DNA of 38,136 nucleotides. Source: Akkermansiaceae bacterium (GTDB lineage: Bacteria > Verrucomicrobiota > Verrucomicrobiia > Verrucomicrobiales > Akkermansiaceae). Numbering within the stretch: position 1 is the first letter of the stretch; each line of letters starts with the position of its first letter. The notes under the pieces are model-generated. The model was not told the origin of the DNA and did no database searches. It saw nothing but the letters and a program-made list of their open reading frames with translations. Positions 1 to 38,136 of this stretch are shown in pieces. The translations under genes and the position numbers were made by a program. The stretch spans positions 1 through 38,136 of the forward strand of contig JAQWZU010000043.1 of NCBI GenBank assembly GCA_029253285.1. The letters are read 5' to 3'.

Positions 1-2
1 AT

Positions 3-32
3 AAACCACAGAGGATCACTCCCCTGTGGTTT
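3..32 (-). terminator. Possible terminator of ilvD
   Basis: Inverted repeat of AAACCACAG and CTGTGGTTT (9 perfect base pairs), followed inside by a mismatch and two more G-C pairs around a six-base loop. It lies about 20 bases beyond the ilvD stop on the minus strand. The T-run after the stem is short (TTTAT), so this could be an imperfect intrinsic terminator or a 3'-end stabilising hairpin. The window edge hides what follows. Confidence 0.5.
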
Positions 33-51
33 GGGAATCGTTTGATCGAAA

Positions 52-1746
52 TTACAGCTTATCCGTCACAGCTCCCTCACTTGCACTTGTAGTAAGCTTG
101 GCAAACTTGGCCAGAACCCCACGGGTGTAGTGCGGTTCGGGTTGGGTCCAATTCGCTTTTCTCGCCTCGAGGTCGGCGTCAACGGAGATCTCGTTCTTCT
201 CGGCATCGATGGTGATGGTGTCCCCTTCCTCAAGGAGTCCGATCGGTCCGCCGTCGAAAGCCTCCGGAGTGATGTGTCCCACTACGAAGCCATGACTTCC
301 ACCGGAAAATCGTCCATCGGTGATGAGCGCCACACTGTCGCCAAGACCACGCCCCATGACGGCAGCGGTTGGCCCGAGCATCTCGCGCATTCCGGGTCCG
401 CCTTTGGGACCTTCGCGACGAATCACGATAACGTCACCAGCTTCAATCTTGCCGTCGAGGATCGCGGTCATCGCGGCCTCTTCGGATTCAAAGACACGGG
501 CCCGGCCCTGAAAGCTGAGACCCTCCTTGCCGGAGATCTTCGCCACCGAACCACCGGGAGCGACATTCCCATAAAGGATGCGCAGGTGACTGTCCTTTTT
601 GATTGGATCGGAAACGGGACGGATGACATCCTGCCCTTCGGGATATTCGATCTCGGAGTTCGCGAGATTTTCCGCGACGGTCTTGCCGGTGACTGTCATG
701 CAGTCTCCATGGAGAAGACCCGCTTCGAGAAGCATCTTCATGAGCGGGATCGTTCCGCCGATCTTAACCAATTCCGCCATGACATATTTGCCGCTCGGCT
801 TGAGATCAGCCAGCACGGGGACGCGCTTTCCGATCTCAGTGAAGTCATCGATGGACAATTCCACATCCGCGGAGTGCGCCATCGCAAGAAGGTGCAGCAC
901 CGCATTGGTCGAACCACCGAGAGCGATCACCACCGTGATGGCATTTTCAAAGGCCTTGCGAGTCATGATGTCGCGAGGTCGAATCCCCTTTTCCAGCAAG
1001 TGGAGAACCGCGGCACCGGCATCAAAGCTATCGCGTTTTTTGTCATCGCTGACAGCAGCTTGGGCCGAGCTATTGGGAAGACTCATGCCGAGGGCTTCGA
1101 TGGCAGACGCCATGGTGTTGGCGGTATACATTCCGCCGCAAGATCCGGCGCCGGGAATGGCGGTTTCTTCGACAAGCTGCAATTCCTCATCGGAGTATTC
1201 ACCGCTGGCGTGTTTGCCGACAGCTTCGAACACCGACACGATATCGAGGTCCTTGTCCTCGCCTTTCAAAGTGGCACATCCGGGAAGAATCGTTCCACCA
1301 TAAACAAAAACCGAGGGACGATTCATGCGCGCCATCGCCATGACACAACCGGGCATGTTCTTATCGCAACCTCCGATGGCAACGTAGCCGTCCATGCCTT
1401 CGCAACCGACGACGGTCTCGATCGAGTCCGCGATAACTTCCCGACTCACAAGAGAATACTTCATTCCCTCGGTTCCCATGGAAATCCCGTCGGAAATGGT
1501 AATGGTATTGAAAATGACCGACTTCCCGCCTGCGGCATCGACGCCATTGGCGGATTCCTTGGCCAAACCATCAATGTGGAAGTTACAGGGCGTCACCTGA
1601 CTCCAAGTCGAGGCTACGCCGATTTTCGGCTTACTAAAGTCGTCTTTCTCGAAGCCCACCGGGTAGAGCATTGCCCGGCTGGGAGCCCGATCGGGACCAT
1701 CGAGCACCTTCGAAGAGAATTCACGCATATTCGGATTGTCGCACAT
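52..1746 (-). CDS. ilvD: Dihydroxy-acid dehydratase
   Basis: Dehydrates 2,3-dihydroxy-isovalerate and 2,3-dihydroxy-3-methylvalerate to the keto acids, the shared penultimate step of valine and isoleucine synthesis (and the leucine precursor), in the cytoplasm. The 564-residue protein is of normal family length. Iron-sulfur ligand cysteines are visible at C54 (TPCN), C127 ([10 protein letters not shown]) and C203 ([14 protein letters not shown]). The C-terminal swivel domain carries the [14 protein letters not shown] and [10 protein letters not shown] signatures. The start at 1746 is an ATG without an obvious Shine-Dalgarno; a second ATG six codons later (1728) is possible. It is divergent from serA with 86 bases between the two starts, which must hold both promoters. 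Identity is secure. Confidence 0.97.
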
Positions 1747-1832
1747 CGAGGAAGGACATTTCAGACATCTGCGAGATTTTCAAGCGCCAACTCTTGCCAG
1801 AAGCTCTCAGGTGCGCTACCGCCCTACTTGTT

Positions 1833-3434
1833 ATGCCAAGTCGCGTTCTGGTTTCCGACCCTATCTCCGAAAAAGGTGTTGAGCTTCTCAATGCCCATCC
1901 CGACATCACTGCTGACTTCAGAGTCGGACTTTCACCGGATGAACTCCTCGAGATCATTGGTGAATATGACGCCCTCGTGGTGCGTTCCCAAACCAAAGTC
2001 ACCCCGGAAGTCTTCGCCGCCGCATCCAAGCTCAAGGCCATCGGCCGGGCCGGAGTTGGAGTCGACAACATCGACCGTGATGCCGCCAATCAACATGGCG
2101 TAATCGTAATGAATACGCCCACCGGCAACACCATTTCCACCGCCGAGCACGCCTTCACTCTGATGTGCTCAACGGCCCGCAACATCGCTCTCGGTCACGC
2201 CGGAGTTCTTGCCGGCGACTTCAAAGCAGCACGAAAGGCTTACCAGGGAATCGAACTCAACGGAAAAACTCTCGCCGTCATCGGCATGGGCCGCATTGGT
2301 TCCGAATTCGCCAAGCGCGCACAGGCCTTCAACATGAAGGTAGTAGCTTATGATCCCTTCCTCACCCAGGCCCGCGCCGATGAGATGAAAGTCCGCCTTG
2401 CCGCCACGCCCGACGAAGCCCTCACCGGGGCCGACGTGGTCACACTTCACGTTCCGATGACCGACGACACACGTCACATTCTCAATGCCGACCGCCTTGC
2501 CCTCATGAACCAAGGCGCACTCGTAGTCAACTGCGCCCGCGGCGGACTCATCGATGAAGTTGCGCTCAAAGCCTCCATCGATAATGGACACATCGCCGGA
2601 TGTGGGTTGGACGTCTTCGAAGACGAGCCTCCTTCAGCCGATCATCCACTCTTCACTCTCGGCAAGCACATTGCCTTCACTCCGCACCTCGGAGCTTCCA
2701 CCAACGAAGCCCAGGAAAACGTCGGCATTCAAGTCGCCGAGCAAATCCGCGACTTCTGCGCCACTGGCGAAATTCGCAACGCCATCAACATGCCATCAGC
2801 CGATGCGACGGCCTTGGCCGAAGTCGGTCCCTACCTCGACATTGCCAACGCTCTCGGAAAACTTCTCGCCAAACTCGGCATGGACAACCCCGACTCCCTT
2901 CGCGTGTCCTATCACGGCGACATCGGCGAAAAAGACACTGCACTCATATCGCGCAGCGTGTTGACCTCCTACCTCGAGGCCGCTCGCAGTGACGGTCAAG
3001 TCAACATCGTCAATGCCCCTTCCGTGGCCAAAGATATGGGCCTCAACACAACCGAGTCCACCATCAACGCGCAAACCGAATACAGCGAACTCGTGGTAGC
3101 CGATCTCAGGAAGGGCGACGAAAGCTTCCGCGTTTCCGGCACCGTGATTGGCAAATCCCCTCGCGTGGTGGAATTTGACAAGCTCTACGTCGACATCAGT
3201 GTGAAAGGGGATTTCCTCATCGTGAAAAACGATGACCGCCCCGGAATCGTAGGAGCCATCGGCACGATCCTTGGAAAAGCCGGTTCCAATATCGCCAACC
3301 TCTCCTTGGCTCGCAACAAGTCAGAGGGCAACGCGCTCTCCGTGATTCAACTCGACCAGCCGCTTTCCGAAGACGTAATGGTTGAAATCCGTAGCACGGA
3401 AGGGCTGATCTACGCCACCGGCGTGTCGTTATAG
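1833..3434 (+). CDS. serA: D-3-phosphoglycerate dehydrogenase, long ACT form
   Basis: Oxidises 3-phosphoglycerate to 3-phosphohydroxypyruvate with NAD, the first step of serine synthesis. The frame is open upstream to 1671, but homology begins at the ATG at 1833 (MPSRVLVSDP), giving 533 residues, the usual length of the long form. The NAD-binding motif is GMGRIG at residues 151-156. The catalytic set R236 (CARGGLID), E265 (FEDEPP) and H285 (TPHLGAST) is intact. An intervening substrate-binding-type domain follows, then a C-terminal ACT domain from about residue 455 (DRPGIVGAIGTILG), which in this family binds serine for feedback control. It ends convergently with the next gene. Confidence 0.96.
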   Translation: MPSRVLVSDPISEKGVELLNAHPDITADFRVGLSPDELLEIIGEYDALVVRSQTKVTPEVFAAASKLKAIGRAGVGVDNIDRDAANQHGVIVMNTPTGNTISTAEHAFTLMCSTARNIALGHAGVLAGDFKAARKAYQGIELNGKTLAVIGMGRIGSEFAKRAQAFNMKVVAYDPFLTQARADEMKVRLAATPDEALTGADVVTLHVPMTDDTRHILNADRLALMNQGALVVNCARGGLIDEVALKASIDNGHIAGCGLDVFEDEPPSADHPLFTLGKHIAFTPHLGASTNEAQENVGIQVAEQIRDFCATGEIRNAINMPSADATALAEVGPYLDIANALGKLLAKLGMDNPDSLRVSYHGDIGEKDTALISRSVLTSYLEAARSDGQVNIVNAPSVAKDMGLNTTESTINAQTEYSELVVADLRKGDESFRVSGTVIGKSPRVVEFDKLYVDISVKGDFLIVKNDDRPGIVGAIGTILGKAGSNIANLSLARNKSEGNALSVIQLDQPLSEDVMVEIRSTEGLIYATGVSL

Positions 3435-3445
3435 AGAATTGTGGG

Positions 3446-3463
3446 CGAAATTTGAAAATTTCG
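3446..3463. terminator. Short hairpin between convergent genes
   Basis: CGAAATTT and AAATTTCG form a perfect but AT-rich palindrome in the 30-base gap between the serA stop and the stop of the convergent gene. It has A/T runs on both sides and could act as a weak bidirectional terminator. The low GC content of the stem makes this uncertain. Confidence 0.35.
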
Positions 3464-3464
3464 A

Positions 3465-4955
3465 CTACTGCCTCCTGACATGCTCAATGGCCTGGCGGAC
3501 GAGGTCGTCGAGTCCTTCCGTCATTTCCGGATGTGGACTGAAGCAAACCACGCGCCCTTGTCCAAACTTTCCCTGTGCGATCGCGGTCGTCCCAACCATA
3601 ACCCCCTTGGGCGCACCGTTCTTGGCAATCTCGGTCTTGAAAGACGCGACCGCATGATAATCCTCGATGTCCCGCTTGTTGCCCGGTGCGAGTAGGGGAC
3701 CCTGTCCATAAAAAATCTTAAGTTCTTCCTGATCCGACTTCAGGAAACCCTCTTCCGACAAACCAATCACGACCGTTCCCGTCCCGCGCGCCCAGTGCTT
3801 CCGGTCGATTACTTTGGCATCGAGAATATCGAGCGACCAACTGTAATCCGCCGAGGCCAGATACGCACCGGCACAGATCCCGATAAACCCACCGCCATCA
3901 TGTAAAAACCTCCGAATCTTTTCCCGACCAACCTCTCCCAAATTCCGTCCCTGCTTCCCCCCGCTTCCGCCGGGATGGATCAGGACATCGACATCAGCCA
4001 AGGCTCCGGCCTGAATATGAGCGGCCATCAATTTTTGCACAGTGACATTATCGAACTTCTTCAGTGCCTCCAAAAGGTCCACCAAACTCCGCCCCGATCC
4101 GATGTCTTGATAGACGCCTACGCGAGTCCCCTGACCTATCTTCCTTTCGACAATCTCCTCTTTGGTGAGTTCTTTTGCCGGAAGATACTTCTGCGAAAAC
4201 TCCACGATCGCATTCGCCACTTTCCTGGCCGTTTCGTCATTGTTCTTTAATAGACGCAACTCCCTTCCAAACTCCAGTTGGATCGCATCCATCGCTCCGC
4301 CCGAGGAACTCCCATAGGTCCGCACAATGTAGCCACCGGTGTAACGGGTTTCACGATGCTCCGGCCCCAAATCAGGAATGACGGCGATGCTTTCTTTGGC
4401 AAATAATCCGAAGACGCTCTTCTCTCCGCTTAAAGCCTCCTGCCCGAACTTCCCGACAAGGTGCGAGGTCGTCTGGCCATTTTGAGTTCCCCGGAAAATA
4501 GCCTTTGCCTCGGCAGCCTGTCCGTGCACATCAAATAAAATCCCCCGCCCCCAGCGCTGCAAAACCTCCCGCCGCGCCGAAGCAATCGCCTGATGATAGG
4601 AATCGTAAACCGGCTTGGCCTCGGGTGACTCATAAGCCAGATCTGCGCTGCGATTGGCATCGATAAATTTACGATGGAAATTTGCAACAACGACATAAGG
4701 ACGCTTGCCCGTCCTCTTCTCGATCGAATCCGCCAACTTCACCGTCAACTGGTCCGTCCACATGTCCTTGGTCCGAACAAACCGCTTCACGTCCTGCCCC
4801 TTCCTTTCGGGAACTCCTTCAATCTCTAAACTCCCGCCATGAGGCGCCGAGAGAACAATAGGAAGATCTCCCGAGTAAATTTCAATGAGATCATCTGCCT
4901 CTGCCCGAAGCTCAAAAACGCAGAGCCCGGCCAAGAAAAACAAAAAGAATCTCAC
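3465..4955 (-). CDS. Exported protein: N-formylglutamate amidohydrolase-like domain fused to a BPL_N-type glutamine amidotransferase-like domain
   Basis: A 496-residue protein with two catalytic-looking halves. The N-terminus has a hydrophobic signal segment (about residues 1-19). Residues 25-255 resemble the N-formylglutamate amidohydrolase fold, with SAPHGG at 36-41, NFHR at 92-95 and FDVHG at 141-145 as likely metal or catalytic positions. Residues 275-495 look like the biotin-protein-ligase N-terminal (BPL_N) branch of class I glutamine amidotransferases: nucleophile elbow GICAGAYLAS with C361 and a C-terminal H475/E477 pair (FSPHPEMTEG), a complete Cys-His-Glu triad. The start is GTG at 4955 with GAGG about ten bases upstream; the ATG at 4960 is out of frame. 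Substrate unknown. It is divergent from the next gene, so an isolated transcription unit is likely. Confidence 0.75.
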   Translation of the reverse strand: MRFFLFFLAGLCVFELRAEADDLIEIYSGDLPIVLSAPHGGSLEIEGVPERKGQDVKRFVRTKDMWTDQLTVKLADSIEKRTGKRPYVVVANFHRKFIDANRSADLAYESPEAKPVYDSYHQAIASARREVLQRWGRGILFDVHGQAAEAKAIFRGTQNGQTTSHLVGKFGQEALSGEKSVFGLFAKESIAVIPDLGPEHRETRYTGGYIVRTYGSSSGGAMDAIQLEFGRELRLLKNNDETARKVANAIVEFSQKYLPAKELTKEEIVERKIGQGTRVGVYQDIGSGRSLVDLLEALKKFDNVTVQKLMAAHIQAGALADVDVLIHPGGSGGKQGRNLGEVGREKIRRFLHDGGGFIGICAGAYLASADYSWSLDILDAKVIDRKHWARGTGTVVIGLSEEGFLKSDQEELKIFYGQGPLLAPGNKRDIEDYHAVASFKTEIAKNGAPKGVMVGTTAIAQGKFGQGRVVCFSPHPEMTEGLDDLVRQAIEHVRRQ

Positions 4956-5077
4956 GACATGACTACCTCAACATTACCCGCCAATTTTCAACACAATCAG
5001 ACAACTAACAAGAAACGCTTCATTATTCTGAGCAATTTCTCGACAAATCCCACCCTGATACTCTGTAGTAACCCCTG

Positions 5078-5953
5078 ATGAACCGACGTAAATCACTTAC
5101 CGCTCTCACTGCCGGCTCCGCGGCTGTATTCCAAGCCCTCGGACAACAAGTCAAAGCAGCCGAAGATGCCGCTGGCACCGATGCCGGCTTCAAACACTCC
5201 GTTTGCCACTGGTGCTTCGGAAAAATCCCGCTCGACCAGTTTTGTGGCGAAGTCAAAAAGATGGGCATTGAATCCGTGGAGATTCTTTTCCCCGAGCAAT
5301 GGGCAGTCGCCGCCAAGCACGGCCTTAAATGTGCCATGGGCCGCCTTAAAACTCCCGGTGGAATCGGCAGCATCGGAAATTCCTTCAACCGCAAGGAAAA
5401 CCACGACGCGCTCTACAAGGCCTACGAAGAAGGCATTCCTCTCGCCGCCAAAGCGGGCAACGTCCCCCAAGTGATTGCCTTTTCCGGAAATCGCAAAGGC
5501 ATGGACGATGAAACCGGACTGAAAAACTGTGCCGAAGGAATCAAGCGCATCATGCCGCTTGCCGAGAAGCATAACATCATCATCTCGATGGAACTCTTGA
5601 ACTCAAAGGTGAACCACAAGGATTACATGTGCGACCGCACCGAATGGGGTGCACGCCTCGTCGACGAGGTTGGCTCGACCCACTTCAAGCTTCTCTACGA
5701 CATCTACCACATGCAAATCATGGAAGGAGACTGCATCGCAACATTCTCGAAGTACAAAGACCATATTTCCCACTACCATACCGCCGGAGTTCCGGGACGT
5801 AACGAAATCGACGACAATCAGGAGCTCAACTACAAAGGCATCTGCAAAGCCCTCAAAAAGATCGGCTACAAAGGATTCCTCGGACAGGAATTTGTGCCCA
5901 AGAAAGATCCTCTTACCTCTCTCAAGGAAGCGGTCGAGATCTGCACGGTCTAA
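5078..5953 (+). CDS. Hydroxypyruvate isomerase-like TIM-barrel protein, probably exported
   Basis: A 291-residue member of the xylose isomerase-like/AP endonuclease 2 TIM-barrel superfamily, closest in feel to hydroxypyruvate isomerases. The N-terminus MNRRKSLTALTAGSA has the twin-arginine arrangement followed by a short hydrophobic stretch, suggesting export. Barrel-strand acidic and histidine positions that in this family bind a divalent metal are visible in ISMELLNSK (about 171-179), LLYDIYHMQIMEGD, ISHYHTAG and FLGQEF near the end. Real substrate unknown; in Verrucomicrobia and Planctomycetes such proteins are common and poorly characterised. The ATG at 5078 has no clear Shine-Dalgarno. 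The gene is single, bounded by the divergent gene upstream and a strong terminator downstream. Confidence 0.8.
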   Translation: MNRRKSLTALTAGSAAVFQALGQQVKAAEDAAGTDAGFKHSVCHWCFGKIPLDQFCGEVKKMGIESVEILFPEQWAVAAKHGLKCAMGRLKTPGGIGSIGNSFNRKENHDALYKAYEEGIPLAAKAGNVPQVIAFSGNRKGMDDETGLKNCAEGIKRIMPLAEKHNIIISMELLNSKVNHKDYMCDRTEWGARLVDEVGSTHFKLLYDIYHMQIMEGDCIATFSKYKDHISHYHTAGVPGRNEIDDNQELNYKGICKALKKIGYKGFLGQEFVPKKDPLTSLKEAVEICTV

Positions 5954-5974
5954 TCGCAAGACCCCATATTTCTC

Positions 5975-6010
5975 AAAAGGGTGCCGGGGTTTATTACCCG
6001 GCACCCTTTT
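5975..6010 (+). terminator. Strong intrinsic terminator
   Basis: Fourteen perfect base pairs, AAAAGGGTGCCGGG (5975-5988) with CCCGGCACCCTTTT (5997-6010), around an eight-base loop, with T-rich sequence continuing after the stem. The A-tract before and T-tract after make it a textbook rho-independent terminator, usable on both strands. It separates the isomerase-like gene from the following plus-strand run. Confidence 0.92.
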
Positions 6011-6057
6011 CTTTTCACGCCCCTTGAATCATTTCCCATAGGTGCCAAGATCGCCCC

Positions 6058-7443
6058 ATGAGCAAGGAATTTGACCTCGTGGTGATCGGTGGAGGAAGTG
6101 GTGGATACGCTGCCGCAAAAACAGCCATTGGCCGGGGATTGAATGTCGCCGTCGTCGAGGGAGCCAGCGAACTGGGCGGACTCTGCATCCTCCGTGGTTG
6201 CATGCCAACCAAAGCCCTCCTCGAAACATCCAACCGCCTTCGCGCAATTCGCGAGGCCGGTGAATTCGGCATTCAAGTCGGTGAACCTACTCTGGATCTC
6301 GATGCCCTCCGCAACCGTAAAACCAAGCTCGTCGATGGCTTCAAAGAGTATCGTGTAATTGGCCTTGAAAAGGGTGACTTCGAACTTATCCGTGGAAATG
6401 CGGCCTTCACTTCACCTCATACCATTGAGGTGGAAGGACATGGTGAATTCACAGCCAAAACATTCGTCATCGCGACCGGCTCCGACGAGCGAATCCCGCC
6501 CGTTCCCGGACTAAAGGAATCTCCTTTCTGGACCAGCGACGACATTGTCCAAATGCCTTCCGTCCCCCAAAGCGTGATCGTCGTCGGCACCGGTGCCGTC
6601 GGCATGGAGTCCGCCCACCTCTTCCAGGGTCTCGGCTCGGAAGTCTCTATCATTTCACGACGCAAACCTCTCGTCTCATCCGTCGAACCCGCTGTCTCCG
6701 AAGCAATGGAAAAACGCTGCGCCGATCTAGGCATCAATCTAGTCTTCGGCGAAGGTTTACAGGAAGTCGCTCACAACCACTCCGGCTTCACGCTCACTCT
6801 CAGCGAAGGCACTGTTCTCAATTGTGATCAACTCATCATGGCCACCGGCCGTGCTCCGCGCATCACGCAACTCAATCTCGAGAAGGCGGGATTCGAGCCT
6901 GACCTTCGTCGCATTGAAATCAACCAACACAGCCAAACATCAGTCCCCCATATTTTCGCTGCGGGAGACTGCGCCAGCCCGCTCGCGGTCGTACATCTTG
7001 CCGTGATGCAAGGCGAAGCTGCCGGAGCCAATGTCGCATCCCTACTTTCCTTACAACCACTCGAAGCAACCTGGGATTCCCGACTCGATATGTTCGGCAT
7101 CTTCACTGACCCCGAAATCGTACAAGTCGGTCAAACTCTCGATCAAGCCCGCGAAGCCGGCATCGACGCAGTATCCGCCGAGTATCGCTTCGATGATCAG
7201 GGTAAGGGTGAAATTGTCGGTGAGCAACATGGCCTCGTCATGCTCGTCGCAGACAAAGGGTCCGGCGAAATCCTCGGAGCCTCCGGCATGGGACCCCACG
7301 TTATCGACTACGCCCACACCATCACCGTGGCGATTTCACAGCGCCTCACTGTTGCTGATTTCCTCAAAATCCCATCGTACCACCCTACTCTCGGAGAAAT
7401 CTGGACCTACGTGGCCGAGGAACTTGAAGACGAGCTTTCCTAA
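6058..7443 (+). CDS. Dihydrolipoyl dehydrogenase-like FAD/NAD(P) disulfide oxidoreductase
   Basis: A 461-residue class I pyridine nucleotide-disulfide oxidoreductase. The FAD-binding GGGSGG lies at residues 11-16, the redox-active pair C43/C48 in GGLCILRGCMPTK, the NAD(P)-binding GTGAVGMES near 180, the second FAD contact AAGDCASP near 305, and the C-terminal dimerisation domain ends with the active-site HPTLGEIW. These features fit dihydrolipoyl dehydrogenase and its mercuric-reductase-like relatives. There is no 2-oxoacid dehydrogenase E1/E2 gene nearby, so the partner is unknown and I do not assign lpdA. First gene of a packed plus-strand run after a strong terminator. The stop codon at 7441 is followed in the same frame by the exonuclease coding sequence. 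Confidence 0.88.
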   Translation: MSKEFDLVVIGGGSGGYAAAKTAIGRGLNVAVVEGASELGGLCILRGCMPTKALLETSNRLRAIREAGEFGIQVGEPTLDLDALRNRKTKLVDGFKEYRVIGLEKGDFELIRGNAAFTSPHTIEVEGHGEFTAKTFVIATGSDERIPPVPGLKESPFWTSDDIVQMPSVPQSVIVVGTGAVGMESAHLFQGLGSEVSIISRRKPLVSSVEPAVSEAMEKRCADLGINLVFGEGLQEVAHNHSGFTLTLSEGTVLNCDQLIMATGRAPRITQLNLEKAGFEPDLRRIEINQHSQTSVPHIFAAGDCASPLAVVHLAVMQGEAAGANVASLLSLQPLEATWDSRLDMFGIFTDPEIVQVGQTLDQAREAGIDAVSAEYRFDDQGKGEIVGEQHGLVMLVADKGSGEILGASGMGPHVIDYAHTITVAISQRLTVADFLKIPSYHPTLGEIWTYVAEELEDELS

Positions 7444-7476
7444 GCCGCCAATTCCGACTATCTCTCGGGTATCAAA

Positions 7477-8070
7477 ATTTCCGAGACGATCTTCACTGCC
7501 ATCGATTTCGAGTCGGCCGGCACCGCGCGCGGGCGCACCGATGCTCCAGTACAGATCGGCTTGGGAGGATGGTCGCTCACGGAAGGGATTCACGACCCCT
7601 TCGTTTCCTTCCTCCACTGCGACCAGGACATCACCTGGGCAGCCCGGAAAGTCCACGGAATCACCACCGACGACCTAGCCGAGGCCCCCTCCCTCCTTTC
7701 GCTCTGGCCCACTTTAAAATTAACCCTCGGACGGGGGCCCGTGGTAGCCCACGGACACGGCACCGAGAAACGCTTCCTCCGCGCCTTTCCGGGCCATCCC
7801 TTCGGCCCCTGGATCGATACGCTCCAGCTTTCCCGTGCCGCCTGGCCGGACCTTCCCTCACATTCCCTGGGCGATCTTTGCCAATCTCTCGGACTCGATT
7901 CCTTTGCAAAATACGCCCCCGACCGAAACTGGCACGATGCCCTCTATGATGCGCTTGCTTCGCTTGCACTTCTCGATCATCTTATCAACTCCTTCCAGCT
8001 CGCCGAAGCTCCGGTCGAGTTCCTCTTGAAACCTGACACTTCCACCTGGCACCGCCTCCGTCATTCATGA
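7477..8070 (+). CDS. DEDDh 3'-5' exonuclease family protein, probable AUU or AUC start
   Basis: Encodes an RNase T/DNA polymerase III epsilon-like exonuclease of about 197 residues. Motif I is DFES (codons from 7504). A diverged motif II lies in VAHGHGTEKRFLRAF, and motif III is the H-D-A-x-x-D stretch in NWHDALYDALASLALL. The open frame runs from the stop codon of the previous gene (7441-7443) in the same frame, yet contains no ATG, GTG or TTG before motif I; the first standard start, TTG at 7561, would delete motif I. The best candidates are ATT at 7477 (product beginning MSETIFTAIDFES) or ATC at 7471. I chose 7477 because it gives the usual short lead-in to motif I. No Shine-Dalgarno is visible. 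The gene overlaps aroB by ATGA. Confidence 0.8.
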   Translation: MSETIFTAIDFESAGTARGRTDAPVQIGLGGWSLTEGIHDPFVSFLHCDQDITWAARKVHGITTDDLAEAPSLLSLWPTLKLTLGRGPVVAHGHGTEKRFLRAFPGHPFGPWIDTLQLSRAAWPDLPSHSLGDLCQSLGLDSFAKYAPDRNWHDALYDALASLALLDHLINSFQLAEAPVEFLLKPDTSTWHRLRHS

Positions 8071-9146
8071 AATCTGTTCCAGTCAGCCTTGGCGATCGAT
8101 CATACGATATCCTCGTCGAACCCGGCCTCATCCGCGAAGTCGGCTTGCGCATCAAAAACGCCGGCCTTACCGGTCGATGCGCCATCATTTCCGACCACAA
8201 CGTGGCCGGCCCCTACCTCAACGGCGTGCAACGCGCCCTCGAGATCTCCGGCTACGAAACAACCTCCCACGTCTTCCCTGCAGGTGAGTCATCCAAGTCG
8301 ATGAGCGAGACCACTTCGCTCTGCCGGTCTCTCATCGAAGACGGCCACGATCGATCCTCCTTCATCATCGCTCTCGGCGGTGGCGTCGTCGGCGATCTCG
8401 CCGGATTCATCGCTTCGATTTTCTATCGCGGCATTCCCTTTGTGCAAATTCCCACCACCATCGTTTCCCAAGTCGACTCGGCGGTCGGAGGCAAAACAGG
8501 AGTCAACACGCCCGAAGGCAAAAACCTCGTTGGTTGTTTCCATCAACCACGGCTCGTCATCATCGATCCGGAAACGCTCCTCACTCTCCCCTCCCGTGAA
8601 TTCCGGGAAGGCTTTGCCGAGGTTATCAAGCACGCCGCCATCCGCGACATCGACATGATGGCCGAACTCGAAAATATCGATCCTGACAACCAGGTTGTTT
8701 CCGCCACTCTCATCGCGCAAAACGTCGCGATCAAAGCCGCCATCGTTGAAGAAGACGAAGAGGAACACTCCGGCATCCGCGCCTTGCTCAACTTCGGCCA
8801 CACCATCGGCCACGCCATCGAAGCCGCCGTACCCTACGGAACCTATCTCCACGGCGAAGCAATCTCACTTGGTATTCGAGCCGCCCTCAAACTTTCCGAA
8901 GACTACGCCGGACTTTCCATTCAGGAAAGCGAACGCATTCTCGACATCCTGGAAACCTTCCGACTCCCCCTCCTCCTCACCGAAGATATCGAAACCGATG
9001 TCATTCTCGAAAAACTCAATCGGGACAAAAAATTCTCCGGCGGGAAACGCACCTTCGTTCTCCTCGATCGAATCGGCAATGCCATCACCACCGATGAAAT
9101 TCCGCCGGAAGCCGTCAGAGCCGCCATCGAATACCTCCGCTCATGA
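8067..9146 (+). CDS. aroB: 3-dehydroquinate synthase
   Basis: Cyclises DAHP to 3-dehydroquinate, the second step of the shikimate pathway, using NAD and a divalent metal. At 359 residues it has normal length. The glycine-rich nucleotide-binding GGGVVGD is at 104-110 and the substrate-binding stretch QVDSAVGGKTGVN at 135-147. Likely metal ligands are E185 (GFAEVIKHA), H245 (NFGHTIGHA) and H262 (LHGEAISLG). The ATG overlaps the exonuclease stop by ATGA and its own stop overlaps the next start by ATGA, so the three genes are almost certainly one translationally coupled operon. Confidence 0.97.
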   Translation: MKSVPVSLGDRSYDILVEPGLIREVGLRIKNAGLTGRCAIISDHNVAGPYLNGVQRALEISGYETTSHVFPAGESSKSMSETTSLCRSLIEDGHDRSSFIIALGGGVVGDLAGFIASIFYRGIPFVQIPTTIVSQVDSAVGGKTGVNTPEGKNLVGCFHQPRLVIIDPETLLTLPSREFREGFAEVIKHAAIRDIDMMAELENIDPDNQVVSATLIAQNVAIKAAIVEEDEEEHSGIRALLNFGHTIGHAIEAAVPYGTYLHGEAISLGIRAALKLSEDYAGLSIQESERILDILETFRLPLLLTEDIETDVILEKLNRDKKFSGGKRTFVLLDRIGNAITTDEIPPEAVRAAIEYLRS

Positions 9147-9760
9147 TCCTACACACCTTCACCGGTGGAGCCGTCCAAACCAACGGCTACATCCTCGAAT
9201 TCGGCGATAAGACCTGCTTCGTTGTCGATGCCCCGGCCGGCATAGCCGACTTCCTGAAAGGACACGAACTCAAGGCCACCTATCTTCTCCTAACCCATCA
9301 ACATTTTGATCACGTTGAAGATGCCTCAGCTCTCGCTGAATCCGGAGCGGAAATCTACGGCTATTCCGAATTCGACCGAACTCTCATTCGCGACCAACAA
9401 GCCCGCGAAGCCTGGGGAATCCCGGTCAATGTCCCCGACTTCACCGTCAATCACCTTCTCGAAGGAAAAACCTCCCTCAGACTAGGCGATCTCACCTTCG
9501 AAGTTTCCCACGTCCCCGGTCATTCTCCCGACTCCATTTCCTTCCACCTCAAGGACGAGCTTTTCCTTTTTTCCGGCGATGCCCTCTTCGCTGGAAGCAT
9601 TGGCAGAACTGACCTCCCGGGCGGAAGCCACGAGCAACTACTCGACTCCATCCGCGAAAACCTCTACATCTTGCCGGACGACGTTGCCGTCTTTCCCGGC
9701 CACGGGCCTGATACCCAAATCGGAAAAGAGAAACAAAGCAACCCCTTCTGCCCCGCTTAA
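9143..9760 (+). CDS. MBL-fold metallo-hydrolase, glyoxalase II-like
   Basis: A 205-residue single-domain metallo-beta-lactamase-fold hydrolase. The canonical metal site is complete: THQHFDH (H52, H54, D56, H57), H127 in HVPGHSPDS, D146 in SGDALFAGSIGRTDLP and H187 in FPGHGPDTQIGKEK. The last two signatures are typical of the small glyoxalase II-like subgroup, whose members cleave thioesters or act on persulfides; the physiological substrate here cannot be told from sequence. No C-terminal substrate domain like that of classical GloB is present. Start codon overlaps aroB by four bases, so it is co-translated with it. Confidence 0.88.
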   Translation: MILHTFTGGAVQTNGYILEFGDKTCFVVDAPAGIADFLKGHELKATYLLLTHQHFDHVEDASALAESGAEIYGYSEFDRTLIRDQQAREAWGIPVNVPDFTVNHLLEGKTSLRLGDLTFEVSHVPGHSPDSISFHLKDELFLFSGDALFAGSIGRTDLPGGSHEQLLDSIRENLYILPDDVAVFPGHGPDTQIGKEKQSNPFCPA

Positions 9761-9783
9761 ACGGAGACCACGCTAACAAAACC

Positions 9784-10329
9784 ATGCGCCTACTCATCAT
9801 CACCCTGCTTTCACTTTCGTTTACCTCCTCCGTTTTTGCCTTTGGAAAGAAGCCACCCAAGAACCGACTCACCTTCCACATGCAAGGCCAAGCCTCGGAT
9901 GGACCCAAAATGGTTTTTCCCCTTCCCATCGGTGGCAAGCGACTCTTCTTTAAAAAAAGTCCGGTAACCTTCACCGAGGAAATCGTCGCCTTCCTTCCCT
10001 TCTTTGCCGAGGACGGCACAGCAGGTGCGACCTTTCAGTTTAAACCCGAAACCGCCCGTCGCATTGCCGCCATTACGACTCAAAACCGACAGAAGTGGCT
10101 CGTCGCCATGCTCAATGGACGGCCTATCGATCCCGTCTTCATCGAAAAGCCGGTCACCGACGGTAAACTCGTCATTTGGCAGGGCATGAAGCAAGCCGAA
10201 ATCGTTTCCTTCGACTACATCATCCCGCACATCGGCGAAAGCGGCAAAGAGTGGAAAGAACGCCTCAAAAATCACAAAAAAGCCCGGGCTGCAGAAATCA
10301 AAGCCCGTAAGGAAAAACAGCGAAAATAA
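9784..10329 (+). CDS. Small secreted protein with a SecD P1-like subdomain
   Basis: 181 residues with a clear signal peptide (about 1-19, ending SVFA). The tail from about residue 155 is lysine/arginine-rich. The central part, about residues 78-140 (FQFKPETARRIAAIT, then LVAMLNGRPID, then KPVTDGKLVIW), follows the conserved pattern of the head subdomain of the SecD periplasmic P1 region (Phe-x-Leu...Thr...AIVLDGkVxSAP...ITGG). It has no SecD membrane part, so a soluble or periplasmic protein built from this subdomain is inferred. Function unknown. It lies 23 bases behind the MBL gene and directly abuts the M23 peptidase gene (stop TAA followed at once by ATG), which suggests joint expression and an envelope role. 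Confidence 0.7.
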   Translation: MRLLIITLLSLSFTSSVFAFGKKPPKNRLTFHMQGQASDGPKMVFPLPIGGKRLFFKKSPVTFTEEIVAFLPFFAEDGTAGATFQFKPETARRIAAITTQNRQKWLVAMLNGRPIDPVFIEKPVTDGKLVIWQGMKQAEIVSFDYIIPHIGESGKEWKERLKNHKKARAAEIKARKEKQRK

Positions 10330-11355
10330 ATGAAGTTCCTCGCGACTCTTGCCCTCTCACTTTCACTGGCGGCAGCCGACCCACTCCCGCTTAATCTCAG
10401 TCTCCCAACTGACAACACCGCCATCTTCGACGGGAGACCCGAAGACTTTTACATGTGGGTGCCCCGCACCTTCGAGGGAGTCTCATCCAGACCCTGGACC
10501 GCCGGGCAATACGGCTTCGTTCGTACTTTGAGGAAGACCGAGGACGATGGCATCGTGGCAACCCAGTTCCACGAAGGACTCGACATCAAGCCCGTCGAAC
10601 GCGACTCCAGTAACGCCGCCCTCGACGAAGTCCGAACCATTGCCAACGGCATTGTTGTTCATACTAGTCCCAACAGAGGCGCGAGCAACTACGGGATCTA
10701 TGTTGTGATGGAACACGACTTCGGCTATGGAAAAATCTACAGCCTCTATGCGCATCTCGCCAAAATCACCGTCGAGAAGGGACAATCCCTCGCCAGCGGA
10801 GATACCCTTGGCATTATGGGCTACACCGGAAGAGGCCTCAACCGGGAGCGCTCCCATCTTCACCTGGAGGTCAACCTCATGGCTTCGGATCATTACGATG
10901 ACTACATTGCCGCTGTCGGGTCGGTCAATACGCACGGCAACTACAACGGAAGAAATCTCATCGGAATCGATGCGTCTTCCCTCTTCCTTTCGCACAAGGC
11001 CAATCCAGCAATTTCCATTCCCACTTTTCTTGCCTCGGCATCGCCCTACTTCAAGGTCGCCGTCCCCCGCGAGGCCGATCTCAGCCTCTGCCAGCGCTAC
11101 CCATGGCTCAAGAAAGGTGATCACGACGCTCCCAGTCCATCCTGGGAAATTGCCTTCACCGGATCAGGCATTCCTCTCTCCATCATCCCCAGCCATCGAG
11201 ATGTGAAGCAGCCGCTTGTGACCTACGTTCGCAGCACGCGCTCCAGTCACGGCTACTACACCCAAAAACGTCTCACCGGAACCGGACGCAATGCTACGCT
11301 AACAAATTCCGGACGAAATTTCATCGGTCTCCTTACCGACAAATTTAAGAAATAA
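10330..11355 (+). CDS. Secreted M23 (LytM-type) metallopeptidase family protein
   Basis: 341 residues with a signal peptide (about 1-16, LSLAAA). The LytM fold is centred on HEGLDI (H81, D85), YAHL (H142) and SHLHLEV (H177, H179), which supply the zinc ligands and catalytic histidine of active M23 peptidases. The predicted role is cleavage of peptidoglycan cross-link peptides in the periplasm. Residues 230-341 after the catalytic domain match nothing I recognise; there is a basic, Tyr/Ser-rich stretch (STRSSHGYYTQKRL). The ATG immediately follows the preceding stop codon, so translation is likely coupled to the SecD-like protein. Confidence 0.88.
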   Translation: MKFLATLALSLSLAAADPLPLNLSLPTDNTAIFDGRPEDFYMWVPRTFEGVSSRPWTAGQYGFVRTLRKTEDDGIVATQFHEGLDIKPVERDSSNAALDEVRTIANGIVVHTSPNRGASNYGIYVVMEHDFGYGKIYSLYAHLAKITVEKGQSLASGDTLGIMGYTGRGLNRERSHLHLEVNLMASDHYDDYIAAVGSVNTHGNYNGRNLIGIDASSLFLSHKANPAISIPTFLASASPYFKVAVPREADLSLCQRYPWLKKGDHDAPSPSWEIAFTGSGIPLSIIPSHRDVKQPLVTYVRSTRSSHGYYTQKRLTGTGRNATLTNSGRNFIGLLTDKFKK

Positions 11356-11368
11356 CTCTCTACCCCCC

Positions 11369-11827
11369 ATGACACCTGAAGAAAAAATCGCCGAACTCGG
11401 CCTGATCATTCCCGACGCCGCCCCTCCCGTCGGCTCCTATCTTAATTCCACCCGAAGCGGTAACCTCCTCCACATCTCCGGAGGCCTTCCAATCATCGGC
11501 GATCGGAAATTTCTCGGCAAAGTCCCTTCCGAATGTGATCTAGAAACAGCTCAAGAAGCTGCCCGCACCGCCCTTCTGACGCGCCTCGCCGTCATCAAGG
11601 CCGAGGCTGGCTCGCTGGACCAAGTAGCGCGAATCGTGTCTCTCAGCGGCTACGTCAATGCCGAGCCCGATTTCACGGCACACCCCCAGGTCATCAACGG
11701 GGCTTCCGATCTTTTAGTCGAAATTTTCGGGGATGCTGGTCGTCACTCCCGTGCTGCGGTAGGCTGTTCATCTCTTCCACTTGGCGTCTCGGTTGAAATC
11801 AGCCTGGTTGTTGAGTTGAAATCCTAA
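11369..11827 (+). CDS. RidA (YjgF/YER057c/UK114) family protein
   Basis: 152 residues, the length of the somewhat longer RidA subgroup. The C-terminal signature SRAAVGCSSLPLGVSVEI contains the conserved arginine that in RidA binds the substrate carboxylate (R-x-A-V-G-x-x-x-L-P). In the canonical enzyme this removes reactive enamine/imine intermediates released by PLP enzymes; longer subgroups such as this may act on other substrates. It begins 13 bases after the M23 gene and ends nine bases before mnmH, in the same run. Confidence 0.88.
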   Translation: MTPEEKIAELGLIIPDAAPPVGSYLNSTRSGNLLHISGGLPIIGDRKFLGKVPSECDLETAQEAARTALLTRLAVIKAEAGSLDQVARIVSLSGYVNAEPDFTAHPQVINGASDLLVEIFGDAGRHSRAAVGCSSLPLGVSVEISLVVELKS

Positions 11828-11836
11828 GCACCTTGC

Positions 11837-12901
11837 ATGGACCTACCTGAACGCGTCGACCTTCCGATTTCCCTCGCGGATTTTCCGGACATCATCGATG
11901 TGCGCTCTCCATCGGAATACGAGGAAGACCATATCCCTGGCGCGATCAATCTGCCGGTCCTCACCGATAAGGAACGGCATGAGGTTGGCTTGCTTCACAC
12001 CCAAAGCCCCTACGAAGCACGACGACTCGGAGCGACCCTAATCACCGCCAACGTGCATCGTCACCTCTCGACGACTCTCGACGATCACCCCCGGGACTTC
12101 GCCCCACTCATCTACTGCTGGCGGGGCAACCTCCGGTCCAATTCCATGGCTGTCATCTTCCGCGCCATCGGGTGGCGCGCGCGCATTCTCAACCAAGGAT
12201 ACAAATCATGGCGCAAGTGGCTCATGGATGATCTGGAAAACACCTTCGGTCTCCCAGGGCCGGAGCTCATCGCTCTCGGAGGCCTCACCGGCTGCGGAAA
12301 AACTCTCCTTTTGCACGAGTTGAAAAAACAAGGGGCCCAAATTCTCGACCTCGAAGGAATTGCCAATCATCGCGGATCCATTCTGGGAACTTCGCCCGAC
12401 TCGGCCCAACCCAATCAAAAACGATTCGAATCCGAGCTCTGGCACGAGTTCCAAAAATACGACCACGGGCGTCCCGTCTTCACCGAGGCCGAATCCAACC
12501 GAATTGGACGACTGCAATGTCCGCCCGCACTTTGGAAACGACTCGGCAAGGCTCGCGTCATTCTCCTCGACCTCCCCATCGAGGAAAGAGTGAAACTTCT
12601 CACCCGGGAATACGCCCACTTCGTGCAAGACCAGTCACTCCTGAAAAGCACTATCAGCGGACTGGCCCGACTTCGCGGCAAGGAACGCATCGAACAGTGG
12701 AACAAATCAATCGATCAGGAAAACTGGTCCGAATTCCTCCAGTCTATCCTCCTCGATCACTACGACCTCGTCTACCGCCGTCCGGGCTCAGAAGAATCGG
12801 CATACCAAACACCGGAGAGAACTTTGAATCCCTCTTCGTCCGATCAAGTCGACTTTGAGCAAACGGCTACTGACCTCATTGCGCACTATCAAAGCGCGTA
12901 G
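11837..12901 (+). CDS. mnmH: tRNA 2-selenouridine synthase
   Basis: 354 residues, matching the family length. The N-terminal rhodanese domain starts at IIDVRSPSEYEEDHIPGA and carries the catalytic cysteine C94 in YCWRGNLRS. A P-loop domain follows with Walker A GGLTGCGKT at 148-156. In the family (SelU/YbbB/MnmH) the protein geranylates and then selenates the wobble 2-thiouridine of tRNAs for Lys, Glu and Gln, using selenophosphate. The selenophosphate synthetase gene is not in this window. Last gene of the plus-strand run; convergent with dnaN. Confidence 0.92.
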   Translation: MDLPERVDLPISLADFPDIIDVRSPSEYEEDHIPGAINLPVLTDKERHEVGLLHTQSPYEARRLGATLITANVHRHLSTTLDDHPRDFAPLIYCWRGNLRSNSMAVIFRAIGWRARILNQGYKSWRKWLMDDLENTFGLPGPELIALGGLTGCGKTLLLHELKKQGAQILDLEGIANHRGSILGTSPDSAQPNQKRFESELWHEFQKYDHGRPVFTEAESNRIGRLQCPPALWKRLGKARVILLDLPIEERVKLLTREYAHFVQDQSLLKSTISGLARLRGKERIEQWNKSIDQENWSEFLQSILLDHYDLVYRRPGSEESAYQTPERTLNPSSSDQVDFEQTATDLIAHYQSA

Positions 12902-12923
12902 CGTCGGTGCCATCAGGAGGAGT

Positions 12924-12955
12924 CGTGGGGCTTCGCCACGTATCTGAAAGGATAC
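12924..12955. terminator. Two short hairpins between convergent mnmH and dnaN
   Basis: The 111-base gap holds two small inverted repeats: CGTGG/CCACG (12924-12928 with 12936-12940, seven-base loop) and GTATC/GATAC (12940-12944 with 12951-12955, six-base loop). Neither is followed by a clear T-run on either strand. They may form the 3' ends of the two convergent transcripts, but as terminators they are weak. Confidence 0.3.
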
Positions 12956-13012
12956 CAAGATGAAAAAATCCTAACGATACCCCGCCCAAGCAGCGAAAAA
13001 CCCAAGGCTCCC

Positions 13013-14110
13013 TTACGAAGTCACGCGCATCGGCATGAGCACGTAGAGGAAAGCATCCTCGGTACGAAGTACTCCCGGGCTCATTTCATCGATGAGATCG
13101 AGATGCACAAATTCTTCTTCGAGGCTCTTCAAGGGAGCCATCAGGAATTCAGGATTGAAAGCGATGGAGAATTCCTTGCCTTCATACTTCACCTCGATGG
13201 ACTCATTCGCCTCACCGATGTCCGGGCTGTTTGCCATGACATCGACTTGATTCAATCCGAAGGTCATTTTAACCGAGTTGGACTTTTCAGAAGAAAGGAG
13301 AGAAACCCGACGGGTCGTTTCGAGAAGTTGCTCGCGGCTCAGCGTGAGGCGTTCCTTCGACTCGCCCGGAATGACCTGACGGTAATTCGGGTAGTTTCCT
13401 TCGATGAGCTTGCTCACGATGATCGAGCTGCCCACTTCAAAGCACACTTGATTGTCGGAAAGGCGAAGCATGATGTCCCCTTCAGTGCCAATGTGACGCT
13501 GGAGTTCCTGAATCGCCTTGGTCGGCACAATGAAATCGGTCTCGTGGCTGGACGGAAACTCCAGGTCATTTTCCACCATCGCCAAGCGCCGACCATCGGT
13601 GGCAACGAGAGTCAATTTACCTTCCTTGAAGGAAGTGAAAATTCCGTTGAGCACGTAGCGGGTCTCGTCGGTCGAGATTGCATAAGAAGTTTTCTTGAGG
13701 CCATTGCGCAGAAGCGCCTGGGAGATCTTATATTCCTTGGCATCGTGGAAGTCAGCCAGCGGTGGAAATTCATTATCAGGAAGACCGATGATTTTAAAGA
13801 ATGAGGGGCCGCTTTTGATCGAGGCGATATTCTTTCCGTCAACCGAAACCTCAATCTCAGCTGAAGGCAGTTCACGAATGATATTCGCCAAGCGTTTCAC
13901 CGGCAGCGTGGTAGACCCGGGCTTGGAAACCTCGGCTTTCACTACCCCACTGACTCCGACATCGAGATCCGTCGTCGTGAGACGCAGACCTTCGTCATCG
14001 GCTTCGATGAGTACATTTGAGAGAATAGGAAGCGTGGTGCGGGTGCTCACCACATGCTGCACTTGCTGCAGTCCATCCAAAAAAGCCTCCTTAGAGATGC
14101 GAAACTTCAT
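13013..14110 (-). CDS. dnaN: DNA polymerase III beta subunit (sliding clamp)
   Basis: 365 residues, the usual length, containing the three repeated clamp domains. The protein starts MKFRISKEAFLDGLQQVQHVVSTRTT; the frame is open 15 codons further upstream, but the homologous start is the ATG at 14110. The C-terminus PGVLRTEDAFLYVLMPMRV matches the conserved beta-clamp end that lines the hydrophobic binding pocket. As a ring-shaped dimer it tethers DNA polymerase III and other partners to DNA. It follows dnaA in the classical order with 86 bases between, but no recF or gyrB comes next: the neighbour is convergent mnmH. No good Shine-Dalgarno; the nearest G-rich stretch (AGGGG) lies within a hairpin about 14 bases upstream. 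Confidence 0.97.
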   Translation of the reverse strand: MKFRISKEAFLDGLQQVQHVVSTRTTLPILSNVLIEADDEGLRLTTTDLDVGVSGVVKAEVSKPGSTTLPVKRLANIIRELPSAEIEVSVDGKNIASIKSGPSFFKIIGLPDNEFPPLADFHDAKEYKISQALLRNGLKKTSYAISTDETRYVLNGIFTSFKEGKLTLVATDGRRLAMVENDLEFPSSHETDFIVPTKAIQELQRHIGTEGDIMLRLSDNQVCFEVGSSIIVSKLIEGNYPNYRQVIPGESKERLTLSREQLLETTRRVSLLSSEKSNSVKMTFGLNQVDVMANSPDIGEANESIEVKYEGKEFSIAFNPEFLMAPLKSLEEEFVHLDLIDEMSPGVLRTEDAFLYVLMPMRVTS

Positions 14111-14120
14111 AAATAAAAAC

Positions 14121-14158
14121 GCCCCTGTGGGCTGAGATGAAGCTGCCCACCTCATCTC
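14121..14158 (-). promoter_or_regulatory. Interleaved alternative hairpins in the dnaA-dnaN spacer
   Basis: Read on the transcribed (minus) strand, the spacer contains GAGATGA, then GTGGGC, then TCATCTC, then GCCCAC, then GGGGC and GTTTTTATTT just before the dnaN ATG. GAGATGA pairs perfectly with TCATCTC (14152-14158 with 14134-14140). GTGGGC pairs with GCCCAC (14145-14150 with 14127-14132). GCCC also pairs with GGGC (14129-14132 with 14121-14124) to form a small GC stem next to the T-run. The first two pairings cross one another and cannot both form as simple hairpins. This is an attenuator-like layout; the last stem is only four base pairs, so the function is inferred. Confidence 0.4.
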
Positions 14159-14196
14159 GCCTTGGCAAGAGTATTTCCTTCACAATCGAGTAGTAT

Positions 14197-15651
14197 TTAG
14201 CGCTGAAGAGCTGCAATCAGCTTCTCAACGGCCCCTTTTACGTCGGGATTGAGTTCCATCTCGTGATTCACCTTCTTACAGGCGTGAATGACGGTTCCGT
14301 GATCCCGGCGGCCAAAACACTCCCCAATTTCCACCAACGAGAGCTTAGTAAGCTTCCGGGAGAGGAACATCGCCACCTGTCGAGGGAAGGCAATACTGCT
14401 GGGACGACGACGACTGCTCATATCCGAGAGGTTCAGATCGTAGTAATCCACCACCATTTTCTGGATTTGATCCACGGTGATCTGCTGGGTATTTTCGTCC
14501 CGAATCAGGTCTCCCAAGAGATCATCGGTCTTGGAGATAGTCATTTCCTCGGATGAGAGGAAACTATAGCTGGCAACTCGGGTCAGCGCTCCTTCGAGGC
14601 GGCGCACATTGCTCTTGATGAGGTTGGCGATGTGGCACACCACGCCGTTTTCGAGCTCCACGTTCCACTGCTCCATCTTGCGGCGAAGAATCGCAACGCG
14701 GGTTTCAAAGCCCGGAGGCTGGAGTTCCACGGTGAGACCACTTTCAAAACGACTGATCAGGCGGGGCTCCAAAGTCTGGATTTCCGGTGCCGGACAGTCA
14801 CAGGTAAGAACCACCTGGGTCTGTGTATTAAGAAGGGTGCTGAAGGTGTGGAAGAATTCGTCCTGTGTCCGCTCTTTCCCCGCCAGAAACTGAATGTCGT
14901 CAATGAGCATGACATCGGCACTGCGGTAGGATTTCCGGAAGGCATCAAGATTCCCTTTCCGAACAGCCTCGATGAATTCATTGGCAAATTGTTCCGCCGT
15001 CAGGAAGACAATCTTGGCCTTCGGGTCGTTAATCAACAATTGCTGGGCAATCGCCGACATCAGGTGGGTTTTTCCAAGTCCGGCCCGCCCGTGAATGAAG
15101 AGCGGATTGAAGCTCCGTCCTTCACGATGAGCCACTGCGGAACAAGCTGCGTGAGCAAACTGGCTATTGTCACCAACTACGAAGCTCGCAAAATCGAACT
15201 CCGGATTAATGCCCATCTTCTTGAGACGCCGCTCAAAGGCGGGATTCTTCTCATCAGGTGCCACCACCTTGACTTGGCCGGTGCCCTTGCCCGGACCTCT
15301 TGCGGCTATTTTGGAAGGCTTCTGTGGTTGAGTAACAACCTCTTGACCAAACACCGTCACTCGAGGAGTGCAGTGAATGCCGGCCCCCTCGGCGAAAGCC
15401 GCGCGGAGTTCGTCTAAGTAATTTGTCTCGATCCAGATCTGCTGCATGTCCGACTGCACGCCGATGACACCTTCTTCTCCATCTGCCTCAATAAGCTCGG
15501 CATTTTTAAACCAACGCGTAAATGCATCGGCACTTAAATACTCGCTGAGTTTTGCCTTGACCTTTTCCCAGGTCTGCGAGTCGCCGCTCGCGGGATTTTT
15601 GTTTGAATTGTCTGAGTCATAATTATTTTCTCCTCCTGTATGAGTCGTCAT
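14197..15651 (-). CDS. dnaA: Chromosomal replication initiator protein DnaA
   Basis: 484 residues from the ATG at 15651. Domain I starts near residue 26 (QTWEKVKAKLSEYLSADAFTRWF) after a low-complexity Asn/Asp/Ser-rich extension. The AAA+ domain III has Walker A GRAGLGKT at 188-195 and Walker B VMLIDDIQF. The C-terminal domain IV carries the DnaA-box-binding helix-turn-helix with FGRRDHGTVIHACKK. It binds DnaA boxes and opens oriC. The frame continues upstream to a TTG at 15684, but ATG 15651 is preferred. Oddly, the best Shine-Dalgarno in the area (AGGAGGAG) lies inside the gene and serves an out-of-frame ATG at 15620 (see findings). The 216 bases upstream hold candidate DnaA boxes. Confidence 0.96.
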   Translation of the reverse strand: MTTHTGGENNYDSDNSNKNPASGDSQTWEKVKAKLSEYLSADAFTRWFKNAELIEADGEEGVIGVQSDMQQIWIETNYLDELRAAFAEGAGIHCTPRVTVFGQEVVTQPQKPSKIAARGPGKGTGQVKVVAPDEKNPAFERRLKKMGINPEFDFASFVVGDNSQFAHAACSAVAHREGRSFNPLFIHGRAGLGKTHLMSAIAQQLLINDPKAKIVFLTAEQFANEFIEAVRKGNLDAFRKSYRSADVMLIDDIQFLAGKERTQDEFFHTFSTLLNTQTQVVLTCDCPAPEIQTLEPRLISRFESGLTVELQPPGFETRVAILRRKMEQWNVELENGVVCHIANLIKSNVRRLEGALTRVASYSFLSSEEMTISKTDDLLGDLIRDENTQQITVDQIQKMVVDYYDLNLSDMSSRRRPSSIAFPRQVAMFLSRKLTKLSLVEIGECFGRRDHGTVIHACKKVNHEMELNPDVKGAVEKLIAALQR

Positions 15652-15803
15652 TATTTGTGATCTATTGATTGGGGTTATTACCAAAATTTAATTAGATCGA
15701 ATAGGGTCGGGGGCTGCCGCTTCGATGCGGAGATCATGCTTTGATTGGGCCTATTTTGGGAACCATTTTTTGGGGAAAAAAATATTCATAGTTGCTCCCA
15801 TTT

Positions 15804-15823
15804 TTTTCCACGGGTGTTCCACG
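15804..15823. promoter_or_regulatory. Two tandem DnaA-box-like 9-mers in an AT-rich region upstream of dnaA
   Basis: TTTTCCACG (15804-15812) and TGTTCCACG (15815-15823) lie in the same orientation, with starts 11 bases apart, about one helical turn. They match 7 and 6 positions of the consensus TTATCCACA. The surrounding 15770-15860 is full of A and T runs. This spacer between the symporter gene and dnaA (15652-15867) is the longest non-coding stretch in the window and presumably holds the dnaA promoter. It may be a dnaA autoregulatory site or part of an origin. I see no other convincing boxes. Confidence 0.35.
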
Positions 15824-15867
15824 TTTTTTTGAAATTTTTTTATCTCCCGGCAATTTTTTAAGCCTTC

Positions 15868-17496
15868 TTAATCACCCTTCACACGAGCTCCAATCTGTCC
15901 TCCAAAGAAGGTTAAAATAGTACCAACAGGCCACATCCAATGTGATGCTATAGACATTTTAAGATCACCACTTTCAGATAAATAATAAGACGGTAGATTC
16001 GCCAGCCATTGAATATTCATGCCTGCTTTTTCGAACAGAATCCAAACGTCCATCCTCAAGAACATCGTCATCAAAAAGGAAACGATCGCTCCAATTAATA
16101 TTCCCCGGTAGCTGCCCCTCCCGATCAAGGCACATAGAAACATTCCTAACAAGGGCCCCATCGTATAACTAGTCATACCAAACGCCAGCGGTAACACATT
16201 GATTTGCAACACACTTTGCACATAACTCATCAGGAAAGTAAATCCGGTCAGCAACACGCCCCAGATCACAACCCATTGCCTTGACTTCTTCACCAGGACC
16301 GTCTGATTCAGGGAGGGATTATTTTCAGGATGATAGAGGAGAGAAATTGTGGTCTGACTCAACGCCGCAAGAATGGAATCCAGACTCGAAATCGCCGCCG
16401 CAAAGACCCCGGCAAGGATCAAACCTTTGAGGCCTTGAGGCAACTCGGTCACAATCCAAATTGGAAAGACCATATCGGGTTTCTCCGGTGTGCCTCCTTG
16501 AGCAAGAGTGGTCAATTCACCACCACTCTTAAATGCCAACTTGGCCGCCGCATCCCCCTCAGGAGGGTTCATATAATAAAACGCAAAAAGAGCCGCTCCC
16601 ACGAGGAGCATTAAGTAGGTAAGAGCCTGTCCCACAGAGCTCCAGATGATGGCTTTTTTTGCATCGCTGGCATTCCGGCAACAAAACATCCGTTGCGCAT
16701 TCAGTTGGTCGACCCCGAAGGCGGTAAGATTTTGAAATGGCACGGCGATGATCGCGACCCAGAAGGTGAACTGGAATTGCTGCGACAAACCAAATTCTCC
16801 ATTCCACATTTTGGTCTTCCCGCCATCTCTGGCCACTTCCCAAAGAGCACTCCACCCTCCATCGATGGAATTGGTGATCCACAGCAAAGTAACCAATCCC
16901 CCCACAGTAAATAGGCCGAATTGCATCACATCGGTCCAAATCACCGTTCTCATTCCTCCCATTAGGGTCCAGGCGATGGCGAAAAGCCCAATAATCAAAA
17001 TACATTCCTCGAATCCCAAGCCCGTCACCACTCTCAACGGAATTGCTGCCACCAAAACCCGCACACTCTGCCCCAGAATCGAGCCAATTGTGAAAAAGAC
17101 GGTGGCCAACTTCTTGAGCTCAGGCTTAATCCGACGCCCCATATAGTCGTAAGGGCTGTAGATCTCATCTTCGTAAAAGACCTTCACAAAGACCATTCCC
17201 ACAACAACCCGACCCATGATGGAGCCAATTCCCCAAAGCATGTAGGTAAAGTTCCCGCTCGCCGCCAAAACCCCGCCCGGGACTCCGATGAAAGTCACTC
17301 CGCTGATCTCCGTCGCAATGATCGACCCACAAACCGCCCACCAGGGCAGCGATTTCCCTCCCGCAAAAAAATCCGAGATCGTCGACTGCTTCCCACTCAT
17401 AAAATGGCCGATCACCGTTGTGATCACGAGATAGCCAATCAAGACCGCCAGATCGACGTAGGAAAACCATTCATTCATCCCCAAAAGCATGCCCAT
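15868..17496 (-). CDS. Sodium:solute symporter (SSS) family protein
   Basis: 542 residues and strongly hydrophobic, with about 13-14 predicted membrane segments. The N-terminal part (LAVLIGYLVITTVIGHFMSGKQ, then DFFAGGKSLPWWAVCGSIIATEISGVTFIGVPG) is characteristic of the SSS/SLC5 fold, whose members take up sugars, sialic acid, amino acids or other solutes with sodium. Substrate not predictable from sequence. ATGs occur at 17496, 17490 and 17478; the last directly follows GGGG, so the start is uncertain by six codons. It lies 37 bases downstream of the sulfatase gene on the same strand and is probably co-transcribed, which suggests import of a product of the sulfatase-linked degradation. Confidence 0.9.
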   Translation of the reverse strand: MGMLLGMNEWFSYVDLAVLIGYLVITTVIGHFMSGKQSTISDFFAGGKSLPWWAVCGSIIATEISGVTFIGVPGGVLAASGNFTYMLWGIGSIMGRVVVGMVFVKVFYEDEIYSPYDYMGRRIKPELKKLATVFFTIGSILGQSVRVLVAAIPLRVVTGLGFEECILIIGLFAIAWTLMGGMRTVIWTDVMQFGLFTVGGLVTLLWITNSIDGGWSALWEVARDGGKTKMWNGEFGLSQQFQFTFWVAIIAVPFQNLTAFGVDQLNAQRMFCCRNASDAKKAIIWSSVGQALTYLMLLVGAALFAFYYMNPPEGDAAAKLAFKSGGELTTLAQGGTPEKPDMVFPIWIVTELPQGLKGLILAGVFAAAISSLDSILAALSQTTISLLYHPENNPSLNQTVLVKKSRQWVVIWGVLLTGFTFLMSYVQSVLQINVLPLAFGMTSYTMGPLLGMFLCALIGRGSYRGILIGAIVSFLMTMFLRMDVWILFEKAGMNIQWLANLPSYYLSESGDLKMSIASHWMWPVGTILTFFGGQIGARVKGD

Positions 17497-17533
17497 TCAC
17501 AGACGCCCTGTCGATACCGGGAGTCCGATGTTC

Positions 17534-19576
17534 TCACTTCTTCCCGTGATTAGTCCGACTCCGCCCGCCGAAATACTTGTCGCGAATCCACTTTGGCTGC
17601 CAGATGTCCAAAGTCCGCTTGGCATTATCGTAAATTGCCTCCTTGGGCTTGGGATTTTCCACTGAGAGCGGATGACGGTCACTATGGGAATTTCGGTTCT
17701 TTTCCATCATCGCCATCATTTCCGTCAGTTTTTCCGCATGCTCCAGCTTCTCCGCGAGATTGTTCGTTTCGTGAGGATCCTTTTTTAGGTCAAACAGAAG
17801 CCGATGATTGATCAGGGGATAGACATGCAACTTCCATCGTTCATCACGGACCGTGCGTTGGTTATTCTGAAAGGGCAAAAAGACCTCCTCGTGAACTTTC
17901 TCAATCTCCCCACGAATCAACGGCCCCAAATCTTGGGCATCACTCTTCTTCGGAATCGAGGTCCTCGAAAACCCGCACACCGTAGCATTGAGATCATGCA
18001 CATAGGTCATCGCTTCAGTTGACTTCCCTTTCGGAATGCCCGGACCTTTGATGATGAGCGGGCACTTCATGCTCTGCTCGTAGACATTCTGTTTACCAAG
18101 TAAACCATGGCTCCCCATCGCCAAACCATGGTCAGCGGTATAAACGATGTAGGTATTGTCGGCATGGGGAGTTCCTTCGAGAGCCCTCATGATCCGTCCG
18201 ACCTGCTCGTCCAGGTGCGTCACCAGACCATAATACTCGCAGAGTTGATCACTAATGACTTCCTTGGTTCTCGGCCAGGGTCCCAACCCCTCATCACGGC
18301 CTGATGTCGACGCAGGAGCATTTTGAAAGGGATGTTGGGGCAAATAATTCGGTGGGAGCGGCGGACGATTCTTGTAGTAAATCTCGCGATACTTCTCGGG
18401 CGGGTTTCTCGGATCATGCGGAGCCATAAAAGCCACGTAGAGAAAGAAAGGCTTCTCCTCATCCGCCTTTTCAATGAACTCAATCGCGGCATCCGCAAAA
18501 ACGGTGCTCGAGAATCCTCCCGCATCACGTTTCGGCATCAGCTTTCCCCCCTCAAGATCCTGGACCTGAAACGAAGTATGATCCGCCATCCCTCCCATGT
18601 AGATCGCTTTTCCGCTGTGAAACGACTTATCCAAAGTTCCCTTTCCATTGTGCCACTTCCCTACGATGTAGGATTGATACCCACCTTCATTCTCCAGATG
18701 AGCCGGGAGCACCACCGAATCGCCCCAATTTGTCTGAGGCCTCTTTTCCGGCAAACTCATCCAATGACGCCCCGTCATCAACATCGCCCGACTCGCCACA
18801 CAAACGGCTCCACTAAAAGAACCCGCGCAGTAGTTTTGGCGAAAACTCATCCCCTCCGCAGCCAAGGCATCGAGATTTGGAGTTTTGATGTGGGGATTCC
18901 CGTGCGCTCCAATCGTGTCCGCCCGTTGATCATCGGCGAAAAGGAAGATAATATTGGGACGCGACCGCAGCTTGTGATGCAGTTGCGCCACCATTCCCAT
19001 GTAATGATCCATGCGATAATCCACCGCAGACTTCTTCATATGCGCCGCAGACTTCACCGTCTCACCCAACGCCTCGTAATAAAGCCCGAGATACAAATGC
19101 GCGTAGCAAAGTTGATTTCTCAACCTCAGCCCTTCGGCATTCTTCGCCGCTGCCTCAAGCACTGCTTTTTCCGAGCCGGTTCCTCCGAACAAATCATGCA
19201 CCTCCTTCATCGGCACCCGGGAATCTCCCTCGATCGGGATATAATCCTTCCTCGCTTTGTTCACCGATCCACCCGTCCCGCGCACCACACACAGAAAATG
19301 CCACACCGCATTCTCAACATCATGTCCGTTCACTGTCTGATGGCTGACAAACTGCGCCACGCCCTTGTCATACTCACCCGCATAATAAAGGGCCAAACCA
19401 CGCTGCCAATGGTGCGGACCACGACGTGGAACCATGGCAATCTCGCGATCCCAATCAATAATCGCCTCTTTAACCTTTCCCGCAAAAAAATTCTCAGCTC
19501 CCTGTCGATAGAGATCGTCAGCTTGCTGAGCCGAAACGAGACATGTCAGAATTAAGAATGAAATTAGAACCTTCAT
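17534..19576 (-). CDS. Exported TPR-sulfatase fusion protein
   Basis: 680 residues. Signal peptide about 1-17 (ends SAQ). Residues 20-200 are tetratricopeptide-like helical repeats (LYRQGAENFFAGKVKEAI; HHWQRGLALYYAGEYDKG; YAHLYLGLYYEALGE), of the type seen in NlpI-like proteins. From residue 206 the sulfatase domain starts (RPNIIFLFADDQRAD, metal-binding D215/D216). The formylglycine motif is C259-V-A-S-R263 followed by AMLMTGR, a Cys-type site that in active enzymes is oxidised by a formylglycine-generating enzyme. Further active-site segments are GKWH (K307), PHDPRNPP (H387) and TADHGLAMGSHGLLGK. It probably removes sulfate esters from glycans; substrate unknown. The start codon overlaps the stop of an SLC13 relic (ATGA) and lies inside a hairpin. 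Confidence 0.9.
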   Translation of the reverse strand: MKVLISFLILTCLVSAQQADDLYRQGAENFFAGKVKEAIIDWDREIAMVPRRGPHHWQRGLALYYAGEYDKGVAQFVSHQTVNGHDVENAVWHFLCVVRGTGGSVNKARKDYIPIEGDSRVPMKEVHDLFGGTGSEKAVLEAAAKNAEGLRLRNQLCYAHLYLGLYYEALGETVKSAAHMKKSAVDYRMDHYMGMVAQLHHKLRSRPNIIFLFADDQRADTIGAHGNPHIKTPNLDALAAEGMSFRQNYCAGSFSGAVCVASRAMLMTGRHWMSLPEKRPQTNWGDSVVLPAHLENEGGYQSYIVGKWHNGKGTLDKSFHSGKAIYMGGMADHTSFQVQDLEGGKLMPKRDAGGFSSTVFADAAIEFIEKADEEKPFFLYVAFMAPHDPRNPPEKYREIYYKNRPPLPPNYLPQHPFQNAPASTSGRDEGLGPWPRTKEVISDQLCEYYGLVTHLDEQVGRIMRALEGTPHADNTYIVYTADHGLAMGSHGLLGKQNVYEQSMKCPLIIKGPGIPKGKSTEAMTYVHDLNATVCGFSRTSIPKKSDAQDLGPLIRGEIEKVHEEVFLPFQNNQRTVRDERWKLHVYPLINHRLLFDLKKDPHETNNLAEKLEHAEKLTEMMAMMEKNRNSHSDRHPLSVENPKPKEAIYDNAKRTLDIWQPKWIRDKYFGGRSRTNHGKK

Positions 19577-19641
19577 CGCGGCCTACAATAAAGGCTCGCG
19601 ATGAACACTCCGATCAAATTCATTACAATTCCTGCCCTCTC
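19573..19641 (-). pseudogene. Relic of the C-terminus of a second SLC13-type transporter
   Basis: The 69 bases from the LamG stop codon to the sulfatase start, read in the frame right after that stop, encode 22 residues ending in TGA. They include GIVMNLIGV and SLYC. The intact SLC13 transporter at 26238-27629 ends with the same pattern (GIVLNLIGV ... SLYC). By hand alignment without gaps, 14 of 22 residues and about 52 of 69 bases agree. In both places the TGA overlaps the ATG of the next gene within CGATGA. I infer a former second transporter gene whose body was replaced or deleted. An ATG at 19623, 13 bases after GGAGAGGG, could also give a 16-residue leader peptide coupled to the sulfatase. 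Confidence 0.75.
19575..19602 (-). promoter_or_regulatory. Hairpin covering the sulfatase start codon
   Basis: ATCGCG-GCC (19575-19583) pairs with GGC-CGCGAT (19593-19602) with a single bulged base at 19596 and a nine-base loop, giving nine base pairs. In the mRNA the start codon of the sulfatase sits at the end of the 3' arm, so folding could hide it unless ribosomes translate the overlapping relic frame. The structure may be chance, because the sequence also encodes the SLC13 relic. Confidence 0.4.
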
Positions 19642-21834
19642 CTACAAGCCCGGGAGGATACGATAGAAGCGCCTTGGGTTCCCCGGATCAGGCAGAACAA
19701 CTCCGCTAATCACAATGGTGGTTTCGGTTCCGCCGGAAGGAATCGAATCGTCGAGCTCGATCCAGGCCTCTGTTGACAAGTCAACCGTCGTTTCAAGAGC
19801 GTAGGTTTGGCCGGGAATGGAATCGAAAGTCAGCCTGATCCCGCCAGCCGCGTCATCATACTCGATATCCTTGATCGCCAAATCTCCCCCGGGGCCACCG
19901 AGGGCATCATACTTGTCAGAAACCTGCGAGGCATTGAGAACACGGGATCCGTAATAGTTAAAGACCGCGATATCACCGGTGAAGGCCTCGAAGGGGAAAG
20001 TCGTGCTCGTCGGAATATTCGCTCCTTTTCCGAGCTCGGCGAGATCTCCCCCATCCCAGTCGGCGATAATTCCTGTGCTGGAGGTTGGACCGGCAACAAG
20101 TTGGCCATTCACATAAAGAGTAGCCACGCCAGGGGACAGCCCTCCAACATCAGCCGTCGCCACGATGTGAAAGAAATCAGTGGCAAGGCCGATGGCTGAG
20201 AGGTCGGTCGAAATGATAATTCGTTGCGAGGCGTTATCCGCAGATTGAAAGCGGAAATCTAGGATACTGGCAGTGAGGACAATGCCTAATCCCTGACCAT
20301 TTCCGCCGGTATTGAAGAGGGTGTGCGTTCCGGTAAAATCTCCGGGGCGAACTACCATTTCCCAACTCACATCTTCTTTCGTCACGAGATCACCAAGCCC
20401 GTCCTGCCACGAATCGAAGGGATTCGCAGCGAGGTTATAGCCCGGACTATTCACCCACTTACTAATTGAAGAAAAATTACTCGCACCACTCTGAACCGTG
20501 CCACCCGTGTTATTGATGAACGCGATACCCACATTCCCGGTGGTGTTTGTTGTCGGATTCCACTGGGTGAGCACTCCATCCGGCTCTTCAGCCACCTCCC
20601 AACCGAGATCAGGGTTGCTTGCATCAATTACGGTGAGAGTAAATTCCGAAGTTGTCGTCCCAAATGCATTGGTTGCCGCGAAAGTGTAGGTCGTAGTCTC
20701 GGTCGGGGATAATTCAGTCCGATCAAGCCCGGTGACATCATTGCCGCTCATGCTGAGACTTGCCTCACCGAAAACATCCCAGAAAATCGTAGTTGATTGC
20801 CCCTCGAGCAGAGTCTCGGAACCACGATTAATGACCTCGTTGATGAGAGGGGCGGTATCGACCAATACCGTAACTTGAAGTTCCGCCGTGCCTCCCCCGC
20901 GGGTGCCGGTGAGAGTATAAGTCGTGGTAACAGTCGGATTGACCGTTGTTTTTGCCAGCCCTGAAACAGCTCCAACTCCGTTATCGATGGTCAGAGTATC
21001 GTTTGCAGGATCGCTTGCCCAACTGAGTTCTACCGGAGCCCCGCTTGCCACCGCTTCCTCGGAAGCTTCGAATGTCGAAAGAATCGAATCACCAATGGCA
21101 AGCTCCGCAATCGCTGCAGCATCCAGCGCCTCGTCGTAAATACGCACCTCGTCGATTCCGCCCCGCCAATTATGGGTCAATGAGAAATCATCCCCGATAC
21201 GCACATCCGAACCAACGGCAGTATTGATTGCAACACTTTGACTGGCACTCGGCGGGGAATCGATACTTCCAAATTCAGCATCGAGAACACCATCGACATA
21301 GAGCTTGGCATCCTGAATATTTGGAGTGCCGTCATTTTCCCAGGTTACCGCGACATGGTGCCATTCGGCGTCCGTTACCACGGTATTCCCCACAAAGAAA
21401 CCACCACTAGCTTCGACGCGAATCGCACCGGCAGTGCCATTTCCAGTCTGAATTCGAAAGGTCCATTTTTGAGTCGCCGAATTACTCCCCCAAGAAACAA
21501 TACCCATGTCTTGGGCCGTGCTGTTGAGTTCGGTCTTGATCCAAGCGGAAACCGAGCGATCACCGGTTCCAGAAATTCCTTTGTAACCGACGATATTGAT
21601 TTGATCATCGACCCCATCCATCGCAAGGGCGGCCGTGGTTCCCGCAGGAACAGGCGGAAGATCAGTGGTATTCCAAAGTGTGGTTCCCGCAATCGTCCCA
21701 GTCCGACCATTCGCGGTGCTATCTCCAGCGGTAGCTCCCGTTCCTTCTTCAAGAGTCCAGTGGGCGACCAAATCCGCGCGAAGCCCCAGATGAGAGAGAG
21801 CCAGTAGAACGAGAGGAATTTTTGCTAACTTCAT
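19642..21834 (-). CDS. Secreted LamG/concanavalin-like repeat protein
   Basis: 730 residues from ATG 21834 (the frame continues to a GTG at 21861, but the signal peptide begins at MKLAKIPLVLLALSHLGLRA). The layout is: LamG/Con A-like domain about 22-245 (LVAHWTLEEGTGATAGDSTANGRTG at its start; GGIDEVRIYDEAL at its end), two Ig-like/PKD-like modules about 250-325 and 330-403 (TTTYTLTGT, TTTYTFAAT), a second LamG-like domain about 410-640 (MVVRPGDFTGTHTLFNTGG ... DIAVFNYYGSRVL), and a C-terminal beta-rich module ending GNPRRFYRILPGL. Such proteins bind carbohydrate or surface ligands outside the cell; no catalytic motif is visible. It lies between the CotH protein and the sulfatase and probably replaced an SLC13 transporter. 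Confidence 0.8.
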   Translation of the reverse strand: MKLAKIPLVLLALSHLGLRADLVAHWTLEEGTGATAGDSTANGRTGTIAGTTLWNTTDLPPVPAGTTAALAMDGVDDQINIVGYKGISGTGDRSVSAWIKTELNSTAQDMGIVSWGSNSATQKWTFRIQTGNGTAGAIRVEASGGFFVGNTVVTDAEWHHVAVTWENDGTPNIQDAKLYVDGVLDAEFGSIDSPPSASQSVAINTAVGSDVRIGDDFSLTHNWRGGIDEVRIYDEALDAAAIAELAIGDSILSTFEASEEAVASGAPVELSWASDPANDTLTIDNGVGAVSGLAKTTVNPTVTTTYTLTGTRGGGTAELQVTVLVDTAPLINEVINRGSETLLEGQSTTIFWDVFGEASLSMSGNDVTGLDRTELSPTETTTYTFAATNAFGTTTSEFTLTVIDASNPDLGWEVAEEPDGVLTQWNPTTNTTGNVGIAFINNTGGTVQSGASNFSSISKWVNSPGYNLAANPFDSWQDGLGDLVTKEDVSWEMVVRPGDFTGTHTLFNTGGNGQGLGIVLTASILDFRFQSADNASQRIIISTDLSAIGLATDFFHIVATADVGGLSPGVATLYVNGQLVAGPTSSTGIIADWDGGDLAELGKGANIPTSTTFPFEAFTGDIAVFNYYGSRVLNASQVSDKYDALGGPGGDLAIKDIEYDDAAGGIRLTFDSIPGQTYALETTVDLSTEAWIELDDSIPSGGTETTIVISGVVLPDPGNPRRFYRILPGL

Positions 21835-21863
21835 ATTGAATAGGGCTATCAGAGGGTTCACCC

Positions 21864-21896
21864 TGTGAAAAGCGAAAGTGACAACCTTCTTTCACA
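21864..21896. repeat. Inverted repeat between the CotH and LamG genes
   Basis: TGTGAAA (21864-21870) and TTTCACA (21890-21896) form a perfect seven-base inverted repeat with a 19-base loop; next to it is GGG-TTCA-CCC (21854-21863). Both lie upstream of the LamG start in a 75-base gap. No T-run follows, so an RNA processing or stabilising structure or an operator is as likely as a terminator. Confidence 0.3.
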
Positions 21897-21909
21897 ACCG
21901 TTCCCATTC

Positions 21910-24900
21910 CTATGGCCTCGCCACCAATACGACCCGAGCGAAGCGCAATGGAGGGCTGGCAGCATTTGGGGTCGGAGCCCGCCAATGGTGAATACTCACT
22001 CTATCAACCCGCTCGTCAGACCCCAAAAAAACGGCCGCACCACTCAGCCAGGTTTCCAAATCAGCTGAGAATTCCACCGAGATCTCCGCATCATCCGCGC
22101 CAGTAATCGCGGAAACAGCAGTCACCAGATAGTCATCGACCGCCCCATTGACTTCAAGGCTTTGAATCGAGGCTGAAATTCCCCCAAGTGGATCGGTCAG
22201 GGCATAGGACAGGAGATCATTTGAGCTGGTGCCGGTGAATATCAAGGCATCAGAACCACCCGGACTTCCTCCTAAATCAACACTCGACCGCCAACTCGTG
22301 GCATTGCCCGGATCAGGACTCGAAGAGGGAGCGATCAAGGTCAACGAGTAACCCCCACCATCAGCATTTTGAGACCAGAGATCTCCATCATCATAGCGGA
22401 AACTCTGGATCGGATCTCCATTGGAACCACTCAGCAACAAATCCTCACCACCATTATCCAGCCGTCCCGTGTAGATGCCAGCCACCGGAAGGCCCGCGCC
22501 AAAGGCACTCTCAAAACCAGCAAGATCGGCCACAAGCAACAAACGCTCCCCGGGAGCGAGAACTGCCTCGTCTGGAAACGCGAATGTGATCCCTCTTGCA
22601 AAAACAACACCTGCAAGACTTACCGGCACCGGACCAATATTCATAAGCTCGACATACTCGCTGGTCTCAAACTGGCCCGCCGGATTATAAAAGATCTCGG
22701 ATATCACAAGATTAGCAGCCGAGGCCGGGAGAGCTGTGACAAAGGTCGCTTGGTTGAGCGCACTCCATTCATCGCCATCGAAACTCCGGGCCAAAACCGT
22801 TGTCGCCGAATTGATCGTTACCGCGTCTCCCGGAGAACTCAGGCTGGTCACGTCAATCTGCAAATCCATTCCCATATCGGAACTTCCCACACTGCCATTG
22901 TGAAGCTCGACCGCGATTACATTCGCGCCCTCCACAAAAGCCGATGGTGGAAAATCAAAGACATCAATATTCCCCTCCGCCCCATTACTGTCGCTCAAAG
23001 CAGTCGTGAGATAGTCCACGGGGTCATTCCGCATATTGTCGCGGGCAATTTCGGTGCCATTTAGGTAAACGATGGCTCCTCCATCCGACATCACACGCGC
23101 CCTCGCTTCAGTAATAAGATTAACATTAGTCAGCTCAACTTCTTTTCGAAAGTAAACGGTGAGATTCCTGCCCACATTAATCTCCGGACCTCCAAAGGGA
23201 TGAAAATTGATCGTACCATAACCCAACGGAGCATCTCCGACCGGCCAGTTGTCATCGTTAAAAGAAGGATCCTTCCAGCCACTTCCTTGGTCACTACCAT
23301 CATCAAGGTAACTCCATCCGGGAGCACCTGCGCCGAGAAGAACAAGCTCGTTCTTTGTGCCATCAATCTTGACGGCACTCGGACTAATTGCTCCTCCGGG
23401 CACCCGCGGATCACTCCCATCAACCGTATAGTAAATATCCCCCGCTTCGTTTGTAATCGTCAGCCCAAAGCCATCCGAAACACTCCCGCCGTGCTGACTG
23501 AAAACCGGAGGATCGATATCAGGATAAAGTCCCGCCGCACGAAACTGACTGATACTGATCGGCGTGCGATTTGGAAACCAGGTAGTATACTCACGATTGA
23601 GCCCGTTTTCAAAATCAACCAAAGTTCGAGGGTTTGAATCCAAGTGATCCCCCCACCTCGCGCTCTCGGCCTTCAAGGCAATGCGAATCCCCTCCGCCCG
23701 CGCGTCCCACTGGGCCATCCCGTTTTCAGGAGTCAATGCCCCCCCATTGAACATGTGCTTGAAAGCCCGGTCAGCGAACTGCAAGACATACTCCGGATTG
23801 CTTTTCAGCCATGTATTGACCGAGGTTGGTCGCTGTTCGGCACCTGAGCGAGGATGTGTAATGGAATTGATGTTAAGATTTCCGGTAGTCAGACCATTGA
23901 GACCAGCGCGTTCGGCATCATGGCAAAAGAACATGTACTTCCCCGGAGGATTTAACTGACGCATCGCCCGAACATTGTTCTGGTCCCAATCGGTATTCCC
24001 AGCGTGAAAATTGAGCACAAGATAGTCGATAAAACTATCCAAATCGAGATACTCTTCAACCGTGGCAAGGTCCCCTGCCTCCGCCGCATCGAGTACCGCC
24101 CGCCAACTATCAAGCATCCGCGAACTCACCTCGGCCGGAGTTCCTTTGATCACCTCGATATTATTCCCTCCCACAATCCGAAAACCTTCCCAATCGTCTT
24201 CATCCCCGCCAAATCGTTCCGCAGTCCATTCCTCCTCGATCCGTTCGAATAAATGATGCACCCCAAAGTAGAACCCGTTGAAGTAGACATGCACTTCGTT
24301 TTGAAGCGCCTCAGGATACCCCATTGCGGTGTGGGCATCACGAAACCACTGATCCCGGATATACATCGCGTACTGCCGCACCGCCGAGGTCGGGTGAAAC
24401 CATCCGTTACCGTTCCCTCCTCGCAGGATGATCTGATTAAAGGTATCGGTGGCCGCCCCTTCGCCAAATAACGGAAAATTCAATTTCCCGACACCATATC
24501 GATTCCGAAAAGCGAGACGGAAATTGTGCTTCCCCCGCCCCGGGTTTCTCGAAGCATTCCCGTTCATCAACATTCCGGCATCTAACTGAATGGGTGCACC
24601 ATCCTTAAAATCCATCAATTCCACCGAAACCCGCCGCTCTGAACCGGGACCGGAGTCTTGTGGATTCACTTGAATTCCCGTCTGTTGATTGAACAGATTC
24701 TCAATATCAGTGACAATTGAAACCGTCGGAATATCCCGCAGGGATTCCTTCAATTCCTCACGACTGTATACCGGCCCAACGATCTCAGGATCCATTTCAA
24801 AATCACCGGGGATACTGTTTCCATTGCGTTGCCGCCACGGTAGCGGATAGCCCGGCGGCTGCGCAGGCTGATCCAGCACATCATCCAAAAAGAGATAAGT

Positions 24901-26241
24901 TTGCGTATCAACATTCGATGGCCTGAGCCCGTTCTTAAAAGCAGCCGCACGTAAAACCGTACTCGTGTTAATATTCACCGCCGCCAAGGACGCCGAATCC
25001 GGATCGGAAACCGGAACTTGATTACCGTTCTCGAGTGTCGGCGTACTCCCATCCAACGTATAAATAATGAGAGCTCCCGGCGTTCCGCATTCGATCGTGG
25101 CAATGAATGGCGACTCAAAAAAACCACGATCAACATCGAAGGTCGTATCACTCACAAAATCAACAAACTCGATATCCGCGTTCGGAGTGCCCGGCGTAGG
25201 CGACGCCAAATACCCCCCAATAATCCCTCCGGAAAGGTCGCGCACCTCTCCCTTGAGACGCGGAACCAACAAAACATCCGAACTCTCCTTGATGTCGTTC
25301 AACACCTGAAATGCTAGTAAGTTTTCGCCACCCAATAGCTTCCCCGAAAAGTCGATTTCAAAGCTCTCAATCTCGTCGCCCTCACGAATCTCCCCTCGAT
25401 CCGTCGCAACAGAATCGTAGCTGAGATCCGCAGGTAAATTTGCCGAGGAAACCAATTCCCCGTTAAGATACGCGGCGAATCCATCTTCATAAAATAGATC
25501 AAGCGTCATACTCACCACCTCGGCAGGATTATCGATTTGGAATGGAACCCGCACATACGCACTCCCGGCCTTCCCTTGCATCGCATCTCGCGTGTCTCCA
25601 CCCGCACCAATGAATCCCGGAAAGGAATATCCGTAACCAATTCCAGTTTGCGCGGAATTCCAGCCCCCGTCATCAAAGCCAACTTCCTGCCAAGAATCTC
25701 CTATATCAACGAGGGGAGCAATCCAAGTCCCCGATGACGGCCACGGAACAAATATCTCCGGTTCAGAGATCGCATTCGTTCCCGTCCCGAAAGCGACGCC
25801 ATAAAACTGCCGGGGATATACCGGGCTGAATTGGCTGATGAGCGAACTCCCGTCAGCAGCGATTAGACCCAAATACTCACCACTGCTCGATAAGGAGAAA
25901 TTGGTATGCAGCTCCTCTGCCGGGTCCCGACGATCTTTCCCCGAGGCAAAAACGACAAGATACCCTCCACCCGCAATGGAAACATCGGGCAGCATCCACT
26001 TCGTCAGATTTGAAAAATTATCCGTCAGAAAAAGCCCGTCGGTGGAAACCGGAGAATTTCCCGGATTATGAATCTCAATCCAATCCGATGCCTCACCATC
26101 GCTGTCGGGATACGATCCATCGCTATCCGCCAAAAACTCAGTAAGTCGCAACTGCCCCCCCGCGAAACAAGGAAACAACAAAAGGAAAAGCAACACCTCC
26201 CAAATTCGGTAAATGCGCGATTTTTTCTTCACCAAACTCAT
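21910..26241 (-). CDS. Giant secreted CotH-kinase/lamin-tail protein
   Basis: 1443 residues from ATG 26241, which overlaps the stop of the SLC13 gene (ATGA). Signal segment about 9-28. Domains in order: lamin-tail domain about 30-135 (LRLTEFLAD, SDWIEIHNPG), a galactose-binding-like sandwich 157-335 (FYEDGFAAYLNGE), a chitobiase C-terminal-like module 364-452 (IYTLDGSTPT), a CotH kinase-like domain about 497-867, a second chitobiase-like module 912-957 (IYYTVDGSDPR), a second sandwich 974-1132 (SDGGAIVYLNGTEI) and a second lamin-tail domain 1177-1302 (LVISEIFYNPAG). In the CotH domain the probable active-site segments are FERIEE, NTDWDQNN (D751, N755/N756) and CHDAE (D775). CotH proteins are atypical secreted protein kinases in spore formers; the role of such giant forms in Verrucomicrobia is unknown. 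Confidence 0.82.
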   Translation of the reverse strand: MSLVKKKSRIYRIWEVLLFLLLFPCFAGGQLRLTEFLADSDGSYPDSDGEASDWIEIHNPGNSPVSTDGLFLTDNFSNLTKWMLPDVSIAGGGYLVVFASGKDRRDPAEELHTNFSLSSSGEYLGLIAADGSSLISQFSPVYPRQFYGVAFGTGTNAISEPEIFVPWPSSGTWIAPLVDIGDSWQEVGFDDGGWNSAQTGIGYGYSFPGFIGAGGDTRDAMQGKAGSAYVRVPFQIDNPAEVVSMTLDLFYEDGFAAYLNGELVSSANLPADLSYDSVATDRGEIREGDEIESFEIDFSGKLLGGENLLAFQVLNDIKESSDVLLVPRLKGEVRDLSGGIIGGYLASPTPGTPNADIEFVDFVSDTTFDVDRGFFESPFIATIECGTPGALIIYTLDGSTPTLENGNQVPVSDPDSASLAAVNINTSTVLRAAAFKNGLRPSNVDTQTYLFLDDVLDQPAQPPGYPLPWRQRNGNSIPGDFEMDPEIVGPVYSREELKESLRDIPTVSIVTDIENLFNQQTGIQVNPQDSGPGSERRVSVELMDFKDGAPIQLDAGMLMNGNASRNPGRGKHNFRLAFRNRYGVGKLNFPLFGEGAATDTFNQIILRGGNGNGWFHPTSAVRQYAMYIRDQWFRDAHTAMGYPEALQNEVHVYFNGFYFGVHHLFERIEEEWTAERFGGDEDDWEGFRIVGGNNIEVIKGTPAEVSSRMLDSWRAVLDAAEAGDLATVEEYLDLDSFIDYLVLNFHAGNTDWDQNNVRAMRQLNPPGKYMFFCHDAERAGLNGLTTGNLNINSITHPRSGAEQRPTSVNTWLKSNPEYVLQFADRAFKHMFNGGALTPENGMAQWDARAEGIRIALKAESARWGDHLDSNPRTLVDFENGLNREYTTWFPNRTPISISQFRAAGLYPDIDPPVFSQHGGSVSDGFGLTITNEAGDIYYTVDGSDPRVPGGAISPSAVKIDGTKNELVLLGAGAPGWSYLDDGSDQGSGWKDPSFNDDNWPVGDAPLGYGTINFHPFGGPEINVGRNLTVYFRKEVELTNVNLITEARARVMSDGGAIVYLNGTEIARDNMRNDPVDYLTTALSDSNGAEGNIDVFDFPPSAFVEGANVIAVELHNGSVGSSDMGMDLQIDVTSLSSPGDAVTINSATTVLARSFDGDEWSALNQATFVTALPASAANLVISEIFYNPAGQFETSEYVELMNIGPVPVSLAGVVFARGITFAFPDEAVLAPGERLLLVADLAGFESAFGAGLPVAGIYTGRLDNGGEDLLLSGSNGDPIQSFRYDDGDLWSQNADGGGYSLTLIAPSSSPDPGNATSWRSSVDLGGSPGGSDALIFTGTSSNDLLSYALTDPLGGISASIQSLEVNGAVDDYLVTAVSAITGADDAEISVEFSADLETWLSGAAVFLGSDERVDRVSIHHWRAPTPNAASPPLRFARVVLVARP

Positions 26242-27629
26242 CGCAACCAACAGTAGAGACTTACCACTACCACTCCGATCAAATTCAGCACAATTCCTTC
26301 CCGCACCATCTTCGGCACAGTGAGATAGCCCGACCCGAAGACTACCGCATTCGGAGCCGTTGCCACTGGCAACATAAAGGCACAACTGGCACTCAAAGCC
26401 GCCGGAAGCATCAGGAACTTGGGATCAAGATCATTGGACAAGGCCACCGCCCCCAAAATCGGCATCATCAAAATTGTGCTCGCGGTATTACTCGTCAACT
26501 CGGTGAGGAAGGTCATCAAAAGGCAAATCGTGAAAATCATTCCCAAAATATGCAAGGTCCCCACTCCACTCAACAAGGACGCAGCCTGCCCGCTCAACCC
26601 GGAACTCTTAATCCCCGAAGCCAGACAAATCCCTCCACTAAACAAGAGAAGCATTCCCCACGGGATTTTCTGCGCCGTCTCCCAGTCCAACAAACGCCCC
26701 TTCTCTCCCACTCTCCCTGATCCATCCGGAATCAGGAACAACAACATCACTCCGATGAAGGCCACCGAAGCATCATTGGCTCCCGGAAGGTTCAGCCAGG
26801 TTTTCCATCCCCCAAAAGGCTCCGACCGAGTCATCCACGACAAGGCCGTCAGCCCAAAAACAATCAAGGTCCTCTTCTCCTCCGCACGCCAAGCACCGCT
26901 TTCAGGAAGCTCAATCTTCTCCCCACCCTTGAGACTCCGACTCAACCAAAGCCACATCAAAGGAATCATGATAATCACAATGGGAACACCATAACTCATC
27001 CACTCCATGAAACTCATCGCCTTCCCCGTCAGTTCTTCATACTGCTCAATAAACACCAAATTCGGCGGGGTTCCGATTGGCGACCCCAATCCACCGATAT
27101 TCGCCGCATACGCCACGCCCATCATAAGCGGAGCAGCCAACTTCGCCGAGTCCTTCGACCCACTCAACACCGCCAAAGCAATCGGAAGCAACATCAAGGT
27201 CGTTGCAGTATTCGAAATCCACATACTCAACGTGGCCGAGGCCAACATAAACCCAAGAACCAACCCCTTCCCGCCACTGCCACCACAAGCCCGCACCATT
27301 CCCAGTGCAATGCGACGATGCACTCCGCTCTTTTCCATTCCCTTCGAAAGCAAAAACCCACCCAGCAACAAAAGCACCAAGGGATGCCCGTAACTCTGCG
27401 CCACCGCTGTCTTCGCAGGCAAAACTCCAAGCAAGGGTAACAAGGCAATCGGAACTAACGAAGCAACCGGAATCGGGACTGCTTCCGTCATCCACCACGT
27501 CGCCGTCAACCAGGCAATCCCCAGCGTCACCGCCGCCTGTCGTTCCATCCCGGAAAAATCCGCAATCCCAAAAATCACCAACGCCGACACCGGCGCCAAC
27601 CAACGGGCAATCGTCCTCACTCGCGACAT
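26238..27629 (-). CDS. SLC13/DASS family sodium:anion symporter
   Basis: 463 residues from ATG 27629 (the frame runs to a TTG at 27665). About 11-12 hydrophobic segments. The two family signatures are present: SNTATTLMLLP in the first half and SNTASTILMMP in the second, plus GSPIGTPPN. These Ser-Asn-Thr motifs bind sodium and the anion's carboxylate or sulfate in structurally known members. Substrates in the family are di- and tricarboxylates or sulfate; sulfate would fit the nearby sulfatase, but that is inference. First gene of the minus-strand cluster, with the CotH gene starting inside its stop codon. The 127-base gap upstream presumably holds the promoter. A relic of a related gene lies at 19573-19641. 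Confidence 0.9.
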   Translation of the reverse strand: MSRVRTIARWLAPVSALVIFGIADFSGMERQAAVTLGIAWLTATWWMTEAVPIPVASLVPIALLPLLGVLPAKTAVAQSYGHPLVLLLLGGFLLSKGMEKSGVHRRIALGMVRACGGSGGKGLVLGFMLASATLSMWISNTATTLMLLPIALAVLSGSKDSAKLAAPLMMGVAYAANIGGLGSPIGTPPNLVFIEQYEELTGKAMSFMEWMSYGVPIVIIMIPLMWLWLSRSLKGGEKIELPESGAWRAEEKRTLIVFGLTALSWMTRSEPFGGWKTWLNLPGANDASVAFIGVMLLFLIPDGSGRVGEKGRLLDWETAQKIPWGMLLLFSGGICLASGIKSSGLSGQAASLLSGVGTLHILGMIFTICLLMTFLTELTSNTASTILMMPILGAVALSNDLDPKFLMLPAALSASCAFMLPVATAPNAVVFGSGYLTVPKMVREGIVLNLIGVVVVSLYCWLR

Positions 27630-27756
27630 GACCGTCAGGAAATGAAACTTTATCACCCCCGACAACGATCAAGTTACATCGGAGACCAAAGGGCGATCAA
27701 TTATCGGTGAAACAACATCGCCAGGTATCACTAATCCGGCTATTGACACCTTTACT

Positions 27757-28503
27757 CTAATCAAGATTACGCCGCTTTTTCGTACTCTCCTCCGGCTGTG
27801 GTGCCGCTGCCATCTTATGAAAGGTATTCGGCACGGGCGCTTCGAATATCATCCGCTCTCCCCGAAAAGGATGATCAAAACTCAAGGTATGGGAGTGCAG
27901 CGCGAGACGCTTGTTATCGCGGATCTTCTTGCCGTATTTCCCGTCCCCCACAATGGGCCACCCTTTATCCGCCAAGTGAACCCGAATCTGATTCTTCCGA
28001 CCTGTCAGTAGCGTAATCTCCAACAAGGCCCTCGTTCCCACTTCCTTGAGCACTTTGTATTCCGTATGGGACAGACGCCCTTTCCGTTTATCCTTCGTCG
28101 AGTATACCCGACGGGCTTCGTTTTCAGCCAGGTAACTCGAAATTTTCCCTTCCTTCGGATCCGGGTGACCTTCCACAAAAGCGAGGTAGGTCTTTTTCGC
28201 CTCCTCCCAGTTTTTCTGGAGCGTCTCCTTGGCCTTCTCCGTTCGCGCAAAAACCAAAGCCCCCGAAGTATCTCGGTCCAGCCGATGCACGATAAAGATC
28301 CTCTCCCTTGATTTGTGGTTCCCCTTCTTCACATAATCATCCAGCGCCGCATGCGCGGTCCTTCCGCCATCACGCCCGGTCCCCATGGTTAGCAACCCCG
28401 CCGCCTTATTGACCACAATGATATCGCGATCCTCATGAAGAATCTCCAGACCCATCGGCTGATGCTTCCGCCGCCGCGCTTTCTTTTTCCCGTGATCTGC
28501 CAC
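27757..28503 (-). CDS. RluA-family pseudouridine synthase
   Basis: 248 residues from the GTG at 28503, which has AAGGTGG suitably placed upstream; an ATG at 28455 (MGLEILHEDRDIIVVNK) is the alternative start. The catalytic motif HRLDRDTSGALVFAR contains the aspartate that attacks the uracil ring. TGRKNQIRVHLA and GWPIVGDGKYG are the usual later motifs. There is no S4 domain. It isomerises specific uridines of rRNA or tRNA; which one cannot be told. The N-terminal 15 residues are lysine/arginine rich. It follows purK on the same strand after about 90 bases. Confidence 0.92.
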   Translation of the reverse strand: MADHGKKKARRRKHQPMGLEILHEDRDIIVVNKAAGLLTMGTGRDGGRTAHAALDDYVKKGNHKSRERIFIVHRLDRDTSGALVFARTEKAKETLQKNWEEAKKTYLAFVEGHPDPKEGKISSYLAENEARRVYSTKDKRKGRLSHTEYKVLKEVGTRALLEITLLTGRKNQIRVHLADKGWPIVGDGKYGKKIRDNKRLALHSHTLSFDHPFRGERMIFEAPVPNTFHKMAAAPQPEESTKKRRNLD

Positions 28504-28593
28504 GCAGCCACCTTCAATGCAATTCACCCCAACCGCAAGCCAAGGCGCACGGAAATGCTCTTCAGGAAACACCGGGTTCAAGCCCGGAAAAAA

Positions 28594-29712
28594 TCACTCC
28601 CCCAACAAATGAAGCTTCAGCCGAATCGCTCGCTCCAGCACACCTTCGCCACCCACCAAATTCAAATGTCCCATCTTCCGACGCTCCCCCGGGTCGCTCT
28701 TGCCGTACAGATGCAGCTTCGCACCCTCTGTCTCAAAAATTGCGGCTGTATCCAACTCACGCGGTTCCCCGCGCCACATATCCCCAAGAAGATTCACCAT
28801 CACGGTCTCGCCATGTAATTCCGTAGATCCCAAGGGCAATCCACAGACCGCCCGAAGCTGTTGCTCGAACTGCGAGGTCACACTCCCGTTCATCGAAAAG
28901 TGCCCCGAGTTGTGCGGTCGCGGCGCCATTTCATTCACAATGACGCGACCTGACTTCTCCACAAAAAATTCCACCGCCAAAAGCCCGCGATACCCCATCG
29001 CATCCGCCAGCTTGATCGCAATCGTCTTGGCATCCCCGAGAATCTCATCCGACACCCGCGCCGGCGCAATTGTGAGATCCAGCATATGATGACGATGCTG
29101 ATTCTCCACCGGAGGAAATGCCAAGCTCTTCCCTTCGGCATCACGAGCCACCAACACGGAAATCTCACATTGAAAATCCACAAAGCCCTCCAGAACCGAC
29201 GGCTGTCCCTCGACACTCTGCCAGGCCTCTGAAAGTTGATCCGCTCCCGTAAGCTTCACCTGCCCCTTGCCGTCATAGCCAAACGCCGCCGTCTTCAGCA
29301 CGCCCACCGGCCCGACCTCTGCGTAGGCCCTTTCCAAATCCTCCAACGAATTCACCAGCGCAAATGGCGCGCAAGGAATCTCATGTTCCCGCAAAAAAGC
29401 CTTCTCCCGCGAACGATGCTGGCTCACGCCAATACTTTCAGCCGAAGGATAAAGTCCAACCTCTCCTTCCACCGCTCTCAAAGTCTTCAGTGGAATATTT
29501 TCAAACTCCACCGTCGCCACATCAACCTGTCCGCAAAACTCAGCACGGGCTACATCATCATCAAAACCCTTCTTGATGAGAACATCGGCCACTCCCTCGG
29601 TCGGCTCCGCCGTCGGGGTGCCACTCCAGACCACCGTGCGAAATCCCATCCGCCGGGCATCGAGACAAAGCATGCGGGCGAGTTGTCCGCCACCAAGAAT
29701 TCCAAGCGTCAT
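28594..29712 (-). CDS. purK: N5-carboxyaminoimidazole ribonucleotide synthase
   Basis: 372 residues with an ATP-grasp fold. Uses ATP and bicarbonate to carboxylate AIR at N5, in de novo purine synthesis. The N-terminal GILGGGQLARMLCLDARRMG is diagnostic of PurK; ATP-grasp segments include KTAAFGYDGKGQVKL and VNEMAPRPHNSGHF, with GNPQ-type substrate contacts replaced by the usual PurK C-terminal domain. The ATG at 29712 shares its A with the TGA of purE (TGATG), so the pair is translationally coupled. Confidence 0.96.
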   Translation of the reverse strand: MTLGILGGGQLARMLCLDARRMGFRTVVWSGTPTAEPTEGVADVLIKKGFDDDVARAEFCGQVDVATVEFENIPLKTLRAVEGEVGLYPSAESIGVSQHRSREKAFLREHEIPCAPFALVNSLEDLERAYAEVGPVGVLKTAAFGYDGKGQVKLTGADQLSEAWQSVEGQPSVLEGFVDFQCEISVLVARDAEGKSLAFPPVENQHRHHMLDLTIAPARVSDEILGDAKTIAIKLADAMGYRGLLAVEFFVEKSGRVIVNEMAPRPHNSGHFSMNGSVTSQFEQQLRAVCGLPLGSTELHGETVMVNLLGDMWRGEPRELDTAAIFETEGAKLHLYGKSDPGERRKMGHLNLVGGEGVLERAIRLKLHLLGE

Positions 29713-30215
29713 CAATCTTGAGGAGGAAGAACTTTTCCAAGAACCGTATCACGTTGATTGTCGCGAAACTCTTGCAACTTCTCCGCAAGTCCCACGTCCG
29801 AAGTTGCCAAAATCGATACCGCCGAAAGCCCGGCATTCCCCGCTCCGGCCTCACCGATCGCGAAAGTCGCCACCGGAATCCCTTTCGGCATCTGCACGAT
29901 CGACAAAAGCGAATCCATCCCACTCAGCGCCCGGGACTTCACCGGAACTCCCAATACGGGTAAAATCGTCATCGAGGCCACCATTCCCGGCAAATGCGCT
30001 GCCCCTCCGGCCCCGGCAATAATCACATTCAGTCCACGATCCTGCGCGGTCTTGGAATATTCCACCAACAAGTCCGGAGTCCGATGCGCGCTCACAACCT
30101 TGGTTTCATAAGGAACTCCGAATTCCTCGAGAACCTCGACCGCTTTTTCCATCGTCGGCCAATCGGAATCACTTCCCATGACCACTCCCACCAAGGGCTG
30201 TTGTGTATCGCTCAC
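29712..30215 (-). CDS. purE: N5-carboxyaminoimidazole ribonucleotide mutase
   Basis: 167 residues. Converts N5-CAIR, the PurK product, to CAIR. The motifs [18 protein letters not shown] and [12 protein letters not shown] form the class I PurE active site, with the catalytic histidine in SAHRTP. It starts at a GTG (30215) without a clear Shine-Dalgarno; later ATGs would remove the first strand. First gene of the purE-purK pair, 44 bases downstream of the carbonic-anhydrase relic on the same strand. Confidence 0.96.
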
Positions 30216-30259
30216 GGGGGCAATAACACTCGATTACGCCTCCTTTGGCAAGACCCGCC

Positions 30260-30559
30260 TCACGAGGTAAGCGGATCGGCCAAACCTTTGAGCCTTCCGT
30301 TACTCGACCCGTATATCCAGCTGTGGACATTCACATCCTGCCCGCTGGACCAGGCATCCCTGATAATATTGGTTCGGCTCACATTTCTAGCTTGAGCCAA
30401 CACATTCAATGCACAGAGCCGGTTGAGCCTTTCTTTACCCGATAAAGCACTCAATTGGTCCTCGTTGCCCTCCATTTTCTCAGCCCAACGTTTATTATTT
30501 TCAAAAAGAGTCGGCAATGTCTTCACGACGCGACCCTCACGAGAAATTTCCGTAGCCAT
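30260..30559 (-). pseudogene. Internally deleted beta-class carbonic anhydrase (catalytic core missing), open frame kept
   Basis: A 99-residue open frame that joins two separate parts of a beta-carbonic anhydrase. Residues about 16-30 (TLFENNKRWAEKM) match the N-terminal helix that precedes the active site. Residues about 36-92 (LSALSGKERLNRLCALNVLAQ, then IIRDAWSSGQDVNVHSWIYG) match the region after it. The whole core is absent: no CxDSR, no HRNVAN, no CGHxxCG, hence no zinc ligand. The family is normally about 200-220 residues, so roughly 100 residues are missing, in frame. The start has a good Shine-Dalgarno (AAGGGG, five bases before ATG) and no frameshift or stop interrupts it. It may be a recent deletion allele, an assembly error, or a retained small protein. 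No carbonic anhydrase activity is expected. Confidence 0.8.
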
Positions 30560-30586
30560 AAGCGCCCCTTGCTCTTAAAAGAAGTC

Positions 30587-31939
30587 ATGGACTCGCTCTT
30601 TCTCCCGGAAGAATCTCAGTCCGAACCGTCGTCGCCCGGAAACAACGAACCCCTCGCCGCCCGGATGCGACCTCGCTTCATTGAGGAAATCGCCGGACAG
30701 CAACACATCCTCGCCGAAGGGAAGCTCCTTCGCCGCGCCATCGAAGCCGACCGCTTCACCTCACTCATTTTCTATGGACCACCGGGTACGGGAAAGACCA
30801 CTCTCGCCAACGTCATCGCCCGCTCCACCGGATCCCGCTTCGAATCCCTCAACGGCGTCGAATCAAACGTCGCCGAAATCCGCGCCAAAATCGAAGCCGC
30901 TCGAACATATTCACAGCTCCGCGACCAATCGACCGTCCTCTTTATCGACGAAATTCACCGCTTCAACAAAGCCCAGCAAGACACTCTCCTCCCTCACCTC
31001 GAACGCGGCACCGTTCGCTTCATTGGAGCCACCACGCACAATCCCTATTTCTACGTCAATTCCCCCCTCGTCTCCCGCTCCCAGGTTTTCCAACTCGAAC
31101 CCGTCGCCACCGAGGACCTTCTCCCTCTTCTCCACCGAGCCATCACCGACGATGAACGCGGCTTCGGATCGCTCAAGATCGACGCCCATCCCGATGCCCT
31201 CGAACATCTCGCCACTAAGGCCGACGGCGACGCCCGCAAAGCCCTCACCGCCCTCGAACTAGCTATCCTCACGACACCGAAAACCGACGACACTATTGTC
31301 CTCGACCTCGCCATTGCTGAGGAATCAATCCAAGAAAAAGCCGTCCTCTATGATTCCGACGGCGACCAGCACTACGACACCATCTCCGCCTTCATCAAAT
31401 CCATCCGTGGCTCCGACCCCGATGCCGCCCTCTACTGGCTCGCAAAAATGCTCCACGCTGGCGAAGACCCGCGCTTCATTGCCCGACGGCTCGTCATTTC
31501 AGCTTCCGAAGACATCGGCCTTGCTGACTCCACTGCTCTGCAAGTTGCCGTCTCCGCCCAACAGGCCCTCGACTTCATCGGCATGCCTGAAGGACGCATC
31601 ACCCTGGCCCACGCCACCGTCCACCTCGCCACCGCTCCCAAATCCAACAGCGCCTACGCTGCCCTCGGTGCCGCCCAGGCCGACATTGCCAGCGGGGCAA
31701 CCTTGAAAGTCCCCGAGCACCTTCGCACAAGATTCCGTAAAAAACTCGCCGAAGAATCGGGAGCCGACAAAGCCGCGATGCAGTACCTCTACTCACACGA
31801 CTACGAAGGAAACTTCACCCCTCAATCCTACCTCCCCGAAGGCCGCCGCTACTATGAACCCACCGCCAACGGCATGGAAAAACGCATCAAAGACCGCATC
31901 GACTTCTGGAAGAGCCAATTTGAGAGTGACTCAAAGTGA
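30587..31939 (+). CDS. rarA: Replication-associated recombination protein A (AAA+ ATPase)
   Basis: 450 residues from the ATG at 30587; the open frame extends 44 codons upstream but without homology. Walker A GPPGTGKT is at 64-71 and Walker B LFIDEIHRF at 118-126; sensor-1 GATTHNP follows at 147-153. The C-terminal part (DPDAALYWLAKMLHAGEDPRFIARRL, QALDFIGMPEGRITLAHA, DYEGNF) is the tetramerisation region of the RarA/MgsA/WRNIP1 group, which acts at stalled replication forks with SSB. Its start is only 27 bases from the divergent start of the carbonic-anhydrase relic, so promoter elements must lie within one of the coding regions. Confidence 0.95.
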   Translation: MDSLFLPEESQSEPSSPGNNEPLAARMRPRFIEEIAGQQHILAEGKLLRRAIEADRFTSLIFYGPPGTGKTTLANVIARSTGSRFESLNGVESNVAEIRAKIEAARTYSQLRDQSTVLFIDEIHRFNKAQQDTLLPHLERGTVRFIGATTHNPYFYVNSPLVSRSQVFQLEPVATEDLLPLLHRAITDDERGFGSLKIDAHPDALEHLATKADGDARKALTALELAILTTPKTDDTIVLDLAIAEESIQEKAVLYDSDGDQHYDTISAFIKSIRGSDPDAALYWLAKMLHAGEDPRFIARRLVISASEDIGLADSTALQVAVSAQQALDFIGMPEGRITLAHATVHLATAPKSNSAYAALGAAQADIASGATLKVPEHLRTRFRKKLAEESGADKAAMQYLYSHDYEGNFTPQSYLPEGRRYYEPTANGMEKRIKDRIDFWKSQFESDSK

Positions 31940-31945
31940 CTCAAA
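31926..31945 (+). repeat. Perfect 10-base tandem repeat across the rarA stop codon
   Basis: GTGACTCAAA occurs twice in a row. The rarA stop codon TGA lies in the second copy. It is probably a small slippage duplication. The convergent 72-base gap to prmA shows no strong hairpin. Confidence 0.6.
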
Positions 31946-32011
31946 GGAGCCACGACTCCCACCATCACCTCTCAACAAAGTTCACATTCGCGTGGTCCGC
32001 ATTCAAAGAAC

Positions 32012-32857
32012 TCAAGCAGCAGCCACATCGAAAGTTGCCGTGACCCACTTGCCTTTTTCGGTATGGCTCAGCAGTTCAAAACCACAATCCCCCGCCGTCT
32101 TTTCCACATCCGGCCACTGATCAGAAAGAATCCCCGAAAGAATCAATCGTCCGTCTTCCTTAATCCACCTCCGCATTAGCGGCAGCGCCTCAATCAACAC
32201 CGCCGCGAAAAGGTTCGCCGCGATCACTTTAAACTTCTTCCGGTTCTTCCAGGAAAATACGTCCTCCTCAAACATCGCGATGTCTGAGACACCGTTTCGT
32301 TCGATATTGAGAGTCGCTACTTCCACAGCCTTCGCATCAAAGTCAAAAGCCTTCACTTCCCCCGCTCCCAAGAGTCGAGCCGCAATCGCTAACACTCCAC
32401 TCCCAGTTCCAAGATCTAAAAAACTCCAGCCCTCCTTCTCCTGCTCCCGCGAACAATCAACCAACCGCCGCAAACAAGTCGCCGTCGTCGGGTGATCCCC
32501 CGTTCCGAAGGCCATTTCCGCCGGAATCACAATGACATCACGACCCGCATGCTTCGTCTTCAGTTTCTCAATCTCCTTCTCATCCTCGAGTTGCGAAATC
32601 ACGAACCGGTCCCGGATTAATATCGCCTCCGCCTTCGGCGCGCTCATCGCCACCCAGTTGGCTTTTTTAAGCTCTCTAACAGATCCCCCGAATTGTTTCT
32701 GAATCTTGAGAGCCTCCTCTTCACCCTCACAATAAACCTCAACCCGGACCGACTTTCCCCCTTTTATCTCCGAGATCACCGAATTTGGATTTCCGTAAAA
32801 CCGCTCTTCCCACGCATCGGTCCACTTCACCGCCGACAGTTTGGACCAAACCCACAT
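32012..32857 (-). CDS. prmA: Ribosomal protein L11 methyltransferase family protein
   Basis: 281 residues from ATG 32857 (MWVWSKLSAVKWTDAWEERF), with AGG seven bases upstream; an ATG at 32881 is possible. The N-terminal substrate-recognition domain is followed by the PrmA signature AFGTGDHPTTATCLRRL at 116-132 and the SAM-binding motif FLDLGTGSGVLAIAA at 146-160, then VIAANLFAAVLIEALP (NxxxxxL motif IV region). The enzyme class trimethylates lysines and the N-terminus of ribosomal protein L11. Slightly short against the Escherichia coli enzyme (293 residues). Confidence 0.88.
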   Translation of the reverse strand: MWVWSKLSAVKWTDAWEERFYGNPNSVISEIKGGKSVRVEVYCEGEEEALKIQKQFGGSVRELKKANWVAMSAPKAEAILIRDRFVISQLEDEKEIEKLKTKHAGRDVIVIPAEMAFGTGDHPTTATCLRRLVDCSREQEKEGWSFLDLGTGSGVLAIAARLLGAGEVKAFDFDAKAVEVATLNIERNGVSDIAMFEEDVFSWKNRKKFKVIAANLFAAVLIEALPLMRRWIKEDGRLILSGILSDQWPDVEKTAGDCGFELLSHTEKGKWVTATFDVAAA

Positions 32858-32949
32858 GGACCTAGAATTATAATTAACCATTCCTCAAGCAAGCTCCAAC
32901 AGATTAATGAATCCTAATCTTAAACCCCTCAAAAATAGCTCCTCTCAAT

Positions 32950-33588
32950 TCACTCAATCAAATGCCCCGTATATCCGGCATCCACGAGCAAATGAAAAGC
33001 CTCCCTCACTCGATCCGGAATTTCCTGCTCCGTCATAAACCCCATCGCAGGATATCTCATAATACGCTCCAAATCCCCCACCATGATGTGAATTAACATC
33101 TCCTTGGGAACGACCTCGTTACAGTATTCCTCCAGCGTTAACTTCGGCGAGGTCACTTCTACATGAAGCTGCGGCCATTGTTTCGAAATCGCGGCAAAGG
33201 TTCGCCTTTCCATATTGGGCTTCTGGACCGCAATTACCCGACTGATTTCAATCCCCCGGCCCTCTAACAAGGCCCGGGTGAACCTGACATTCTCTCCGGT
33301 GTTCGTTGAGCGATTCTCAATCAAGATCACTTCTTCCGGCACACCCAACTCCATCGCTCTTTCGGCGAATAGATCCGCCTCGGGCCTTTCAAAAATTTCC
33401 GCCGTGAAATTCCCCAACCCACCCGACATCACGATCAGAGGAGCCATCCCGGCATGCCATAGCTCGGCCACCCGATCAGCCACGCGGAGGTCCAAACTCC
33501 CAAGCGCCCAGATCAGCTCGCAGGGCTCCAACTCATGGTTCATGAGATGGTAGTCCCAAATTTGCCGGGCAGCCTCATCCAAAGTCAT
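32950..33588 (-). CDS. YdcF-like (DUF218) protein
   Basis: 212 residues of the DUF218/YdcF family. The pattern ALGSLDLRVADRVAELWHAGMAP, then VMSGGLGN, then ENRSTNTGENVRF is typical; in Escherichia coli YdcF the equivalent glycine/serine/asparagine residues bind S-adenosylmethionine, though the biological role is unknown. There is no membrane anchor here, unlike ElyC/SanA relatives, so it is cytoplasmic. It starts at ATG 33588, 32 bases after the giant CotH-like gene stop on the same strand, and may be read from that transcript. Confidence 0.82.
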   Translation of the reverse strand: MTLDEAARQIWDYHLMNHELEPCELIWALGSLDLRVADRVAELWHAGMAPLIVMSGGLGNFTAEIFERPEADLFAERAMELGVPEEVILIENRSTNTGENVRFTRALLEGRGIEISRVIAVQKPNMERRTFAAISKQWPQLHVEVTSPKLTLEEYCNEVVPKEMLIHIMVGDLERIMRYPAMGFMTEQEIPDRVREAFHLLVDAGYTGHLIE

Positions 33589-33620
33589 CGCTTTAGCTCA
33601 ATTTCTACCGACACCAAAAG

Positions 33621-36600
33621 TTAACGCACTGAGATTTTCAGCCGGAGGAAGTAGCGGGTCTCTCCGGCGATCGGAGTAGCGAGGCGATAAACGCCCGGAG
33701 ACACCTCGACCCCATCTTCGTCCACCCAGGCCTCCAGTTCTGTTGATGACTGAATCTGAAAATCAACATCCGTGGCATCGACGTTTTGGTCAAATTGCAG
33801 GGTCAAATAATCCGCACCTTCGAAATCCACGCTTCCGGGAACGAGAGCATTGTAATTGGGTACATTCGGCGATGTTCCGAGGGCATACTCAACCAAAGCC
33901 GCAAGACCATCAAGATCGGCGTCTTCGTCATCGCTCGTCACCCCGTTCGCGACCTTCCAGATCGCTAATCCGGACTCAGCAATCGTATCGGCAACACCTG
34001 GCCCTCCACCAACTGTTGTATGAGCACCCCAACTTTCTGGTAGTGAATGATCAGGGACACTCTCAGCATTTCGCAACACCAGGGATGCTCCATTATCATC
34101 AGCGGCAGCCGGCCAAGGCGAATTATCGCCGAAGTCCAACTCGTGCAAGACACCCACCCCCTCAAGATCGAGCGAAAGTCGCTCTCCACCGTTATTGAGT
34201 TTTCCGAAATACTCACCGGCAATCGCAACGCCCTCGCCATAACGCGCGGCGAAAGCCTCGACATCCTGAACAAGAACCGCGCGTGCTCCGGGATCAAGCA
34301 GACTCTCGGGACCAAAGGCAAATGACACTCCATCAGAAAAGTGAACTCCCTCGAGCTCAAGCGGCTGGGTTCCCACATTCAGAAGTTCGATAAATTCATA
34401 ATCGTCCCGATCAGTGGACACCGCAATCTCCGCCGCACTTGTCGGTTCGGCCGGATGATAGTGAATCTCAGAGATGACCAACTTGTCAGCCGAAGCCGGA
34501 ATCGAGTTGATACTGAAGAAAGTCGAGGTCAACGCACTCCACTCACTCGACCCCGAGTTATAGGCCCGCGCCCTAAACTGCGAGGCCGCATTGAGAGCGA
34601 CCGGTATAGTCCGGTTGGTGCCGTTGGTTGCTTCGATCTCACCCCGAAGGCGCAGGTCAAAACTGACATCCGAACTCGTGGCACTCTGATTGTGGACCTC
34701 AACCGCAATGACATTCTCTCCCGGGATGAAATTGGCGGTAGATAATTCGTAGCGGAAAAAAGCATTTTCATCTGGCGTGCTACTGGTCGCATAGACGTCG
34801 TAGGCCGCATTTTCCGGTAGATTCGTCGTGCGAACGACCTCGACTCCATTCACGTAGACCGCCGCTCCGTCGTCGTAGAGAAGGTCCAAATCGAATCGAG
34901 AGAAAGAACTCGGATTGGGGATTACAACTTTATGTCGGAAATAGGACGTTGCATTTCGCTGAGGCCCGGGTGTTTCCAGATCGACATCTACGGAACCGAT
35001 TAGCTGCCCCTCATCACCCTCGTTATAGCCAAGCTCCGATGGGCCTTCGGCCCAAGCGGCATCATTAAACCCACTGGCATACCAGGCCGTTCCCTGATTA
35101 GAGCCGTCATCGAGATACTTCCATAGAGCCCCTGTCAGAACGAAATCTTCCGGGGTTGGCACTCCGTCATCAAAAGGAGCGAGCACCGCATCAGGGCTGA
35201 TCGCTCCACCGGGAAGACGCGGATCACTCCCGTCGAGAGTGTAATAAATGGCAAAGGCATCCGTGGTCATGGTCACGCCGGCACCCGGAGCTACCGATCC
35301 CCCGTGCTGGGAAAGCACGGGCGCCACAATATTCGGATACATGTTGGCGGACTTCAGGAGGCCCAGTCGACTCAACGAAAGATTCGGAAAGTGGTTATTG
35401 ACCAAATTATTTTGATACGCGAGCCACTGCGATGGAGTCCGGTTGGGGGTCCCATTGACGAATTTCCATCGCGCAGCTTCGGCGATGTAACTCAAACTAC
35501 ATTCATCAATACGATGCTGTAATCGAGCGATATTCCTCTCCGCAGTCAGAGCACCATCATTAAAGAAGCGCTTATGAATCTGATCCGCCAGAACGATTTT
35601 ATAATCCGGATCTCCCTCGCTGCGAAACTCGGTCAGTGCACTCAAGGGGCCGTTGTGAGTCACGTTGTGGTTTCCATTGGGAGTCCGCAAATAGCCATCG
35701 GCATCCTTGACGTAAAACTTAAAGCCCTCCCCATTTTCAAGAGAACCCGCTGCCCGGAATTCGCTCTCGGAATTCCCCATCGTCCATAACAACATGAAGT
35801 CGATGAGATTGGGAACATCGAGCATATCCTTGACCGAACCATAAGGACTCGCACCACCCAGAAGATTCCGCATCGTCACCCAATTAGTCAGGTCACCATC
35901 TTGAAGTTGTTGCAGACCGGGGTTACCGAATTCCGACCCCGAATTATTGGCATTAATGGTATCATATTCCTCCTCCTTCCCCGGAAGATAATCCGCGGAA
36001 AATGCCGCATCCCATCGTTCGCGTAGATGATACTGCCCGCGATATTTTCCGTTAAAATACAAATGTACGAAGCGCCCGTGGGTTGAAAGATTTCCCATAT
36101 CAAGCATCGCGTCATCAGTATAGCGGTTCGAAAGGTAAGCTCCCCGGTTGATCATATCGTGATTCCCCGCTCGCAAATCAAGTGCATCGAAATCTTCAGT
36201 CGGAGGAATCTCGTAGCCTGTCTCTTCGAACAATGGATATTCGAGGCGGCTGGGACCATACTCGGAGCGAAAATGCAGACGAATACTACGTTTTTGAAAA
36301 TTGGTAAAATAAGATCCGTAACGCACCACACCCGCATCGACCTGTTTTGCGCCCGTTTCAAAATTGAGAAGTTCGACCGAAACGGGGAGCTCGGTTCGAT
36401 CAATATCCGAGCCATCAAAGGTCAATGAAACCGTGGGGATAGAGCCAAGCGCATCAATCATCTGCGGTCCATAAACCGGATCCTGCGTGATCGAAGTCGC
36501 CATCTCCGGTTGCGTCACCACGTCAGCCCTGAAGATATAGGAGTGCGTATCGACATTTGTTGAGAGAAAGCCTTCCCGATAGGCCATCGCCCGAATCACC

Positions 36601-37871
36601 GTGGTCTCATTAACAGTAATCGGCCCGGCGTAAACCGTGCCTTCGGTCTCGCTCGGCGGCGTGCCATTGGTGGTATAGCGAATAATGGCTTCAGGAGTCT
36701 CCGTGGTGATAGCCAGACTAAAGGGAGCATCGTGAAGCCCCCGGTCAACACTGAATTTGGTATCCTCGGTAATACCATCAACAAACAAGCTATTTGCTTC
36801 ATCTGGAGTGGGTACTGGGAAAAAGCCCCTTGAGGAACCATTGAGATCCACCCGCATTGCCGTCAATCGGGGTGAAAACAACAAGTCGGAACTCCCCGTT
36901 GATTGATTCAAAAGATGGATCGCCAAAATGTTCTCGCCTTGAACCAAACTTCCAACCGTAAGCGGATAACCACTCAAGGCAACCGCGTCGGTCTCATTGC
37001 GACCGCTTTGAGGATCAGAACGGGAATTCCATAGAAGAGAATCGGGAGCACGTTCGCGGTGAATTTCCACTCCATTTAAATAGGCCACAAATCCATCCTC
37101 CCAGCGCGCGCTGAGAACGAGATCCTGCAGCCCCGCAGGTGACGGAACGTCGAAAGGAATCCTGACAAACGCAGTGGCGTTCGCTCCCGACATTTCAGCC
37201 TTCAACTCTGCAGCCCCCGTTCCTAAAAATTGCTCGTAGCTTCCCCCGAAAGAATCAAATCCAATCCCGGTCGTCGCGGCAATCCAACCGGAGTCATCAT
37301 GTCCGATATCTTCCCAACCGGAAATCTCGTTGGTCGGCACATGAACACGTGCAACCTCCCCCTCTTCCACGAGAACTTCAGCAGTCGGCACTCCAAATCC
37401 GACACCATAGGAAATATCCTCAAACTGCTTGGGATAGTTTACAAATTCACTGCTGACCGTCACACCGTCCGGCTGCACAAGCGCCAAGTATCCGCCCTCC
37501 CCGGACTGCAATTGAAAATTTGTATGAAGCTCATTCGCAGGGTCGGAAAGATCGTCCCCTGAAGCGAAAACCAAAAGATACTCTCCCACATCCAAATTCA
37601 CCGCAGGAATCCGCCACTTGGTTAAATTTTCCGGATCATCGGTCAAAAACCAGCCATCAAGATCTCCCGCCCCATTCGTCGAATTCCAAAGCTCAATCCA
37701 ATCCGAACGCTTGCCATTACTGTCTTCAATCCCCTTTCCGTTACTGGCCAAAAACTCGGTAATTTTCGCCGAGGACAGAGTCTCCCCGGATGCCGTGAGG
37801 ACAGGCATCAGGATGGAAACTAAGCTGCATGAGAGAACGTTGAGCAGAGACAAGAGACCAACTTTTTTCAT
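33621..37871 (-). CDS. Second giant secreted CotH-like/lamin-tail protein
   Basis: 1416 residues, paralogous to the protein at 21910-26241 with the same domain order. Signal peptide 1-29. Lamin-tail about 33-145 (KITEFLASNG, SDWIELWNS), galactose-binding-like sandwich 165-340, chitobiase-like module 370-447 (IRYTTNGTPP), CotH-like domain about 475-800, chitobiase-like module 850-897 (IYYTLDGSDPR), sandwich 912-1078 (YDDGAAVYVNGVEV), lamin-tail 1129-1268, then a calcium-loop-like DDEDADLDGLAALVEYALG at 1314-1332 and a C-terminal beta module. Where the other paralogue has NTDWDQNN, this one has NSESEFRA (700-707), so the catalytic-loop residues are changed, while KDAD (722-725) is retained. It may be an inactive CotH fold. 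GAGG precedes the ATG by one base. Confidence 0.82.
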   Translation of the reverse strand: MKKVGLLSLLNVLSCSLVSILMPVLTASGETLSSAKITEFLASNGKGIEDSNGKRSDWIELWNSTNGAGDLDGWFLTDDPENLTKWRIPAVNLDVGEYLLVFASGDDLSDPANELHTNFQLQSGEGGYLALVQPDGVTVSSEFVNYPKQFEDISYGVGFGVPTAEVLVEEGEVARVHVPTNEISGWEDIGHDDSGWIAATTGIGFDSFGGSYEQFLGTGAAELKAEMSGANATAFVRIPFDVPSPAGLQDLVLSARWEDGFVAYLNGVEIHRERAPDSLLWNSRSDPQSGRNETDAVALSGYPLTVGSLVQGENILAIHLLNQSTGSSDLLFSPRLTAMRVDLNGSSRGFFPVPTPDEANSLFVDGITEDTKFSVDRGLHDAPFSLAITTETPEAIIRYTTNGTPPSETEGTVYAGPITVNETTVIRAMAYREGFLSTNVDTHSYIFRADVVTQPEMATSITQDPVYGPQMIDALGSIPTVSLTFDGSDIDRTELPVSVELLNFETGAKQVDAGVVRYGSYFTNFQKRSIRLHFRSEYGPSRLEYPLFEETGYEIPPTEDFDALDLRAGNHDMINRGAYLSNRYTDDAMLDMGNLSTHGRFVHLYFNGKYRGQYHLRERWDAAFSADYLPGKEEEYDTINANNSGSEFGNPGLQQLQDGDLTNWVTMRNLLGGASPYGSVKDMLDVPNLIDFMLLWTMGNSESEFRAAGSLENGEGFKFYVKDADGYLRTPNGNHNVTHNGPLSALTEFRSEGDPDYKIVLADQIHKRFFNDGALTAERNIARLQHRIDECSLSYIAEAARWKFVNGTPNRTPSQWLAYQNNLVNNHFPNLSLSRLGLLKSANMYPNIVAPVLSQHGGSVAPGAGVTMTTDAFAIYYTLDGSDPRLPGGAISPDAVLAPFDDGVPTPEDFVLTGALWKYLDDGSNQGTAWYASGFNDAAWAEGPSELGYNEGDEGQLIGSVDVDLETPGPQRNATSYFRHKVVIPNPSSFSRFDLDLLYDDGAAVYVNGVEVVRTTNLPENAAYDVYATSSTPDENAFFRYELSTANFIPGENVIAVEVHNQSATSSDVSFDLRLRGEIEATNGTNRTIPVALNAASQFRARAYNSGSSEWSALTSTFFSINSIPASADKLVISEIHYHPAEPTSAAEIAVSTDRDDYEFIELLNVGTQPLELEGVHFSDGVSFAFGPESLLDPGARAVLVQDVEAFAARYGEGVAIAGEYFGKLNNGGERLSLDLEGVGVLHELDFGDNSPWPAAADDNGASLVLRNAESVPDHSLPESWGAHTTVGGGPGVADTIAESGLAIWKVANGVTSDDEDADLDGLAALVEYALGTSPNVPNYNALVPGSVDFEGADYLTLQFDQNVDATDVDFQIQSSTELEAWVDEDGVEVSPGVYRLATPIAGETRYFLRLKISVR

Positions 37872-38031
37872 ACCTCGAAAAACCTAGCCTTTGCTCCGCT
37901 CTTTTCCGATAAGGAAGTTAAAATTAATATCCCCTAGTTGTTTTCTGAATCCATGTGAAAATCGTGCTTTCATGCAGGTTCAGAAAATGGACGGCTTTTG
38001 GACAATTATTTTCGAAACAACCTGAAAACTC
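37872..38031 (-). promoter_or_regulatory. 160-base upstream region of the giant CotH-like gene, with a long inverted repeat
   Basis: This gap contains TTTTCTGAA (37941-37949) and TTCAGAAAA (37979-37987), perfect nine-base arms with a 29-base interior that itself can pair (CATGTGAAA with TTTCATG, one bulge). Together they could form one long imperfect hairpin or an operator. No T-run follows in the minus direction, so it is not a clear terminator of the upstream esterase gene. A promoter is expected here, but I cannot place -35 and -10 boxes with confidence. Confidence 0.45.
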
Positions 38032-38136
38032 CTATCTTTTGTCCGCCCAATCGTCGCTACGAAACGGACTTACTGGCAAGCCCTCTCTATTCACTAAATT
38101 CGACTTGGGATTATTGGCCCAGGCATAGCGAATCGC
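38032..38136 (-). CDS. Sialate O-acetylesterase family protein, C-terminal 34 residues (cut by window edge)
   Basis: Reading the minus strand from the window end gives [13 protein letters not shown] followed by [13 protein letters not shown] and a TAG stop at 38032-38034. This RYAWANNP...NxEGLPxxPFRtDdW ending is characteristic of the C-terminus of secreted sialate O-acetylesterase-like (SASA/DUF303) proteins, which remove acetyl groups from sialic acids or other glycans. The catalytic SGNH-type part lies outside the window. It is upstream of, and in the same direction as, the giant CotH-like gene. Confidence 0.82.

Follow-up and report, generated by a model that had tools for sequence, protein, structure and literature searches.

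The stretch that joins the LamG gene to the sulfatase gene in the window (all 38,136 nucleotides of contig JAQWZU010000043.1, from the Akkermansiaceae assembly GCA_029253285.1) is, to judge by alignment, virtually certain to be homologous to the 3′ end of an SLC13-type transporter gene on the far side of LamG and its upstream neighbour. Sequence comparison indicates that it is very probably a lineage-specific duplicate of the resident SLC13 end, formed before the three species that carry it split. The new element in it is a predicted hairpin over the sulfatase start codon, which the SLC13 copy lacks. The best explanation of the whole, in which an SLC13 end was duplicated, a gene pair inserted, the copy rewritten into a hairpin and the sulfatase coupled, has a chance that falls just short of even.

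The spacer and the end of the SLC13 gene

Along the minus strand, Pfam matches give the order PurK, pseudouridine synthase ("RsuA" in the scripts), Na_sulph_symp, CotH/lamin-tail, LamG, sulfatase, SSS, DnaA and DnaN. The Na_sulph_symp gene (PF00939, 26238..27665) is intact and keeps here the name SLC13, given to it in an earlier note on this DNA. It is followed, on the same strand, by a CotH/lamin-tail-domain gene (CotH/LTD, a Pfam assignment; 21910..26241), the first of the pair proposed to have been inserted, by the LamG gene (Laminin_G_3, 19642..21861) and by the sulfatase gene (Sulfatase PF00884 and SGSH_C PF16347, 17534..19576). The sulfatase has an N-terminal extension, for which the earlier label TPR finds no Pfam TPR match at E <= 0.001. 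The next gene is that of an SSS symporter (SSF PF00474, 15868..17496).

The spacer (19573..19641, minus strand) corresponds to the last 69 bases of SLC13, that is, 22 codons and the stop (26238..26306, minus strand). Read as 19641-19573 against 26306-26238, the two align without gaps and agree at 52 of the 69 bases and in 14 of the 22 residues, which bears out the hand count of the earlier note (14 residues, about 52 of 69 bases). Both copies terminate in GCGATGA, so the CGATGA stop/start overlap described there at both ends is also borne out; the ATG starts the sulfatase (19576) in the spacer and CotH/LTD (26241) in the SLC13 copy, each of which has the terminal ATGA in common with its downstream gene. 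With ATGA set aside, 48 of 65 bases are identical. Shuffled spacers had been named as a check, and this count beats the best of 5000 dinucleotide shuffles compared with the whole SLC13 gene (37; mean 30.0, sd 1.4). When the 4.3-Mb genome is searched with the spacer, only the spacer itself and the SLC13 end (2.1e-7) fall below E = 0.1, the remaining seven of the nine matches listed having E >= 0.7. The likeness ends at the LamG stop codon, which is in the same frame, 65 nt upstream of the ATG of the sulfatase.

The spacer is closest to the SLC13 of its own genome. Against its 52 of 69 identities there, SLC13 ends of 14 other genomes reach 34 to 44 of 69 at the best offset, a comparison that leaves out the cut or fragmented SLC13 genes of G017, G018, G019 and G025; the G019 end, compared separately, gives 37 of 69. 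In a tree of 19 sequences and 65 sites, the three spacers and two SLC13 ends (those of the window's genome, G000, and of G002) are split from the rest with an ultrafast bootstrap of 91, and the three spacers stand apart from all SLC13 sequences with a value of 100. With so few sites, the tree is modest evidence for duplication in this lineage.

Among the 27 genus genomes that form the comparison set, the spacer is found at E <= 0.01 in three, G000, G002 and G005. It is thus present in two relatives and has no match at this threshold in the others. In G002 and G005 it lies at the same site, with matching gene order as far as the contigs extend. Since it is common to separate assemblies, an assembly error is unlikely. 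In other genus genomes that hold both genes, SLC13 and the long sulfatase are on different contigs, and elsewhere in the genus each has other neighbours in the stretches fetched. Sulfatase loci from named genomes, many of them short and few from the genus, include SLC13 in 1 of 39 cases (G002). In a fourth close relative, G017, the contigs break on both sides of the spacer site, and it was dropped as a candidate empty site: of its two contigs (L076 and L150), one stops within SLC13, where about 50 terminal bases are unrelated, and the other at the 3′ end of the sulfatase gene. An empty SLC13-sulfatase site was not found among the genomes examined.

The predicted hairpin and possible coupling

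The copy does not change in the manner of a protein-coding sequence. Between G000 and G002 the spacer differs at 6 of 69 bases, which change six codons, five of them nonsynonymously. In SLC13 minus its last 23 codons the nonsynonymous share is 10 of 64 changed codons (Fisher p 0.0013), and in those last 23 codons it is 1 of 3. Because the codon changes in the spacer are mostly nonsynonymous, the stretch is no longer maintained as protein, and a conserved spacer peptide was rejected on these comparisons. The divergence of the spacer falls inside the range spanned by other gaps (12/91, 6/48, 9/183, 1/37, 0/41 and 0/12). Two further measures carry little weight. The 17 differences between spacer and SLC13 fall 10 at codon positions 1-2 and 7 at position 3, which, with pooled orthologue pairs as the reference (p 0.22), is not decisive as a test of past coding constraint, and the open frame is weak evidence given that it stays open in 45-60% of no-selection simulations.

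Differences between the spacer and SLC13 are concentrated in one short block. Mismatches number 5 of 36 at positions 0-35 and 6 of 9 at positions 36-44, the latter against 11 of 56 elsewhere (Fisher p 0.007, uncorrected, with the block chosen post hoc). This block reads TTCATCGCG in G000 and TTCATCGGG in G002. The G000 form matches exactly the reverse complement of CGCGATGAA, a stretch that includes the ATG of the sulfatase, and the block forms the 5′ arm of an inverted repeat, or predicted hairpin, that encloses the start codon (19572..19605, minus strand; 9 bp, a 1-nt bulge, 4 bp and a 7-nt loop). At positions 36, 39 and 43 the SLC13 outgroups keep the SLC13 base (13 or 14 of 14), so the SLC13 state is taken to be the old one there; at 38, 41 and 44 the base varies among them. 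Probably, a single template switch wrote the block as the reverse complement of the start region, with point changes added. Template switching is known to make hairpins (PMC8794818), and as there, a neighbouring stretch would have been copied as its reverse complement, giving a stem in one step. The account in that source concerns RNA genes, whereas the present stem covers a start codon and the proposed event comes from one clade.

For the RNA around the sulfatase start, the predicted folding energy is -41.6 kcal/mol (z -3.4), and none of 200 shuffles does as well. For the 46-nt hairpin core, z is -5.8 in G000, -6.3 in G005 and -2.5 in G002, and for the 121-nt stretch of G002 it is -1.6 (12 of 200 shuffles as good). 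The SLC13 copy has no such hairpin, and the SLC13-CotH junctions of 121 nt give -0.5 and -1.0; when the 69-nt spacer of G000 is folded by itself, without the sulfatase, z is -1.6 (15 of 200). In all three species the sulfatase AUG has a predicted probability of 0.00045 of being unpaired, lower than at any other of 134 start regions (median 0.48), a control set made of the ATG starts of longest ORFs of at least 200 amino acids, some of them misplaced; the next lowest, 0.0009, belongs to a G016 gene. In the same set z is -3.4 or lower in four regions, two being other genes. At seven orthologous sulfatase starts elsewhere the value is 0.01 to 0.45, the G004 orthologue standing at 0.01. Simulations that put 17 random substitutions into the SLC13 end, fused to the start of the sulfatase gene, attain the observed energy once in 4000 runs and give a perfect arm of at least 9 over the ATG in 5 of 20000. 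All hairpin statistics are post hoc, computed once the hairpin was known, and their p-values are uncorrected.

No compensatory changes occur in the stem among the three species. G002 breaks two of the pairs, with the AUG still covered in the prediction. All 10 stem differences now pair, but the stem was drawn from the very sequence in question; the argument is circular and was set aside as evidence. The hairpin was also considered as a repeated genomic element, a reading that was dropped: every one of the 27 genus genomes has the pattern with 7-bp arms, and of the matches listed only the G000, G002 and G005 sulfatase sites share the loop of the hairpin. Within the control set, the start region of the gene at 6058-7443 also folds unusually well (z -4.9, AUG unpaired 0.05).

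A candidate mini-ORF of 16 codons (19573..19623, minus strand) begins with ATG inside the spacer, and its TGA overlaps the sulfatase ATG. The start is ATG in G000 and G005 and would be a GTG one codon earlier in G002. Directly after the LamG stop is a purine stretch resembling a Shine-Dalgarno (SD) site (19630..19641, minus strand). This site and the mini-ORF start are present in all three species, as is the ATGA overlap. The SD-like site is equalled by 139 of 3000 shuffles in G000 and 9 of 3000 in G002, and the G000 site at 19 of 292 ordinary gene ends. Similar in-frame start/SD candidates exist in the SLC13 copy (-5.4 and -6.1 kcal/mol), so that the one in the spacer may simply be inherited. 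The SD-like stretch is also predicted to pair with CCUCCC just before the LamG stop (19635-19657), and ribosomes that end translation of LamG might thus expose it.

With these parts, a translational-coupling device is plausible as a model. The mRNA would fold over the sulfatase AUG. A ribosome would start at the purine-rich site after the LamG stop, read 16-17 codons and end on the overlapping UGA; in doing so it would pass the 5′ arm, stop in the 3′ arm and open the hairpin, and it could then restart on the sulfatase gene. Sulfatase output would depend in this way on upstream translation. With 65 nt between the LamG stop and the sulfatase ATG, direct restart by the LamG ribosome is unlikely, and the mini-ORF would bridge the gap. 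Folding predictions leave a functional coupling hairpin possible, with the balance tilting somewhat against it. It is doubtful that the full proposal holds, namely that a transporter scrap was duplicated by an insertion and converted by template switching into an RNA lock on the sulfatase start that yields only to ribosomes translating the scrap.

The spacer may instead be an inert scar: a duplicated SLC13 end that has no function and is decaying, with a hairpin that arose as a tolerated by-product of template switching. The predominance of nonsynonymous changes (five of six codons), a divergence like that of other gaps and the two broken pairs in G002 all fit such decay. However, a buried start should be costly, yet the AUG is predicted to be buried in all three species, and the SD-like site and start are retained in each, which makes an inert scar rather unlikely. 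The earlier note had suggested selection on translation initiation; the hairpin enclosing the AUG lends this some support, while the freely changing peptide does not.

The proposed coupling resembles several known systems in part. In ATGA gene pairs that couple by termination and reinitiation, the final 15 nt of the first gene were enough for coupling in two E. coli pairs, and one of these pairs tolerated 14-15 nt (PMC6728339, PMC10666635). The 4-nt overlap is the same here, but unlike in the pairs those sources describe, the upstream piece is severed from its gene and needs a start of its own. The iraD leader, in which translation is coupled to a short upstream ORF (PMC5574718), is similar in that the stop of the short ORF overlaps the next start and RNA structure hides the downstream initiation region. 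As described in that source, iraD has a single-gene leader, a hidden SD and control by CsrA, whereas the spacer lies inside a string of genes and it is the AUG that is predicted to be hidden. If the coupling model is true, a gene separated from its coupled upstream neighbour by an insertion can retain a portable piece of that neighbour, sufficient to maintain the coupling, and such a piece can turn into a tighter lock within one genus. Debris of operon rearrangement would then have been made into a new control element. If the scar part alone is true, the spacer is a record of how a gene cluster was assembled.

Origin of the duplicate

An insertion is the likely source of the two SLC13 ends, as far as sequence and gene layout can tell. 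In the ancestor of the clade, SLC13 would have run directly into the sulfatase gene through an ATGA overlap. The CotH/LTD-LamG pair would then have entered this junction, leaving the last ~69 SLC13 bases on both sides, and the downstream copy would have ceased to code for transporter yet remained joined to the sulfatase start. The present layout has the same gene end (52 of 69 bases) flanking CotH/LTD and LamG; these two genes make up the insert, which contains no recombinase gene. All seven orthologous sulfatase starts, from six genomes and chosen by the author among in-frame ATGs, begin with ATGA (three of the seven with ATGAA), which is expected if SLC13 once ran into the native sulfatase start. 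In the stretches examined, no SLC13 was seen to run directly into a sulfatase.

CotH/LTD and LamG are also adjacent in five further genus genomes (G003, G007, G014, G021 and G023), away from SLC13 and sulfatase. None of the five has a spacer match at E <= 0.01, and no spacer is seen by eye in the flanks of the pair, the CotH side being covered for G003, G021 and G023 only. Because the two genes occur together elsewhere without the spacer and beside other neighbours, the pair behaves as a unit that entered the site. The earlier suggestion that a LamG gene took the place of a transporter is accordingly not needed, LamG being half of a pair in those five genomes.

A different origin, favoured in the earlier note, is that the spacer is the relic of a second complete SLC13 that stood before the sulfatase gene and was deleted save for its end. 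Such a loss would leave an identical-looking end product, and a recent SLC13 duplicate would likewise group with the SLC13 of its own genome. However, an extra whole gene and its loss are required, and no more of the lost gene is found, the likeness ending at the LamG stop. G000 has a single SLC13 of this type and one distant partial match (28%), and no second copy lies beside a sulfatase in the stretches fetched. The relic is therefore improbable, and insertion is favoured, since it takes one event with a known gene pair, whereas for the relic a second transporter must have existed and been almost wholly lost. Of the earlier account of origin, derivation from the SLC13 3′ end with a retained stop/start overlap stands; the second whole transporter is not supported, the spacer grouping with the resident SLC13, of which G000 has one.

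The insertion scenario has a partial precedent in E. coli K-12, where prophage e14, inserted at icd, has left the icd' pseudogene, a 163-bp duplicate of the gene end (PMC6379469). There, as proposed here, the insert entered a protein-coding gene at its 3′ end, and a second copy of that end lies beyond it. Unlike the site-specific prophage of that source, the present insert consists of two genes without a recombinase, and the copy abuts the start of the next gene. A literature search on remnants of inserted genes in operons found nothing on point.

Remaining alternatives and minor observations

Another reading of the hairpin is that it terminates or attenuates transcription in the gap between LamG and sulfatase. 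A pattern scan does list a terminator-like site here, with a stem and loop unlike those of the predicted hairpin. Against this reading, the stem sits on the sulfatase start, the T run of the tail (TAATTTCATT) is poor, and two such sites occur in 701 bases where 0.7 are expected, so that a terminator is highly improbable. The chance that the spacer merely resembles the SLC13 end by coincidence, which its length of 69 bases might favour, is negligible and was rejected on the dinucleotide shuffles and the genome-wide E of 2.1e-7, with the in-register match, the identical overlap and the presence in three species also against it.

Several features of the neighbouring genes were observed along the way. 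The SSS-DnaA-DnaN order was seen in 12 of 13 dnaA stretches fetched from the genus, the contig of the thirteenth (G012) ending just past dnaA; the SSS protein beside dnaA is only 49% identical in G009 and G025. In G008 (L091:1-1838), SLC13 is followed by the pseudouridine synthase, an order that is reversed in the window. A second CotH/LTD protein is encoded at 33621-37871 of the window and shares 34% identity with that of 21910-26241. LamG probably starts later than the listed GTG (21861); a signal-peptide-like stretch follows an in-frame ATG near 21834. The N-terminal ~206 residues of the sulfatase correspond to a separate ORF of about 215 amino acids in G006 (L080:6081-6728) and are matched alone in G007 and G010, and many relatives match the protein from residue ~204 onward only. 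The sulfatase of the window thus looks like a fusion.
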